Part shown: one piece after another, positions 1 to 64,000 of the stretch
Numbering within the stretch: position 1 is the stretch's first letter
Layout: every line of letters begins with the position of its first letter
NCBI RefSeq assembly: GCF_002909485.1
Contig: NZ_PPXG01000002.1
Span: 434,001 to 498,000, forward strand
Direction of reading: 5' to 3'
From: Stutzerimonas stutzeri
Lineage (GTDB): Bacteria; Pseudomonadota; Gammaproteobacteria; Pseudomonadales; Pseudomonadaceae
Length of the DNA: 64,000 nucleotides
Made by a program: the position numbers and the translations under genes
Notes under the pieces: model-generated
What the model was told of the DNA's origin: nothing
The model's input: only the letters and a program-made list of their open reading frames with translations
Database searches by the model: none

Positions 1-351
1 GAGGTTGTCGGGCCGCTCAGCAGCCTGGTATCGGTACATGGCATTCATGTCACGCCATATGTCGGGCTGGTGCCGGATTACGTCGAATACCGCGCCAACG
101 ATGCGGAGATTGCTTCGGTCTTCTCGGTGCCTCTGGAGTTCTTCTGCGAGGATCCGCGCGAGGTCACGCACCGAATCGATTACCAGGGGCAGAGCTGGTA
201 TATCCCTTCCTACCGCTACGGCGAATACCAGATATGGGGCCTGACGGCGATCATGATCGTCGAGCTGGTCAATGTGGTCTACGACGCCGGCATCGAAATG
301 CGCCGCGCGCCTGCCGCATTCATCGACCTGTCTGGACGCAGCGAACCTTGA
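1..351 (+). CDS. NUDIX family CoA pyrophosphatase, C-terminal part
   Basis: The reading frame is open from the first base, so the gene enters from the left; only the last 116 residues are present. The visible part has the run [19 protein letters not shown] and then a hydrophobic C-terminus rich in Tyr and aromatic residues, which resembles the tail of NudL/YeaB-type enzymes that split CoA into 3',5'-ADP and phosphopantetheine. The NUDIX box itself would lie before the window, so the catalytic residues cannot be checked. The gene ends 70 bases before the carbonic anhydrase gene on the same strand. Confidence 0.8.
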
Positions 352-421
352 GCGATACCTGTTGGCGCGCCTTCTGCGGCCGGCGGGCGATCCATTCATA
401 CTGATAAGAAAGAGGTGTGTC

Positions 422-943
422 GTGAAATACCGTCTGGGAGAGTCGCGGGTCGAAGCGCATCCGCAAAGCTGGGTTGCCCCTAATGCCACCTTGGTCGGGA
501 AGATCCGCCTGGATGCCGGTGCCAGCGTCTGGTTCGGCGCGGTTCTGCGCGGCGATAACGAGCTGATCCATATCGGTGAAAACAGTAACGTCCAGGACGG
601 CAGCGTGATGCACACCGACATGGGGCATCCGTTGACTCTGGGCACCGGTGTGACAGTTGGCCACAACGCCATGCTGCACGGCTGCACGGTGGGCGACTAC
701 AGCCTGATCGGCATCAATGCGGTGGTGCTTAACGGTGCCAAGATCGGCAGGCACTGCATCATCGGCGCCAACACCCTGATCGCCGAGGGCAAGGAAATTC
801 CCGATGGCTCATTGGTGGTCGGCTCGCCAGGCAAGGTAGTGCGCGAGCTAAGCGAGGAGCAGAAGAAAATGCTCGAAGCGAGCGCGGCCCATTACGTACA
901 TAACGCGCAGCGCTATGCGCGAGAGCTGGAGCTGGATGAGTGA
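422..943 (+). CDS. gamma-class carbonic anhydrase family protein (YrdA-like)
   Basis: A 173-residue left-handed beta-helix protein made of hexapeptide repeats. The three metal-binding histidines of the gamma carbonic anhydrase family are in place: H64 (in VMHTD), H81 and H86 (in [10 protein letters not shown]). Family members hydrate CO2 or are catalytically silent relatives; the sequence cannot decide which. I chose the GTG at 422 because it follows an AGAGG ribosome site and gives the family's usual N-terminus (MKYRLGES); the frame is open further upstream but that part overlaps the previous gene. The stop overlaps the next start by four bases (GTGA), which suggests translational coupling. 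Confidence 0.92.
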
Positions 944-1131
944 GCACGCAGGAAAAGCCGGTTGCTTCGCCCTGTGTCAGCCTATGTGCGCTCGATGAGG
1001 ACGACTTATGCGTCGGTTGCCAGCGCAGCTCGGATGAAATCCGCCGCTGGGGGTTGATGAGCAACGAGGAGCGCCGCGAGGTGTTGCAACGCTGCAACGA
1101 GCGGGTTCGGCTCAGTGGCCAACTGATGTAG
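940..1131 (+). CDS. DUF1289 family small cysteine protein
   Basis: A 63-residue protein with the DUF1289 pattern: PCVSLC near residues 11-16, then DLCVGCQR, then the R/W-rich segment [12 protein letters not shown]. The four cysteines may bind metal or an Fe-S cluster, but no function is proven for the family. It starts with GTG inside the stop of the carbonic anhydrase gene, so it is probably co-translated with it. Forty bases separate it from purT. Confidence 0.85.
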
Positions 1132-1171
1132 GCGCGTTGCATCCGTCTGTTTTTTATTCGCGAGGAATCCC

Positions 1172-2353
1172 ATGCCAAGAATAGGCACCCCATTGTCTTC
1201 CAGCGCTACGCGCATCCTGCTGTGCGGTTGCGGCGAGCTTGGCAAGGAGCTGGTCATCGAACTGCAGCGTCTGGGTGTGGAGGTGGTCGCGGTCGACCGC
1301 TATGCCAACGCTCCAGCGATGCAGGTTGCGCATCGCAGTCATGTGATCGACATGCTAGACGGTGCTGCACTACGGGCCGTTATCGAGCAGGAGCGGCCGC
1401 ACTACATCGTGCCCGAGATCGAGGCGATCGCCACCGCTACGCTGGTTGAGTTGGAGCACGAAGGCTACACAGTGATCCCGACCGCCCGTGCCGCGCAGTT
1501 GACGATGAACCGGGAAGGCATTCGTCGTCTTGCTGCCGAAGAGCTTGGTTTGCCGACCTCTCCCTATCGCTTTGCCGACTCGCTGGAGGAATGTCGAGCG
1601 GCAGCCATGGCGCTGGGCTTCCCCTGTTTGGTCAAGCCGGTAATGAGTTCGTCCGGCAAAGGGCAGTCGGTGTTGCGTGGTGAGGCTGATGTTGATGCGG
1701 CCTGGGACTATGCTCAGGCCGGCGGTCGCGCAGGTCGCGGCCGGGTCATTGTCGAAGGCTTCATCGACTTCGATTACGAAATCACCTTGCTGACGGTGCG
1801 TCATGCAGGCGGCACGAGCTTCTGCGAACCTGTCGGCCACCGTCAGGTGAAGGGCGACTATCAGGAGTCTTGGCAGCCGCAGCCAATGGCCCCAGCAGCG
1901 ATGGCTGAGGCGCGGCGGATTGCGCTGGCCGTTACCGACTCATTGGGTGGGCGGGGTATCTTCGGTGTCGAGCTGTTCGTCAAAGGCGATCAGGTGTGGT
2001 TCTGCGAGATATCACCGCGCCCCCACGACACCGGTCTGGTAACGCTGGTTTCGCAAGATCTTTCCGAATTTGCGCTGCACGCGCGGGCCATCCTTGGGTT
2101 GCCAGTTCCGGTCATTCGTCAGTTGGGGCCGGCCGCTTCAGCGGTGATTCTGGTCGAAGGCGAGTCCGCCGAGGTGAGCTTTGGCAATCTATCCGCCGTG
2201 CTTTCCGAGCCGGATACCTCCCTGCGCCTGTTCGGCAAGCCTGGAGTCAGTGGCCAGCGCCGCATGGGGGTGACGCTGGCGCGTGATGCGAGCATCGAGG
2301 CGGCTCGCGCGAAGGCACTGCGAGCCGCTAGTGTGGTCCAGATCCAGCTGTGA
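1172..2353 (+). CDS. purT: formate-dependent phosphoribosylglycinamide formyltransferase PurT
   Basis: A 393-residue ATP-grasp enzyme of purine synthesis that formylates glycinamide ribonucleotide using formate and ATP, as an alternative to folate-dependent PurN. The N-terminal nucleotide-binding fold shows GCGELGKE (residues about 19-26). The central ATP-grasp domain contains [12 protein letters not shown], and the late part has [10 protein letters not shown], a characteristic family run. Length equals the usual PurT length. The ATG at 1172 follows CGAGGAATCCC. It ends convergently with the CorC-type gene, 32 bases away. Confidence 0.97.
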
Positions 2354-2385
2354 GCTTTGCCGAATCGGCGTCTTGACGGGCTCCG

Positions 2386-3672
2386 CTACGCTGGTTCCTG
2401 CTCTGCCGATGGCGAGGCGTTGATCGTCCAGGCGCGTACGCTTTTCACTCGATTATCGGCCGCCTGGAGAATTTCCAGGCGGTAGTTGCCAATCTGCAGG
2501 CAGATACCACTATCTGGGATATGTTCCAGCGCTTCGGTGATCAGACCGTTGAGCGTTTTGGGACCGTCGCAGGGCAATTGCCACTCTAGGGCACGGTTGA
2601 CCTCGCGGATATATGCAGCGCCATCAATAACCAGCGTGCCGTCATCCTGCGGGTGGATGTCCGGGCTGCGCAGTACGTCCTGATTGCTGAATTCTCCGAC
2701 GATCTCTTCGAGGATGTCTTCTAGCGTGACGACGCCGCGCACGTCGCCATATTCGTCGACCACAATTCCGATGCGGCGCTTCTGCTTCTGGAAGTTCAGC
2801 AGCTGCGTGGACAGCGGCGTGTTTTCCGGCACGAAATAAGGCTCGTTGCAGGCCTCCAGCAGGCTTTCCTTGGTCAGCTGGTCATGGCTGAGCAGGCGGG
2901 CGATCTGTCGCATATGGACGATGCCCTCAATCTGGTTGATGTCATTGCGAAAGACTGGCAGGCGCGTGTGTGGAGTGGTGCGCAATAGCCCTATGATCGA
3001 CTCTAGGTCATCGTTGAGATCTATGCCGGCGACCTCGTTGCGCGGAATCATGATGTCGTCCACGGTGACCCGTTCCAGGTCGAGGATGCCCAGTAGCATG
3101 CTTTGCCGATTCAGTGGAAGGTCGGCACCGGATTCGCGCACGACGCTGCGCAGTTCCTCGGTAGATAAGCTGTCGTTACCTTTGTTGGATACGTCGACAC
3201 CGAGCAACTTGAGCAGGCCGTTACTTACCCATCCGAGCAGCGCCACCAGCGGATAGAGGATCTTCTGCAGCATCATCAGTGGCAGGCTGACCGGATAAGC
3301 GACGACCTCTGGGCGCAGAGCGGCCAGCGTCTTGGGCGTGATTTCACCGAAGATCAGCAGCACGATGGTCAGGCCGATGGTCGCGATGGCAATGCCGGCC
3401 TCGCCCCAGAGTTGCATGGCTAGCACCGTGGCGATAGAGGAGGCGAGGATATTGACGAAGTTGTTGCCGACCAGAATTGTGCCCAATAGGCGATCAGGAT
3501 GGGCGAGCAGTTCGCTAGCGCGCCGAGCGCCCCGATGCCCCTCCTTTGCCTGATGTCTGAGGCGGTAGCGGTTGAGGCTGAGCATGCCGGTCTCGGAGCT
3601 GGAGAAGAATGCCGAGCACAGCAGCAAAAAGACCAGCAGGCCGACCAGGAAGCCGGGATGTAGATTTTCCAC
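2386..3672 (-). CDS. CNNM/CorC/HlyC family transporter with CBS domains (YfjD-like)
   Basis: A 428-residue inner-membrane protein. The order of domains is a DUF21 (CNNM) membrane domain at about residues 1-185 with FFSSSETG and FGEITPKTLA, a CBS pair at about 205-330 (including MIPRNEV and VVDEYGDVRGVVTLEDILEE split across the second CBS), and a CorC_HlyC C-terminal domain at about 345-420. The family is tied to Mg2+/Co2+ efflux or homeostasis; older names call it hemolysin. It lies 17 bases downstream of the CcsA-like gene on the same strand, so the two are probably co-transcribed. Confidence 0.93.
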   Translation of the reverse strand: MENLHPGFLVGLLVFLLLCSAFFSSSETGMLSLNRYRLRHQAKEGHRGARRASELLAHPDRLLGTILVGNNFVNILASSIATVLAMQLWGEAGIAIATIGLTIVLLIFGEITPKTLAALRPEVVAYPVSLPLMMLQKILYPLVALLGWVSNGLLKLLGVDVSNKGNDSLSTEELRSVVRESGADLPLNRQSMLLGILDLERVTVDDIMIPRNEVAGIDLNDDLESIIGLLRTTPHTRLPVFRNDINQIEGIVHMRQIARLLSHDQLTKESLLEACNEPYFVPENTPLSTQLLNFQKQKRRIGIVVDEYGDVRGVVTLEDILEEIVGEFSNQDVLRSPDIHPQDDGTLVIDGAAYIREVNRALEWQLPCDGPKTLNGLITEALEHIPDSGICLQIGNYRLEILQAADNRVKSVRAWTINASPSAEQEPA

Positions 3673-3689
3673 GAGTTAGCCTGTTTGCG

Positions 3690-4490
3690 TCAGATATGCA
3701 GGATGAATTCGCGGACCAGCTTGCTGCCGAAATACGCCAGCATCAGCAGGCAGAAGCCGACAAGCGTCCAGCGGATGGCTTTGTAGCCGCGCCAGCCAAG
3801 TTGGTGGCGGCCCCACAGTAGCAAGCCAAAGACGACCCAGGCGACCACCGAAAGGAGTGTCTTATGGACCAGGTGCTGAGCTAAAAGGTCATCGAGAAAC
3901 AGCCATCCGGATAGCAGTGAAGCGGACAGCAATACCCAGCCCGCCCAGAGAAAGCCGAACAGTAGGCTTTCCATTGTCTGCAACGGTGGAAAGTTGCGGA
4001 TTAGACCGGAGGGGTGCTTGTGCTTGAGATGATGATCCTGCAGCAGCAACAGCAAGGACTGGAATACAGCAATGGTCAGCATGCCGTAGGCCAGGATCGA
4101 CAGCAGGATGTGCGCGAGTATGCCGGGTTCCTCGGCGATCGCCGGTGCCGTGCCCGACGGCGCGAACTGCGCGAAGAGCACGGTCAAACAGCCCAGGGGA
4201 AAAAGCAGCAGCAGTAGATTCTCCACCGGCATTCGGTACAGTGCCAGCAAGATCAGCAAGATGACTGCCGCAGCAATCAAGCTCGACGCGGTGAAAAAGT
4301 CGAGGTGCAAGCCACTCGGTGAGAGCAGCTGCATAAACAGGCTAGTACCGTGGGCGAGCAGGGCGAGCAGGCCAACGGCCAGCAACAGGCGTTTGTCCGG
4401 CACGGTGCGTTGTGCCAGGCGCAAACTTTGATAACCCGTGACGCCGGCGTAAAGCGCAGCGGCGGCAAGGCTGGGTAGCAGAGGGTGCAT
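3690..4490 (-). CDS. cytochrome c assembly (CcsA/YpjD-like) inner-membrane protein
   Basis: A polytopic membrane protein of 266 residues with about eight hydrophobic segments, including a conserved His-containing stretch (WVVFGLLLWGRHQLGWRGYKA) near the C-terminus. This is the CcsA/YpjD layout, linked in other families to haem export or cytochrome c maturation; the exact job of the gammaproteobacterial YpjD group is not settled. The frame is open for 19 codons upstream, but the ATG at 4490 gives the usual N-terminus (MHPLLPSL). It is divergent from ffh, as commonly seen in pseudomonads. Confidence 0.9.
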   Translation of the reverse strand: MHPLLPSLAAAALYAGVTGYQSLRLAQRTVPDKRLLLAVGLLALLAHGTSLFMQLLSPSGLHLDFFTASSLIAAAVILLILLALYRMPVENLLLLLFPLGCLTVLFAQFAPSGTAPAIAEEPGILAHILLSILAYGMLTIAVFQSLLLLLQDHHLKHKHPSGLIRNFPPLQTMESLLFGFLWAGWVLLSASLLSGWLFLDDLLAQHLVHKTLLSVVAWVVFGLLLWGRHQLGWRGYKAIRWTLVGFCLLMLAYFGSKLVREFILHI

Positions 4491-4692
4491 AAGTTCCGGT
4501 AACGGGCTCGAAAGGTCGTGAGTGTGGCACAAAGACCCGAGGCGCAAAAGCCGGCGACAGTGTACTGATCGTCACATCGGGCCCGGGTGCTAAGCGGGAT
4601 TTGCTCTCAACGCCGTTATGCAAAAGCAAGTCAAACCTTGGTAAAACCGAAAAGCGATGCAGTCGGGGTACCGGCCCGGCGCTTCCACCTTC

Positions 4693-4698
4693 TATAAT
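4693..4698 (+). promoter_or_regulatory. probable -10 box of the ffh promoter
   Basis: A perfect TATAAT lies 34 bases before the ffh start in the ccsA-ffh divergent gap. No convincing -35 box is present at the expected distance, so promoter strength is uncertain. Confidence 0.5.
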
Positions 4699-4732
4699 CG
4701 CGCCCTTCAGCACATCCAGCGTGGAATGGCTC

Positions 4733-6109
4733 ATGTTCGAAAACCTAACCGATCGCCTCTCACAAACGCTTCGCCATGTCACCGGCAAGGCCAAGCTGAC
4801 TGAGGACAACATCAAGGATACACTGCGTGAAGTGCGGATGGCCCTACTTGAGGCCGACGTTGCACTGCCGGTGGTCAAGGAGTTCGTCAATCGGGTCAAG
4901 GAGCGCGCAGTCGGCACTGAGGTGTCGAAGAGTCTGACGCCGGGTCAGGCGTTCGTGAAAATCGTTCGTGCCGAGCTGGAAGAGCTGATGGGCGCGGCGA
5001 ACGAGGATCTGGCGCTTCAGGTCACGCCGCCGGCTGTGGTGCTCATGGCTGGTCTGCAGGGAGCGGGTAAGACCACCACCGTAGGCAAGCTGGCGCGCTT
5101 TCTCAAGGAGCGCAAGAAGAAGACGGTGCTGGTGGTTTCAGCGGACGTGTATCGCCCGGCAGCCATCAAGCAACTCGAGACTCTGGCGGCTGAAGTTGGT
5201 GTCACCTTCTTCCCGTCCGATATCAGTCAGAAGCCGGTGGATATCGCCCAGGCGGCGATTCGCGAAGCCAAGCTCAAATTCATCGATGTGGTACTGGTGG
5301 ATACCGCTGGGCGATTGGCGATCGACGCCGAGATGATGGCTGAGATCCAGGCTGTGCACGCCGCGATCAATCCTGCTGAAACGCTGTTCGTGGTTGACGC
5401 CATGACCGGGCAGGATGCCGCCAACACCGCCAAGGCATTCGGCGAGGCGCTGCCGTTGACTGGTGTGGTGCTGACCAAGGTGGATGGCGATGCTCGTGGC
5501 GGTGCCGCGCTGTCGGTGCGCCATGTCACCGGCAAACCGATCAAGTTCCTCGGTATGGGCGAGAAGAGCGATGCCCTGGAGCCCTTCCACCCAGATCGTA
5601 TTGCCTCACGCATCCTCGGCATGGGGGATGTGCTCAGCCTCATCGAGCAGGCAGAGCAGACGCTTGATCGTGAAAAGGCCGAAAAGCTCACCAAGAAGCT
5701 CAAGAAGGGCAAGGGCTTTGATCTCGAAGACTTTCGAGACCAGCTGCAGCAAATGAAGAATATGGGCGGTCTTGGTGGCCTTATGGACAAGCTGCCCTCC
5801 ATCGGCGGGGTCAATCTGTCGCAGATGGGGCACGCCCAGGGCGCGGCGGAGAAGCAGTTCAAGCAGATGGAGGCGATCATCAACTCGATGACCCCCGCTG
5901 AGCGGCGTAATCCCGATATCATCAGCGGCTCGCGCAAGCGCCGTATCGCTATGGGCTCCGGTACTCAGGTGCAGGACATCGGTCGTCTCATCAAGCAGCA
6001 CAAGCAGATGCAGAAGATGATGAAGAAAGTCACCGGCAAGGGCGGCATGGCCAAGATGATGCGCGGCATGGGCGGAATGCTTCCAGGTGGCGGCATGCCG
6101 AAGTTCTAG
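4733..6109 (+). CDS. ffh: signal recognition particle protein Ffh
   Basis: A 458-residue GTPase that binds 4.5S RNA and signal sequences and delivers nascent membrane proteins to FtsY. The N domain occupies about residues 1-90. The G domain has the P-loop GLQGAGKTTT, DTAGR and TKVDGDARGG. The C-terminal M domain is rich in methionine, with the RNA-binding run SGSRKRRIAMGSG. I chose the ATG at 4733, which gives MFENLTDRLS; upstream codons belong to the promoter region. Length is typical for Ffh. Confidence 0.98.
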   Translation: MFENLTDRLSQTLRHVTGKAKLTEDNIKDTLREVRMALLEADVALPVVKEFVNRVKERAVGTEVSKSLTPGQAFVKIVRAELEELMGAANEDLALQVTPPAVVLMAGLQGAGKTTTVGKLARFLKERKKKTVLVVSADVYRPAAIKQLETLAAEVGVTFFPSDISQKPVDIAQAAIREAKLKFIDVVLVDTAGRLAIDAEMMAEIQAVHAAINPAETLFVVDAMTGQDAANTAKAFGEALPLTGVVLTKVDGDARGGAALSVRHVTGKPIKFLGMGEKSDALEPFHPDRIASRILGMGDVLSLIEQAEQTLDREKAEKLTKKLKKGKGFDLEDFRDQLQQMKNMGGLGGLMDKLPSIGGVNLSQMGHAQGAAEKQFKQMEAIINSMTPAERRNPDIISGSRKRRIAMGSGTQVQDIGRLIKQHKQMQKMMKKVTGKGGMAKMMRGMGGMLPGGGMPKF

Positions 6110-6215
6110 AGTGCGCATGCAGCGATGGGTCGTGATGGCTGGCAGGGGCGAAAGGTAGTCCGCTGCCCGCCGCCCGGCATTGCGCTGGTCCGCCGGACGC
6201 CATTAGTAAAAGAGT

Positions 6216-6243
6216 TTGCAAAATCCCCGGCATTCCTTAAAAT
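6216..6243 (+). promoter_or_regulatory. sigma-70 promoter of the rpsP operon
   Basis: TTGCAA (6216-6221), a 16-base spacer and TAAAAT (6238-6243) match sigma-70 well. The predicted leader of about 70 bases contains CGGCCTTTCGGGCC, a small hairpin. The promoter lies in the 212-base ffh-rpsP gap. Confidence 0.7.
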
Positions 6244-6321
6244 GTGCGGCCTTTCGGGCCTAGGCCCATTTTAAGTAAGTGTGTGCCTTAAGTTAGCACC
6301 GACTACAGGAACGATGTTCAC

Positions 6322-6573
6322 ATGGTAACTATTCGTCTCGCCCGTGGCGGCTCCAAGAAGCGCCCTTTCTACCACCTGACCGTGACCAACAGCCGCAATC
6401 CGCGCGATGGTCGCTTCGTCGAGCGCATCGGTTTCTTCAACCCGATCGCCTCTGGTGCGGAAGTGAAGCTTTCTGTAAACCAGGAGCGCGCTACTTACTG
6501 GTTGAGCCAGGGTGCACAGCCGTCTGAGCGCGTTGCTCAGCTGCTGAAGGAAGCTGCTAAGGCCGCTGCCTGA
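6322..6573 (+). CDS. rpsP: 30S ribosomal protein S16
   Basis: An 83-residue basic protein with the bS16 signature ([10 protein letters not shown] near the start, then [11 protein letters not shown] and [11 protein letters not shown]). It is an assembly protein of the 30S subunit. It opens the rpsP-rimM-trmD-rplS operon, with only five bases to rimM, and is served by the promoter at 6216-6243. Confidence 0.98.
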
Positions 6574-6578
6574 ATCAC

Positions 6579-7115
6579 ATGAACGCAACGTCTGCTCCGG
6601 CCGATGACCTGGTCGTCATTGGCAAGATCGTTTCGGTGCATGGCGTGCGCGGTGACGTAAAGATCTATTCTTTTACCGATCCGATCGACAATCTGCTGGG
6701 CTATCGCCGCTGGACGCTGAGGCGAGGTGACGAGGTCAAGCAGGTCGAGTTGGTCAAGGGGCGCCTCCAGGGAAAGATTCTGGTGGCAACGCTCAAGGGC
6801 TTGGATGACCGCGAAGTTGCGCGTACCTACGCCGATTTCGAGATCTGTGTCCCGCGCAGCGAACTGCCCGACTTGGACGACGGTGAGTACTACTGGTATC
6901 AGCTCTTGGGTTTGAAGGTGTTCAACCAGGCCGCGCAATTGCTCGGTAAGGTGGACCATCTGCTCGAAACCGGAGCTAACGATGTTCTTGTCGTTCAGCC
7001 TTGTGCTGGAAGCCTGGATGATCGTGAGCGACTGCTGCCTTATACCGATCAGTGTGTGTTGAAGATCGATTTGGAAGCTGGCGAGATGCAGGTGGATTGG
7101 GACGCGGATTTCTGA
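6579..7115 (+). CDS. rimM: ribosome maturation factor RimM
   Basis: A 178-residue protein that binds S19 and helps maturation of the 30S head domain. The N-terminal RimM barrel shows [20 protein letters not shown] and the C-terminal PRC-barrel shows [11 protein letters not shown]. Position between rpsP and trmD is the classical order. The reading frame ends five bases before the trmD start, so coupling is likely. Confidence 0.97.
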
Positions 7116-7120
7116 ACGGC

Positions 7121-7873
7121 ATGGCCGCTTTGCGCGTTGAAGTCATTAGCCTGTTCCCGGATATGTTCGCTGCGATATGCGACTACGGGATTACCAGTCG
7201 TGCAGTGAAGCAGGGGTTGTTGCAGCTTAACTGCTGGAATCCCAGAAGCTACACCGAAGACCGCCACCAGACCGTGGACGACCGACCATTCGGCGGCGGC
7301 CCAGGCATGGTGATGAAGATCAAGCCGCTCGAGCTTGCGCTGGCTGATGCCAAACAAGCCGCGGGCGAGACGGCGAAGGTGATTTACCTTTCGCCGCAGG
7401 GGCGCCAGCTGAAGCAGGCTGATGTCCGCGAAATGGCGAACGAGGATGCACTCATCCTTATAGCTGGTCGTTACGAAGGTATCGACGAGCGCTTCATCGA
7501 AGCGCACGTGGATGAGGAATGGTCGATCGGTGATTACGTGTTGTCCGGTGGCGAGCTGCCGGCAATGGTGCTGATCGATGCGGTGACCAGGCTGCTTCCG
7601 GGCGCCCTTGGTCATGCTGGTTCCGCCGAGGAGGACTCGTTTACCGACGGCCTGCTCGACTGTCCGCACTACACGCGACCTGAGGTGTATGCGGATAAAT
7701 GTGTTCCTGACGTGCTGCTTAGCGGCAACCATGAACACATCCGGCGCTGGCGCTTGCAGCAGTCCCTAGGAAGGACCTGGGAGCGCCGCGCCGATCTTCT
7801 GGATAGCCGCTCGCTTTCTGGAGAAGAACAGAAGCTGCTGGCGGAATACATCCGTCAGCGGGACGATAGTTAA
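7121..7873 (+). CDS. trmD: tRNA (guanine-N1)-methyltransferase TrmD
   Basis: A 250-residue SPOUT-fold enzyme that makes m1G37 in tRNAs and prevents +1 frameshifting. Visible hallmarks are the N-terminal [24 protein letters not shown], the knotted S-adenosylmethionine site with [11 protein letters not shown], and [16 protein letters not shown] chose the ATG at 7121; the frame is open upstream but overlaps rimM. Third gene of the rpsP operon. Confidence 0.98.
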
Positions 7874-7915
7874 CGTATCGATGGCAGCCCGCAGGGTTGA
7901 CCTTAGGAGCACAGC

Positions 7916-8266
7916 ATGACCAGCAAGATCATTCAGCAGCTCGAAGCCGAGCAGATGACCAAAGAAATCCCGCCGTTCGCGCCGGGTGATACCGTGATCG
8001 TTCAGGTGAAAGTGAAGGAAGGCGACCGTCAGCGTCTGCAGGCCTTCGAAGGCGTGGTGATCGGCAAGCGTAACCGCGGCCTCAACAGCGCGTTCACCGT
8101 CCGTAAGATTTCCAACGGTGTGGGCGTCGAGCGTACATTCCAGAGCTACAGCCCGATGGTCGACAGCATCAGCGTCAAGCGTCGCGGTGACGTGCGCAAA
8201 GCCAAGCTGTACTATCTCCGCGCGCTGTCCGGCAAGGCCGCCCGCATCAAGGAAAAGCTGGTCTAA
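7916..8266 (+). CDS. rplS: 50S ribosomal protein L19
   Basis: A 116-residue basic protein with the bL19 core ([18 protein letters not shown] and [12 protein letters not shown]). L19 sits at the subunit interface. The ATG follows TTAGGAGCACAGC, a strong ribosome site. Last gene of the operon, ending 24 bases before a strong intrinsic terminator. Confidence 0.98.
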
Positions 8267-8284
8267 GACCGGATTTTTCCGAAA

Positions 8285-8315
8285 GAAAAAAGCAGCCTAC
8301 GGGCTGCTTTTTTTG
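8285..8315 (+). terminator. intrinsic terminator of the rpsP-rplS operon
   Basis: AGCAGCC (8291-8297) pairs with GGCTGCT (8302-8308) around a TACG loop, followed by a run of Ts. An A run on the other side makes it potentially bidirectional. Confidence 0.9.
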
Positions 8316-8462
8316 TTTATGTACTCTTCCTTGGTGAACCGTTCCTCATGCTGTTTAGCGCTGGCGCAGCGCTAGCTGATAGCGATGCTCGCTAGAAGCG
8401 GGCTGTGGCAGTGACGAGCTGCCTATGAAAAACTGTCACACCTCGCTCTCATTGGCGCTTTG

Positions 8463-9359
8463 ATGCCTGTACTCGACGATCCCGTTATCGACCGTTACCT
8501 TGATGCCCTCTGGCTGGAAAAAGGCCTGGCGGACAACAGTCGCGAGGCTTATCGCAGCGACCTCGCGCTGTTCAATGGTTGGCTGGATGAGCGGGGGGTG
8601 CGGTTGGCTGCTGCCGGGCGCGAGATCATTCTTGATCACCTTGCCTGGCGGTTGAACAACGGTTACAAGTCGCGATCCACCGCGCGGTTCCTGTCCGGGT
8701 TGCGGGGTTTTTACCGCTATCTTTTGCGCGAGGGTGATATCGCACTCGACCCGACCTTGCGAATCGATCTGCCGCGGCTTGGACGGCCCTTGCCCAAGGC
8801 GTTGTCTGAGGCCGATGTGGAGGCCCTGCTGGCGGCGCCGGATATTGGCGACCCGCTCGGTCTGCGTGATCGGGCAATGCTTGAGGTGCTCTACGCCTGT
8901 GGTTTACGGGTAACGGAGTTGATCAGTCTGACGCTGGAACAGGTCAGTGTGCGGCAGGGGGTGCTGCGAACCCTCGGCAAGGGCAATAAGGAGCGGCTGG
9001 TGCCTCTTGGTGAGGAGGCGTTGCACTGGCTTGAGCGTTACCAGCGCGAGGCGCGAGATCAGCTGCTCGCCGGCAAGCCTAGTGACGTTCTGTTTCCCAG
9101 CCTGCGTGGCGGACAAATGACCCGTCAGACATTCTGGCACCGCATAAAACTGCACGCCAAGGTTGCCGGGATTGCCGCCTCGATTTCTCCGCACACGCTG
9201 CGCCATGCGTTCGCCACGCATTTGCTCAACCATGGCGCGGATCTGCGTACCGTGCAGATGTTGCTCGGCCATAGTGATCTTTCGACTACCCAGATCTATA
9301 CCCATATTGCCCGGGCGCGCCTCCAAGAATTGCATGCGACGCATCATCCTCGGGGCTAG
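8463..9359 (+). CDS. xerD: site-specific tyrosine recombinase XerD
   Basis: A 298-residue recombinase that, with XerC, resolves chromosome dimers at dif. The N-terminal SAM-like core-binding domain (about residues 1-90) includes EKGLADNSREAYRSDL. The catalytic domain has the active-site Arg in CGLRVTEL, HTLRHAFATHLL with the second Arg/His set, LGHSDLSTTQIYTH with the nucleophilic Tyr. I chose the ATG at 8463; a TTG one codon earlier is the alternative. It stands alone on this strand with dsbC following after 154 bases, an order typical of pseudomonads. Confidence 0.96.
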   Translation: MPVLDDPVIDRYLDALWLEKGLADNSREAYRSDLALFNGWLDERGVRLAAAGREIILDHLAWRLNNGYKSRSTARFLSGLRGFYRYLLREGDIALDPTLRIDLPRLGRPLPKALSEADVEALLAAPDIGDPLGLRDRAMLEVLYACGLRVTELISLTLEQVSVRQGVLRTLGKGNKERLVPLGEEALHWLERYQREARDQLLAGKPSDVLFPSLRGGQMTRQTFWHRIKLHAKVAGIAASISPHTLRHAFATHLLNHGADLRTVQMLLGHSDLSTTQIYTHIARARLQELHATHHPRG

Positions 9360-9513
9360 ACTGGTCTCAGCTGCTCCTCGCCGTGTGTATTTCCGTCGCG
9401 CGTTCCGCAGCTGGCCGGTCTCAGGCAGTCGTTGGCGACGCAGCGAGCAGTTTGCCATGCGTTGCTATGGTAGGCTTTGCGCCTTTCCTTGATCGTCGCT
9501 GCCAGGAGTTCCC

Positions 9514-10239
9514 ATGGGCGTGATTCGTTTGTTCGCTGCCGCCGCTTTCGGTCTGGCCTGCACCTTTGTAATGGCCGCCGATCCGGATCAGGCGATCCGT
9601 CAGTCGCTGCAAAAAATTCAGCCGGACATGCCTATCGAGGCCATTGCCGAGAGCCCGATGCCGGGCGTCTATCAGGTCCAGTTGGAAGGCGGCCGGCAGC
9701 TGTATGCCAGTGCCGATGGCCAGTTCGTGATCCAAGGCTATCTCTATCAGTTCAAGGGCGGTCAGGCCGTCAATCTGACCGAACAGGCGCAGAGCAAGTC
9801 GGTCGCAAAACAGATCAATGCGATCCCTGCGAACGAAATGGTGGTGTTTGCACCCAAGGCTCCCAAGACGCATATCACGGTATTTACCGATACCGACTGT
9901 GGCTATTGCCAGAAATTGCATAGCGAAGTGGCGCAGCTGAACAATCTTGGTGTGGAAGTTCGTTATGTTGCCTTTCCACGGCAGGGAATGGGTAGTCGAG
10001 GGGCAAATACTCTGACCAGCGTGTGGTGTGCCAAGGATCGTCAGGATGCCATGAATAAGGCTAAGGCCCGTGAGGACCTGCCTGCGGCCAGCTGTGAGAC
10101 TCCCATCGCCAAGCAGTACCAGCTAGGCCAGATGATTGGTGTGCAAGGCACGCCGGCCATCGTCCTTGCCAACGGTCAGATGATTCCAGGTTATCAGCCG
10201 GCGGCACAGCTGGCCGAGGTCGCGCTCGCGGCCGAGTGA
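9514..10239 (+). CDS. dsbC: periplasmic thiol:disulfide interchange protein DsbC
   Basis: A 241-residue disulfide isomerase of the periplasm. The first 21 residues form a cleavable signal peptide ending VMAA-DPDQ. The N-terminal dimerisation domain covers about residues 22-90. The thioredoxin-like domain carries the active CGYC at residues 129-132, and a cis-Pro loop is visible in GVQGTPAIVLANG. Two further cysteines (in VWCAKD and ASCETP) match the structural disulfide of DsbC. It works with DsbD and sits next to xerD and hom as in P. aeruginosa. Confidence 0.96.
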   Translation: MGVIRLFAAAAFGLACTFVMAADPDQAIRQSLQKIQPDMPIEAIAESPMPGVYQVQLEGGRQLYASADGQFVIQGYLYQFKGGQAVNLTEQAQSKSVAKQINAIPANEMVVFAPKAPKTHITVFTDTDCGYCQKLHSEVAQLNNLGVEVRYVAFPRQGMGSRGANTLTSVWCAKDRQDAMNKAKAREDLPAASCETPIAKQYQLGQMIGVQGTPAIVLANGQMIPGYQPAAQLAEVALAAE

Positions 10240-10340
10240 GGGGCTGGCCATTGGTCCGATTACCCCGGGCCGAAGGGTGGCCTTGGAACTGCGTGGCCTG
10301 TCGCGTTCAAACCCTTTAGGTCTGAACGAGGTAGGTCGCG

Positions 10341-10838
10341 ATGAAGCTCGAAGGTTCCTGTCACTGTCAGGCGGTGCGATTCAGTCTTGAGTCTGCACAG
10401 CCCTATCCTTTTATGCGCTGTTACTGCTCGATTTGTCGCAAGACGGCGGGCGGTGGTGGCTACGCCATCAATCTAGGCGGCGACTATAGAACCCTGCAGG
10501 TTGAAGGTCGTGAGCATCTCGGTGTCTATCAGGCGCGGCTGGCCGATCCGCAAACGGGTGAGGTGAGCGTCAGCGAGGGGCGCCGTAATTTCTGCAGGCT
10601 TTGCGCCAGTGCACTGTGGTTGTGGGATCCGACCTGGCCCGATTTGATGCACCCGTTTGCTAGCGCAATCGACACCGAGCTGCCCGTACCGCCGGAGCAT
10701 ACGCATCTGATGCTCGACTCCAAGGCAAGCTGGGTCGAGCCGCACGTGCAGGCGGATGATCGCTGCTTTGCCGAGTATCCTGATGAGTCGCTCGCGCAAT
10801 GGCATCAGCGCTTGGGTCTTGGCGGCTCATCTCGCTAG
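10341..10838 (+). CDS. GFA family (glutathione-dependent formaldehyde-activating-like) zinc protein
   Basis: A 165-residue protein with the GFA/CENP-V fold pattern: GSCHCQAVRF near residues 5-14, MRCYCSICRK near 29-38 and NFCRLCAS in the middle, all zinc-binding cysteine pairs. The family includes proposed S-hydroxymethylglutathione synthases, but most members, including this type, have no proven reaction. It lies alone between dsbC and hom with gaps of about 100 bases on each side and GAGGTAGGTCGCG before the ATG. Confidence 0.85.
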   Translation: MKLEGSCHCQAVRFSLESAQPYPFMRCYCSICRKTAGGGGYAINLGGDYRTLQVEGREHLGVYQARLADPQTGEVSVSEGRRNFCRLCASALWLWDPTWPDLMHPFASAIDTELPVPPEHTHLMLDSKASWVEPHVQADDRCFAEYPDESLAQWHQRLGLGGSSR

Positions 10839-10942
10839 CCTCGGGGCCGCGGCCGATTGACTAAAAGCTGCTCCCTTCGTAATGTGCGACTCTTTTGTCG
10901 ATCGGCAAGTCCGATCGCTTCGCTGTGAATGGGGAGTTCAGC

Positions 10943-12247
10943 TTGAAACCGGTGAAAGTTGGCATCTGTGGGCTGGGAACCGTCGGTGGCGGTACCTTTA
11001 ATGTGCTCAAACGCAACGCCGAGGAGATTGCCCGCCGTGCCGGGCGCGGAATCGAGGTTGCGCAGATTGCCACTCGGCATCCGAACCCCAAGTGCGATAC
11101 CGGTGCGACGCCCGTTACGGCGAACCTCTTCGATGTGGTGAACAACCCTGAGATCGATATCATCGTCGAGTTGATCGGTGGCTACACCGTGGCCAAGGAG
11201 CTGGTGCTCAAGGCTATCGAGAACGGTAAGCACGTGGTCACTGCCAACAAGGCGCTGATCGCTGTGCACGGTAACGAGATCTTCGCCAAGGCGCGCGAGA
11301 AGGGCGTAATCGTTGCCTTCGAGGCCTCGGTCGCGGGTGGCATCCCTGTTATCAAGGCGATTCGTGAAGGGCTGGCCGGCAACCGCATCAATTGGCTGGC
11401 TGGCATTATCAATGGTACCGGCAACTTCATTCTCACTGAGATGCGCGAGAAAGGGCGTACTTTCGAGGACGTTCTCAAGGAAGCCCAGGAGCTGGGCTAT
11501 GCCGAGGCTGACCCGACGTTCGATGTCGAGGGTATCGACGCTGCGCACAAGTTGACCATCCTGGCCTCGATCGCTTTCGGTATTCCGCTGCAGTTCGACA
11601 AGGCCTACACCGAAGGTATCGCGCGGCTGACCACGGCTGACGTGAACTACGCCGAGGCGCTGGGTTATCGCATCAAGCACCTGGGTGTCGCTCGGCGCAC
11701 CGATGCCGGTATCGAGTTGCGCGTCCATCCCACGTTGATTCCAGCCGACCGCTTGATCGCCAACGTCAATGGCGTGATGAATGCCGTTATGGTCAATGGC
11801 GATGCCGTCGGCAGCACGCTCTACTACGGCGCGGGTGCTGGCATGGATCCGACCGCCTCGGCAGTGGTTGCCGACTTGGTAGATGTCACCCGCGCGTTGA
11901 CCACCGACCCGAATAACCGTGTGCCGCATCTGGCGTTTCAGCCGGACTCGTTGTCCGACCACCCGATTCTGCCTATCAGCGCCTGCGAAAGCGCTTACTA
12001 CCTGCGGATCCAGGCCAAGGATCATCCGGGCGTGCTGGCTCAGGTCGCGAGCATCCTTTCTGAGCGCGGGATCAACATCGAATCGATCATGCAAAAAGAG
12101 GCTGAGGAGCAGGACGGCCTGGTGCCGGTCATTCTGGTTACCCATCGAGTGGTCGAGCAGCGCATCGACGATGCCATCGCTGCGCTGGAAGCGCTCGACG
12201 ATGTAGTGGACAAGGTCGTGCGCATCCGCGTCGAACAGCTCAATTAA
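10943..12247 (+). CDS. hom: homoserine dehydrogenase (TTG start)
   Basis: A 434-residue enzyme that reduces aspartate semialdehyde to homoserine in the threonine and methionine branch. The Rossmann motif GLGTVGGG is at residues about 9-16, the catalytic part has ANKALIAVHG and GIINGTGNFIL, and a C-terminal ACT domain (YYLRIQAKDHPGVLAQVASIL) allows feedback by threonine. I chose TTG at 10943 because GGGGAG lies six bases before it and it gives the family N-terminus (MKPVKVGI); an in-frame TTG at 10895 has no good ribosome site. It is followed by thrC, a probable operon. Confidence 0.95.
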   Translation: MKPVKVGICGLGTVGGGTFNVLKRNAEEIARRAGRGIEVAQIATRHPNPKCDTGATPVTANLFDVVNNPEIDIIVELIGGYTVAKELVLKAIENGKHVVTANKALIAVHGNEIFAKAREKGVIVAFEASVAGGIPVIKAIREGLAGNRINWLAGIINGTGNFILTEMREKGRTFEDVLKEAQELGYAEADPTFDVEGIDAAHKLTILASIAFGIPLQFDKAYTEGIARLTTADVNYAEALGYRIKHLGVARRTDAGIELRVHPTLIPADRLIANVNGVMNAVMVNGDAVGSTLYYGAGAGMDPTASAVVADLVDVTRALTTDPNNRVPHLAFQPDSLSDHPILPISACESAYYLRIQAKDHPGVLAQVASILSERGINIESIMQKEAEEQDGLVPVILVTHRVVEQRIDDAIAALEALDDVVDKVVRIRVEQLN

Positions 12248-12278
12248 CCATGCTGCAGGCCGCAAGCTGCAGGCATGG
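12248..12278. repeat. inverted repeat in the hom-thrC gap
   Basis: CCATGC (12248-12253) and GCATGG (12273-12278) flank a core in which CTGCAG occurs twice around GCCGCAAG. It resembles small Pseudomonas REP-like palindromes. It sits directly after the hom stop, where it could protect or separate the hom and thrC parts of the transcript. Confidence 0.5.
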
Positions 12279-12332
12279 AACAGCCTGACGCCTGCAGTGT
12301 GAGCCTGCCGCGCAAACCGAAGGTTTGATGAA

Positions 12333-13742
12333 ATGCGCTACATCAGCACTCGCGGCCAGGCGCCGGCCCTGAATTTTGAAGACGTCCTGCTGACTGGTCT
12401 GGCCAGCGATGGCGGCCTTTATGTGCCGGAAAACCTGCCCCGTTTTACAGTAGAAGAAATCGCTTCCTGGGCTGGCCTGCCGTATCACGAGCTGGCCTTT
12501 CGGGTTATGCGCCCCTTCGTTGCCGGCAGCATTCCTGATGCCGATTTCAAGCAGATCCTCGAAGAGACCTATGGTGTTTTCGCCCATAGCGCTATTGCTC
12601 CGCTGCGTCAGCTGAATGGCAATGAGTGGGTGCTTGAGTTGTTCCATGGCCCGACCTTGGCGTTCAAGGATTTTGCCCTGCAGCTGCTTGGTCGTCTGCT
12701 CGACTATGTGCTGGCCAAGCGTGGTGAGCGCGTGGTCATCATGGGGGCGACATCCGGGGATACCGGTTCGGCCGCGATCGAGGGCTGCCGTCGTTGCGAG
12801 AATGTCGATATCTTCATCCTGCATCCGCACAAGCGAGTGTCGGAAGTGCAGCGCCGGCAGATGACCACCATTGCCGGCGACAACATCCACAACATCGCCA
12901 TCGAAGGCAATTTCGATGACTGCCAGGAGATGGTAAAGGCCAGCTTTGCCGATCAGGGCTTCCTTAAGAGCACTCGTCTGGTGGCGGTCAATTCGATCAA
13001 TTGGGCGCGGATCATGGCCCAGATCGTTTACTACTTCCACGCTGCGCTGCAACTCGGTGGTCCAGCGCGTTCGGTGGCTTTCTCCGTGCCAACCGGTAAT
13101 TTCGGCGACATTTTCGCCGGCTACCTGGCGCGTAACATGGGCCTGCCGATCAACCAGTTGATCGTTGCCACCAATCGAAACGATATCCTGCATCGCTTCA
13201 TGTCCGGCAATCGCTACGACAAAGATACCCTGCACGCGTCGCTGTCGCCGTCGATGGACATCATGGTGTCGTCGAATTTCGAGCGTCTGCTGTTCGACCT
13301 GCATGGGCGCAATGGCAAGGCCGTGGCGGAGTTGCTGGATGGCTTCCGTGCCAGCGGCAAGCTGTCCGTGGAAGAGGAGCGCTGGACCGAAGCACGCAAG
13401 CTGTTCGATTCGCTGGCCGTGGATGATGAGCAGACCTGCGCCACCATTGCCCAGGTCTTCAAGGAGACCGGCGAGGTGCTCGATCCGCATACCGCGATCG
13501 GTGTGCATGCTGCGCGCGAATGCCGCCGCAGTCTCAGCATCCCGATGGTGACATTGGGGACCGCTCACCCGGTAAAATTCCCGGATGCAGTGGAAAAGGC
13601 AGGAATTGGCCAGGCACTCGCGTTGCCCGCGCATCTGGCTGATCTGTTCGAGCGAGCAGAGCGTTGTACGGTGCTACCGAATGAGTTGAAGGCTATCCAG
13701 GCGTTCGTGGGCCAACACGGCAATCGCGGCAAGCCGCTTTAA
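12333..13742 (+). CDS. thrC: threonine synthase
   Basis: A 469-residue pyridoxal-phosphate enzyme that converts O-phosphohomoserine into threonine. The N-terminal run MRYISTRGQAP is typical. The PLP lysine lies in GPTLAFKDFALQ, and the phosphate-binding loop in GATSGDTGSAAIEG. NFGDIFAGY is a further family motif. Length matches the long (class II-like) form of Pseudomonas. It follows hom after 85 bases and ends at a clear terminator, so hom-thrC is a two-gene threonine unit. Confidence 0.98.
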   Translation: MRYISTRGQAPALNFEDVLLTGLASDGGLYVPENLPRFTVEEIASWAGLPYHELAFRVMRPFVAGSIPDADFKQILEETYGVFAHSAIAPLRQLNGNEWVLELFHGPTLAFKDFALQLLGRLLDYVLAKRGERVVIMGATSGDTGSAAIEGCRRCENVDIFILHPHKRVSEVQRRQMTTIAGDNIHNIAIEGNFDDCQEMVKASFADQGFLKSTRLVAVNSINWARIMAQIVYYFHAALQLGGPARSVAFSVPTGNFGDIFAGYLARNMGLPINQLIVATNRNDILHRFMSGNRYDKDTLHASLSPSMDIMVSSNFERLLFDLHGRNGKAVAELLDGFRASGKLSVEEERWTEARKLFDSLAVDDEQTCATIAQVFKETGEVLDPHTAIGVHAARECRRSLSIPMVTLGTAHPVKFPDAVEKAGIGQALALPAHLADLFERAERCTVLPNELKAIQAFVGQHGNRGKPL

Positions 13743-13754
13743 CGCTGCGGTTGC

Positions 13755-13790
13755 ACAAAAAAGGCCAGTCTGAGGACTGGCCTTTTTCAT
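13755..13790 (+). terminator. intrinsic terminator after thrC
   Basis: AGGCCAGTC (13762-13770) pairs perfectly with GACTGGCCT (13775-13783) around a TGAG loop, with As before and Ts after. As rnt converges from the other strand, it may serve both directions. Confidence 0.92.
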
Positions 13791-13867
13791 TTCTATACGT
13801 CTATTGCGGTATTCGCTGGCCGCAGCGGAGCGCTATCGCTCCGCCGGCTCTACGTCAGAACCGCCCG

Positions 13868-14542
13868 TTACTCGTCGAACTCTTCCCAGCCGCCCATCTC
13901 ACGCCAGCGATTGACGATGCCGCAGAACAGCTCCGCCGTCTTCTCGGTGTCATAACGGGCCGAGTGAGCTTCGCGGCCGTCAAAGTCGATCCCGGCAGTC
14001 TGGCAGGCTTTGGCCAAAACGGTTTGGCCGTAGGCGAGGCCGGCGAGGGTAGCCGTATCGAAACTGGAGAAGGGGTGGAACGGATTACGTTTGATCTCGC
14101 ACCGGGCGATGGCGGCGTTTAGAAAGCCGAGGTCGAAGCTGCTGTTGTGACCTACCAGAATCGCGCGTTTGCAGCCGGCGGATTTCACCGCCTTGCGCAC
14201 GCTGCGGAAGATATCGGTCAGTGCCTGCGACTCGGGGACCGCCATGCGCAGCGGATGATCGAGCTTGATCCCGGTGAACTCCAGCGCAGCGGGCTCGATG
14301 TTTGCGCCAGCAAATGGCTCTACGCGATAGAACAGCGTGTCCTGGGGATATAGCAGGCCTTGTTCGTCCATGCCGATGGTTACGGCGGCGATTTCCAGCA
14401 GGGCGTCCGTCGCGCTGTTGAAGCCACCACATTCCACGTCGATTACGACCGGCAGGAAACCACGGAAACGCCGCGCCATGGGCGATCGGGGTTTGCCGGG
14501 CAGGTGCTCCTCGAGTTCGTCTTCGAATTGTTCTTCACTCAT
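13868..14542 (-). CDS. rnt: ribonuclease T
   Basis: A 224-residue DEDD-type 3'-5' exonuclease that trims tRNA and other stable RNA ends. Motif Exo I is [13 protein letters not shown] (Asp and Glu ligands), Exo II is in [12 protein letters not shown], and Exo III is [15 protein letters not shown] with His and Asp. The ATG at 14542 overlaps the stop of pyrC by four bases (ATGA), so the two genes are co-translated. Codons open upstream of this start lie within pyrC. Confidence 0.97.
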
Positions 14543-15582
14543 GCGCTTGTCTCCAGACGCCAGTGCAGTTGTTCTCCGGCACGCAGCGGCACGACGATCT
14601 GCTCGCCGAGCGGCAGGTTGGCTGGCACATTCCATTCCTCGCGTACCAGAGTGATCTGGGTGGTGTTGCGTGGCAGGCCATAGAAGTCCGGACCGAAGTG
14701 ACTGGCGAAGGGTTCCAGCTTATCCAGTGCCTGGCGCTGCTCGAAAGCTTCAGCGTACAGCTCAATGGCGGCATGGGCGGTGTAGCAGCCGGCACAGCCG
14801 CAGGCGGCTTCCTTCGCGTGCTGGGCATGGGGTGCCGAGTCGGTGCCGAGGAAGAACTTCGGACTGCCGCTGGTGGCGGCATCCAGCAACGCTTCCTGGT
14901 GGACGTTGCGCTTGAGCACTGGCAGGCAGAACAAGTGCGGGCGAATGCCACCCACCAGCATATGGTTGCGGTTGTACAGCAAGTGGTGCGCCGTGATGGT
15001 GGCACCGACATTGGCGCTGGCTGCTTCGACGAACTGCACCGCGTCACGCGTGGTGATGTGTTCGAACACTACTTTCAGCGTTGGGAAACGCGCCGTGACG
15101 CGACTCAACTGCTCGTCGATGAAGTACTTCTCGCGGTCGAATATATCGATCTCGCCTCGGGTGACCTCGCCGTGGACCAGCAGCGGCAGGCCCACTTCAT
15201 CCATGGTTTCCAGCACTGGAAAGATATTGTCGATTGCCGTTACGCCGGAGGCCGAATTCGTAGTGGCGCCGGCCGGATAGAGCTTGGCTGCATGCACGAA
15301 GCCGCTGGCCTTGGCCCGACGGATATCGTCAGGGCTGGTGCTGTCGGTGAGGTACAGCACCATCAGTGGCTCGAAACCGCTGCCGGTAGGCCGGGCCGCC
15401 AGAATGCGCTGGCGATAGGCTTCGGCCTCTTCGGCGTTGCGTACCGGTGGAACCAGGTTCGGCATGATGATGGCGCGGGCGAACTGGCGAGCAGCATCGG
15501 CGACGGTGTGAGGCAGTGCAGCGCCGTCGCGCAGGTGAATGTGCCAGTCGTCGGGGCGCAGCAGTGTGAGTCGGTCGGACAT
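14539..15582 (-). CDS. pyrC: dihydroorotase
   Basis: A 347-residue amidohydrolase that closes carbamoyl-aspartate to dihydroorotate in pyrimidine synthesis. The first zinc motif is [10 protein letters not shown] (HxH) near residue 11-20. The carbamylated lysine is probably in [14 protein letters not shown], and the other ligands in HGEVT and [17 protein letters not shown] gives the catalytic Asp. Length and start agree with the E. coli-type (class II) enzyme. It is the first gene of a pyrC-rnt pair and is divergent from motY. Confidence 0.98.
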
Positions 15583-15687
15583 GCAGGGGTTTCCAGGCGG
15601 GTGAAACGTGCGCGAATGCTACCGGAAAAGCCCGAGCGCGGCATCTTGCCTTCGTCTGCTGAAGCAGGATCGCTGGCGTTGCCGCGC

Positions 15688-15714
15688 TCAAGTTTGCGGG
15701 CCGGGCACCGATAC
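15688..15714 (+). promoter_or_regulatory. sigma-28 (FliA) type promoter before motY
   Basis: TCAAGTTT (15688-15695), an 11-base spacer and ACCGATAC (15707-15714) match the flagellar sigma-28 consensus TAAAGTTT-N11-GCCGATAA in 7 of 8 and 6 of 8 bases with exact spacing. It stands 33 bases before the motY start. Confidence 0.75.
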
Positions 15715-15747
15715 CAAGAAGGAATACGCATCCTCTCGGAGTTCATC

Positions 15748-16641
15748 GTGCGCCTGCGCCCCCTCGTACTGTTGTGCCTGCTCGCCTCACCGGCCAGCGC
15801 CCTGACATTCCAGACCCGACTGGAGCGGGTGCAATGGCAGGTTGAAGGCGATCAGTTCGAGTGCCGGCTGACGCAGCCAATCACCGGGTTCGGCAGTGGC
15901 GAGTTCGTGCGTCGCGCCGGTGAGCAGGCGGTGTTCCGCCTGCACTCGCCGGAACGTTGGCTTGGCGCCGGATCGGCCACTCTTCTCGCCGCCGCTGCAC
16001 CTTGGCAGCCCTCACGCAGTGATATCAATCTTGGCGTGGTATCCGTCAATGGTGGCGATATTCCGTTCAACAGCACGCAGCTACAGGCTGGCCGTTTGCT
16101 GACGGGGCTGCTCGAGGGGCGCAGCCCAGTGGTTCGGCACCGCACGTTGCACGGCGGCGATACGCTGGAGATTCGTCTGTTGCCTGCGCGTTTTGCCAAG
16201 GCTTACGAGGACTATCGCGCCTGCGCGGCCAAATTGCTGCCGGTCAACTACGACCAGGTTCGCCAGTCGCAGATCGGCTTTCCGAGCAGTGACGTAGTGC
16301 TGGATGCCCAAGGGCGCGCCAGGCTCGACACCGTCCTTCAGTACATGCGTGCTGATCCCAGCGTGAACCGCATTGAGCTCGATGGCCACTCGGACAATAG
16401 CGGCAACCGCCTGCTCAATCGCGACCTTTCCCGACGTCGTGCATTGGCAGTGCAGGAATACCTAGTCGCCAACGGGGTGCCGGAAGAGCAGATTACGCTG
16501 CGCTTCCATGGCGAGCGCTATCCGGTAGTCGCCAATAGCAGCGAGGCTAATCGCGCCAAGAATCGGCGGGTTACGTTGCGCCTGGAACGGGAGACGGCGC
16601 CGGCGGCCGCGCCCACAGCCGCCGTCGCTCCTTCATCTTGA
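15748..16641 (+). CDS. motY: flagellar motor T-ring protein MotY
   Basis: A 297-residue periplasmic protein with a short signal peptide (about 20 residues, ending SPASA-LTFQ) and a C-terminal OmpA-like peptidoglycan-binding domain showing ELDGHSDNSGN and NRDLSRRRALAV. The N-terminal half (for example FGSGEFVRRAGEQAVF) is specific to MotY, which with MotX-like proteins anchors stators to the basal body. I chose the GTG at 15748 because GGAG lies six bases upstream; the frame is open far upstream, but that part is antisense to pyrC. A sigma-28 type promoter precedes it. Confidence 0.92.
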   Translation: MRLRPLVLLCLLASPASALTFQTRLERVQWQVEGDQFECRLTQPITGFGSGEFVRRAGEQAVFRLHSPERWLGAGSATLLAAAAPWQPSRSDINLGVVSVNGGDIPFNSTQLQAGRLLTGLLEGRSPVVRHRTLHGGDTLEIRLLPARFAKAYEDYRACAAKLLPVNYDQVRQSQIGFPSSDVVLDAQGRARLDTVLQYMRADPSVNRIELDGHSDNSGNRLLNRDLSRRRALAVQEYLVANGVPEEQITLRFHGERYPVVANSSEANRAKNRRVTLRLERETAPAAAPTAAVAPSS

Positions 16642-16728
16642 GTGCAGGCGCAACGGTGCGCCCCTATAAAAGCCGGCCCATGACCGGTAGAATCTCGGGT
16701 TTTCCGTACAACCCGTGGAGCTGATGGC

Positions 16729-17946
16729 ATGGCGGACGTTAAGAAGGTAGTTCTGGCCTATTCCGGTGGCCTGGACACCTCGGTGATTCTCAAGTGGCTG
16801 CAAGACACCTATAACTGTGAAGTGGTGACCTTCACCGCCGACCTCGGCCAGGGCGAAGAAGTCGAGCCAGCGCGTACCAAGGCGCAGGCTCTGGGCGTCA
16901 AGGAAATCTACATCGATGACCTGCGCGAAGAATTCGTCCGCGACTTCGTCTTCCCAATGTTCCGCGCCAACACCGTTTATGAAGGCGAGTACCTGCTGGG
17001 CACCTCCATCGCCCGTCCGCTGATCGCCAAGCGTCTGATCGAGATCGCCAACGAAACCGGTGCCGATGCCATCTCCCACGGTGCCACCGGCAAGGGCAAC
17101 GACCAGGTTCGTTTCGAGCTGGGCGCCTATGCGCTCAAACCCGGCGTCAAAGTGATCGCTCCCTGGCGCGAATGGGATCTGCTGTCGCGCGAGAAGCTGA
17201 TGGATTACGCCGAGAAGCACGCCATCCCGATCGAGCGTCACGGCAAGAAGAAATCGCCGTACTCCATGGATGCCAACCTGCTGCACATCTCCTATGAGGG
17301 CGGTGTGCTGGAAGACACCTGGACCGAGCACGAGGAAGACATGTGGAAGTGGACTGTCTCTCCCGAGGCAGCTCCAGATGCGCCGACCTATATCGAGCTG
17401 ACCTACCGCAAGGGCGATATCGTCGCCATTGACGGCAAGGACATGTCCCCGGCTCAGGTATTGGCCGAGTTGAATCGCATCGGCGGCCAGAACGGCATCG
17501 GTCGCCTGGACATCGTCGAGAACCGCTATGTGGGAATGAAGTCCCGCGGCTGTTACGAGACACCCGGCGGCACCATCATGCTCAAGGCCCACCGCGCTAT
17601 CGAGTCGATCACCCTCGACCGCGAAGTCGCGCATCTGAAAGACGAGCTGATGCCCAAGTACGCCAGCCTGATCTACAACGGCTACTGGTGGAGCCCGGAG
17701 CGCAGCATGCTGCAGCAAATGATCGACGCCTCCCAGGTAAACGTGAACGGTGTAGTGCGCCTGAAGCTGTACAAGGGCAACGTCATCGTCGTCGGTCGCA
17801 AGTCTGACGATTCGCTGTTCGACGCTAATATCGCGACCTTCGAAGAGGATGGCGGCGCCTACAACCAGGCGGACGCTGGCGGCTTCATCAAGCTTAACGC
17901 GCTGCGCATGCGCATCGCTGCTGGAAAGGGCCGCACCCAGTTCTGA
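16729..17946 (+). CDS. argG: argininosuccinate synthase
   Basis: A 405-residue enzyme that joins citrulline and aspartate using ATP in arginine synthesis. The N-terminal PP-loop is [15 protein letters not shown], and the middle has [15 protein letters not shown] and [15 protein letters not shown], both family signatures. Length and start are typical. It follows motY by 87 bases; GTGGAGCTG precedes the ATG. Confidence 0.98.
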
Positions 17947-18041
17947 TAAGCTGGCGCGCCTGAGCCAACCGACCCCGGCCACGTGCCGGGGTTGTACTTT
18001 CTGCAATGCCACAAGCGCTGCCGAACGAGGAGACCTGAATC

Positions 18042-18434
18042 ATGAGACTGCTGCATACCATGCTGCGTGTCGGCGATATGGAAAAATCCATCGCCTTCTA
18101 CACCGAAGTGCTGGGCATGACCCTGCTGCGCCGCAAAGATTATCCGGACGGCAAGTTCACCCTGGCTTTCGTCGGCTACGGCGACGAGGCGCATAACAGC
18201 GTGATCGAGCTGACCCATAATTGGGGTGTCGAGACGTACGAACTGGGCAACGGCTACGGCCATATCGCCCTGGAAGTGGAAGACGTCTACAAAGCTTGCG
18301 AAGACATCCGCGCCCGTGGCGGCAAGATTACCCGCGAGCCAGGGCCAATGATGCACGGCTCCAGCATTCTGGCGTTCGTAGAGGACCCGGACGGTTACAA
18401 GATTGAACTGCTTTCGCCCAAGCGCGCCGACTGA
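18042..18434 (+). CDS. gloA: lactoylglutathione lyase (glyoxalase I)
   Basis: A 130-residue vicinal-oxygen-chelate enzyme that isomerises the methylglyoxal-glutathione adduct to S-lactoylglutathione. Metal ligands are visible as H5 (LLHTMLRV), Glu in VIELTHNWG, His in YGHIALEV and Glu in YKIELL. It is the short, Ni-type form. AACGAGGAGACC precedes the ATG, and a strong terminator follows. Confidence 0.97.
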
Positions 18435-18459
18435 TCGGCGGCATGGAATAAGCGGATAT

Positions 18460-18487
18460 GAAAAAGCCCCTTTCGGGGCTTTTTTCT
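18460..18487. terminator. bidirectional terminator between gloA and the PA3496-family gene
   Basis: AAGCCCC (18464-18470) pairs with GGGGCTT (18475-18481) around TTTC, flanked by As on the left and Ts on the right. Both convergent genes end within 30 bases of it. Confidence 0.92.
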
Positions 18488-18667
18488 TTATAGATCGAAG
18501 TCGAAGTCGTTCAACTGTTTCTGCAGGCGGCGTTCCTCCAGAAGGTTGTCGATGATTCGACGCTTAGTCAGATTGGTCTTCGCGACCTCGACAGGAGCTT
18601 CACTGCTCTCATCGTCATCTTCGGCGATGAAATCGTCTTCGATTTGAATGTCTTCTTTCTCGGCCAC
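18488..18667 (-). CDS. PA3496-family small acidic protein
   Basis: A 59-residue reading frame on the minus strand. It starts with GTG at 18667, preceded by GGAGTGAACAA, and reads MAEKEDIQIEDDF at first. The first half is very acidic (IEDDF, AEDDDESSE) and the second half is a basic, probably helical part (TNLTKRRIIDNLLEERRLQKQ) ending in DFDFDL. This is the pattern and location (next to nth and rnf) of the Pseudomonas PA3496 family, named as putative envelope integrity proteins without a proven role. It has no signal peptide or membrane segment. Confidence 0.8.
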   Translation of the reverse strand: MAEKEDIQIEDDFIAEDDDESSEAPVEVAKTNLTKRRIIDNLLEERRLQKQLNDFDFDL

Positions 18668-18775
18668 TTGTTCACTCCAAGGCTACGGGGCGCTCTTGGC
18701 GCACCTTATAGCCGCAAATTGGAGGCCGGTAAAAAAGTTTTTTTCAATCGTGCTGCAAGCTTTTCACTAGCGCGC

Positions 18776-19414
18776 TCAATCGTCCGACGTTTTGTGCTTG
18801 TATTCGCACAGGTCTTCGATCCGGCAGCTGCCACATTGCGGTTTGCGCGCCTTGCAGACATAGCGTCCGTGCAGGATCAACCAATGGTGAGCATCGAGCA
18901 GGTAATCCTTTGGCACGAAGCGGATCAGCTTTCGCTCGACCTCCAAGACATTCTTGCCTGGGGCGATGCCTGTGCGGTTGCTGACCCGGAATATGTGGGT
19001 GTCCACCGCCATGGTGAATTGGCGGAACGCGGTGTTCAGCACCACATTGGCGGTCTTGCGGCCCACGCCGGGAAGGGCTTCCAGGGCTTCACGATTGTCT
19101 GGAACCTGGCTGCCATGCTTTTCGATCAGGATGCGGCAGGTCTCGATGACGTTCTTGGCCTTGCTCGGATACAAGCCGATGGTGCGGATGTAATCGCAGA
19201 GCCCGTCGTAACCGAGCGCATAGATCGCCTCCGGGGTATTGGCCACAGGATAGAGCTTGGCTGTGGCCTTGTTGACTCCGACATCGGTGGCCTGGGCTGA
19301 GAGGATCACCGCGATCAGCAGCTCGAAAGGGGTGCTGTACGCCAGTTCGGTCTTTGGCTCGGGGTTGTCTTCATGCAGGCGCCGAAAGATCTCCCTGCGC
19401 TTCTCAGCGTTCAT
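18776..19414 (-). CDS. nth: endonuclease III
   Basis: A 212-residue DNA glycosylase/AP lyase that removes oxidised pyrimidines. The helix-hairpin-helix has LPGVGRKTANVVLN with the catalytic Lys, and the catalytic Asp is in AVDTHIFRVSNR. The C-terminal 4Fe-4S loop has the C-X6-C-X2-C-X5-C spacing (CKARKPQCGSCRIEDLC). It follows rnfE by 10 bases and is the last gene of the rnf operon, the usual arrangement. Confidence 0.98.
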   Translation of the reverse strand: MNAEKRREIFRRLHEDNPEPKTELAYSTPFELLIAVILSAQATDVGVNKATAKLYPVANTPEAIYALGYDGLCDYIRTIGLYPSKAKNVIETCRILIEKHGSQVPDNREALEALPGVGRKTANVVLNTAFRQFTMAVDTHIFRVSNRTGIAPGKNVLEVERKLIRFVPKDYLLDAHHWLILHGRYVCKARKPQCGSCRIEDLCEYKHKTSDD

Positions 19415-19424
19415 CCAGCCAGGC

Positions 19425-20138
19425 TCACTCGATCACACCGGTTACGCGTACGCGGCGGCTGGCGGCCGGCGCGGCGGGTTGCGCCGCGCGGGCGCGTTCT
19501 GCGAGCTGTTGGTCGATACGGTTCTTCAAGGCGATCAGCAAGCCAAGCACGATGAATGCGCCAGGTGGCAGGATCGCCAGCAGAAAGCCCTTGTAGTCGC
19601 TGAACAGAGTGATCTGCCAGTCAGCGGCGATAGGGCCGAACAGTAAGTGCATGTTGGCGAACAGCGCGCCGGTGCCGAACAGTTCGCGCAGTCCGCCGAG
19701 CACTACTAGCACCAGACAGAAGCCGACGCCCATGACCAAGCCGTCGAATCCCGCGACCAGCGGGTTGTGCTTGGCGGCGAAACCGTCGGCGCGTCCAAGG
19801 ATCACGCAGTTGGTGGTGATCAGCGGGATGAAAATGCCGAGGATCTGATACAGCTCGTAGGTAAAGGCCTGCATAAGCAGCTCGATGCAGGTGGTTAGCG
19901 CAGCGATGATCATCACGAATGCCGGCAGACGCACCGCAGTATTGACCACGCCGCGCACCAGTGAGACGCCGATGTTCGAACAGGTCAGCACCAGCATTGT
20001 CGCCAGGCCGAGTCCGAGGGCGTTGACCGCCGAGTTGCTGACGCCGAGCAGCGGACAGAGCCCGAGCAGCTGCACCAGTGCTGGGTTGTTCTTCCACAGA
20101 CCGTTGACGGTCAATTCGCTATAGCTGGGTGTGCTCAT
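19425..20138 (-). CDS. rnfE: Rnf electron transport complex subunit E
   Basis: A 237-residue inner-membrane protein of the RnfA/RnfE (NqrD/NqrE-like) family with six predicted membrane segments. Family runs include [19 protein letters not shown] near residue 18-36 and [13 protein letters not shown] in the middle; the Cys residues in CPLL and TTNC are those that bind the intramembrane iron centre in this family. A basic, Ala/Pro-rich tail follows the last helix. Its ATG overlaps the rnfG stop by four bases. Confidence 0.95.
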
Positions 20139-20911
20139 GGCTGATCCCCTTGCGGCTCGGCTTCAGGCTCGGTGGTATGCAGCTCATCGCGGGTGGCTGC
20201 GCTGCCGGCACGGGAGTGGACAGTGGCCTCGGCTGGCTCGCTGCGGCCTTCCAGGTTGCCGACGGTGGCGGCTGCACCTGAATCACTGTCGGTTGCCAGT
20301 AGCTCGGCCTTGTGTGCATCAAAGTACTGTAAGGCGCGATGCACGGCGCCGACGACGGCGCGCGGGGTAATGGTGGCGCCTGCGAACTGATCGAATTCGC
20401 CTCGGTCCTTCTTTACCGCCCACCCGGCGTCCTCGGGATTGCTTAGTGATTTGCCTTCGAAACTGCGAATCCAAGCGCTCTTGGCGAGGTCGATCTTGTC
20501 GCCCAGACCAGGGGTTTCACGGTGGCCGATGACCCGCACGCCGGCGACGCGGCCATCGGCGTGAATGCCCACTAACAGATGGATAGCACCGCTGTAGCCA
20601 TCCGGGGCGATGGCCTGGATGATCACAGCGGTCGGCCGGCCCTCCTTGATGGCGATATAGGCGGGCAGCGGGCTCTTGTTGCCAAGCAAGCGATCCTGAA
20701 TCAAAACGCTGTGGTCCAGAAGCTGATTATCATAGCTGCCGGGCGGCAGGATTTCGCCCAGCGCGCGTACCTGCGCGGCTCGTTCGGCTGCCTGGATACG
20801 TTCGGCAGTGCCCTGCTGAAGCAGGGTCACCGCCCCAACGGTGACGATTGCGAATAGGCCCAGCACTGCGGCGTTCTTCAGCATTGAGCGGCTGATTTCA
20901 GGAAGCATCAT
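20135..20911 (-). CDS. rnfG: Rnf electron transport complex subunit G (FMN-binding, long tail)
   Basis: A 258-residue protein with one N-terminal membrane helix (about residues 12-30) and a periplasmic FMN-binding domain. The covalent flavin site is FAGATITP, where the second Thr should bear [12 protein letters not shown] is another family motif. Usual RnfG proteins are about 205-215 residues, so the last 50 or so residues, rich in Ser, Ala, Glu and Pro, are an extra, probably disordered tail. It begins one base after rnfD and overlaps rnfE. Confidence 0.94.
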
Positions 20912-20912
20912 G

Positions 20913-21941
20913 TCATTCGCCCAGCTTGAAGCCGCGCTCGGCCTTGCGGTGGCCGTAGGTGCGCGGGCGAGTGTAGTAGTCGATGGTCGGTGCGGCCAGG
21001 TTCATCAGCAGCACACCGAAGGCCACCCCATCCGGGTAGCCGCCCCAGGCGCGGATGACATAGACCAGAATGCCGACGCCAGCGCCGAAGATAAGGCGTC
21101 CACTCGGGCTGGTGGCGCTGCTGACCGGGTCGGTAACGATGAAGAACGCACCGAGCATGGTGGCGCCGCTGAGCAAGTGGAATAGCGGCGAGCCGTTGCT
21201 ATCGGAACCCGAGCCGTTCCAGAACACCAGGCTCATCAGCATCAACGCGGCGAGCATGCCTACCGGTGCGTGCCAGCTGAACAGCCGCTTGTGCAGCAGG
21301 AACAGGCCGCCGGCCAGGAACGCCAGGTTCACCACTTCCGAACCGATGCCGCCGAAGTGGCCGAACGCCGGGTTGCTCCACAGCTCGTCGATGGTCAGGC
21401 TTTTGTTTACCTTCAGTACATCGAGAGCCGTGGCCTGGGTCCAACCATCAGGCAACGAGGCAATGCCGAGGATATGCTGCAAGCCGGCACTTAGCCCGAC
21501 GCTGTGTGGCACAGGCCAGGTGGTCATTTCGACTGGAAAGGAGATCAGCACTACTACGTAGCCAATCATCGCCGGATTGAAGGGGTTCTGGCCGAGGCCG
21601 CCATAAAGCTGCTTGCCGAACACGACAGCACAGCCGGTGGCGATCAGTGTCAGCCACCAGGGTGAGTAGGGCGGCAGCGCGAGGGCCAGCAAAACGGCGG
21701 TTACCAGCACGCTGCCATCACGCAGAAAGAAACCTACCGGGCGCTGGCGCAGCCTGAGGATTGCTGCCTCGAAGCCGAGTGCGGCTATGCAGGCCCAAGC
21801 CAGGTTGATCAGCGTGCCGGCGCCGTAAAGCCAGGTCAGCACAACCACGCCGGGCAGGGTGGCAGCGAGCACCAGCAGCATGACGCGCTGGGTACGGCTG
21901 GGCCCCTTGGCATGGGGGGAAGTGATGCGGGGCAGGGCCAT
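20913..21941 (-). CDS. rnfD: Rnf electron transport complex subunit D
   Basis: A 342-residue polytopic membrane protein of the NqrB/RnfD family. It shows [30 protein letters not shown] and the [10 protein letters not shown] run whose Thr is the covalent FMN site. The complex couples ferredoxin:NAD+ electron flow to ion movement, or reduces targets such as SoxR in some bacteria. The ATG at 21941 is preceded by CCGGAGAGCC. An unusual gap of about 100 bases with hairpins separates it from rnfC. Confidence 0.96.
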
Positions 21942-21970
21942 TGGCTCTCCGGTGTTAAAGCGTTGTCATT

Positions 21971-22045
21971 GGAAGGCTAAGCAACCTTCCGACGAATCAG
22001 ATGCGTTAATGGCGCCAGCGCTGCGCCTGTTCCATGCGCAGCGCT
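21971..22045. repeat. two intercistronic hairpins between rnfC and rnfD
   Basis: AGCGCTGCGC (22017-22026) pairs perfectly with GCGCAGCGCT (22036-22045) around nine bases, touching the rnfC stop codon. GGAAGG (21971-21976) pairs with CCTTCC (21985-21990). No T run follows, so transcription stop is unlikely; RNA processing or 3'-end protection is a plausible role. Confidence 0.65.
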
Positions 22046-24912
22046 CATGAGCTTTGGTAGTCCGCGAGTTGGCGCTCCGCTTCACTCAACCGTGTGCGGG
22101 CCGCTTCTACCACGGCCGGCTCTGCATTCTCGTCACGCTCAAGCTTGCGCAGGTCGGCTCGGGCAAAGGCAAGTTCGGTCTTGAGCTCTCGCTGGCGATC
22201 ATCGACGCCTGGCTTGCTGGTGCGTACCAGTTCCGGCGCCGGCTTTTGCGAGGCGTCTTCTACGGCATGCAAAGCCTGCTCGGCTGCGCCCAGTGCGTCA
22301 CGCAGGCGACTGAGCTCCGCCTCTTCTGCACCGGCTTTTTCGGCTTTCTTGAGTTCGGCGCGTTTCATCGCCAATTCGATCTTGGCTTTCTTCAGCGCTT
22401 CGTCAGCGTCCGGTTTGGTGGCCGGCGCGGGTATTGCGTCTTGCGCGGCGCTGAGCGCCTGCTCGGCGGCGTTCAGCTGCTGGCGCAAGCGGGCAAGTTC
22501 GGCCTGCTGATCGTCATCCGGCGTTTCGATCTTTTCCAGCTTGCGGATCTGCGCCTTGAGCATCGCGGCTTCGATCTTGGCTTTCTTCAGCGTATCGTCA
22601 GCGGCTGGCTTGGCGGCTGGCGCGGGTGTTGCGCTTTGCGCGGCGCTGAGAGCCTGTTCGGCTTCGTGCAGTTGCTGGCGCAAGCGTGTGAGTTCGGCCT
22701 GCTGGTCGTCGTCCGGTGCTTCGATCTTTTCCAGCTTGCGGATCTGCGCCTTGAGCATGGCGACTTCGATCTTGGCTTTCTTCAGGGCTTCGTCATCGGC
22801 CGACTTGGCGGCAGGAGCGGGCGCAGCACTCTGCGCGGCGCTGAGAGCCTGTTCGGCTTCGTGCAGTTGCCGGCGCAGGCGGGCGAGTTCGGCCTGCTGG
22901 TCGTCGTCCGGCGCTTCGATCTTTTCCAGCTTGCGGATCTGCGCCTTGAGCATGGCGACTTCGATCTTGGCTTTCTTCAGGGCTTCGTCATCGGCCGACT
23001 TGGCGGCGGGAGCGGGTGCAGCACTCTGCGCGGCGCTGAGAGCCTGTTCGGCTTCGTGCAGTTGCTGACGCAGACGGGCGAGTTCGGCCTGCTGGTCGTC
23101 GTCCGGCGCTTCGATCTTTTCCAGCTTGCGGATCTGCGCCTTGAGCATGGCGACTTCGATCTTGGCTTTCTTCGCAGCTGCGTCGTCTGCCGCTGGCGCC
23201 GTCGCGCTGGATGTCGCAGCCTCTACCTGCTTAGCAGCGTCCAGCGCACGCTGTGCGGCCTCGGCGGCGCTGCGCAGGTCGGCAACCTGGGCTTCCAGCT
23301 CGGTGGTGGCATGGGTGGCCAGCTGTTTTTCGGCTTTTTTCAAGGCGACCTGGGCCATGCTGGCTTCGATCTTCAGCTTCTTCTGCGTTTCGGAAAGGCC
23401 GGTCTTCTGTGCCGAAGCCTCACCGGTTGTGGCCGCGGCCGGGCTGCTCTCGCTTTGCGCGGCCTTGGCGCGCGCTGCGCGTTCGGCGCGGGCCTTGCGT
23501 TCGGCTTCTTTCTGTTCTTCGGCTCGGCGCAGGCGTTCCTGGCGTAGCTCGAAGCGTTGTTTGGAGTGTTCGGCTTTCTGGTGCTTCTGCTCCAACTCGC
23601 GAATCTCACCTTTGGCGGCACGGTAGTACTGCACCAAGGGGATACTGGATGGGCAAACGTAGGCGCAGGCGCCGCACTCGATGCAGTCGAACAGGTGATG
23701 AGCCTTGAGCTGTTCGTGCTCCTGGCCGAGAGCGAAGAAATGCAACTGCTGCGGCAGCAGGCTGACCGGGCAGGCTTCGGCGCACTCACCGCAGCGGATG
23801 CAGGGCAGTGCGGGCGGCGGCGGCGGCAATTCTTCCAGCGTACTGGCCAGCAGACAGTTGGTGGTCTTGACTAGCGGGACCTCAAGCGAAGGCAAGGTAA
23901 AGCCCATCATCGGGCCGCCCATAATCAACCGATTGAGCCGGTTTTGCTCGAGGCCGGCGAAGGCCAGCAACTCGTCTATCGGTGTGCCGATCAACACCTC
24001 GACGTTCATCGGCCGTGCCAGCGCTTCGCCGGTGAGGGTGGTGATGCGTGAGATGAGCGGTTTGCCGAGGACCACTGCGTCATGGATGGCTACGCAGGTG
24101 CCGACGTTCTGGCAGAGCATGCCGATATCTGCCGGCAGGCCGCCGCTGGGCACTTCCTCGCCGGTGAGAATCTGGATCAGCTGCTTTTCGCCGCCGGAGG
24201 GGTACTTGGTCGGGAACACTTTCAGCACGAACGACCGCTCGCCGATAGCGGCGCGAACAGCGGCAATCGCTTCGGGCTTGTTGTCTTCGATGCCGATCAG
24301 TACTTCCTGTGGCTGAATCAGGTGGGCAAGGATCTCGATGCCCGCCACCAGTTCGGCCGCTTTCTCGCGCATCAGCAGGTCGTCTGCGGTGATGTAGGGT
24401 TCGCATTCGGTGCCGTTGATGATCAGCGTGCGAATCGCTTGGGTCGGCGGTGGACTTAGCTTCACGGCGGTGGGGAAGCCGGCGCCGCCAAGGCCACTGA
24501 TGCCGGCCTGGCGAATCAATTCAAGCAGCGTGGCGTGTTCGAGCTCGCGGTAATTCGGTTGCGGGTGCAGATCGACCCATTTGTCTTCGCCGTCGCTGTC
24601 GATGACGATCGCATTGGCGAGCATGCCTGACACATGAGGGAAGGGTTGCGGGCCGATAAAACTGATCACCCCGGACGTGGGGGCGTGCAGCGGCGCGCTG
24701 ACGAAGCCGCTGGCAGTCGCAATCTGCTGGCCCTTGAGCACTCGCTCGCCCAGCGTGATACAGGGCTCCGCCGGAGCGCCCAGATGCTGCGCCAATGGTA
24801 GGACGAGGCGCTTGGGTAGCGGTGCCGGCTGGATCGGCGTGTGGTTGGACAGATCCTTGTGCTCAGGCGGATGAATACCGCCGTGGATGTCCCATATCTT
24901 CAGTACGGTCAT
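22045..24912 (-). CDS. rnfC: Rnf electron transport complex subunit C with expanded repeat tail
   Basis: A 955-residue peripheral subunit with NADH and FMN binding and two 4Fe-4S clusters. The N-terminal part has [11 protein letters not shown] and [13 protein letters not shown], and the ferredoxin part has [12 protein letters not shown] and [12 protein letters not shown] (about residues 370-430). After it comes a long Lys/Ala/Glu-rich coiled-coil tail. Residues 581-840 are four near-identical 65-residue units, with a degenerate unit before and two after. E. coli RsxC is about 740 residues, so this tail is enlarged. Start and stop overlap rnfB by four bases upstream. Confidence 0.96.
22393..23172 (-). 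repeat. four 195-bp in-frame tandem repeats inside rnfC
   Basis: The marker TTCGAT...CTTTTCCAGCTTGC recurs at 22525, 22720, 22915 and 23110, exactly 195 bases apart. Each unit encodes 65 residues beginning KKAKIE and containing [15 protein letters not shown] or a close variant, then a PAPA linker. Near-identity at the DNA level suggests recent expansion by slippage or unequal recombination. Confidence 0.95.
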
Positions 24913-25484
24913 GCGGCCTGCTCCCGATCAGTTGCGATCAGCTGGCCGGGCGCCAGCGGCCGGCTCCATTTCCAGCTCTGCAGGTTGCTGCCGACTTCGA
25001 TCATGTCGATACAGTCCACCGGACAGGGTTCGACACACAGGTCGCAGCCGGTGCATTCGGAGATGATCACGGTGTGCATCTGCCGCGCGGCACCGACGAT
25101 GGCGTCAACCGGACAGGCCTGGATGCACTTGGTGCAGCCGATGCACTCGGCTTCGCGGATGTAGGCGACCATCTGCGGCTTTTCGCCGCCTTCGGCATCA
25201 AGTGGCTCCGCCTCGACATCGAGCAGGTCGGCCAGGGCCTGGATGGTCGCTTCGCCGCCCGGTGGGCACTTGTTGATCTTGTCGCCACCGGCGATGGCTT
25301 CGGCGTAGGGCTTGCAGCCCGGATAGCCGCATTGGCCGCACTGAGTCTGTGGCAGCAGGGCGTTGATCTGTTCGGCGATCGGGTCGCCTTCGACACGAAA
25401 GCGCACAGCGGCGAAACCGAGGATGGCTCCGCCGAGCAGGCACAGGCCGAGCAGGGCGACCACCGCAATGAGGACCGCGCTCAT
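24909..25484 (-). CDS. rnfB: Rnf electron transport complex subunit B
   Basis: A 191-residue iron-sulfur protein with one N-terminal membrane helix (about residues 4-27). It has the Fe-S motif [10 protein letters not shown] near residue 48 and two classical 4Fe-4S motifs, [12 protein letters not shown] and [12 protein letters not shown]. It takes electrons from ferredoxin and hands them on in the complex. Its ATG overlaps the rnfA stop (ATGA). Confidence 0.97.
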
Positions 25485-26065
25485 AGTTTGATCAGCCCGG
25501 TGAAGCCCATGAACGCCAGGGACATCAGTCCGGCGGTTACCATGCCGATCGCTGCGCCCTGGAATGACTTGGGCACGTCGGCAATGGCGATGCGCTCACG
25601 CATGGCAGCGAACAGCACCAGTACCAGAGAAAAGCCCAGGCCCGCGGCGAAGCCGTTGACGGTGGCGGTGAGAAAGGTGAATTCGGCCTTGTTGGCATTG
25701 AGCAGCGCTACGCCGAGTACGATGCAGTTGGTGGTAATCAGCGGCAGAAAGATGCCGAGTACCCGGTATAGCAGTGGGCTGGTCTTGTTCACCACCATTT
25801 CGGTGAACTGAACGGTCACCGCGATCACCAGAATGAAGCTGATGGTGCGCAGGAACTCCAGATCCAACGGTTTGAGCACGTACTGCTGGACCAGGTAGCT
25901 GCACATGGCCGCAAGCGTCAGCACGAAGGTTGTGGCTAGTGACAGGCCGATGGCGGTTTCGATCTTCTTCGAAACGCCCATGAACGGGCACAGGCCGAGG
26001 AACTGCACCAGCACGAAGTTGTTGACCAGGATGGCGCTAACCATGATCAGGGCGAGTTCGGTCAT
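25481..26065 (-). CDS. rnfA: Rnf electron transport complex subunit A
   Basis: A 194-residue protein with six membrane segments, paralogous to RnfE. Family runs are [13 protein letters not shown] and [14 protein letters not shown], with the iron-binding cysteines. It is the first gene of rnfABCDGE-nth. This operon is the housekeeping Rnf of pseudomonads; no nif genes are nearby. Confidence 0.97.
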
Positions 26066-26297
26066 CTAGGGTCTATTTCCCGTTCCGTCCGCTCTGCGAG
26101 AGCCTTGGGGCTAAAGGGCCGCTATTATCGGGAAGCGGCGCCAGCCATACAAGCTGCGGCGGCCCGTCGCGGTACTCGAGCGACGCTTGGAGGTGTGGAG
26201 TTTCGTGCCAGGCCTGCCGGTTGTCCGCTGTTTCTGCAGCTGGCTCGGGGTTGTGGTCTGATGGATAGAAGCCTGTGACACCCTCGGAGGTGGTTCC

Positions 26298-26702
26298 ATG
26301 AGCATTCGTTATTTATTGATTCTACTCTGCATGTGGCTGGGTATGAGCCTACAGGCCCACGCGGAGCGACGGGACGGCGTATGGGTGTTTCAAGCCGAGA
26401 GCCCTCGCTATTTCAACCAGAGCCCGCGGCAGTATAACCAAGGCTACCGTCAGGACCGTCGTCCGCATCAGTATGACCCGCGTAGCCCCTATTCCCACTA
26501 TCCACAGTATCAGCACAATCTACCGCCGCGTTACCAGAGCCAGCTGCCGCCGCAGTACTACGATCGGCACCGTGGCGTGGAACGGCGACAGCAGTGGCGA
26601 CAGGAGCACCGGCATCAGCGGCCACCGCTAATCAGGGATGGCCGCGATCATCGTCTGCGCCCGCAATACGACCGGGGTGGGCGCCACTACTACCGACGCT
26701 GA
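26298..26702 (+). CDS. secreted Tyr/Gln/Arg/Pro-rich hypothetical protein
   Basis: A 134-residue protein not assigned to a known family. Residues 1-23 are a clear signal peptide ending LQAHA-ERRD. The mature part is low-complexity: many Tyr, Gln, Pro, Arg and His residues in irregular repeats such as QYNQGY, QYDPRSPY, PQYQHN and PPRYQSQ. It is very basic with no cysteine or membrane segment after the signal. It is divergent from rnfA, with CGGAGGTGGTTCC before the ATG, so it is likely a real gene. The composition suggests an adhesive, scaffold or nucleic-acid or polymer-binding envelope protein, which is inference only. Confidence 0.75.
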   Translation: MSIRYLLILLCMWLGMSLQAHAERRDGVWVFQAESPRYFNQSPRQYNQGYRQDRRPHQYDPRSPYSHYPQYQHNLPPRYQSQLPPQYYDRHRGVERRQQWRQEHRHQRPPLIRDGRDHRLRPQYDRGGRHYYRR

Positions 26703-26709
26703 TGGGCGG

Positions 26710-27825
26710 TCATTCAGATAAGCCTATCAGCGGGTGCGCCCCATCCCATGTTGGCTCGAAATGCGCGTTTACGATAGCGGATGGAATGCTGTAGACGTCG
26801 CGCCAATGCCAGATCGGGTGGTTGTCCTTGTCGATCAGTCGTGCACGAACGCCTTCGGCAAACTCAGGATGGCGGCAACAATTCAGGCTTAGTGCGTATT
26901 CCATCTGCAATGCCTGTGTCAGCGAACGCTTTCTTCCTCGCTCCTGCTGAGCCCAGATCAGGTGAGCGCTTAGCGGGCAGCCGTTGATCAGGTTGTGAGC
27001 GGCCTGTGCAAACACTTCGTCCGGATCGCGCTGAATGGCGGTCAGGGCTTGCCAGGCCTGGGGCAGGTCGGCGACATCGAGCAATTCATCTATACGCTCA
27101 CGCCGCCACATCAGGCGGGCTTCGGGGAGTTGTTCTGTTGCCTGCTTGGTCAGGGCCTGCAATAGGCTGTGAAGCTGGCGGTCCGCCTGATCCTGCCAAT
27201 TGATCTGCACCAGTCCTTCGATCAGCTCGGGCTGTTGGTCGCTCATCAGGCAGCGATCGGCAAGGCCGATATCCAGCGCATCGCGTGCATTGATATGCGT
27301 GCCGGTTAGGCCGAGAAACAGGCCCAGCTTGCCTGGGAGGCGCGGGAGAAACCAGCTTGCGCCGACATCGGTATGCAGGCCGATGGCAACTTCCGGCATC
27401 GCCAGGCGACTGTCCGGCGTGACGATTCGGGTCGTTGCAGCTTGCAACAGCCCCATGCCGCCGCCCATTACATAGCCATGGCCCCAACAGATCAGTGGTT
27501 TCGGGTAGTGGTGCATCAGGTGGATAAGACGGTACTCGTCGGCAAAAAAGCGCTCGGCCAGTAACGGCACTGCCCCGGGCTCTGCGTGGCACGCTTGCGC
27601 AAGGTGCCGTACATCGCCGCCAGCGCAGAACGCCCTGGCGCCGTTTCCCCGCAAGAGCACACACGCCACCGCCGGCTCAGCCGCCCAGCGACGAAGCTGA
27701 TCAAGCAATGCTTCGATCATCGGCAAGCTCAGCGTGTTGAGTTGCTCCGCTGCGTCTAGGGTGGCAATGGCGACTTGCATGCCGTGCAACGCAGGGCGTT
27801 GTTCAAGGGTGACGTGCATAGGCAT
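26710..27825 (-). CDS. enoyl-CoA hydratase/isomerase family protein (3-hydroxyisobutyryl-CoA hydrolase-like)
   Basis: A 371-residue crotonase-fold protein. The oxyanion-hole motifs are RAFCAGGDVRHL and the GGGMGL run of VMGGGMGLLQ. The extra C-terminal part (such as LIDKDNHPIWHW) is characteristic of the long HibCH-like group, which hydrolyses 3-hydroxyisobutyryl-CoA in valine breakdown. Substrate cannot be read from the sequence. I chose the ATG at 27825, with GAGG eight bases upstream; ATG at 27819 and GTG at 27834 are alternatives. It follows the other crotonase gene by 53 bases. Confidence 0.88.
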   Translation of the reverse strand: MPMHVTLEQRPALHGMQVAIATLDAAEQLNTLSLPMIEALLDQLRRWAAEPAVACVLLRGNGARAFCAGGDVRHLAQACHAEPGAVPLLAERFFADEYRLIHLMHHYPKPLICWGHGYVMGGGMGLLQAATTRIVTPDSRLAMPEVAIGLHTDVGASWFLPRLPGKLGLFLGLTGTHINARDALDIGLADRCLMSDQQPELIEGLVQINWQDQADRQLHSLLQALTKQATEQLPEARLMWRRERIDELLDVADLPQAWQALTAIQRDPDEVFAQAAHNLINGCPLSAHLIWAQQERGRKRSLTQALQMEYALSLNCCRHPEFAEGVRARLIDKDNHPIWHWRDVYSIPSAIVNAHFEPTWDGAHPLIGLSE

Positions 27826-27878
27826 TCTCGGCACCTCGTTGTTTGGCAGTGCTCACGGTCTTTTGCGTGGCGCGGCGC

Positions 27879-28697
27879 TTAACGGTTGCGCCAGCGAGGG
27901 TCGCGTTTTTCAAGAAACGCATTGACGCCTTCAAGGGTGTCTTCGGCCTCGAACAGCTCGACGAACGCCTCGCGTTCGGCCGCAGCGAGCGTGTTGGGCA
28001 CCCGCTGTCTTGCTGCATTGATCAACGGTTTGATTGCACGCACCGCCACAGGGCTTTGTCGTGCGACTCGAGATGCGAGCATCAATGCATGGCCGCGAGA
28101 CTGGCCTGGTTCCACCACCTGCTCCACAAGGCCGATGCGCAACGCCGTTTCCGCGGTGATGCGTTCGCCGCAGAGGATCATGCGTTTGGCCCAGCCTTCG
28201 CCGACCAGCCAGGCTAGCGCCTGGGTGCCGCCGGCGCAGGGCAGCAGTCCGACTGAGGCTTCGGGAAGTCCCATCTGTGCATGCTGCTCCGCAATCCGCA
28301 GATCGCAGGCAAGTGCACATTCCAACCCTCCACCCAAAGCGAAGCCGTTGATCGCCGCAATGGATACACCACGAAAGTCGCGCAGCGCCTCGAAGGCTTC
28401 GCCGAAGCGTCGTGCCATCTCTCGAGCTCGATTGCGATCACCGTCAGCGAAGAGTTTCAAATCCGCGCCGGCGCTGAAGAACTTGTCGCCTTGGCCGGAT
28501 ATCACCAGCGCGTAGATTTCATCATCGTGGTCGAGGTGGCCGATGATCTGCTTGAGACCGATCAGCGACTCTCGGTCCCAGGTATTGGCGGGCGGATGAT
28601 TGATCGTGATGAGGGCTGTGTGACCATGCTTTTCCACGGTCAGCTTGTGGGTAAGGTCGAAGACGCCGGCTTGGTATGGCTCTACGGCAGTGGTCAT
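27879..28697 (-). CDS. enoyl-CoA hydratase/isomerase family protein
   Basis: A 272-residue crotonase-superfamily enzyme. GDKFFSAGADLKLF and NGFALGGGLECALACD are the CoA and oxyanion-hole motifs, and PEASVGLLPCAGGTQ includes the catalytic Glu region (position of the second acid in hydratases). The ATG at 28697 follows GAGGATTTCGAAC. With its partner at 26710 it forms a two-gene fatty acid or amino acid degradation pair; no acyl-CoA dehydrogenase lies within this window beside it. Confidence 0.9.
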   Translation of the reverse strand: MTTAVEPYQAGVFDLTHKLTVEKHGHTALITINHPPANTWDRESLIGLKQIIGHLDHDDEIYALVISGQGDKFFSAGADLKLFADGDRNRAREMARRFGEAFEALRDFRGVSIAAINGFALGGGLECALACDLRIAEQHAQMGLPEASVGLLPCAGGTQALAWLVGEGWAKRMILCGERITAETALRIGLVEQVVEPGQSRGHALMLASRVARQSPVAVRAIKPLINAARQRVPNTLAAAEREAFVELFEAEDTLEGVNAFLEKRDPRWRNR

Positions 28698-28855
28698 GTT
28701 CGAAATCCTCGTGGCGCTCGGACGTCCGCGGACAAGCGATACAGGCACGCCGCTCCTCTTCAGAGCCCATCAGCGCAGCGAGGTTGCAGCGTTCCGATCG
28801 TTCAGCGGACCTGCGCGGTGTGCCGGAGTTGCTGCTCCGTCACGCCGTGCTTGTG

Positions 28856-30100
28856 TCACTGTAGTCTAGCCGGCTGGCCGCCGACACGACGCTCTTCCTG
28901 CCATTCGGCAAGCGTAGGTGCTGCCTGCTCGCCCGACAGTCGATGAACGATTTCGAAATAGTCCTGTTTGAAACGATCCTTGAGCACTTCGTCGCGAGGC
29001 TTGACGCGAACGGCATAGACGGTCTGCACGTTCTGGTGGTCGAACCCGCGCCACTGCTGCTGATCCTTGAGCAGGCTGTAGCTGTGGTTCTCCAACGCTG
29101 CGATGACCTGCTCGCTGCCGATGCTCTTGGCGCGAGTGGCGGCGTCCGCCCACTGATATACGATGCTGTAAGCCGACGCGGCGGAACTGGACGGGTGGGT
29201 CTGATAACGGTCGCCGAAGTTGCGTACGAAAGCTTTGCCGCGCTCGGAGCCTTCCAGCTCGGGTACACGCCAGGTCCAGGGCTCGGTTCCGAGCACGCCG
29301 CGCATGATGTCAGGGCCAGCCAACTCGACCATCGAAAGTGTGAGGTTGGGGATTGCGATCTGCATCTTCTTGTTCAGGCCGAGTTCATCGGCGATGCGCA
29401 TGGCACGCACCATATCCTCGCCGAACAGCACCAATACCAGCACCTCGGCGTCACTGTTGGCTGCCTTTTCAAGTGCGGCTCGGTACTCGGAAAGGCGCGC
29501 GCCCGGGAAGGCTGTCCTGATTCCTTGGTGCCTGTTCGCGTCGACAGTGCCGGTGGCTTGGCGCAGCGAACTTTCGCTGGTGTGGCCCCATGTGTAATCG
29601 GAGGTGATGTAGAAGTACGTCTTGCCCGGCATGTTTTCGTTTAGATATTGACCCAGTACTCGGGCGCTCATCCAGGCGTTGTTGCATTCGCGGAACATGT
29701 AGCGGTGGCCATCTTTGCCTGTGGTGTCGTTGGAATACGTGAGGGTGCCGAAGTAGAGCAGCCCGCGTTCCTTGGCGCGCTTGCTGGCGGCGATCGCCAC
29801 TGCACTGGATACGCCGCCAAACAGCATGGCGACGCCTTCGTCAGCCATCTTGTCAACATTGGCGATGGATTTGTCGGGTCGCGAGGCGCTATTGCGACTG
29901 ATCAATTGCAGAGGGCGTCCGAGCACGCCACCGGCCTCGTTGATCTCGTCGATGGCCAGCAAGGCTCCGCGCATCTGCGCCAGACCTTCTTCCTTGTAGC
30001 TGCCGGTGCGGGGGTAGTTCAGACCAAGCGTGATGGGGTCGGCAGCCTGAGCCGTAAGACAGAACCCCAGCCCTAACGCCAAGAGGGTAATCCGCTTCAT
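28856..30100 (-). CDS. branched-chain amino acid type ABC transporter substrate-binding protein (orphan)
   Basis: A 414-residue periplasmic binding protein of the Leu/Ile/Val (type I) fold, with a signal peptide ending AQAA-DPITLG at about residue 20. NYPRTGSYKEEG and MLFGGVSSAVA are ligand-site regions of this family. No permease or ATPase genes are adjacent: ung is divergent, and the crotonase genes lie downstream on the same strand. It may serve a transporter encoded elsewhere or act as a sensor partner. AAGGAACATGCT precedes the ATG. Confidence 0.88.
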   Translation of the reverse strand: MKRITLLALGLGFCLTAQAADPITLGLNYPRTGSYKEEGLAQMRGALLAIDEINEAGGVLGRPLQLISRNSASRPDKSIANVDKMADEGVAMLFGGVSSAVAIAASKRAKERGLLYFGTLTYSNDTTGKDGHRYMFRECNNAWMSARVLGQYLNENMPGKTYFYITSDYTWGHTSESSLRQATGTVDANRHQGIRTAFPGARLSEYRAALEKAANSDAEVLVLVLFGEDMVRAMRIADELGLNKKMQIAIPNLTLSMVELAGPDIMRGVLGTEPWTWRVPELEGSERGKAFVRNFGDRYQTHPSSSAASAYSIVYQWADAATRAKSIGSEQVIAALENHSYSLLKDQQQWRGFDHQNVQTVYAVRVKPRDEVLKDRFKQDYFEIVHRLSGEQAAPTLAEWQEERRVGGQPARLQ

Positions 30101-30292
30101 AGCATGTTCCTTGTTATCGCTTTTGTTATTGGTGTATTGGCAGTTGGCTTTTTTACCTTGCGACTGGTGCTTGCGTCACTCTATATGTGCGCTCTGGAAG
30201 GCGTACCTGCATCAGTACGTGAGCCAAGTGCGATTATGACTAAAGGAGGGGGGCTGATATTGCGGTAACGCAATGCTCGGGTGGTTTTGCCG

Positions 30293-30321
30293 TTGACAAT
30301 GATGACTGGGTTTTTTAGGGT
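30293..30321 (+). promoter_or_regulatory. probable ung promoter
   Basis: A perfect TTGACA (30293-30298) and TAGGGT (30316-30321) are 17 bases apart, 30 bases before the ung start. The -10 box is poor. Confidence 0.45.
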
Positions 30322-30350
30322 TCGGCGGCTTGGCCACCCGGAAATAGCTC

Positions 30351-31046
30351 ATGACTCAAGATGATCGCATCAGGCTCGAGGCCGGCTGGAAGGAAGCACT
30401 GCTCGAGGAGTTCGATAAGCCCTACATGCGCGAACTCGGGGCTTTTTTGCGCCGCGAGAAGGCAGCAGGCAAGACGATCTATCCTCCTGGGCCGATGATA
30501 TTCAACGCGCTCAACTCGACGCCGCTCGACCAGGTCAAGGTGGTCATTCTCGGTCAGGACCCTTACCACGGTCCGGGACAGGCCCATGGTTTATGCTTCT
30601 CGGTACAGCCAGGCATAACCCCGCCGCCATCGTTGCAGAACATCTTCAAGGAATTGAAGCGCGATCTGAATCTGGATATCCCGAGACATGGTTATCTGCA
30701 GCATTGGGCAGAGCAGGGCGTGCTGATGCTCAATACGTCGCTCACCGTACAGCAGGGTGTGGCGGGGTCACATGCCAAGGCTGGGTGGCAGCAGTTTACT
30801 GATCGGATAATCGAAGTGGTGGGCGAGCGCCGGCCGCATCTGGTTTTCATGCTGTGGGGCGCGCATGCGCAGTCGAAGGCGAAGCTGATCGATGCAACAC
30901 GGCACCTGATGCTGAAATCGGTGCATCCATCGCCGCTATCTGCGCACCGCGGATTCATCGGTAATGGGCATTTCAGTCGGGCCAATCAGTTCCTCAAACA
31001 GCAAGGGATGCAGGCTATCGATTGGCAGCTGCCGGCAGAGGTTTAG
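30351..31046 (+). CDS. ung: uracil-DNA glycosylase
   Basis: A 231-residue family 1 enzyme that removes uracil from DNA. The water-activating loop is [20 protein letters not shown], with catalytic Asp, and the uracil- and DNA-contact motif is [15 protein letters not shown] with catalytic His. Length and motifs are complete. It is divergent from the binding-protein gene and ends in a strong hairpin. Confidence 0.98.
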
Positions 31047-31072
31047 CCCGATGCCCGACGGGGCATCGGGCT
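31045..31072. terminator. palindrome at the ung end, probable terminator
   Basis: AGCCCGATGCCC (31045-31056) pairs perfectly with GGGCATCGGGCT (31061-31072) around GACG. It overlaps the ung stop and lies seven bases from the end of the convergent DUF4142 gene. The T run is short, so efficiency is uncertain. Confidence 0.65.
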
Positions 31073-31078
31073 TGAGAG

Positions 31079-31597
31079 TCAATTCTTGTCGCCGTGCTTG
31101 GCTTGCAGGTCTTTGGCGTGCTTCAGATGCTCTTCGAGCTTCGGCAGCGTTTTCTGAGCAAACTGCTTGAGATCCGCATTCTCGCCGTCTTCTACATATT
31201 CTCGATACAGCTCGATCGTCTGTTCGTGAGCAACGACCTGATTGTTCGCATAGGCTTTATCGAAATTCTCGCCTTCGCGTAGCTTCAGAATCATGGCTTT
31301 GGCCTTGTCCATCAGCGTTGCTTCGTCGGACATCTCAAGGTCTTTCTGCTGCGCTAACTGTGCGAGCTCCTGATTGGCTTTGGTGTGATCGTCGATCATC
31401 TTCTGCGCAAACTGCTTCACGTCCTGGGACGTGCCCTTGTCCAGCGCCATCTTTGCCGTTTCAATTTCGGCGATGCCCTTCGCCGAAGCCTCGTCGACGA
31501 AGTTGTCACCTTCTGCAGCCAGGGCCATGTTGGCGGCTAGCCCGAGCAGTAAGCCGAAGGTGCCTGAGAAGATTGTCTTAGTTGTTCTGGCCATCAT
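31079..31597 (-). CDS. DUF4142 domain periplasmic protein
   Basis: A 172-residue protein with a signal peptide of about 27 residues (ending NMALA-AEGD). The mature part is a four-helix, ferritin-like DUF4142 fold with runs such as NFVDEASAKGIAEIETAKMAL and QFAQKMIDDHTKAN, and the paired QFAQKTLPKLEEHL near the end. The family is common in soil bacteria and often stress-linked but has no firm function. GGAGAACGCG precedes the ATG; it is monocistronic and convergent with ung. Confidence 0.88.
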   Translation of the reverse strand: MMARTTKTIFSGTFGLLLGLAANMALAAEGDNFVDEASAKGIAEIETAKMALDKGTSQDVKQFAQKMIDDHTKANQELAQLAQQKDLEMSDEATLMDKAKAMILKLREGENFDKAYANNQVVAHEQTIELYREYVEDGENADLKQFAQKTLPKLEEHLKHAKDLQAKHGDKN

Positions 31598-31746
31598 CGC
31601 GTTCTCCTTTTTTCACCAGGGGTCGTGTCGGTCGCAGGTGAGACACGAAACCACAATGCGGCGAAATTGCCGTCCCTTTTTGTGACTAGGTGTCATGGGG
31701 GACGGTTCCTCGCTTTCGGGCGAACGGTGACGGCAGACGGTGTTGT

Positions 31747-32583
31747 CTATTGAAGCATGGTCATTGCGGCATCCATCGCGGCGGACAGGTCCTCGTCTTC
31801 CTGCATGAGTTCACTTGGATCCAGCCCCAGCTTGGCGAAGGCCGGGATTTCGCTCCAATTCAGCTGCGCGTAGGGGTGTTGGGTGCCCATATAGCTCTGC
31901 AGCGTCGCGACTTGGACGATGTCCACGTAATCGACCGTGGCGGAGTTGCGCTGGAAGTCGGTGTATTGGCCTGCGACCGAAGCGATGGCGTCGGGGAAGT
32001 CCCAGGCCCGCAGTATCTTCTCGCCGAGCAAGGGGTGAATCTTGTCGATGACGTGATTGAGGCTGAACGAGTCTGCAAGCAGCGCACTGTGCTCTTCGGC
32101 GTAGGTCAAAATCGGCAGAATTCCGATCTGGTGAATCAGGCCCGCGAGCGTCGCCTGGTCGGGCATGAGTCGTGTGTAGTGGCGGCAGAGCACATGGCTG
32201 ATGGCGGCAACCTCGGTACTCTTGTTCCAGACTTCGCGCATCTTTCGATCGACTAAGTCGGTGGTTGCCTGGAACATTTGCTCCATGGCGAGGCCCGTTG
32301 CCAAGTTGCAGGTGTAATTGATGCCCAGGCGACTGATAGCCATCTGCAGATCGTCGATCTCGCGACTGGTGCGCAACAGCGGGCTGTTGACCACCTTGAT
32401 GATGCGGGCGGTCACCGCCGCATCGTTACCGATCACTTTGCTTAGCGCAGGGATGCTGATATCCGGGTCTTCGGCGGCCTCGCGGACGCGCAGCGCCACC
32501 TCCGGCAAGGTGGGCAGGACCAGTTCATCGTTCTCGATCGCGAGCGTCAGTTCACGCTGGACTTTCTCGGCAAGGGTGCTCAT
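31747..32583 (-). CDS. HDOD domain protein
   Basis: A 278-residue protein made almost entirely of one HDOD domain: LPTLPEVALRVREAAEDPD at the start, then NSPLLRTSREIDDLQMAISRLG and LIHQIGILPIL. HDOD proteins are relatives of HD phosphohydrolases that usually lack the metal site and serve in signalling or RNA-decay control; the metal-binding HD pair is not evident here. No receiver, GGDEF or EAL domain is attached. The ATG at 32583 is preceded by AAAGGAATGAC. It is downstream of ygfZ on the same strand, 113 bases away. Confidence 0.9.
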   Translation of the reverse strand: MSTLAEKVQRELTLAIENDELVLPTLPEVALRVREAAEDPDISIPALSKVIGNDAAVTARIIKVVNSPLLRTSREIDDLQMAISRLGINYTCNLATGLAMEQMFQATTDLVDRKMREVWNKSTEVAAISHVLCRHYTRLMPDQATLAGLIHQIGILPILTYAEEHSALLADSFSLNHVIDKIHPLLGEKILRAWDFPDAIASVAGQYTDFQRNSATVDYVDIVQVATLQSYMGTQHPYAQLNWSEIPAFAKLGLDPSELMQEDEDLSAAMDAAMTMLQ

Positions 32584-32696
32584 GTCATTCCTTTAAGGTG
32601 TCGGTCAGAGTTGCTCGGGCGCTTATGGTTACGCTGGCCTCGGCCTGCCGCCTATGGTGCGCCTCTGGGTTATCTAGTTTCTGGTTCCGGTTCGCA

Positions 32697-33644
32697 CTAG
32701 CGCTGAATTTCCTTGTCCGGATTCAGGCTATAGGGTAGATCGAGTAGCGTCATCGGCATGCCGTCCGGTGATCCGAGGTACAGGCGCCCGTCGGCTGCCG
32801 CGTCCTCCTGCACTACGGCAAGCAGTTCAATTCCGTCAGCGCTGGTAGCCGCAAGCACCACCTCACCGACGCTGGAGCCGTGAACCGGCGAAAACAGCTC
32901 TGCGCCAGGTGCTGGCAACTCATCCTGCGCGCCTTCAATCGCGAGGCGATGCAAGCGCCGCTTGAGCTTGCCCAGGTACTGCATGCGCGCCACGATCTCC
33001 TGGCCGGTATAGCAGCCTTTCTTGAAGCTAACGCCGCCAAGCGCTTGGAGGTTGATCATTTGTGGGATGAACAGCTCTCGGGTGCTGCCGAATACCTGCC
33101 CCACGCCCGCGCGAACCTGATCGAGCAGCCAGCGGTTAACAGGTGCCTCGCGAAGCTGTGCGCTCAGGCGAGCGTGAATCTGGGGGGCGTCGGCGCCAGA
33201 TACCCAAAGCTCTACGCGGCCGTCATTGAGGCGAATGGCAATCATGCCGTTGCAACGCGCAATCGCGTCGGCAGACTGAGGCAGATCCAGGCCGAGGCTG
33301 ACCAGCGAGCCGTCACCACCGCAAAGACCAAACCGGCACCAATTGGAGCTCTCATCGCTGAGGCGCGATTTGGAGAATACGGCGTACTTGCTCAAGTCGG
33401 CCTGTTGCGATTGCAGTAAATCGTTGGCCATCGCCAGCAGGTAGCCATCACCATCTTGCACGATGCGAAAGCTCGATTGCATGCGCCCCTTGGGGGTACA
33501 GCGCGCGCCTAGGCTGGACGCCTCGGCATTGAGGTAGTTCAGGTTGCAGGTCAGCTGACCCTGGAGAAACTTGCTGGCATCCGGGCCGCGTACGGCAAGG
33601 ACGCCCTCATGCGACAGAACGCAAAAATAAGCAGTGTCGTTCAT
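32697..33644 (-). CDS. ygfZ: YgfZ/GcvT-like folate-binding Fe-S maintenance protein
   Basis: A 315-residue folate-binding protein that supports Fe-S enzymes such as MiaB under oxidative stress. The family signature KGCYTGQEIVARMQYLGK, which holds the reactive Cys, is present near residue 205-220, and FLQGQLTCN near residue 26-35. Length is close to E. coli YgfZ. It is divergent from sdhE, the same pairing as in other gammaproteobacteria, so the pair may share stress-related control. Confidence 0.95.
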   Translation of the reverse strand: MNDTAYFCVLSHEGVLAVRGPDASKFLQGQLTCNLNYLNAEASSLGARCTPKGRMQSSFRIVQDGDGYLLAMANDLLQSQQADLSKYAVFSKSRLSDESSNWCRFGLCGGDGSLVSLGLDLPQSADAIARCNGMIAIRLNDGRVELWVSGADAPQIHARLSAQLREAPVNRWLLDQVRAGVGQVFGSTRELFIPQMINLQALGGVSFKKGCYTGQEIVARMQYLGKLKRRLHRLAIEGAQDELPAPGAELFSPVHGSSVGEVVLAATSADGIELLAVVQEDAAADGRLYLGSPDGMPMTLLDLPYSLNPDKEIQR

Positions 33645-33732
33645 GATCAGTCGTCTTCGGAATCCGGGTGGGCATCATAACAGGCCGATGAAAACGGTTG
33701 CGTGGTGGCTGGTTTGTAGTGTTGCGAAAAAA

Positions 33733-33764
33733 GCGACTGAAGTGCTCAGCGCAGTCGCTATAAT
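33733..33764 (+). promoter_or_regulatory. probable sdhE -10 box with an upstream inverted repeat
   Basis: A perfect TATAAT lies at 33759-33764, 28 bases before sdhE. GCGACTG (33733-33739) and CAGTCGC (33752-33758) form an inverted repeat directly before it, spanning the expected -35 region, where no good -35 box is seen. Confidence 0.5.
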
Positions 33765-33791
33765 GCGCGCCTTCTCAACAGGAGCCGATGT

Positions 33792-34046
33792 ATGGCTGAG
33801 CAATCCGAACTCAATCGTCTGTTCTGGCAGAGCCGTCGCGGCATGTTGGAGCTGGATGTGCTGCTGGTGCCATTCGTCAAGGAGGTCTACCCGGATCTCG
33901 ATGAGGAGGATCAGCGCTGCTACCGCAAACTCCTGAGCTGCGAAGATCAGGACATGTTTGGTTGGTTCATGCAGCGTGGGGAGCCAGAGGACGAAGATCT
34001 CCGGCGCATGGTTCGCATGATTCTCGATCGTGTCCAGCCCAAGTAA
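33792..34046 (+). CDS. sdhE: FAD assembly factor SdhE
   Basis: An 84-residue protein of the SdhE/YgfY/SDHAF2 family that helps attach FAD to succinate dehydrogenase and fumarate reductase. The conserved RRGMLELD motif is at about residues 15-22, and ELDVLLVPF and [10 protein letters not shown] follow. CAGGAGCCGATGT precedes the ATG. The last 17 bases overlap the ygfX start. Confidence 0.96.
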
Positions 34047-34485
34047 CCAGCCTTTCGAGTGCCGCTGGCGACCCTCTGGTCTTTTGTTGGCGCTCTACCT
34101 TGTCGCTCAGGTGCTGGCCTTGGCGGCAATCCTGCTGTCGGCGGCCCCGCTTTGGCTGCAGGTGATCTGCTTGCTGCTGGGATTTGTCCATGCTTGGTAC
34201 GTAATGCCGCGTGGCATTTTGTTATCCAGCCGTCGGGCGTGGTGCGGCCTGCGTCACGATCAGTTTGGCTGGCACCTATGGAGCGAGCAGCAGGGCTGGC
34301 AGCCGGTTCAGCTGCTGCCTGACAGCCTGGCGCTGCCCTTGGTGGTTGTTCTTCGCTTCCGTCTGCCCGGACGACGCTTCGCTAGAAGCGTCTGTGTTCC
34401 TCGCGACTCGCTGCCGCACGAGCAGCATCGTCGTCTGCGTGTGCGGCTTAAGTTCAGTCGGCGTAGGTGGGCGGCACCAGAATAG
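34030..34485 (+). CDS. YgfX family membrane protein
   Basis: A 151-residue protein with two adjacent hydrophobic helices (about residues 17-58) and a basic C-terminal domain. It is the YgfX/CptA type found after sdhE; in E. coli it was reported as a toxin acting on cytoskeletal proteins, a role still debated. The probable GTG at 34030 overlaps sdhE by 17 bases, so translation is coupled. The 3' end overlaps the convergent nadB end by 32 bases. Confidence 0.8.
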
Positions 34486-36070
34486 TGTCGACGGCTTGCG
34501 GTAGCAGGTCAGGATAGTCGAGGGTGTAATGCAGTCCGCGGCTCTCCTTGCGCTCCATGGCTGAGCGAATCATCAGATCTGCAACCAGCGCCAGATTTCG
34601 CAGTTCGAGCAGGTCGCGACTGACTTTATAGTTGCTGTAGAACTCATCAATCTCGCTGAGCAGCAGCCGAACCCGGTGTTGCGCACGCATTAGACGTTTG
34701 TTGGTGCGGACGATGCCGACGTAGTCCCACATGAAGCGCCGCAATTCATCCCAGTTATGCGCAATGATCACGTCCTCGTCGGAGTCGGTAACTTGGCTGG
34801 CGTCCCACGTGGGGAGCTGGGCTGGGGCGGTGATCTGCGGCAGCTGGCGCAGAATGTCCTGTGCGGCTGCGCGACCGTAAACGAAGCACTCCAGCAACGA
34901 ATTGCTCGCCATGCGGTTGGCGCCGTGCAGACCGGTGAAGCTGGTTTCACCAATCGCGTAGAGCCCGGGGATGTCGGTATGGCCCGCCTGGTCAACGACT
35001 ACGCCGCCGCAGGTGTAGTGCGCTGCAGGCACGACCGGAATGGGTTGGCAGGTGATGTCGATGCCGTATGTCAGGCACCGCTCATAAACCGTCGGGAAGT
35101 GGGCTTTGATGAATTCTGCGGGTTTATGGCTTATATCCAGATAGACGCAATCAATGCCTAGGCGCTTCATTTCATGATCGATGGCGCGCGCGACGATGTC
35201 TCTCGGTGCCAGCTCCTCGCGAGCATCGAAGCGTGGCATGAAGCGCTCGCCATTTGGCAGCTTGAGCAGAGCGCCTTCTCCGCGCAGTGCCTCGGTGACC
35301 AGAAAGCTCTTGGCTTGCGGGTGATACAGGCATGTCGGATGAAACTGGTTGAACTCGAGGTTGCCAACTCGACAGCCGGCACGCCATGCCATAGCAATGC
35401 CGTCACCGCAGGCGCTGTCCGGGTTGCTGGTATAGAGGTATACCTTGGCGGCCCCGCCGGTTGCTAGAACCACGGACCGCGCCTGGAATGTCTCCACTTC
35501 CCCGGTACTGCGATTGAGTACGTAGGCGCCAAGGCAGCGCCTGCCAGGAAGCCCAAGTTTGTGCTCGGTGATTAGATCAACCGCGACGCGCTGCTGGAGC
35601 AGTTCGATGTTGCTCCTGGTTCTGGCCCGCGCGAGCAGGGTATTGAAAATAGCGGCACCTGTGGCATCTGCCGCATGAATGATGCGGCGGTGGCTATGCC
35701 CGCCTTCGCGCGTCAAGTGGAATTCGAAACTGCCGTCCTCGCGATCAGGTGCGTCATCGCGAGTAAACGGCACGCCCTGTTCGATCAGCCACTGGATCGC
35801 CTCGTTACTGTGTTGGACGGTGAAGCGGACCGCGTCTTCCTGGCAGAGGCCGCCGCCCGCTATCAGCGTGTCGGCAACGTGTGATTCCACGGTATCAGTG
35901 GTGTCCAGAACTGCGGCGACGCCCCCTTGTGCCCAATAGGTCGATCCATTGGCCAGGTCGCCCTTGCTGAGCACAGCAACGCGAAGATCAGCCGGCAGAT
36001 TGAGGGCGAGGGTCAAGCCGGCGGCGCCGCTACCGATGACCAAGACGTCGTATCGTTGAACCTGATTCAT
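34454..36070 (-). CDS. nadB: L-aspartate oxidase
   Basis: A 538-residue FAD enzyme that oxidises aspartate to iminoaspartate for NAD synthesis. The N-terminal FAD motif is [25 protein letters not shown]-type substrate loop appears as [13 protein letters not shown], and the HPTCLYHP run and [21 protein letters not shown] near the end are characteristic. The start at 36070 gives [10 protein letters not shown]; open codons upstream have no ribosome site. It is divergent from algU, as in P. aeruginosa. Confidence 0.97.
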
Positions 36071-36156
36071 GTTCAATTCCGCGGAAAAACGAGCTCTAGT
36101 ATATAGACGGGATGTAGCGTCAAAATAGATGACTGTGCATTTGTCTTCTAACGAGC

Positions 36157-36185
36157 GGAACTTTTCCTCGTTGGGGTGGCTCAAT
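36157..36185 (+). promoter_or_regulatory. upstream AlgU-type promoter of algU
   Basis: GGAACTT (36157-36163) followed 17 bases later by TCAAT (36181-36185) fits the AlgU/sigma-E pattern (GAACTT-N16/17-TCtgA). It is the weaker of two sites and parallels the distal autoregulated promoter known for P. aeruginosa algU. Confidence 0.55.
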
Positions 36186-36333
36186 AGGCAGTTGTGAATG
36201 CAAACCAGCTGGCCATCGCGAATGGGCGGTGCGTGTTTGCTATGGACACCAGGACGGCGTCGCTAGTCAATTTAGCGCAACGCTGCGGTGCAATCGCCGT
36301 CAGGTATTGCAGGATAGCTTGCTAGGAGGGGGA

Positions 36334-36360
36334 GAACTTTTGCGTAAAGCCCGGGTCTAT
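36334..36360 (+). promoter_or_regulatory. proximal AlgU-type promoter of algU
   Basis: GAACTT (36334-36339), a 16-base spacer and TCTAT (36356-36360) give an autoregulatory sigma-E class promoter about 60 bases before the algU start. This corresponds to the known proximal promoter in Pseudomonas. Confidence 0.75.
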
Positions 36361-36419
36361 TCTGGCAGGTCGGTTCACTGGTGTGAGCGATGCTACTCCG
36401 GTATCGGGGAGGGGCATTC

Positions 36420-37001
36420 ATGTTGACCCAGGAGCAGGACCAGCAACTGGTTGAGCGAGTGCAGCGTGGGGACAAGCGGGCGTTTGATCTGCTGGTAATG
36501 AAATACCAGCACAAGATCCTTGGGTTGATTGTGCGGTTCGTGCATGACTCTCATGAGGCTCAGGATGTCGCCCAGGAGGCGTTTATCAAAGCCTACCGCG
36601 CACTTGCCAATTTTCGCGGAGACAGCGCGTTTTATACCTGGCTGTACCGCATCGCCATCAATACGGCGAAGAATCATCTGGTGGCGCGTGGTAGACGCCC
36701 TCCGGATAGTGATGTGAGTTCCGAGGATGCAGAGTTCTACGAAGGTGATCATGCCCTCAAGGACATTGAGTCGCCGGAGCGCTCGCTGCTCAGGGATGAG
36801 ATAGAAGATACCGTTCATCGAACTATTCAGCTTTTGCCCGAAGATTTGCGAACTGCTCTAACACTGCGCGAATTTGATGGTCTTAGTTATGAAGACATTG
36901 CAAGCGTCATGCAGTGTCCGGTGGGCACTGTGCGTTCCCGGATCTTCCGGGCGCGTGAAGCCATAGATAAAGCGTTGCAACCCTTGTTGCACGAATCCTG
37001 A
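36420..37001 (+). CDS. algU: RNA polymerase sigma factor AlgU (sigma-E)
   Basis: A 193-residue ECF sigma factor controlling envelope stress and alginate genes. Region 2 shows RGDKRAFDLLVMKYQHKI and DVAQEAFIKAYRALANFRGDS with FYTWLYRIAINTAKNH. Region 4 shows LREFDGLSYEDIASVMQCPVGTVRSRIFRAREAI. Length is the same as P. aeruginosa AlgU. I chose the ATG at 36420, after GGGGAGGGGCATTC. It heads the algU-mucABCD operon and appears to drive its own promoters. Confidence 0.98.
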   Translation: MLTQEQDQQLVERVQRGDKRAFDLLVMKYQHKILGLIVRFVHDSHEAQDVAQEAFIKAYRALANFRGDSAFYTWLYRIAINTAKNHLVARGRRPPDSDVSSEDAEFYEGDHALKDIESPERSLLRDEIEDTVHRTIQLLPEDLRTALTLREFDGLSYEDIASVMQCPVGTVRSRIFRAREAIDKALQPLLHES

Positions 37002-37032
37002 GACAGCGGCGACAGCCAAGAGAGGAACCGCC

Positions 37033-37620
37033 ATGAGTCGTGAAGCCCTGCATGAATCGCTGTCCGCCGTGATGGATAACGAAGCGGATGAGTTGGAATT
37101 ACGTCGCATGCTCGCAGGCGACAACCCGGAGCTGCGTGCGACCTGGTCTCGCTACCAGTTAGCCCGTGCCGCTATGCACAAGGAATTGATTGAGCCGCGC
37201 CTTGATATTGCTTCGGCAGTATCAGCAGCTTTGGCCGACGAGGCAGCGCCTGTTAAGGCGCAGCGTAATAGCTGGAAAGGTCTGGGGCGTCTGGCAGTGG
37301 CCGCATCGGTTACGGTCGCCGTCTTGGCAGGTGTTCGTCTGTATAATCAGAACGAAGTTGCGGGTCCGCAGCTTGCTCAGCAGGCTCCACAGCCCAGCAT
37401 TTCCGTACCTCAGACCAGTCAGGGGCCAACGGTGCTGGCTGGTTACAGCGAGCAGGCGGAAGTACCTGCGCAAGCTACGGCTGATGGCGCGCCTGTCGAA
37501 CGTTGGCACGAAGAGCGTCTGCCTTCCTATATTCGTCAGCATGCGCAGCAGGCTGCTTTTGGTAATGGATCGGAGAGCGCGCTGCCATACGCTCGCGCGG
37601 CCAGCATGGAAGAACGTTAG
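37033..37620 (+). CDS. mucA: anti-sigma factor MucA
   Basis: A 195-residue single-pass protein that holds AlgU at the membrane. The N-terminal cytoplasmic part (residues 1-80) has LHESLSAVMDNEADELELRR, the AlgU-binding segment. A membrane helix is at about residues 87-104, and the periplasmic part is the site read by MucB and cleaved by the AlgW-MucP cascade. The frame is complete and of normal length, with no truncation like that of mucoid strains. It lies 31 bases after algU. Confidence 0.96.
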   Translation: MSREALHESLSAVMDNEADELELRRMLAGDNPELRATWSRYQLARAAMHKELIEPRLDIASAVSAALADEAAPVKAQRNSWKGLGRLAVAASVTVAVLAGVRLYNQNEVAGPQLAQQAPQPSISVPQTSQGPTVLAGYSEQAEVPAQATADGAPVERWHEERLPSYIRQHAQQAAFGNGSESALPYARAASMEER

Positions 37621-37628
37621 GGAGAAAC

Positions 37629-38573
37629 ATGCGCGTCTTACCGCTGTATGTGGTGATGGGGGGCTGGCTATCAATGCCGGCCCTTGCTGCTGATGCTGGG
37701 TCCTGGATGGAGCGCCTTGCGATAGCGGAGCAGAAGCAGAGTTATACAGGCACGTTCGTATACGAGCGAAACGGCAGCTTTTCCAGCCATGCTGTATGGC
37801 AGCAGGTTGATGACAGCCGTGTGCAAGAGCGCCTGCTTCAGCTTGATGGGGCCCCCGCAGAGGTTTTATTGGTCGACGGGCATATGCAATGTGCCACTGA
37901 CGATTTGGCCGCGCAGGTTCGCGAGGCCCAGGCCTGGCACGGTCAGCGTCTCGACCCGAAAGCGCTTTCCGAGTGGTATGAGTTTCGTGAGATTGGTGAC
38001 TCTCGTGTGGCTGGTCGCGTTGCAGTTGCAGTCGCAGTAGTTCCGCGGGATCAGCATCGTTACGGCTTCGAACTGCATCTGGATCGAGACACGGCTCTGC
38101 CGCTCAAATCGCTGATGCTCAATGAAAAAGGCCAGCTGTTAGAGCGTTTTCAGTTCACCCATTTCTCAACTGATGCGATCGACGCCTCGCAGTTGAAGCC
38201 TGGCGCTGCCTGCAAACCCCTGTCGGTAACTAAGCGCGAGGCCAACCCGTCCTCCGTTTGGAGGTCAGACTGGTTGCCGGTGGGTTTCAAGCTGCTTGAT
38301 GCCAATGAGCGTCCAAGTCCTGCTTCGTCTGAAACGGTGTCCTGGCTGTCCTATGGTGACGGGCTTGCCAAGTTCTCGGTATTTCTCGAGCCGCTGCGTG
38401 GTGCTTTGGTCGAAGATGCCCGCAGCCAGATGGGGCCGACCGTTGCGGTGTCCAAGCGCATCAGCACTGCTGATGGCGACGTGATGGTCACCGTAGTCGG
38501 GGAGATCCCACTGGGCACAGCTGAGCGGGTAGCGCTTTCCATGCGGGCAGGCGCAGAACAGGCGCAGAAATGA
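37629..38573 (+). CDS. mucB: sigma-E factor regulatory protein MucB (RseB-like)
   Basis: A 314-residue periplasmic protein with a signal peptide ending MPALA-ADAG. It has a lipid-binding LolA-like domain (starting SYTGTFVYERNG) and a C-terminal domain (LSYGDGLAKFSVFLEPL) typical of MucB/RseB. It binds the MucA periplasmic part and protects it from regulated proteolysis until lipid or lipopolysaccharide signals release it. AGGGAGAAAC precedes the ATG; the end overlaps mucC by four bases. Confidence 0.96.
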   Translation: MRVLPLYVVMGGWLSMPALAADAGSWMERLAIAEQKQSYTGTFVYERNGSFSSHAVWQQVDDSRVQERLLQLDGAPAEVLLVDGHMQCATDDLAAQVREAQAWHGQRLDPKALSEWYEFREIGDSRVAGRVAVAVAVVPRDQHRYGFELHLDRDTALPLKSLMLNEKGQLLERFQFTHFSTDAIDASQLKPGAACKPLSVTKREANPSSVWRSDWLPVGFKLLDANERPSPASSETVSWLSYGDGLAKFSVFLEPLRGALVEDARSQMGPTVAVSKRISTADGDVMVTVVGEIPLGTAERVALSMRAGAEQAQK

Positions 38574-39022
38574 TCGAAGAGCCGGGGCGGGTGATTGCGC
38601 TGGAGGAAGGCGCAGTATGGGTCGAAACTCGACGCAAGAGCACCTGCTCCGGTTGCTCCGCTAAAAGCGGCTGCGGCCAAGGGCTGATGGATACGCTCGG
38701 CTTGCGTGAGCGTCGCGGGTTGATTCGAGCGCTTAGCGATCTCCACTTACAAGTTGGTGATTCGGTCATAGTTGGTATCCGTGAGGATGTATTGCTGCGC
38801 GGTGCCGTCCTTGTCTATCTTCTTCCCCTGATCATGCTGATGGCGGCTGCGACAGTTGCCGCCCAGTTTTCGGTGCACGAGCCAATCGTCATTCTGGCTG
38901 GCATCGGCGGGTTCTTCGTTTCCTGGCTGTTCGTGCGTATGCGAAGCCGGAGCACAGCGGGTGACCCGAATCTGCAGCCGGTGGTTTTGCGCGCCATGCT
39001 CGCGGGGCCTGCGAGTCCCTGA
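38570..39022 (+). CDS. mucC: RseC/MucC family membrane protein
   Basis: A 150-residue protein of the RseC/MucC family. An N-terminal cytosolic domain carries the cysteine cluster CSGCSAKSGC near residues 25-36, followed by two membrane helices at about residues 78-120. MucC has a minor modulating role; the relative RseC is linked to SoxR reduction and Rnf. The ATG lies inside the mucB stop. Confidence 0.93.
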   Translation: MIEEPGRVIALEEGAVWVETRRKSTCSGCSAKSGCGQGLMDTLGLRERRGLIRALSDLHLQVGDSVIVGIREDVLLRGAVLVYLLPLIMLMAAATVAAQFSVHEPIVILAGIGGFFVSWLFVRMRSRSTAGDPNLQPVVLRAMLAGPASP

Positions 39023-39058
39023 GCTTTCATATTTTGTTCAGTGGGGAGACTTGTAGTC

Positions 39059-40474
39059 ATGTTCAATCGAAATAGCTGCCTTGCCTTTGTGGCGGGCCTT
39101 GCGTTGCTTGGGCAAGCCATGGTCGCGCAGGCGGCTTTGCCTGATTTCACGCCGTTGGTTGAAAGTGCGTCGCCGGCAGTGGTCAATATCAGTACCAAGC
39201 AGAAGGTGCCCGCTCGTGGCGCCACGTCGCAGATGCCCGAGCTTGAGGGGCTGCCGCCAATCTTTCGTGAATTCTTCGAGCACAGCATCCCGCAAATGCC
39301 GGGTGCGCCGGGGCGGGGGCAGCAGCGTGAAGCGCAATCCCTGGGCTCGGGTTTCATCATTTCCGACGACGGCTATGTGCTGACCAATAATCATGTGGTC
39401 GCCGGGGCTGATGAAATCATTGTCCGCCTACCTGATCGGAGCGAACTCGAAGCGAAGCTGGTTGGTGCCGATCCACGCTCGGATGTCGCCGTCCTCAAAG
39501 TTGAGGGTAAGGGGCTGCCGACTGTGAAGATCGGCCGGTCCGATGAGCTCAAGGCAGGCGAGTGGGTGCTGGCAATTGGATCGCCTTTCGGCTTCGATCA
39601 CACCGTAACCGCAGGTATCGTCAGTGCGACTGGTCGTAGCTTGCCGAACGAGAGCTACGTCCCATTCATTCAAACGGACGTAGCCATTAATCCTGGTAAC
39701 TCGGGTGGGCCGCTGTTCAATCTGAAGGGTGAAGTGGTTGGTATCAACTCGCAGATCTTCACGCGCTCCGGCGGCTTCATGGGGCTTTCATTCGCCATTC
39801 CGATTGATGTGGCGATGGACGTGGCAGATCAGTTGCGTACCGACGGCAAGGTCAGTCGCGGTTGGCTCGGTGTAGTGATTCAGGAAGTGAACAAGGATCT
39901 GGCCGAATCCTTTGGCCTCGAGCGACCTGCCGGTGCGCTGGTCGCTCAGGTGATGGATGGTGGCCCGGCAGCGCGGGGCGGTCTGCGTGTTGGTGATGTG
40001 ATCCTTAGCCTCAACGGTAAACCTATCGTTATGTCGGCGGATCTGCCTCATCTGGTTGGTGCTTTGAAGCCTGGCAGCAAGGCGCGAATGGAAGTGGTGC
40101 GCGACGGTGATCGCAAGACCCTCGATGTGAGTATTGGCGCCATGCCTGAAGAAGGCGAGGCGGTAGCAGCTTCCAGTGGTGGTCAGGAGCGCAGCGACAA
40201 CCGCCTGGGCGTGAAGGTGACCGAGCTGACTGACGAGCAGAAGAAGAGTCTGGATCTGCCTGGCGGGGTTGTGATCACTGAAATACTCAACGGACCTGCG
40301 GCGATGATCGGTCTGCGTCCGGGCGACGTCATCACCCATCTGAACAATCAGGCGATCAATTCGGCTGCGACTTTCGGTCGAGTGGCTGAACAGCTTCCGA
40401 AGAATCGTTCGGTTTCGATGCGGGTGTTGCGTCAGGGCCGTGCAAGCTTTATCACTTTCAAGCTCGCCGAGTAA
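39059..40474 (+). CDS. mucD: periplasmic serine protease MucD (DegP-like)
   Basis: A 471-residue HtrA-class protease. It has a signal peptide (about 24 residues, ending AQA-ALPDF), a chymotrypsin-like domain with catalytic His in TNNHVVAGADEI, Asp in RSDVAVLKVE and Ser in NPGNSGGPLFN, and two PDZ domains after about residue 265. It degrades misfolded periplasmic proteins and restrains AlgU signalling. I chose the ATG at 39059 after GGGGAG; a GTG six codons earlier is the alternative. It ends the operon before a terminator. Confidence 0.96.
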   Translation: MFNRNSCLAFVAGLALLGQAMVAQAALPDFTPLVESASPAVVNISTKQKVPARGATSQMPELEGLPPIFREFFEHSIPQMPGAPGRGQQREAQSLGSGFIISDDGYVLTNNHVVAGADEIIVRLPDRSELEAKLVGADPRSDVAVLKVEGKGLPTVKIGRSDELKAGEWVLAIGSPFGFDHTVTAGIVSATGRSLPNESYVPFIQTDVAINPGNSGGPLFNLKGEVVGINSQIFTRSGGFMGLSFAIPIDVAMDVADQLRTDGKVSRGWLGVVIQEVNKDLAESFGLERPAGALVAQVMDGGPAARGGLRVGDVILSLNGKPIVMSADLPHLVGALKPGSKARMEVVRDGDRKTLDVSIGAMPEEGEAVAASSGGQERSDNRLGVKVTELTDEQKKSLDLPGGVVITEILNGPAAMIGLRPGDVITHLNNQAINSAATFGRVAEQLPKNRSVSMRVLRQGRASFITFKLAE

Positions 40475-40489
40475 GCGTCGGCAAGGGAT

Positions 40490-40520
40490 ATATAGAAGGG
40501 CGGTTTTACCGCCCTTTCTT
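40490..40520 (+). terminator. intrinsic terminator after mucD
   Basis: AAGGGCGGT (40496-40504) pairs perfectly with ACCGCCCTT (40508-40516) and is followed by TTCTTATT. It closes the algU-mucABCD operon. Confidence 0.85.
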
Positions 40521-40662
40521 ATTCTGGCGCCCTGGTGGGCTTCCCTGGTCTTACCGGTCAGCATGCGAACGGCTTGTGCGTGGCACTGGCAGGACTGATC
40601 AGTTACACTTCGCGGCTATTTTCGGCGGGCAATCGGCCCGCGACTTTTCCGAGTGTTGAGCT

Positions 40663-42462
40663 GTGAGTGACCTGAGTCATATCCGCAATTTTTCCATCAT
40701 CGCCCATATCGACCACGGCAAGTCGACTCTGGCCGACCGGTTCATCCAAATGTGCGGCGGCCTGACCGAGCGTGAAATGGAAGCCCAGGTGCTGGATTCG
40801 ATGGATCTTGAGCGCGAGCGTGGCATCACCATCAAGGCCCACAGCGTCACGCTTTATTACCCAGCACGCGACGGTAGAACCTACCAGCTGAACTTCATCG
40901 ACACGCCCGGCCATGTCGACTTCACCTATGAAGTCAGCCGCTCGCTGGCTGCCTGCGAGGGTGCGCTGCTGGTGGTGGACGCCGGCCAGGGCGTCGAGGC
41001 GCAATCGGTTGCCAACTGCTACACGGCGATCGAGCAGGGCCTTGAAGTGATGCCGGTGCTGAACAAGATGGACCTACCGCAGGCAGATCCGGACAGGGTC
41101 AAGGAAGAGATCGAGCACATCATCGGTATCGATGCCACCGATGCCGTCGCCTGCAGTGCCAAGAGCGGCATGGGTGTAGATGAGGTACTCGAACGCCTGG
41201 TAGCAGTCATTCCGCCGCCGACCGGCGACATCGAGGCACCGCTACAGGCGCTGATCATCGACTCCTGGTTCGACAACTACCTGGGTGTCGTCTCGCTGGT
41301 GCGAGTGCGCCATGGTCGTATCAAGAAGGGCGACAAGGTACTAGTAAAGTCCACCGGCAAGATTCACCAAGTGGACAGCGTTGGCGTATTCAACCCCAAG
41401 CACACCGCCACGGTAGACCTCAAGGCCGGTGAAGTGGGCTTCATCATCGCGGGCATCAAGGACATCCTTGGAGCCCCGGTGGGCGACACCCTGACGCTGT
41501 CGAGCACGCCGGACGTTGAAATGCTGCCCGGCTTCAAGCGCGTCAAGCCGCAGGTTTATGCGGGTCTGTTCCCGGTTAGCTCGGATGATTTCGAAGATTT
41601 TCGCGAGGCACTGCAGAAACTCACACTGAACGATGCCGCCTTGCAATACGAGCCGGAGAGCTCCGATGCGCTTGGCTTCGGCTTCCGTATCGGCTTCCTC
41701 GGCATGCTGCACATGGAGATCATTCAGGAGCGCCTGGAGCGCGAATACGACCTGGATCTGATCACTACCGCGCCGACGGTGGTCTACGAGATCGTGCTGA
41801 AGAACGGCGACACCATCTATGTCGACAGCCCGTCCAAGCTTCCGGATGTGTCCTCCATTGAGGACATGCGCGAGCCGATCGTGCGCGCGAACATCCTTGT
41901 GCCGCAGGAGCACCTGGGTAACGTTATTACTCTGTGTATCGAGAAGCGTGGCGTTCAGCGTGACCTGCAGTTCCTCGGGACTCAGGTGCAAGTGCGCTAC
42001 GACCTGCCGATGAGCGAGGTGGTGCTGGACTTTTTCGACCGATTGAAGTCGTGCAGCCGCGGCTACGCCTCGTTGGACTACAGCTTCGAGTGCTTCCAGT
42101 CAGCTAATCTGACGCGCCTGGATATCCTCATCAACGGCGACAAGGTCGACGCGCTGGCGCTGATCGTTCACCGTGACAATGCCCACTACAAGGGCCGCAT
42201 CCTCGTCGAAAAGATGAAGGAATTGATTCCGCGTCAGATGTTCGACGTGGCTATTCAGGCGGCTATCGGCGGTCAGATTGTCGCTCGCAGCACGGTCAAG
42301 GCTTTGCGCAAGAACGTTCTTGCCAAGTGCTACGGTGGCGACGTCAGCCGTAAGCGCAAGCTACTCGAGAAGCAGAAAGCCGGTAAGAAGCGCATGAAGC
42401 AGGTCGGCAACGTCGAAATCCCGCAGGAGGCCTTCCTCGCGGTGTTGAAGGTAGATAGCTGA
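40663..42462 (+). CDS. lepA: elongation factor 4 (LepA)
   Basis: A 599-residue GTPase that acts on the ribosome (back-translocation or initiation support). The G domain has [26 protein letters not shown] and NKMDLPQA. The C-terminal LepA-specific domain is present (such as [22 protein letters not shown]-like run near residue 550). The start is GTG at 40663, giving [10 protein letters not shown]. It begins the lepA-lepB-DUF4845-rnc-era-recO-pdxJ cluster and is followed by lepB after one base. Confidence 0.98.
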
Positions 42463-42463
42463 T

Positions 42464-43318
42464 ATGTCGATCAATTTCCCGTTGTTGCTGGTTATTGCCG
42501 TAGCGGTCTGCGGCTTGTTGGCTCTAAGCGATTTGTTGTTCTTCGCACCCCGCCGTCGGGCCGCGATCGCCAACTACGAAGGGCGCACAGGGGAAATTGA
42601 CCCATCAACGCTGGAAGCGTTGAACAAGGAACCGGTGCTGATCGAGTACGGCAAGTCGTTCTTTCCGGTTCTAGCCATTGTGCTGGTGCTGCGCTCCTTC
42701 CTCGTCGAACCGTTCCAGATTCCATCCGGTTCAATGATTCCCACGCTCGAAGTAGGCGACTTCATCCTGGTGAACAAATTCGCTTACGGCATTCGTTTGC
42801 CTGTGGTGGATACCAAGATTATTGAAGTCAGCGACCCGAAGCGTGGCGACGTCATGGTTTTCCGCTATCCCAATCAACCGAGCATCAACTACATCAAGCG
42901 GGTCGTTGGTTTGCCAGGTGATATCGTGCGCTATAGCAGGGATCGGCGGCTGTACGTCAACGATCAGCCGGTCGCCGAAACCCTGGTCGGCGAGGAGCCG
43001 GGCAGCCTGGGCAGCGCCGTGCTGTATCGGGAGAAGCTGGGCGAGATGGAGCACTTGATCCGCAAGGAGATGGGGCGCTACCGCATCGAGCCGAGCCGGC
43101 AATGGGTCGTACCGGCAGAGCACTACTTCATGATGGGTGACAACCGCGACAACTCCAACGACAGTCGTTACTGGCAGGATGAGTCGATACCCGCCGAGCT
43201 CTCGGGTATGGTTCCTGACCGCAATATTGTAGGCAAGGCTTTCGCTGTCTGGATGAGTTGGCCTGATCCCAAGCTCGGCAACCTGCCAAATTTCTCCCGA
43301 GTGGGCCTGATTCACTGA
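42464..43318 (+). CDS. lepB: signal peptidase I
   Basis: A 284-residue inner-membrane peptidase that removes signal peptides. It has two N-terminal membrane segments (about residues 3-25 and 62-80). The Ser-Lys dyad is S90 in IPSGSMIPTL and K145 in YIKRVVGLPGD; GDNRDNSNDSRYW is the third signature. It lies one base after lepA, and lepA-lepB pairing is classical. Confidence 0.98.
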   Translation: MSINFPLLLVIAVAVCGLLALSDLLFFAPRRRAAIANYEGRTGEIDPSTLEALNKEPVLIEYGKSFFPVLAIVLVLRSFLVEPFQIPSGSMIPTLEVGDFILVNKFAYGIRLPVVDTKIIEVSDPKRGDVMVFRYPNQPSINYIKRVVGLPGDIVRYSRDRRLYVNDQPVAETLVGEEPGSLGSAVLYREKLGEMEHLIRKEMGRYRIEPSRQWVVPAEHYFMMGDNRDNSNDSRYWQDESIPAELSGMVPDRNIVGKAFAVWMSWPDPKLGNLPNFSRVGLIH

Positions 43319-43410
43319 AAGCTGTGAATTGCGGCCCCTGTTGATTGACGCAGGGTCGCTATATTTGGGCTGCCCCGATCGGCGGGTATCGTAACGACAT
43401 AGAGGTCGAC

Positions 43411-43788
43411 ATGAGTTTTGCGCGTTCGCAAAAAGGGCTGTCCATGCTTAGCTGGATCATGGTCCTGGCGGTTGTGGCTTTTGTGGCCAGTACTGGGTTC
43501 AAGATGTTCCCGCATTATTTTGATTACATGTCCATGGACAAAATCATCCAATCCGTGGAAACCGACGAAGCGCTAGATATCCGAAGCGTCGGGGAGTTCT
43601 ATAGTCATGTCAGCAAGGGGATGCAGGTCAACGGCATCCAGGACATCGACCTGAAGGATGCGCTGAAGGTCGAGATCCAGAACAACGAATTCAGAGCGCA
43701 TCTGAAATACGAAAAACGCGAGCCGCTGATCCGCAATCTCGATCTGGTGGCGAACTTCGACAAAGAATATCGCCTAAGGATGCCGTGA
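43411..43788 (+). CDS. DUF4845 domain protein
   Basis: A 125-residue protein with one N-terminal membrane helix (about residues 12-32) and a small C-terminal domain, the DUF4845 family found between lepB and rnc in pseudomonads. No biochemical role is known. I chose the ATG at 43411 after AGAGGTCGAC; open codons upstream are poor. Its end overlaps the rnc start by four bases, so it is coupled with the RNase III gene. Confidence 0.88.
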
Positions 43789-44474
43789 GCACTTCGTTAG
43801 CCCGTCTCGAGCGCAGGCTCGGTTATCAATTCAAGGACCAGGAGCTCATGCTCCTGGCTCTGACCCATCGAAGCTTTGCCGGACGCAATAATGAGCGTCT
43901 GGAATTTCTTGGCGACGCCATCCTCAATTTTGTCGCCGGTGAAGCGCTGTTCAATCACTTTCCGCAGGCCCGTGAAGGGCAGCTGTCGCGTCTGCGCGCT
44001 CGGCTGGTCAAGGGCGAGACGCTGGCGGTGCTGGCGCGTGGATTCGAGCTCGGCGACTATCTACGCCTGGGCTCTGGTGAACTCAAGAGTGGCGGATTTC
44101 GCCGCGAGTCGATTCTGGCGGACACCCTTGAGGCACTGATTGGTGCCATTTATCTGGATGCCGGTATGGACGTTGCGCGCGAGCGGGTCGTCGCCTGGCT
44201 CGCCAACGAGTTGCAGGGGCTGACCCTGGTCGATACCAACAAGGATCCCAAGACGCGGCTGCAGGAGTTCCTGCAGTCGCGCGCCTGTGATCTGCCGCGC
44301 TACGAGGTGGTGGATATTCAAGGCGAACCGCATTGCCGCACGTTCTTCGTCGAATGTCAGGTGGCGTTGCTCAATGATAAAACCCATGGGCAGGGCGCCA
44401 GCCGCCGTATTGCCGAACAGGTTGCCGCGGCAGCTGCATTGATCGCCTTGGGCGTGGAGAATGGACATGACTGA
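43785..44474 (+). CDS. rnc: ribonuclease III
   Basis: A 229-residue double-stranded RNA endonuclease. The catalytic signature is [15 protein letters not shown], with a second acidic site in [16 protein letters not shown] dsRNA-binding domain lies at about residues 155-225. The GTG at 43785 overlaps the DUF4845 stop. It processes rRNA precursors and regulates mRNAs, and is followed by era. Confidence 0.97.
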
Positions 44475-45378
44475 CGAACAGCTACAGCCCGAGAGTGTCA
44501 GCCGCTGCGGTTACGTCGCGATTGTTGGTCGGCCGAACGTCGGCAAGTCCACTCTGCTCAATCACATTCTCGGCCAGAAACTCGCAATCACCTCGCGCAA
44601 GCCGCAGACCACTCGCCACAACATGCTCGGCATCAAGACCGAGGGTAGTGTGCAGGCGGTCTATGTCGACACGCCCGGACTGCACAAGAACGGCGAGACC
44701 GCGCTCAACCGCTACATGAACCGCACCGCGGCCTCGGCGCTGAAGGACGTCGACGTGGTGATCTTCGTTGTCGACCGCACGCGCTGGACCGACGAAGACC
44801 AGGCCGTGCTTGAGCGCGTACAGTACGTCACCGGGCCGCTGATCATCGCAGTCAACAAGACCGACCGGGTCGAAGATAAGGCCGACCTGCTGCCGCATCT
44901 GCGCTGGTTGGCCGAGCAACTGCCGAACGCCGAGATCGTGCCGATTTCCGCACAACACGGACAAAACCTCGAAACGCTGGAAAAGCTGGTGGCTGACCGT
45001 TTACCGGAGAGCGAGCACTTCTTCCCGGAAGACCAGATTACCGATCGCAGCAGCCGCTTCCTCGCCGCTGAGCTGGTCCGCGAAAAAATCATGCGTCAGC
45101 TCGGCGCCGAAGTGCCTTACCAGATCACCGTGGAGATCGAGGACTTCAAGCAGGAAGGCCGTGTGCTGCACATCCATGCGCTCATTCTGGTTGAACGCGA
45201 TGGCCAGAAGAAGATCATCATTGGCGACAAAGGCGAGCGCATCAAACGTATCGGCCAGGAAGCACGCAAGGATATGGAGGTGTTGTTCGACTCCAAGGTC
45301 ATGCTCCACCTGTGGGTCAAGGTGAAGGGTGGCTGGTCCGACGATGAGCGTGCGCTGCATTCGCTGGGCTACCAGTAA
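44467..45378 (+). CDS. era: GTPase Era
   Basis: A 303-residue GTPase that binds 16S rRNA 3' end and helps 30S maturation. The G domain has [27 protein letters not shown] and NKTD, and the C-terminal KH domain covers about residues 205-290 (with [21 protein letters not shown] split by a linker). I chose the ATG at 44467 because GGAGA lies six bases upstream; an ATG at 44461 abuts this site. It overlaps rnc by eight bases. Confidence 0.97.
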
Positions 45379-45426
45379 GCGCCGACCCGCAATCAATGGT
45401 GCGCATCGCGCACCTTCTGGCCTGAC

Positions 45427-46116
45427 ATGCACCAGCCTGCTTTCGTTCTGCACAGTCGTCCCTATAAGGAAAGCAGCGCGCTGGTCGACCTGTTCACGCC
45501 TCAGGGGCGTCTGCGCGCTGTCATGCGGGCGGCGCGCGGCAAGGCTGGAAGTCTGATCCGTCCCTTTGTGTCCTTGGAAGTGGAGCTGCGCGGCAAGTCT
45601 GAGCTGAAGACCGTTGCACGCCTCGAAAGCGCCGGGCCATCGTATTGGCTGAATGGCCAGGCGCTATTCAGTGGCATGTACTTGAACGAATTGCTGATCC
45701 GCCTGCTGCCTGCCGAAGACGCGCACCCTGCGTTGTTCGACCATTACGTCGCTACACTACCAGCCCTGGCTGCACATCGGCCTTTGGAGCCGCTGTTGCG
45801 AGCCTTCGAATGGCGGCTGCTCAGCGAGTTGGGCTATGGTTTCGCCCTTGATGTGGATCTTGCCGGCCAGCCCATCGACCCGCAGCGGTTGTATCACCTG
45901 CTGCCCGATGCTGGCTTCGAGTCGGTCGAGACGTTCCAGCCTGGGCTGTTCAATGGCGCCGAGCTGCTGGCCATGGCCGAGGCAGACTGGCAGGTGCCGG
46001 GGGCGCTCGCCGCAGCCAAGCGGCTGATGCGCCAGGCCCTGGCACCTCATCTGGGCGGTCGACCGCTGGTCAGCCGCGAACTGTTCATGAATCTGAAGGA
46101 GCCCCCGCGTGACTGA
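45427..46116 (+). CDS. recO: DNA repair protein RecO
   Basis: A 229-residue protein of the RecFOR pathway that loads RecA on SSB-coated DNA. The N-terminal OB-fold contains [20 protein letters not shown], typical of RecO. The C-terminal helical domain follows; the usual zinc-binding cysteine set is not apparent, as in many gammaproteobacterial RecO. No strong ribosome site precedes the ATG. It overlaps pdxJ by eight bases. Confidence 0.95.
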
Positions 46117-46855
46117 AGCCAATCGAATTCTGCTCGGCGTCAATGTCGACCATGTCGCTACCCTGCGTCAGGCCCGCGGCACCCGCTATCCGGACCCGGT
46201 CAAGGCCGCGCTGGATGCAGAAGAGGCCGGTGCGGACGGTATCACCGTGCACCTGCGCGAAGATCGTCGGCATATCCAGGAACGCGATGTGCTGATGATG
46301 AAGGATGCCCTGCAGACGCGGATGAACTTCGAGATGGGCGTCACCGAGGCGATGCTCGCATTTGCCGAACAATTGTGCCCGGAACATGTCTGCCTGGTCC
46401 CCGAAACGCGTCAGGAACTGACTACCGAGGGTGGTCTGGATGTGGCCGGGCAGGAGGCGCGTATTCGCGAAGCCGTCGAGCGTCTGCGCCACTGCGGAGC
46501 AGAAGTGTCACTGTTCATCGACGCCGACCCGCGTCAGATCGAGGCAGCGGCGCGGGTCGGTGCGCCTGCCATCGAGCTGCACACCGGGCGCTATGCAGAT
46601 GCCCACAGCGTGGCTGAGCGGGCCTGCGAGCTGGCTCGCATTCGCGACGGCGTCGAAGCCGGCCTGAGCCACGGGTTGATCGTCAACGCCGGGCATGGCC
46701 TGCATTACCACAACGCCGAGGCCATCGCCGCCATTCGCGGTGTCAATGAGCTGAATATCGGCCACGCCATTGTTGCCCACGCGCTGTTCGTCGGCTTCAA
46801 GCAGGCAGTCAAGGAAATGAAGCATCTGATCCTGAGCGCGGCAGCTCGGGGCTGA
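46109..46855 (+). CDS. pdxJ: pyridoxine 5'-phosphate synthase
   Basis: A 248-residue TIM-barrel enzyme that makes pyridoxine phosphate from deoxyxylulose phosphate and aminoacetone phosphate. Motifs: [29 protein letters not shown], and [12 protein letters not shown] near the end. The probable GTG at 46109 follows AAGGAGCCCCCGC. Last gene of the lepA cluster; a REP-like palindrome rich stretch follows. Confidence 0.97.
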
Positions 46856-46999
46856 AGCGCGTAGAGCAACCCGCGATGGCGCGCCGGCGGACAAGCATTG
46901 CAATGCCCAGCCGGTGTGGAGGCGTCATTCGCGGGCAAGCTAGCTCTCGGGGCAGTGCGGAGCCGCGCTCGCCTTACACTCTAGAACGCTGCAAGGCCC

Positions 47000-47206
47000 T
47001 CAGCGGCGGAACAGGTTGACCAGCACTGTTAGCAGAACGCTGAGGACTACCATCGAGGTTATTGGGATAAAGACCCGGCTGCGTTCGGACTCGATGCGAA
47101 TGTCGCCGGGCAGCCGGCCGAGCCAGTTCAACAGCCAGGGAAAGTAGTGCCACGTGACGCCGAGCAGGAGTAGTGCCGCGCCCGCGATGATCATCCAGCG
47201 TGCCAT
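47000..47206 (-). CDS. DUF2905 family small membrane protein
   Basis: A 68-residue protein with two membrane helices (about residues 3-22 and 46-66) and the connecting motif WLGRLPGDIRIE, which marks DUF2905. Its function is unknown. It starts at 47206 with GAGGAGATGAA before the ATG, and this start overlaps the end of the LysR gene by 16 bases, so translation is probably coupled. A longer frame in the same phase lies in the LysR gene and is not supported. Confidence 0.87.
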   Translation of the reverse strand: MARWMIIAGAALLLLGVTWHYFPWLLNWLGRLPGDIRIESERSRVFIPITSMVVLSVLLTVLVNLFRR

Positions 47207-48147
47207 TTCATCTCCTCGCTTGGCTCGGTTCGACGGCCGCCTCGCAGCTGACGATATTCGACGAAGGCGGCGATCACCTGTTCTGCCAGTATGTCCACCG
47301 CTTCGCTGCGATTGCTTCCGCGTAGCAGGTTGATTCGATAGTCCCCAAGCTGGGGTAGTCCGTATTGCCCATCCAGACACTGTAGGGGAGGGCGTAGCAG
47401 GCTCGCCGGGTAGGGCGCGATTGCGAGGTCGGCGATCATCGCCGCTTCTTGGCCGGAGGTCTGCTCGCTCGAATAGGCAACGCGGTAATGGCGACCGATA
47501 CGATCGAGTGCATCCAGTGCTTGCCTCCTCCAGGCACAATCGGGACTGGCCAGGGCCAGTGGCAGCGGCGAGCGCAGCGCCGCAATCCCACCGCTGCGTC
47601 CCGCCCAGACCAGGGGTTCACTATGGACCGGTTCACCCCGCGAGTCGTCCTGTCCGAGATTGCCGATGGTGACCAGAGCCAGGTCCAGCTCGCCTGCGTC
47701 GATGCGCTCGATCATGTCAATGCTGCGGGCGACCGAGACGTCCACTTCGACGCCAGGGTGGCTGCGTGCGAACAGCGCCAGCAGGCCGGGCATGATGCGA
47801 GTGCCGACATCCGCCGGGGTGCCGAAGCGTACGCGGCCCTGCAGCGTAGGCTGGCGGAATTGGGCGACCGCTTCCTCGTTGAGCCTGAGCAGGCGCCGCG
47901 CATAGCCGAGCAACGTTTCGCCCGCGGGAGTCAGGCGCACCTGCCTGGCCTCACGAACGAACAACGAGTGCCCCAGGGTTTCTTCGAGACGCTTGATCTG
48001 CATGCTGACTGCCGAGGTGCTGCGATAGATCTGCCCGGCTGCACGGGTGAAGCTGCCACTTTCAGCGATGGCAACGAAGGTGCGCAGGACGTCACTTTCC
48101 AGCAGCGGCGTGGCGCTGGCAGGCGTTTGCCCGACTGACTCGGTCAT
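47191..48147 (-). CDS. LysR family transcriptional regulator
   Basis: A 318-residue regulator. The winged helix-turn-helix is at about residues 18-77 (VLRTFVAIAESGSFTRAAG, then STSAVSMQIKRLEETLG and ARQVRLTPAG). The rest is a periplasmic-binding-like effector domain. Effector and targets cannot be told. Two palindromes lie in its promoter region, divergent from a DUF1127-like gene. Overlap with the DUF2905 gene suggests a two-gene unit. Confidence 0.9.
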   Translation of the reverse strand: MTESVGQTPASATPLLESDVLRTFVAIAESGSFTRAAGQIYRSTSAVSMQIKRLEETLGHSLFVREARQVRLTPAGETLLGYARRLLRLNEEAVAQFRQPTLQGRVRFGTPADVGTRIMPGLLALFARSHPGVEVDVSVARSIDMIERIDAGELDLALVTIGNLGQDDSRGEPVHSEPLVWAGRSGGIAALRSPLPLALASPDCAWRRQALDALDRIGRHYRVAYSSEQTSGQEAAMIADLAIAPYPASLLRPPLQCLDGQYGLPQLGDYRINLLRGSNRSEAVDILAEQVIAAFVEYRQLRGGRRTEPSEEMKWHAG

Positions 48148-48157
48148 ATGGGTAGCC

Positions 48158-48206
48158 TTCAGTATTTCTGAACACAGGCTTTCATATTAGTCGTTTGTTT
48201 GAACGA
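48158..48206. promoter_or_regulatory. two palindromes in the LysR-DUF1127-like divergent region
   Basis: TTCAG-N5-CTGAA (48158-48172) has the LysR-type T-N11-A form and lies 11 bases before the LysR start. TCGTT-N6-AACGA (48191-48206) is a second dyad. They are candidates for LysR binding and autoregulation. Confidence 0.5.
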
Positions 48207-48284
48207 TCAACCCCCGCTCATCCTGTCGTTAACCGGTGGCGCCACAACCAGTGAGCTGTCGCCATTAGCGAAGCGGAGGTGAGT

Positions 48285-48572
48285 ATGTCTGGTGAAAGGC
48301 GCAAGACGTATGCGCGGCAACCAACCGAGGCTCAGATACCTGACTTTTATATGCCGGCCATGTGGCCATTGGACCTGCAGCGTAGTCTGTACGACTGGTT
48401 TCGCGCCTGGCGACAGAGACGCCTGTATCGGCAACTGCTGATGTTGGATGATCGTCAGTTGGCTGCGCGCGATCTGGATCGGTGCAGGCTTAGCGAAATG
48501 GCCCAGGCTCCGTTACGGCAACTGGTGGCGCAGCGGCGTCAGAAGGGTTCGGCAACCCGCGGCCGCCGCTGA
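48285..48572 (+). CDS. DUF1127-like small protein
   Basis: A 95-residue basic protein. The segment WRQRRLYRQLLMLDDRQLAARDLDR resembles the DUF1127 core, a short Arg-rich helix pattern that in other species occurs in proteins affecting phosphate, carbon and RNA metabolism. The first 45 residues (PDFYMPAMWPLDLQRSLYDWF) are a different segment. The ATG at 48285 follows GGAGGTGAGT. It is divergent from the LysR gene, which is a typical target layout. Family assignment is moderate. Confidence 0.7.
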   Translation: MSGERRKTYARQPTEAQIPDFYMPAMWPLDLQRSLYDWFRAWRQRRLYRQLLMLDDRQLAARDLDRCRLSEMAQAPLRQLVAQRRQKGSATRGRR

Positions 48573-48593
48573 ATGGATGTTCAGATCAGGCAG

Positions 48594-49556
48594 TCAAGGC
48601 TTGCGTGCCAGCAGTACGGCACGCATGGGCGCCGGTAGGCCTTCGACGGTTTTGCCGTGGTCTTCCGGATCAAGGAAGTCAGGTAACGACTGGTAGCGCA
48701 TCCACTCGGTGCTGCGCTGCTCCTCGATGCTGGTCACGCTGACGTCCACGCAACGCACATCGACGAATCCGGCCCGGCGCAACCAGCATTCCAGCGCCTT
48801 CACCGAGGGCAGGAACCAGACGTTGCGCATCTGCGCATAGCGGTCTTCCGGCACCAGTGCGGTGTTTTCGTCACCTTCCACCACCAGGGTCTCCAGTACC
48901 AGTTCGCCGCCGCGTAGCAGGCAGTCCTTGAGGTCGAGCAGATGGTCGACCGGCGAGCGGCGATGGTAGAGCACGCCCATGGAGAATACGGTGTCGAAGC
49001 CTTCGAGCTTGGCTGGCAGCTCTTCCAGGGCGAAAGGTAGATGCCAGACCGGCAGCTCCTGCAGGTAGCGCTTCATTGCGTGAAACTGGCAGAAGAACAG
49101 CCAGTTGGGGTCGACTCCGACCACGCTGTCGGCACCGGCACCGAGCATGCGCCACATGTAGTAGCCGTTTCCGCAACCGACATCGAGGATGCGTTTACCG
49201 ACGAGATTCAGGTGCGGCGCAACACGGTCCCACTTCCAGTCCGAGCGCCACTCCGTATCGACATGCACGCCGAACACCTCGAACGGACCCTTGCGCCATG
49301 GCGAAAGCCCCATCAGCGCTTCGTGGGTGTTCTGACGCGTGGCGTCGTCGCAGCTGGCGTCAAGGCGGAAGCTGTCACGCAGTTCGACCTGCACAGGCGC
49401 CAGCGCAGGCAGCGCATCGACGGCACGCCGCCAGCGCGGCAGATCGCCGTGACCGACCGCGAGTTTGGCATCCAGCTGCTGCTGAACGCCGTTGGCCCAG
49501 GCGGCCAGCGGGGTGCCGGCCAGGCGCCAGGCGAGGGGAGTCAGATCGAGGTTCAT
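48594..49556 (-). CDS. cmoB: tRNA U34 carboxymethyltransferase CmoB
   Basis: A 320-residue enzyme that transfers the carboxymethyl group from carboxy-SAM to hydroxyuridine at the wobble position of tRNA. The SAM motif is [16 protein letters not shown], and [22 protein letters not shown] is CmoB specific. The ATG at 49556 overlaps the cmoA stop (ATGA), the usual cmoAB pair. Confidence 0.96.
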
Positions 49557-50296
49557 GGCAGGGCGATCAGCGAGGCGAAATTCAGGCACTGGAACCAGGG
49601 CACGACTTTAGAGAAGCCGGCATCCAGTAGACGTTGGCGATGGGTTTCCAGGCTGTCGGGCTTCATCACGTTCTCGATGGCGCTGCGTTTCTGGGCGATT
49701 TCCAGTTCGCTATAGCCATTGGCGCGCTTGAAGGCGATGTGCAGGTCGGTCAGCAATTGTTGCTCGTCTTCATCTTCGAAGCGCAGCTTTTCCGACAAGA
49801 TCAGCGCGCCACCGGGTACCAGTGCCTGGCGAATGCGGCTGAGCAGCGCCGGGCGCTGTTCCGGTGCGATGAACTGCAGGGTGAAGTTTAGCGCCACCAG
49901 CGAGCTGGGCTGGAACTGCAGAGCCAGGATGTCGCCCTCGATGACGTCGACCGGCAACAGCTCCTGGAACATAGAGTCCTGCCCGTGGAGGTATTCGCGG
50001 CAGCGCTCGACCATTGCCGCGGAGTTGTCCACGGCGACGACCTGGCAGTTTTCGGCCGTCACGTGGCGCCGCAACGCCTGCGTCACTGCACCCAGCGAGC
50101 AACCGAGGTCGTATAGATAGGTATGCGGCTGCGCGAACTGAGCGGCGATCACCCCGATGTTCTCGACGATCGTTGGATAGCCGGGTACGGATCGCTTGAT
50201 CATGTCGGGAAACACCCGCACCACATCTTCGTTGAAGACGAAGTCCTGAATGCGGGGCAGGGGCTGGGCGAACAGACGGTCGGGGTCGTGGCTCAC
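49553..50296 (-). CDS. cmoA: carboxy-SAM synthase CmoA
   Basis: A 247-residue SAM-fold enzyme that turns prephenate and SAM into carboxy-SAM for CmoB. It has [34 protein letters not shown] and a downstream cofactor region ([12 protein letters not shown]). The probable start is GTG at 50296. It is translated with cmoB. Confidence 0.96.
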
Positions 50297-50369
50297 GGTG
50301 TCGGGCGGCGTGTATGAAAACGGGGCGGCATTGTAGCCGAAACCACGTTCGCCGCGGACCCTGCCTGGC

Positions 50370-50768
50370 TCAGCGCACCTCGATCCGACAATCGAACATT
50401 CCCACCGGCTCGGCGTCGGACTCCCATGGACGTTGGTAGGTCAAGTACAGCCGGCCGCTGCCGGGCTGCCGCGCTTCGAAGCGCCAGGTGGACAGACCAT
50501 CGCCGCCGATCATGTCGCCTTTGGGGTTGCTGAACACCTCGGGGCCGAGGCTGCGCATTTGCTCCGCGGCAGCTTCGTGCAAAACCCAACGATATCCCGT
50601 GGCAGGGTTGCTCGGCAGGCTGATGATGAGTTGCTGGCCGCTCTGCAGCTCTTGCGGGCAGCGGTTATCGTCGCTGAGTACCACGCTGGAGGGTGTGTCA
50701 GTGCTCGCGCAGGCAGCGAGCAGGGCGAAACTGGTGGGCAGCAGCAGACGAGGGATGTCGAAAGACAT
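50370..50768 (-). CDS. chagasin-type (I42) cysteine protease inhibitor lipoprotein
   Basis: A 132-residue protein. Its N-terminus is a lipoprotein signal with the lipobox LLAAC (Cys at residue 20). The mature part has the three loops of the I42 family: NPATGYRW (loop 1), GGDGLSTW (loop 2) and RPW (loop 3). Chagasin-like ICP proteins inhibit papain-type cysteine peptidases. The start at 50768 was chosen for the lipoprotein signal; the frame is open upstream without a ribosome site. It lies after a Lon protease and before pruR, the same setting as icp in P. aeruginosa. Confidence 0.85.
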
Positions 50769-50864
50769 GATCGGCACCGGTCGGGATGGAGTGGGAAGCA
50801 TAGCCCAAAAGAGGCCGAGCACCGGCAAGCAGGCGCTGCGGACGATGGAAGTGGGAGTGTGCCG

Positions 50865-50950
50865 TGGGAGATTCTGTGCTCCCAGTCGTAAAGCAACGCC
50901 GCGAGGCTGGGCCGCCCACCGCACCAGTGGGAGGCGCGCCCTCACGGCGA
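50865..50950. repeat. REP/BIME element between icp and lon2
   Basis: GTGGGAGGCGCGCCCTC (50927 onwards, ending near 50950) is a REP core, and a diverged inverted copy lies at 50896-50919. TGGGAG (50865-50870) pairs with CTCCCA (50879-50884) as a further hairpin. The core resembles the units in the BIME cluster at 57682-58008. Confidence 0.65.
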
Positions 50951-50977
50951 ATGCTCGCCACAGGCCTGCTGCACCTT

Positions 50978-53365
50978 TCAGAACAGCACTTTGGCCACGT
51001 CGGCGAAGCGCTTGGCGAAATGCACGGTCAGGCCTTCCTTGAGGTAGTCGGGCAGCTCGTCGAAATCGCCGCGGTTGGCTTCCGGCAGAATCAGCTCGAA
51101 TATCTTCTGCCGCCGCGCGGCGATCACCTTTTCGCGCACGCCGCCGATCGGCAATACGTGGCCGGTCAGCGTCAACTCTCCGGTCATGGCAACGCCCTTC
51201 TTCGGCGCTTGGTCACGCGCCAGCGAAAGCAGCGCACTGGCCATGGTGATGCCGGCGCTAGGGCCGTCCTTGGGTGTGGCGCCCTCCGGTACGTGCAGGT
51301 GCACGAAGGCTTCGTCGAAGAACTCCGGGTCGCCTTTGAAGGCTTTCAGGTTCGAACTGACATAGCTATAGGCGATTTCCGCCGACTCCTTCATCACATC
51401 ACCGAGTTTGCCGGTGAGCTTGAAACCGCGGTTCAGTGTATGGATCCGCGTGGCCTCGATCGGCAGGGTGGCACCGCCCATGCTGGTCCAAGCCAGACCG
51501 GTGATCACGCCGACGCCGGAGAGCACCTGCTCGCTGCGGAACACCGGTTTGCCGAGGTAACTTTCCAGGTCTTTCGGGCTGATCTTCAGCACCGCTTGCG
51601 GGTCTTCCAGTAGTTTGACCACTGCCTTGCGCACCAGCTTGCCCAGCTGCTTTTCCAGCTGGCGGACTCCAGCTTCGCGGGCATAACCATCGATTACCGC
51701 TTTCATGGCGCTGTCGCTGATGGCGAGGCGGTGCTTGGGCACGCCGGTCTTGTCCAGCAGCTTGGGCCACAGGTGGCGCTTGGCTATGGCCAATTTCTCT
51801 TCGCCGATGTAGCCGGACAGCCGGATCACCTCCATGCGGTCAAGCAGCGGGCCGGGAATCGAGTCCAGGGTGTTTGCCGTACAGACGAACAGCACCTTGG
51901 ACAGGTCCAGGCGCAGGTCCAGGTAATGGTCGAGGAATTCGACGTTCTGCTCCGGGTCGAGCGTTTCCAGCAGCGCTGAAGCCGGATCGCCCTGATAGCT
52001 GGTGCTGAGCTTGTCGATCTCGTCCAGCATGATCACCGGGTTCATCACCTCGACATCCTTGAGCGCCTGTACCAGCTTGCCGGGCAGGGCGCCGATGTAG
52101 GTGCGGCGGTGGCCCTTGATCTCCGCTTCGTCGCGCATGCCACCGACGGAGAAACGGTAGAACGGCCGCCCCAGGGATTCGGCAATGGACTTGCCGATGC
52201 TGGTCTTGCCAACGCCGGGCGGGCCGACCAGCAGGACGATGGAGCCTGCGATCTCGCCCTTGAAGGCGCCGACAGCGAGAAACTCGAGGATGCGGTTCTT
52301 GATGTCATCAAGCCCGGCGTGGTGCTTGTCCAGCACCTTGCGCGCGCGCTTGAGGTCGAGTTTGTCCTTGCCGAACACCCCCCAGGGCAGGGCGGTGGCC
52401 CAATCCAGATAGTTGCGGGTGACAGCGTATTCCGGCGAGCCGGTTTCGAGGATCGACAGCTTGTTCAGTTCCTCGTCGATGCGCTTTTGCGCGGCAGGCG
52501 GCACCACCTTGCCCTCCAAGCGGGCGCGGAACTCGTCGGCGTCGGCGCTCTTATCGTCCTTGGTAATGCCCAGCTCGCGCTGGATGATCTTCAGTTGTTC
52601 CTTGAGGAAGAACTCGCGCTGACGCTCGCCGATCTTGCGATTGACCTCGCCGGTCAGCTCCTTCTGCAGCTTGGCGACCTCCACTTCCTTGCGCAGCAGC
52701 GGCAACACTTTCTCCATGCGCTTGAGCACGGGCACGGTATCCAGTACTTCCTGCAGCTCCGCGCCAGGCGCGGTGGTCAGCGCGGCTGCGAAGTCAGACA
52801 GCGGCGAGGGATCGTTGGGACTGAAGCGATTCAGGTAGTTCTTCAGTTCCTCGCTATATAACGGATTGAGCGGCAGCAGCTCCTTGATCGCGTTGATGAG
52901 GGCCATGCCGTATGCCTTTACCTCGTCGCGCGGGTCTTCATCGCTTTTCGGGTAGTCGACTTCGACCAGGTACGGCGGCTTGCGCCGCAGCCAGCCACGG
53001 ATGCGTACCCGCGCCAGGCCCTGGGCGACGAACTGCAGCTTGCCGCCTTCCTGGGATGCGTGATGCACGCGGACCATGGTGCCGTGCTCCGGCAGGCTAT
53101 CCGGATCGAACGTCGCCATGTCCAGTACTGGCGAATCGACGAAGAACAGCGCAACGCGCTGATGCGGCGTCTTGGCAACGCGATCCAGTGTCTCGGCCCA
53201 GGGATCTTCGTTGACGATCACCGGCAGCACCTGTGCCGGGAAGAACGGCCGGTTGTGTACCGGAATGATGTAGAGCTTTTCCGGTAGCTGTTGGTCAGGC
53301 AGTACGAGACCGTTGGAGGAGATGATTTCCTGCTCGATATGATCGTGGTTGACGTCGTCGTTCAT
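50978..53365 (-). CDS. Lon family ATP-dependent protease (second, non-clpX-linked copy)
   Basis: A 795-residue Lon-type protease. N-terminal substrate domain about residues 28-230, AAA+ module with Walker A GPPGVGKTS near residue 375 and Walker B MLDEIDKLS, and C-terminal protease domain with the catalytic Ser in DGPSAGITM and Lys in REKVIAARR. It is not followed by hupB or clpX neighbours, so it is a paralog of the main Lon, resembling the AsrA group (heat-shock and tobramycin response) at this location in P. aeruginosa. It is divergent from pruR. Confidence 0.95.
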   Translation of the reverse strand: MNDDVNHDHIEQEIISSNGLVLPDQQLPEKLYIIPVHNRPFFPAQVLPVIVNEDPWAETLDRVAKTPHQRVALFFVDSPVLDMATFDPDSLPEHGTMVRVHHASQEGGKLQFVAQGLARVRIRGWLRRKPPYLVEVDYPKSDEDPRDEVKAYGMALINAIKELLPLNPLYSEELKNYLNRFSPNDPSPLSDFAAALTTAPGAELQEVLDTVPVLKRMEKVLPLLRKEVEVAKLQKELTGEVNRKIGERQREFFLKEQLKIIQRELGITKDDKSADADEFRARLEGKVVPPAAQKRIDEELNKLSILETGSPEYAVTRNYLDWATALPWGVFGKDKLDLKRARKVLDKHHAGLDDIKNRILEFLAVGAFKGEIAGSIVLLVGPPGVGKTSIGKSIAESLGRPFYRFSVGGMRDEAEIKGHRRTYIGALPGKLVQALKDVEVMNPVIMLDEIDKLSTSYQGDPASALLETLDPEQNVEFLDHYLDLRLDLSKVLFVCTANTLDSIPGPLLDRMEVIRLSGYIGEEKLAIAKRHLWPKLLDKTGVPKHRLAISDSAMKAVIDGYAREAGVRQLEKQLGKLVRKAVVKLLEDPQAVLKISPKDLESYLGKPVFRSEQVLSGVGVITGLAWTSMGGATLPIEATRIHTLNRGFKLTGKLGDVMKESAEIAYSYVSSNLKAFKGDPEFFDEAFVHLHVPEGATPKDGPSAGITMASALLSLARDQAPKKGVAMTGELTLTGHVLPIGGVREKVIAARRQKIFELILPEANRGDFDELPDYLKEGLTVHFAKRFADVAKVLF

Positions 53366-53490
53366 GCGGCACCCGTTGCGAATACGTGCACCTTAGATGG
53401 GTGGTGGCCCGGATGATTTCAATCCCGTCGCATGGGGGTGGGCACTTCATGCAGGCTTCGGTACAGTGCTTGCACGCACAGGTGCCCATC

Positions 53491-54246
53491 ATGCTCAACG
53501 CCCGTCTGCTTCGTCTGGATGACCAGACTCACCAGCACGCCCACGACTATCACCAACTGGTGATGTCGCTCTCTGGGCGCGCGGAATTCGAGGTCAATGG
53601 CTCGGGTGGCGAAGTCTGCCGGATGCGTGCCTGTCTGGTGCCGGGCGATGCCGATCATGGCTTCGCCGGCATGGGCGACAACCGCATGCTGATCATCGAT
53701 CTGGACGAGCAGGATGTTGGCGCCGAGGACCCGGAGTTGCTCGCCCGGCTGTTCGAGGCGCCGCGCTATCCGGCACTGGATGCCGATTTTCAGAACCTGC
53801 TGGCCTATGCCGGCGCTGAGCTGGCGCGCTATGGCAGCGATCCGCTGCTGGCGCGTGCGCTGGGGGGCGTGTTGTTGCGTGCACTGCACCTGCGGCTGTT
53901 CGGTGAGTCACTGCAGCGCCCCGTTGGACCGCTCGATATCCAACGATTGGACAACCATATTCAAGACAACCTGGCGCGGCGCATCACCGTCGCCGAGCTG
54001 GCACAAGTTGCCTGCCTGAGCCCCAGCCATTTCCATGCCCAGTTCAAGGACTGCGTCGGCCTTACGCCCCACCAGTACCTGCTCAAGACCCGCCTCGACC
54101 GCGCCGCGCGGCTGCTACGCGAAACGCCTCTACCGTTGGTGCGGATTGCCGAGGAATGTGGCTTTTCCAGCCAGAGTGCGCTGACCACAGCCACCCGCCG
54201 TTACCTTGGGCTGACGCCACGCGGGCTGCGTAAATCGGATTTCTAA
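53491..54246 (+). CDS. pruR: AraC family proline-utilisation regulator (PruR-like)
   Basis: A 251-residue AraC/XylS-type regulator. The N-terminal cupin domain has QHAHDYHQLVMSLSGRAEFE, and the C-terminal double helix-turn-helix includes ELAQVACLSPSHFHAQFK and RIAEECGFSSQSALTTA. In P. aeruginosa PruR activates putA and putP when proline is present. The start is uncertain: ATG at 53491 is preferred; ATG at 53449 and an open frame further upstream are alternatives. It is followed by putA after 263 bases. Confidence 0.85.
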   Translation: MLNARLLRLDDQTHQHAHDYHQLVMSLSGRAEFEVNGSGGEVCRMRACLVPGDADHGFAGMGDNRMLIIDLDEQDVGAEDPELLARLFEAPRYPALDADFQNLLAYAGAELARYGSDPLLARALGGVLLRALHLRLFGESLQRPVGPLDIQRLDNHIQDNLARRITVAELAQVACLSPSHFHAQFKDCVGLTPHQYLLKTRLDRAARLLRETPLPLVRIAEECGFSSQSALTTATRRYLGLTPRGLRKSDF

Positions 54247-54360
54247 GCGATTCCCGATCGCCCTGTTTTCGAGCCTTTCAGCTGCAAAGTAGATATTCCT
54301 GCGCCATCCTGGTGCGCTTTTGTGACCGTCGCGTTTCGCTGCGCGGCTTTCGGAGTTTTT

Positions 54361-54385
54361 CGTAAAACTTCCGTAGCTTTGCGTA
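54361..54385. promoter_or_regulatory. helically phased CGTA motifs before putA
   Basis: CGTA occurs at 54361, 54372 and 54382, spaced 11 and 10 bases, inside the pruR-putA gap. The spacing places all on one face of DNA, as expected of AraC-type operator half-sites. TATAAG at 54476-54481 is a possible -10 box for putA. Confidence 0.4.
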
Positions 54386-54509
54386 AGAACGGCCCGTCTT
54401 GCAGACCCTACATTCCGTCTCCCGACCTGGCTCTTCGTCTTGTGCTGCACCATCAGCCTGGCCGTGGACTAGACCTATAAGCAGACACAACTCACAAGAG
54501 GAGCGGCGC

Positions 54510-57500
54510 ATGTTCAAGGCCGGTCACGTGCTGGATGGCGCCTTCGCCAACCAGAAAGCCGCGGAATTCTTTCCCGCCATCAGCGGCAACTACGCCGTTG
54601 ACGAGGCGCAATATCTCACCGAGCTGCTGCAGCTTGCCGATCCTGGGGAGGCGGGCATTGCCGCCATTCGCGAGCGAGCGCGCAGCCTGATCGAGGCGGT
54701 GCGCGGCCGTGACAACGCGGTCGACACCCTCGATGCGCTGCTGCGTCAGTACAGCCTGGATACCCAGGAAGGGCTGATGCTGATGTGCCTGGCCGAAGCG
54801 CTGCTGCGGGTGCCGGATGCCGCCACGGCTGACGCGCTGATTCGCGACAAGCTCAACGCCGCCGAATGGGAACGTCACCTCGGCCAGAGCGACAACGTGC
54901 TGGTTAATTTCGCCGCCTGGGGGCTGGTGATGACCGGCAAGGTGGTCGATCCGGAAACCGCCGATGGTCGTCCGAAGAACGTCATCGGCCGCCTGCTCAA
55001 GCGCTCCGGCGAGCCAGTGATTCGCAGCGCGATGAACCAGGCGATGAAGCTGATGGGCAAGCAGTTCGTGCTTGGCCGTACCATTTCCGAAGCCTTGAAG
55101 AACGGTCGTCCCGAGCGCGAGAAGGGCTACACCTATTCCTTCGATATGCTCGGTGAGGCGGCGCTGACCGCCGAAGACGCCGCCAAGTACATGGCCGACT
55201 ACCGTCAGGCCGTGGAAACCGTGGGCGCCGAGCCGCAGGTCGGCAAGGGCCCGCGTCCGTCGGTGTCGATCAAGTTGTCGGCGCTGCATCCGCGTTATGA
55301 AGTTGCCCAGCGTGAGCGCGTGCTCACCGAGCTGTTCGGCAGTGTTCGTGAGCTGGCCGTGCTGGCCCGTCAGCGGGATGTCGGGATCACCATTGATGCC
55401 GAGGAAGCAGATCGGCTCGAGCTGTCTCTGGAGCTGTACGAAAAGCTTCTGCGCGACCCAGCCATTGCTGGTTGGGGCGAGTTCGGCCTGGTCATCCAGG
55501 CGTACTCCAAGCGTTGCCTGCCAGTGCTGGTCTGGCTGACCCTGCTCGGCCGCGAGCTCGGCGAGCGTATTCCGCTGCGCCTGGTCAAGGGCGCCTACTG
55601 GGACAGCGAGATCAAGCAGTGCCAGGTTCAGGGTCTGGACGGCTACCCGGTCTACACCCGCAAGGAAGGCACCGACACCTCGTATCTCGCCTGCGCGCGC
55701 TACCTGCTGTCCGAGCACACCCGTGGGGTGATCTACCCGCAGTTCGCCAGCCATAACGCGCACACGGTCAGCTGCATTCTGGCCATGGCCGAGGAAACGG
55801 CGCAGCCACGCGAGTTCGAGTTCCAGCGTCTGCACGGCATGGGCGATGCCCTTTACGACACGGTGATCGAGAAGTACGCCCGCAACGTACGGATCTACGC
55901 CCCGGTCGGTGCGCACAAGGACTTGCTGCCCTATCTGGTGCGTCGCCTGCTGGAGAACGGTGCGAACTCGTCGTTCGTCCACCAGCTGGTCGACCCGCGC
56001 GTGCCGGTCGAATCGCTGATCGATCACCCGGTAACCCAGCTACGCAGATTCGCCGCACTGGGCAACCCGCGCATTCCGCTGCCGTCGGCGCTGTTCGGCA
56101 ATCGCAAGAACTCCCAAGGGATCAACATGAATATCCAGAACCAATGGAACGACCTGGCCAGCGCCTACCAACCTTTCCTCGAGCGCCAGTGGCAGGCTGC
56201 GCCGGTCATCAGCGGGCAGGGGCTCGCCGGTACGCCGTCCGAGGTGCGTTGCCCCTATGACCTGAACAAGGTTGTCGGCCACGCCCAGTTCGCCAGCGCC
56301 GAGCAGGCGCGCCAGGCTGTCGATCGGCTGGCGGCTTACTGGCCAACCTGGAATGCCACGCCGGTGGAAGCCCGTGCCGCCGTACTGGAACGTCTGGGCG
56401 ATCTGCTGGAGCAGCACCGCGCCGAGTTGATGGCGCTGTGTACCGTGGAAGCCGGTAAGTCGCTGCAAGACGGTATCGACGAAGTGCGCGAGGCGGTGGA
56501 TTTCTGCCGTTACTACGCTCAGCAGGCTCGGCAGAAGCTCGGTCGCGAAGAGTTGAAAGGCCCGACCGGCGAGCGTAACGAGCTGTTCCACGAGGGCCGC
56601 GGCGTGTTTGTCTGCGTCAGCCCGTGGAACTTCCCGCTGGCGATTTACCTCGGCCAGATCACCGCGGCGCTGGTCGCCGGCAATACCGTGCTGGCCAAAC
56701 CGGCCGAACAGACCAGCCTGATCGCCGCGCGTGCGCTGGAACTGATGTTTGAAGCCGGATTGCCGAAGGAAGCGATCGCCTTCCTGCCGGGCGATGGCGC
56801 TACCCTGGGCGGCGTGTTCTGCCGCGATCCGCGCGTGGTCGGCGTGTGCTTCACCGGTTCCACCGACACGGCGCGCATCATCAATCGCCAGCTGGCCGAG
56901 AAGGAGGGCCCGATCGCCACGCTGATCGCCGAGACCGGCGGACAGAACGCGATGATCGTCGACTCCACGGCGCTGCCCGAGCAGGTGATCAAGGATGCCG
57001 TCGGCTCCGCCTTCACCAGTGCCGGCCAGCGTTGTTCGGCCTTGCGCGTGCTTTACGTGCAGCGTGATATCGCCGACCGCGTGATCGAGCTGCTCAAGGG
57101 CGCCATGGCCGAGCTGAACGTCGGCCCGACCCATCTGCGCGAGAACGACATCGGTCCGGTGATCGATCAGGAAGCCCGCGAAGGCCTGCTGGCGCATATC
57201 CAGCAGCTCAAGAGCGAAGGGCGTCTGATCGCCGAAGCGACATTGCCGGCTGGTCTGAACGGCCACTTCGTGGCGCCGGTTGCCTTCGAGATCGACGGTA
57301 TCCACCAGCTCAAGAAGGAACAGTTCGGCCCAGTACTGCACGTGGTGCGCTACGACGCGGCGGATCTGGAAAAGGTCGTCGGGGCGATCAACGGCACCGG
57401 CTACGGCCTGACCCTTGGCGTGCACAGTCGTAATGAGGAAACCGCGGCGCGCATCGAGCAGCTGGCGCGGGTCGGCAACCTGTACGTCAACCGCAACCAG

Positions 57501-57671
57501 ATTGGCGCCGTGGTCGGCGTGCAGCCGTTCGGCGGTTGCGGCCTTTCCGGTACTGGCCCGAAGGCTGGTGGCCCCAGCTACGTGCTGCGCTTCGCCAATG
57601 AGCGCACCACCTCCATCAACACCACTGCGGTGGGCGGTAATGCCTCCCTGCTGTCGCTTGGAGACGATTGA
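54510..57671 (+). CDS. putA: bifunctional proline dehydrogenase / glutamate-semialdehyde dehydrogenase PutA
   Basis: A 1053-residue enzyme that oxidises proline to glutamate. The FAD-dependent proline dehydrogenase barrel covers about residues 170-490 (GKGPRPSVSIKLSALHPRYE and LRLVKGAYWDSEIK). The aldehyde dehydrogenase covers about 570-1040, with PWNFPLAIYLGQITAALVAGN, ETGGQNAMIV and the catalytic Cys in SAGQRCSALR. It lacks the N-terminal ribbon-helix-helix DNA-binding domain of E. coli and P. putida PutA, so it cannot regulate itself; a separate PruR fits. ATG at 54510 follows AGAGGAGCGGCGC. Confidence 0.97.
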   Translation: MFKAGHVLDGAFANQKAAEFFPAISGNYAVDEAQYLTELLQLADPGEAGIAAIRERARSLIEAVRGRDNAVDTLDALLRQYSLDTQEGLMLMCLAEALLRVPDAATADALIRDKLNAAEWERHLGQSDNVLVNFAAWGLVMTGKVVDPETADGRPKNVIGRLLKRSGEPVIRSAMNQAMKLMGKQFVLGRTISEALKNGRPEREKGYTYSFDMLGEAALTAEDAAKYMADYRQAVETVGAEPQVGKGPRPSVSIKLSALHPRYEVAQRERVLTELFGSVRELAVLARQRDVGITIDAEEADRLELSLELYEKLLRDPAIAGWGEFGLVIQAYSKRCLPVLVWLTLLGRELGERIPLRLVKGAYWDSEIKQCQVQGLDGYPVYTRKEGTDTSYLACARYLLSEHTRGVIYPQFASHNAHTVSCILAMAEETAQPREFEFQRLHGMGDALYDTVIEKYARNVRIYAPVGAHKDLLPYLVRRLLENGANSSFVHQLVDPRVPVESLIDHPVTQLRRFAALGNPRIPLPSALFGNRKNSQGINMNIQNQWNDLASAYQPFLERQWQAAPVISGQGLAGTPSEVRCPYDLNKVVGHAQFASAEQARQAVDRLAAYWPTWNATPVEARAAVLERLGDLLEQHRAELMALCTVEAGKSLQDGIDEVREAVDFCRYYAQQARQKLGREELKGPTGERNELFHEGRGVFVCVSPWNFPLAIYLGQITAALVAGNTVLAKPAEQTSLIAARALELMFEAGLPKEAIAFLPGDGATLGGVFCRDPRVVGVCFTGSTDTARIINRQLAEKEGPIATLIAETGGQNAMIVDSTALPEQVIKDAVGSAFTSAGQRCSALRVLYVQRDIADRVIELLKGAMAELNVGPTHLRENDIGPVIDQEAREGLLAHIQQLKSEGRLIAEATLPAGLNGHFVAPVAFEIDGIHQLKKEQFGPVLHVVRYDAADLEKVVGAINGTGYGLTLGVHSRNEETAARIEQLARVGNLYVNRNQIGAVVGVQPFGGCGLSGTGPKAGGPSYVLRFANERTTSINTTAVGGNASLLSLGDD

Positions 57672-58216
57672 ACGGGGTGGCAGGCCTTGCGGCCTGCAAT
57701 CGCCGCGAGGGCGCGCCTCCCACTGGGGGCGGTTTACGTCGGCAGCTTTTGTGGGAGGCCCGACCCGGGGCGTGGGTTAGCGATTTGGGTAGGCCTTGCG
57801 GTCTGTAATCGGCGCGAGGGCGCGCCTTCCACCGGGTGCGGTGTACGTCAGCTGCTTTTGTGGAAGGCCCGTTCCGCGGCGCTGATTAGTGCTTTGGGTA
57901 GGCCTTGCGGTCTTTAATCGGCGCGAGGGCGCGCCTCCCACCGGGGTGCGGCGTACGCCGGCTGCTTTTGTGGGAGGCCCGACCCCGGGGCGATGCTTTT
58001 AGCGGGCGGTGATGGTCTTGGCTATCCACCCTGCGAGAACGGCGGCTTAAGGCCGCCGAACACAACAAAAATTGGACAGTCGGCGGACGCTCTTCCGCCA
58101 CTGACGGGCCCGGGTTGGGCCTGTCGCAGGTGATGGCCTTTTCGCTATCGCCCTCTGCCAAGGTGCCGCGCGGGTCCGCTCGCGTTGCGCCGAACAACAA
58201 CTAACGAGGGACACAC
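57672..58216. other. putA-putP intergenic region
   Basis: This 545-base gap has no protein gene. The first 330 bases are the BIME cluster; the rest has GGCGGC/GCCGCC and GGCGGA/TCCGCC small hairpins (around 58042-58100) and ends with a ribosome site (ACGAGGG) before putP. No clear promoter box is visible. Confidence 0.7.
57682..58008. repeat. three-unit tandem BIME/REP cluster, 109-bp period
   Basis: AGGCCTTGCGG starts three units at 57682, 57791 and 57900. Each unit has an inverted REP (with GGGCGCGCCTCCCAC form) and, about 30 bases on, a forward REP (GTGGGAGGCCCG form). The stem CCTCCCAC/GTGGGAGG is at 57716/57751 and 57934/57970; in unit 2 it becomes CCTTCCAC/GTGGAAGG at 57825/57860, a compensatory change. 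Pseudomonads use such arrays as gyrase, IHF or mRNA-end sites. Confidence 0.85.
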
Positions 58217-59701
58217 ATGAGCATCAGTACACCCACTCTGATCACCTTCCTGATCTACATCGCGGCAATGATCCTGATCGGTTTCGTCGCCTATCGCGCC
58301 ACCAAGAACTTCGACGATTACATCCTCGGCGGTCGCAGCCTCGGCAGCTTCGTCACTGCGCTGTCGGCCGGTGCCTCCGACATGAGCGGCTGGCTGCTGA
58401 TGGGCTTGCCCGGTGCGATCTTCGTCGCCGGTCTGTCGGAAAGCTGGATTGCCATCGGCCTGATCGTTGGCGCCTGGCTCAACTGGCTGTTCGTCGCCGG
58501 ACGGTTGCGTGTGCACACCGAGCACAACCACAACGCCCTGACACTGCCGGATTACTTCTCGCACCGTTTCGAGGACGAGAGCCGCATGTTGCGGATCTTC
58601 TCCGCACTGGTGATCCTGGTTTTCTTCACCATCTACTGCGCCTCGGGCGTGGTGGCGGGTGCGCGGCTGTTCGAGAGCAGCTTTGGTGTGCCTTACGAGT
58701 ACGCACTGTGGATTGGCGCCGCGGCGACTATCCTCTACGTGTTCATCGGCGGCTTTCTGGCAGTCAGCTGGACCGATACCGTACAGGCCACACTGATGAT
58801 TTTCGCGCTGCTGATCACGCCAGTGTTCGTCATCCTGGCACTGGGTGACATGGGCGCGGCAATGGATACCATCGCCACCCAGAATCCGGCTGCCTTCGAT
58901 ATGTTCAGCGGATTGAGCTTCGTCGCGATCATCTCGCTGCTGGCGTGGGGCCTTGGCTACTTCGGCCAGCCGCACATCCTGGTGCGCTTCATGGCGGCTG
59001 ACTCGATCAAGACCATCCCCAACGCTCGCCGCATTGGCATGGCCTGGATGATCCTGACGTTGGCCGGCGCGGTCGCGGTAGGGTTCTTCGGTATCGCCTA
59101 CTTTGCCGGGCATCCGGAGCTGGCTGGGCCGGTCACCCAGAACGGTGAGCGTGTGTTCCTCGAACTGGTGAAGATCCTCTTCAACCCTTGGGTTGCGGGC
59201 ATCATCCTCTCCGGCGTACTGGCGGCGGTGATGAGTACCCTCAGTGCCCAGCTTCTGGTCAGCTCCAGCGCGCTGACGCAGGACTTCTACAAAGCAATGC
59301 TGCGCAAGAACGCCTCGCAGACCGAGCTGGTCTGGGTCGGCCGCGCGATGGTGCTGCTGATCGCGCTGATAGCCATTGGCATCGCATCCAACCCGGAAAG
59401 CAAGGTGCTGGGCCTGGTGTCCTACGCCTGGGCCGGCTTCGGCGCTGCGTTCGGTCCGGTGGTGCTGATCTCGCTGCTGTGGAAGCGCATGACGCGCAAC
59501 GGCGCGCTGGTCGGCATGCTGGTGGGTGCGATCACCGTAGTGGTGTGGAAGGAATTCATTGGCCTCGGGCTGTACGAAATCATCCCGGGCTTCATCCTCG
59601 CCAGCATTGCCATCTTTGTCGTGAGCAAGATGGGCGCCGAGCCGGCCCCGACCATTATCAAGCGCTTCGAAGAAGCGGACGCGGATTACCACGCGGGCTG
59701 A
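58217..59701 (+). CDS. putP: sodium/proline symporter PutP (copy 1)
   Basis: A 494-residue SSS-family transporter with about 13 membrane helices. GGRSLGSFVTALSAGASDMSGW (split by a loop) and SQLL-type sodium-site residues appear as SAGASDMSGWLLMGLPGA. ILVRFMAADS and LSAQLLVSSSALTQDFY are later signatures. It imports proline with Na+ for PutA. The ribosome site is AACGAGGGACACAC. A near-identical second copy lies 3 kb downstream. Confidence 0.97.
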   Translation: MSISTPTLITFLIYIAAMILIGFVAYRATKNFDDYILGGRSLGSFVTALSAGASDMSGWLLMGLPGAIFVAGLSESWIAIGLIVGAWLNWLFVAGRLRVHTEHNHNALTLPDYFSHRFEDESRMLRIFSALVILVFFTIYCASGVVAGARLFESSFGVPYEYALWIGAAATILYVFIGGFLAVSWTDTVQATLMIFALLITPVFVILALGDMGAAMDTIATQNPAAFDMFSGLSFVAIISLLAWGLGYFGQPHILVRFMAADSIKTIPNARRIGMAWMILTLAGAVAVGFFGIAYFAGHPELAGPVTQNGERVFLELVKILFNPWVAGIILSGVLAAVMSTLSAQLLVSSSALTQDFYKAMLRKNASQTELVWVGRAMVLLIALIAIGIASNPESKVLGLVSYAWAGFGAAFGPVVLISLLWKRMTRNGALVGMLVGAITVVVWKEFIGLGLYEIIPGFILASIAIFVVSKMGAEPAPTIIKRFEEADADYHAG

Positions 59702-59709
59702 GGTAGAGC

Positions 59710-59741
59710 GTGCAGGTTGAGCGTCTTCGCTTAACCTGCAC
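59710..59741 (+). terminator. hairpin after putP1
   Basis: GTGCAGGTTGAGCG (59710-59723) pairs with CGCTTAACCTGCAC (59728-59741) over 14 positions with one wobble and a TCTT loop. No T run follows, so it may be a 3'-end stabiliser rather than a full terminator. Confidence 0.6.
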
Positions 59742-59800
59742 CTCATTGCGGTCGATAGCGCTCTGTGGCCCACCGAGGGAGTATAGGCATACAGGACGAG

Positions 59801-59820
59801 TGGTGGGCTTCGGCCCACCG
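59801..59820. repeat. TTCG-tetraloop hairpin
   Basis: GGTGGGC (59802-59808) pairs perfectly with GCCCACC (59813-59819) around TTCG, forming the very stable C(UUCG)G tetraloop. No T run follows. Confidence 0.6.
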
Positions 59821-59916
59821 CTCTGGCGCCACCCCCAGGGTGAATTTCTCTCAAAAACTGACCATCTTGAACTCACACGGGCTCATCGCGAGCGGTGCAA
59901 GCCTACGCCCGCAGTT

Positions 59917-59945
59917 TTGGCCATTCACGGCACAATGGCTAGGCT
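59917..59945 (+). promoter_or_regulatory. possible promoter of a small RNA
   Basis: TTGGCC (59917-59922) and TAGGCT (59940-59945) are 17 bases apart, with a predicted start near 59952. Both boxes match consensus only in part. Confidence 0.35.
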
Positions 59946-59951
59946 TTAGAT

Positions 59952-60029
59952 GAGAGGAAGAGCGCGCGTTGGCGAACCCTGAGTTCGCCCGAATGGCCGA
60001 TGCCCCGGCTAAGCCGGGGTTTTGTTTTT
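59952..60029 (+). ncRNA. candidate small RNA with terminal hairpin
   Basis: About 78 bases. GGCGAAC (59971-59977) pairs with GTTCGCC (59983-59989), then CCCCGGC (60003-60009) pairs with GCCGGGG (60013-60019) followed by TTTTGTTTTT. The T run sits on the plus strand, so it does not serve the convergent small gene, while putP ends 300 bases earlier with its own hairpin. Confidence 0.4.
60003..60029 (+). terminator. plus-strand intrinsic terminator
   Basis: CCCCGGC-TAA-GCCGGGG followed by TTTTGTTTTT. It would end putP read-through or a small RNA. Confidence 0.8.
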
Positions 60030-60039
60030 CTGGTCGGGA

Positions 60040-60264
60040 TCAGTCGTCAGCTACCAGATTGGATCGGTCGTCCACCGCGCCCGCCGCAATCAAATGTTCG
60101 GCTTCGTCTTCCGGTACATGGATGCTGGTGCCGTCGATATTCATTACCGACATCCGCGCCTCAGGATCGGTGGTAATGCGTACGTCCATCAGGGCGCTAC
60201 GGTGCGTGTTGCCTTTGATGACCACGCAGCAGGTACCGGTGGTGGTGTCGATGTCTACGGTCAT
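60040..60264 (-). CDS. small DUF3203-like protein
   Basis: A 74-residue acidic protein (MTVDIDTTTGTCCVVIKG at its start, VPEDEAEHLIAAGAVDDR near its end). The shape, with a small beta-sheet then an acidic helix, and the Pseudomonas context fit the DUF3203 family, which has no known function. Assignment is from memory of the family and moderate. GGGAGATAGATC precedes the ATG. The gene is divergent from the zinc-type receptor and shares its operator region. Confidence 0.65.
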   Translation of the reverse strand: MTVDIDTTTGTCCVVIKGNTHRSALMDVRITTDPEARMSVMNIDGTSIHVPEDEAEHLIAAGAVDDRSNLVADD

Positions 60265-60369
60265 GATCTATCTCCCGAAGCGGTGCAAAGCCGCACGCGG
60301 GTCGCACGGCGTTTCCATTTGGACCACGAACAACGTGCATCCGTTGTGCTGTCACTGGAAAAACAGGCT

Positions 60370-60392
60370 TAAACGTTACGATATAACATGTT
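60370..60392. promoter_or_regulatory. Zur-type zinc operator
   Basis: The core GTTACGATATAACAT (60375-60389) matches the Zur box GTTATANTATAACAT except at two positions, and 16 of 22 defined bases of the extended palindrome agree. It lies 98 bases before the TonB receptor and 106 bases before the divergent small gene. Confidence 0.7.
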
Positions 60393-60410
60393 AGATTCTC
60401 GCCCCGCGAA

Positions 60411-60469
60411 GTCGGCCCGTTCAAGAGGGCCGACGCACAGCCGTCTTCGGTTGCCTTGAAAAGGCAACC
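60411..60469 (+). promoter_or_regulatory. two stem-loops in the receptor leader
   Basis: GTCGGCCC (60411-60418) pairs with GGGCCGAC (60427-60434). GGTTGCCTT (60449-60457) pairs with AAGGCAACC (60461-60469) around GAA. Both are perfect and lie between the Zur site and the ribosome site, with no T run. Confidence 0.6.
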
Positions 60470-60489
60470 GCCACTGTCTGGAGAGTCAC

Positions 60490-62508
60490 ATGAAACTGAA
60501 GCGTCATCCCCTGGCCTGGGCGATCAGCCTGGCTCTGGTACCGGCTGCCTGGGCTGCTGACCCGGTCGAACTGCAATCCGTCGTGGTCAGCGCCAGCGGC
60601 CTGGCCAAGCAGAGCCACGAGATGACCACTCCGGCCGCCGTGATGGAGGGTGACGAGCTGGTGCTGCGCCGCGAAGCGACTCTCGGTGAAACCCTGGAAA
60701 GCGTACCCGGCGTACGTTCCAGCAGCTTCGGAGCCGGTGCGGCGCGTCCGGTGATTCGCGGGCTGGACGGCGCGCGGGTCAAGGTGCTGAGCGATGGCGT
60801 GGAGCTGCTCGATGCATCCACCATCAGCCCCGATCATGCAGTGACCAGCGAGCCGCTGCTCGCCGAGCGCATTGAAGTGCTCAAGGGGCCGGCGACGCTG
60901 TTGTACGGCGGAGGTGCCATCGGTGGCGTGGTCAATGTGATCGACAAGAAGATTCCCACCCGCGTTCCGGAGAAGGGCTACGAGGGCGAGCTGGAGCTGC
61001 GCGCCAATAGCGTGGCCAACGAGGGCGCCGGTGTCTTCGGCATCACCGCTGGTAGCGGCAACTTCGCCGTGCGCGCCGAAGGTACCAAGCGCCAGGCCGA
61101 CCCGTATGAAATCCCCGGTTCGCCGGACAAGCAGGAAGGCTCCTACAACGACACCGACAGCTTCAACTTGGGTGCCAGCTTCATCGGCGAGCGCGGCTAC
61201 ATCGGCATGGCTTACGGCGAGCAGAACAATCGCTACGGGCTGTTGGCCCACGAGCACGCCGATTGCCACACCCACGGCAGCGACTGGCACTGCGGTGGTC
61301 ATGATGACCATGACGATGATGACCACGACGACCATGAACATGGCAGCGTGCCCTACGTCGACATGCGCCAGAAGCGCTGGGACCTGCGTGGTGAACTGAG
61401 CGACCCGCTACCTGGCTTCGAGCTGGCGCGGTTGCGCGTCGGCCACAGCGACTATCAGCACAAGGAGATCGAAGGGGGCGAAGTGGGCACCCGCTTCAAC
61501 AACGACGCCACCGACGCGCGCCTGGAGCTGACCCATCAGCCGCTGTTCGGCTGGCGTGGTGTGCTCGGTGCACAAACCCAGCGTCGCGACTTCGAGGCCC
61601 TAGGAGAAGAGGCCTACGTGCCGCAGACGCTAACGCGCAACCACGGTCTGTTCCTGCTCGAGGAATACACCGCTGGTGCCTGGCGCTACGAGCTCGGCCT
61701 GCGCCATGAATGGCAGGACATTGATGCCGACGGCCGTCCGGATACCGATCACAGTGGCACCTCGATGTCGGCCGGTGCGGTCTGGACGTTCGCGCCGCAG
61801 TATTCGCTGGGCTTCTCGCTGACGCGCTCGCAGCGTCTGCCTACGGCCGAGGAGCTTTACGCCAACGGCCCGCATGCGGCGACCCGCACGGTCGAGTTGG
61901 GCAACGTCGATCTCGAAGAAGAAACCTCGCACAACGCCGAAATAACCCTGCGCAAGTTCGCCGGCCGGACGACCTTCAGCCTAAGTGTGTTCCGCAACGA
62001 GGTGGATGACTTCATCTATGCTGCCGACACCGGTAACGACATCGGCGGGGGCTACCGCGAAATCGAGTACCGCCAGCAGGACGCCGTGCTTACTGGCGCA
62101 GAAGGGGAGGCGCGCTTCCAGGCGACCGACGCTACCGCCTTCACCCTGTTCGGCGACCACGTGCGCGGCAAGTTGCGCGATGGCGGCGGCGACCTGCCGC
62201 GTATTCCCGCCGATCGATTGGGCGTGCGGGTGGATCAGAGCTTCACGCCGGCGCTCAACGGCCAGCTGGAGTTCTATCGCGTGCAGCGCCAGGACGAGCT
62301 GGCCGACTACGAAAGCGAAACCGGCGGCTACAACATGCTCGGCGCGAGCCTGGGTTACAGCGGTTCGCTGAACCAGACGAACTACCTGCTGTACCTCAAG
62401 GCCAACAACCTGCTGGATGAGAAGGCCCGCCAGCACACGTCCTTCATCAAAGACGAGGTGTTGCTGCCCGGGCGCAACCTGACGGTGGGCGTGCGCCTGG
62501 CGTTCTAA
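60490..62508 (+). CDS. TonB-dependent outer-membrane receptor, ZnuD-like (zinc)
   Basis: A 672-residue receptor with a signal peptide ending AWA-ADPVEL at about residue 22, a plug domain (ETLESVPGVRSSSFGAGAARPVIRGLDGARVKVLSDG in pieces) and a 22-strand barrel ending NLTVGVRLAF, with terminal Phe. Residues about 253-285 are a His/Asp-rich extracellular loop (HEHADCHTHG, HDDHDDDDHDDHEH), like the zinc-capturing loop of ZnuD. It sits downstream of a Zur-like box. GGAGAGTCAC precedes the ATG. Zinc as ligand is inferred; the same locus in P. aeruginosa (PA0781) is zinc-repressed. Confidence 0.9.
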   Translation: MKLKRHPLAWAISLALVPAAWAADPVELQSVVVSASGLAKQSHEMTTPAAVMEGDELVLRREATLGETLESVPGVRSSSFGAGAARPVIRGLDGARVKVLSDGVELLDASTISPDHAVTSEPLLAERIEVLKGPATLLYGGGAIGGVVNVIDKKIPTRVPEKGYEGELELRANSVANEGAGVFGITAGSGNFAVRAEGTKRQADPYEIPGSPDKQEGSYNDTDSFNLGASFIGERGYIGMAYGEQNNRYGLLAHEHADCHTHGSDWHCGGHDDHDDDDHDDHEHGSVPYVDMRQKRWDLRGELSDPLPGFELARLRVGHSDYQHKEIEGGEVGTRFNNDATDARLELTHQPLFGWRGVLGAQTQRRDFEALGEEAYVPQTLTRNHGLFLLEEYTAGAWRYELGLRHEWQDIDADGRPDTDHSGTSMSAGAVWTFAPQYSLGFSLTRSQRLPTAEELYANGPHAATRTVELGNVDLEEETSHNAEITLRKFAGRTTFSLSVFRNEVDDFIYAADTGNDIGGGYREIEYRQQDAVLTGAEGEARFQATDATAFTLFGDHVRGKLRDGGGDLPRIPADRLGVRVDQSFTPALNGQLEFYRVQRQDELADYESETGGYNMLGASLGYSGSLNQTNYLLYLKANNLLDEKARQHTSFIKDEVLLPGRNLTVGVRLAF

Positions 62509-62534
62509 GGCAAGCAAGTCTCCTGCAGCAATCT

Positions 62535-62563
62535 CGAGGGCCGGCAGCTACTGTCGGCCCTCG
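62535..62563 (+). terminator. hairpin after the TonB receptor
   Basis: CGAGGGCCGGCAG (62535-62547) pairs with CTGTCGGCCCTCG (62551-62563) around CTA, with one wobble pair. The T run is weak (TTCGTTA). Confidence 0.65.
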
Positions 62564-62721
62564 TTCGTTAAGGAAGGCGGTCTGGCATGCAGAACCTCGC
62601 GGTCACGCGCAAGTACGCTGATGACGCGCTATCCTTGCGTCCCTCGATTGTTCCGTTGCGGGTGCCGGTCGTTGTCCGCGCTGGCAATGGAATGTCAGGA
62701 CCAACAAGGAAAACAAGTCCC

Positions 62722-64000
62722 ATGAACGTCAGCACACCCACTCTGATCACTTTCGTGGTCTACATCGCGGCGATGATCCTGATCGGCTTCATCGCCTATC
62801 GCGCCACCAAGAACTTCTCTGACTACATCCTCGGCGGCCGCAGCCTCGGCAGCTTCGTCACGGCGCTGTCGGCCGGCGCCTCTGACATGAGTGGCTGGCT
62901 GCTGATGGGCCTTCCCGGCGCAATTTTCGTCGCCGGCCTGTCGGAAAGCTGGATCGCCATCGGCCTGATCGTTGGCGCCTGGTTGAACTGGATCTTCGTC
63001 GCCGGCCGGTTGCGTGTGCACACCGAGCACAACCACAACGCCCTGACCCTACCGGACTACTTCTCGCACCGCTTCGAGGACGAGAGCCGCATGCTGCGGA
63101 TCTTCTCCGCGCTGGTGATCCTGGTGTTCTTCACCATCTACTGCGCCTCGGGCGTAGTGGCCGGCGCGCGGTTGTTCGAGTCCACCTTCGGCATGCCATA
63201 CGAATACGCCCTGTGGGTCGGTGCGGCGGCGACCATCCTCTATGTGTTCATCGGCGGTTTCCTTGCCGTGAGCTGGACTGACACCGTCCAGGCCACACTG
63301 ATGATCTTTGCGCTGCTGATCACGCCAGTGTTCGTCATCCTGGCTCTGGGCGACATGGGCACTGCGATGGCCACCATCGAGGCGCAGAACCCGGCCAACT
63401 TCGACATGTTCCGTGGGCTTTCCTTCGTTGCGATCATATCGCTGCTGGCATGGGGTCTCGGTTACTTTGGCCAGCCGCACATCCTGGTGCGTTTCATGGC
63501 CGCCGACTCGATCAAGACCATCCCCAACGCTCGCCGCATCGGCATGACCTGGATGATCCTGACGCTGGCTGGCGCCGTCGCGGTGGGCTTCCTCGGCATC
63601 GCCTATTTCGCCGACCACCCGGATCAGGCTGGTGCGGTCACCCAGAACGGGGAGCGCGTATTCATGGAACTGGTGAAGATCCTGTTCAATCCGTGGGTCG
63701 CCGGCATCATCCTTTCCGGCGTACTGGCGGCGGTGATGAGTACGCTCAGTGCGCAGCTGCTGGTCAGCTCCAGCGCGCTGACGCAGGACTTCTATAAAGC
63801 GATGCTGCGCAAGAATGCCTCGCAGACCGAACTGGTCTGGGTCGGCCGCGGCATGGTGCTGTTGATCGCCCTGATCGCCATCGGCATCGCCTCCAACCCG
63901 GAGAGCAAGGTGCTGGGCTTGGTGTCCTACGCTTGGGCCGGCTTCGGCGCGGCGTTCGGTCCGGTGGTGCTGATTTCGCTGCTGTGGAAGCGCATGACCC
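62722..64000 (+). CDS. putP: sodium/proline symporter PutP (copy 2), cut by window end
   Basis: The frame starts at the ATG at 62722 (after AAGGAAAACAAGTCCC) and runs out of the window after 426 codons. The protein begins MNVSTPTLITF and follows copy 1 closely along its whole visible length, with scattered changes such as LNWIFV for LNWLFV and the loop DHPDQAGAV for GHPELAGPV. The DNA is also very similar, so this is a duplication. The C-terminal end is not visible. Confidence 0.96.
   Translation, partial: MNVSTPTLITFVVYIAAMILIGFIAYRATKNFSDYILGGRSLGSFVTALSAGASDMSGWLLMGLPGAIFVAGLSESWIAIGLIVGAWLNWIFVAGRLRVHTEHNHNALTLPDYFSHRFEDESRMLRIFSALVILVFFTIYCASGVVAGARLFESTFGMPYEYALWVGAAATILYVFIGGFLAVSWTDTVQATLMIFALLITPVFVILALGDMGTAMATIEAQNPANFDMFRGLSFVAIISLLAWGLGYFGQPHILVRFMAADSIKTIPNARRIGMTWMILTLAGAVAVGFLGIAYFADHPDQAGAVTQNGERVFMELVKILFNPWVAGIILSGVLAAVMSTLSAQLLVSSSALTQDFYKAMLRKNASQTELVWVGRGMVLLIALIAIGIASNPESKVLGLVSYAWAGFGAAFGPVVLISLLWKRMT

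Follow-up and report, generated by a model that had tools for sequence, protein, structure and literature searches.

An array of inverted REP doublets between putA and putP

The window, i.e. the whole stretch of 64,000 nucleotides of Stutzerimonas stutzeri DNA that was analysed, carries putA followed by putP on the same strand. The spacer between the putA stop and the putP start holds two kinds of feature, namely an extragenic array of three tandem units of ~109 bases (57679-58005) and, outside the array, a conserved putP leader (Table 1). Each unit contains two inverted REPs separated by 27-28 bases, the left one on the minus strand and the right one on the plus strand. The left halves of successive units lie 109 and 109 bases apart and the right halves 109 and 110 bases apart, and the units are 83-90% identical in pairwise comparisons. 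A BIME cluster had been placed at 57682-58008 in the original prediction; the three units are real, with two inverted REPs each, and their arrangement as tandem inverted REP doublets upholds the BIME identity, the interval itself being 3 bases off. Each unit also starts with a small hairpin absent from the earlier description (in unit 1, GCAGGCC-TTGC-GGCCTGC at 57680-57697), and C>T differences that distinguish unit 1 from the other two units make G-T wobbles of some of its pairs.

Table 1. Coordinates of the features of the putA-putP region and of a related repeat in the window
Feature	Position	Strand	Remarks
Compact REP doublet of the array's family	50898-50949		6-base spacer; R1 match C16:484891-484951, E 5.6e-7
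putA	54507-57671	+	Upstream neighbour; NF008869, 1622.9 bits (cut-off 747); 54507 is the start of the tested stretch
BIME unit 1	57679-57787	+	Small hairpin, left REP 57701-57723 (minus strand), 27-base spacer, right REP 57751-57773; R1 match 78.3 bits
Unit 1 stem	57716-57723 / 57751-57758		CCTCCCAC / GTGGGAGG
BIME unit 2	57788-57896	+	Left REP 57810-57832 (minus strand), right REP 57860-57882; bears the paired change; R1 match 66.3 bits
Unit 2 stem	57825-57832 / 57860-57867		CCTTCCAC / GTGGAAGG
C>T, left arm	57828	+	Private to unit 2
G>A, right arm	57864	+	Private to unit 2; partner of 57828
BIME unit 3	57897-58005	+	Left REP 57919-57941 (minus strand), 28-base spacer, right REP 57970-57992; R1 match 86.4 bits
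Unit 3 stem	57934-57941 / 57970-57977		CCTCCCAC / GTGGGAGG
Conserved putP leader	58074-58216	+	Predicted structured; outside the BIME
putP	58217-59701	+	Downstream neighbour; TIGR02121, 735.5 bits (cut-off 515.5)

In the predicted RNA folds the two REP heads were paired as a stem in six out of six cases (three units on two strands), giving the long hairpin that is typical of REPINs. Compared with dinucleotide shuffles the folds showed a mild excess of stability only, the z scores of units 1 to 3 being -1.90, -2.46 and -1.34 on the plus strand and -3.37, -1.95 and -0.99 on the minus strand. Elsewhere in the window, the compact REP doublet listed in Table 1 lies directly past the 3′ end of a minus-strand gene, which we take to be lon.

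A RAYT-linked repeat family

The 330 bases of the array gave 45 other matches in their own genome at E < 1e-3, which rules out a chance repeat. Using a covariance model (R1), at least 49 units of the family were recognized in this Stutzerimonas genome, at many sites and often in tandem. Nearly all of the aligned units have a GTAG or GTGG head, in agreement with the short imperfect palindromes of REPs, and the opposed REP pair within each module and the tandem succession of modules are equally characteristic of BIMEs. R1 was built from 41 units and contains one wrong pair (16-68 for 17-67); the pairing counts on the 41-unit alignment use the corrected structure. The 41-unit alignment goes back to 69 matches on both strands, which were reduced to 40 by dropping opposite-strand readings and to which unit 2 was added by hand (39 distinct sequences). 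For counting, the best 150 of 289 matches (both orientations) were aligned and one opposite-strand duplicate was dropped, leaving 149 units, 49 of them from this genome; the 145 distinct ones span four genomes. From the relatives, 54 chosen stretches were used out of the matches listed.

The genome encodes two Y1_Tnp genes, both scoring above the cut-off of 80 bits of NF047646 (REP-associated tyrosine transposase, RAYT). One of them, at C26:16590-17033 (133.6 bits), is surrounded by repeats of the array's family, with four units immediately upstream of the gene, two immediately downstream and another six ~2.3 kb further on. A RAYT flanked by REPs of its own family is a hallmark of REP/BIME systems, and judging from these flanks the gene is the likely cognate of the family. 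The original prediction had proposed looking for further units in the genome and for a RAYT gene, and both were found. The other gene, C27:74901 (L032:1417-2007, 189.6 bits), was set aside as the cognate RAYT; its 3.3-kb locus contained no arm with a match to the two REP patterns of the array's family.

Among relatives, copy number tracks the cognate RAYT, as it does in other REP/BIME families. The five searched genomes with a RAYT homologue of at least 73% identity gave 36 to 150 R1 matches (E <= 1e-4, both orientations), that is 36 in G033 (97% identity), 39 in G006 (86%, with one internal stop), 95 in G043 (81%), 150 in G035 (74%; this equals the number of candidates scored, so the figure is at least 150) and 88 in G050 (73%). 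By comparison, 16 other genomes of the genus gave 0 to 4 matches, 13 of them being devoid of a RAYT homologue at E <= 1e-20 and three having homologues of 48-62% identity; G024, G026, G027, G036 and G038, with homologues of 65-73%, were left out of this repeat search. We therefore regard the array, with a probability of roughly 0.85, as an ordinary BIME composed of REPIN-like doublets in tandem, whose family has its likely cognate RAYT elsewhere in the same genome.

Comparison with known systems

BIMEs, REPIN clusters and their association with RAYTs are already known, and the family of the array is a further RAYT-linked repeat family. In the parts compared here, the account of REPIN clusters in P. 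fluorescens SBW25 (Bertels and Rainey 2011, PMC3116915) describes inverted REP doublets with a spacer and predicted hairpins, as well as tandem units with flanks, some of them beside a RAYT gene, all as in the present array. The SBW25 REP sequence is different, however, and in the array the left and right REPs also differ from each other. The same survey, as far as its compared sections go, included a single P. stutzeri genome and reported it to be free of REPINs, whereas REP doublets are abundant in the Stutzerimonas genomes considered here. In the BIMEs described together with RAYTs by Nunvar et al. (2010, PMC2817692), two different REPs alternate in tandem modules and also flank the RAYT, as they do here; the alternation of Y and Z2 in E. 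coli resembles the array, and copy number follows the RAYT in both cases. None of the REPs in the compared part of Table 1 of that paper is identical to the REP of the array, and the family is not named in the compared parts of these two BIME and REPIN papers. The GTAG-24 repeats of P. stutzeri (PMC3733652, in part) have a GTRG head followed by a palindrome, like the array, and come from the same species group, a likeness by description only; unlike the array, they are mostly single elements.

History of the site among relatives

A close PutA was found in 49 of the 56 genomes of the genus, and the 30 putA-putP spacers that came with the loci were compared. Three of these contain units of the family, three in this genome, a single one in G006 and two decayed ones in G043, whereas no family unit was seen in the other 27 of the 30 spacers read. 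The covariance model concurs on the units of the G006 and G043 spacers, and the 3′ flank of the G006 unit is similar to that in this genome. Unit 1 is nearest to the single G006 unit (92 of 103 aligned bases identical), and units 2 and 3 are nearest to each other (93 of 103). The occurrence of one, two decayed and three copies at one site, together with this pattern of nearness, suggests that a single insertion after the putA stop codon was later amplified locally. That is, a doublet would have been inserted just past the stop codon in the ancestor of a few species, presumably through RAYT-driven copying, and would have been amplified to three units in this lineage, where the units may now be decaying through point mutation. 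The presence and absence of units among species is consistent with RAYT-driven mobility. The spacer of G033, on the other hand, lacks a unit although the RAYT of this genome is 97% identical, a finding that counts against this explanation. At the same place after putA, two other loci, L051 and L056 (in G028 and G011, respectively), were seen by eye to carry a different inverted repeat headed by GTAGGGTGG, and the site may take up repeats repeatedly.

The paired change in unit 2

As originally predicted, the stem of unit 2 differs from those of units 1 and 3 in both arms, through the changes at 57828 and 57864. At six positions where units 1 and 3 agree, unit 2 carries a substitution; two of the six form the pair and the other four (57850, 57872, 57873 and 57877) are unmatched. 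The T-A state at this pair occurs in only one of the 145 distinct units from four genomes. The head pair of the stem is C-G in 79 units and T-G in 55, and the T-G wobble is the commonest head state in three of the four genomes. When the head pair is excluded, 56 stem cells are changed, of which 51 are one-sided (12 of these being G-T wobbles) and five are two-sided, three of the latter being paired. Under random substitution with 6 to 8 changes per unit, a compensated pair arises in 1.0-2.3% of units, and in any of three units in 3-7% of cases. Over 145 units this amounts to a neutral expectation of 1.4-3.3 compensated pairs, if every unit is assumed to bear the substitution load of unit 2. 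The double change in unit 2 thus agrees with what neutral chance would give, and counting over the whole family shows how little weight a paired change across three copies carries. Reading of the sequence also indicates that the change removes one pair from the small hairpin internal to the left REP.

Most simply, the matched change would have arisen by two transitions on the unit 2 branch. Alternatively, a single change may have been copied across to the other arm by template switching, for which an imperfect palindrome offers a route, or by gene conversion between the arms, whatever their function. Such a mechanism is described for compensatory change in hairpins in the compared part of PMC8794818, and the arms, nearly perfect inverted repeats only 27 bases apart, would be well suited to it. 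It left no further footprint, however, the four other private changes being unmatched in the opposite arm, and two transitions suffice, so that we consider a one-step origin rather unlikely. The original prediction had offered either selection for pairing or concerted change of the arms; concerted change through template switching may have taken place and would make selection unnecessary for the paired change.

Possible effects on putA and putP expression

The proline genes putA and putP form an operon in P. aeruginosa (PMC5879082, in part), so that the array could influence their transcript. Within a putAP mRNA its hairpins may shield the putA end or impede transcription, but this would be a side effect. 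A stronger form of this idea, in which the array, by terminating transcription or stabilizing mRNA, reduces putP in comparison with putA in this lineage, would draw on its position in the spacer of such genes, on REPs being said to facilitate Rho-dependent termination (PMC2817692, in part), and on the strong hairpins predicted for the transcribed strand (-52.2 to -57.5 kcal/mol for the plus-strand units, 1.3 to 2.5 sd below dinucleotide shuffles). Yet the terminator scan returned two weak terminator-like matches against 0.7 (sd 1.0) in shuffles, by which an intrinsic terminator was not upheld, and occurrence in 3 of 30 spacers is patchy; a role of this kind is, in our estimation, distinctly unlikely. 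Since the insertion is patchy, the separation of putA from putP that the original prediction had envisaged is also unlikely to go back to an ancestor, judging from the spacers compared: 27 of the 30 have no unit, and it is the leader beside putP that is conserved instead.

Finally, selection could have kept the arms paired, either as an RNA barrier between putA and putP expression or as a single-stranded DNA substrate of the RAYT, unit 2 then being a true compensation. Compensatory changes have already been called common in the REPINs of SBW25 (PMC3116915, in part). With the head pair included, six compensated cells were counted where shuffles gave 2.9 (P 0.026), and shuffles were likewise exceeded by the paired cells (P 0.044) and the Watson-Crick cells (P 0.018); in the 41-unit alignment, 94.4% of stem cells are paired, the number of doubly changed pairs was reached by 24 of 500 shuffles, and the covariation score by 4 of 500. 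Against this, when one unit was kept per locus, five random draws gave P values of 0.03 to 0.63 for compensated cells, and sliding the partner by two columns gave a covariation of 0.091, above the true 0.074, relatedness of the sequences inflating such counts. Because the shuffle tests are borderline and chance predicts about 1.4-3.3 compensated pairs versus the three counted, selection for pairing, which for unit 2 comes down to a single event in a family where 51 of 56 changed cells are one-sided and 55 of 145 units have a T-G wobble as their head pair, is not upheld, and we regard it as very improbable.

A conserved leader upstream of putP

With model R2, a single copy of the leader was found a short distance past the putA match in each of 46 of the 55 genomes of the genus searched. 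There are 23 distinct leaders, of which 22 entered alignment A3 (that of G045, with an insertion, was left out) and 19 alignment A4. In the core alignment (17 distinct sequences among 19 rows), three hairpins are 98-99% paired and show little variation. Double changes affect one core pair and two more pairs in a fourth hairpin. Covariation in the core is weak, the number of doubly changed pairs being reached by 136 of 500 shuffles and the covariation score by 3 of 500. A divergent homologue was found in G138, a genome of another genus, where it immediately precedes a putP with 76% identity. In its second hairpin an A-T pair has become G-C and in its third a T-A pair has become C-G, each with a change in both arms, and its predicted fold is a four-way junction; in the leader of the window the three hairpins are closed by a shorter helix. 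Among the 13 genomes of the genus of G138, 12 gave leader matches only at E 0.015 or worse, and of six weak matches outside Stutzerimonas five were not beside putP. A search of 57000-64000 against Rfam 15 gave no match to the leader at E <= 5; weak matches to BASRCII26, sroD and HOTTIP_2 in that interval lay outside the spacer and below the gathering scores. No literature on a putP leader RNA was found by title and abstract among the matches listed.

The leader is a candidate regulatory RNA, the alternative being that it is conserved as DNA, e.g. for protein sites. Tentatively, and at somewhat less than even odds, we propose that it is this leader, as an undescribed cis-acting RNA tuning PutP translation, and not the array that forms the key element of the spacer. 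A four-way junction would join its three conserved hairpins, and after these would come a fourth hairpin, a AACAACAAC stretch and a GAGGG resembling a Shine-Dalgarno sequence. An invariant CCCTC might compete for this GAGGG; the CCCTC-GAGGG pairing is predicted to cost 4.9 kcal/mol. PutP translation might be tuned to proline, to sodium or to a protein such as Hfq/Crc, which we assume to be a possible protein signal for this leader, and the BIME, inserted ahead of the leader, would contribute a further stop or pause peculiar to this lineage. The leader could then matter more than the array, as a candidate for RNA control of proline uptake. A two-state switch through the helix GGCGGA/TCTGCC was energetically unsupported, being 5.8 kcal/mol worse than the first hairpin. 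Upstream regions of 17 putP genes, from other genera and from members of the genus without a clear leader, were also compared, and in 11 of them AACAACAA or AAAAACAA is retained a short way ahead of the start, a stretch that we presume to be Hfq/Crc-like.

A second putP-like gene occupies 62722-64000, up to the last base of the window, and its portion inside the window scores 668.7 bits with TIGR02121. The first hairpin of the leader has a single match in the window, before the first putP, and none before this second gene. Between the two putP genes, 60490-62508 encodes a TonB-dependent receptor with a His/Asp-rich stretch, whose nearest NCBIfam model is ZnuD at 630.8 bits, below its cut-off of 950.
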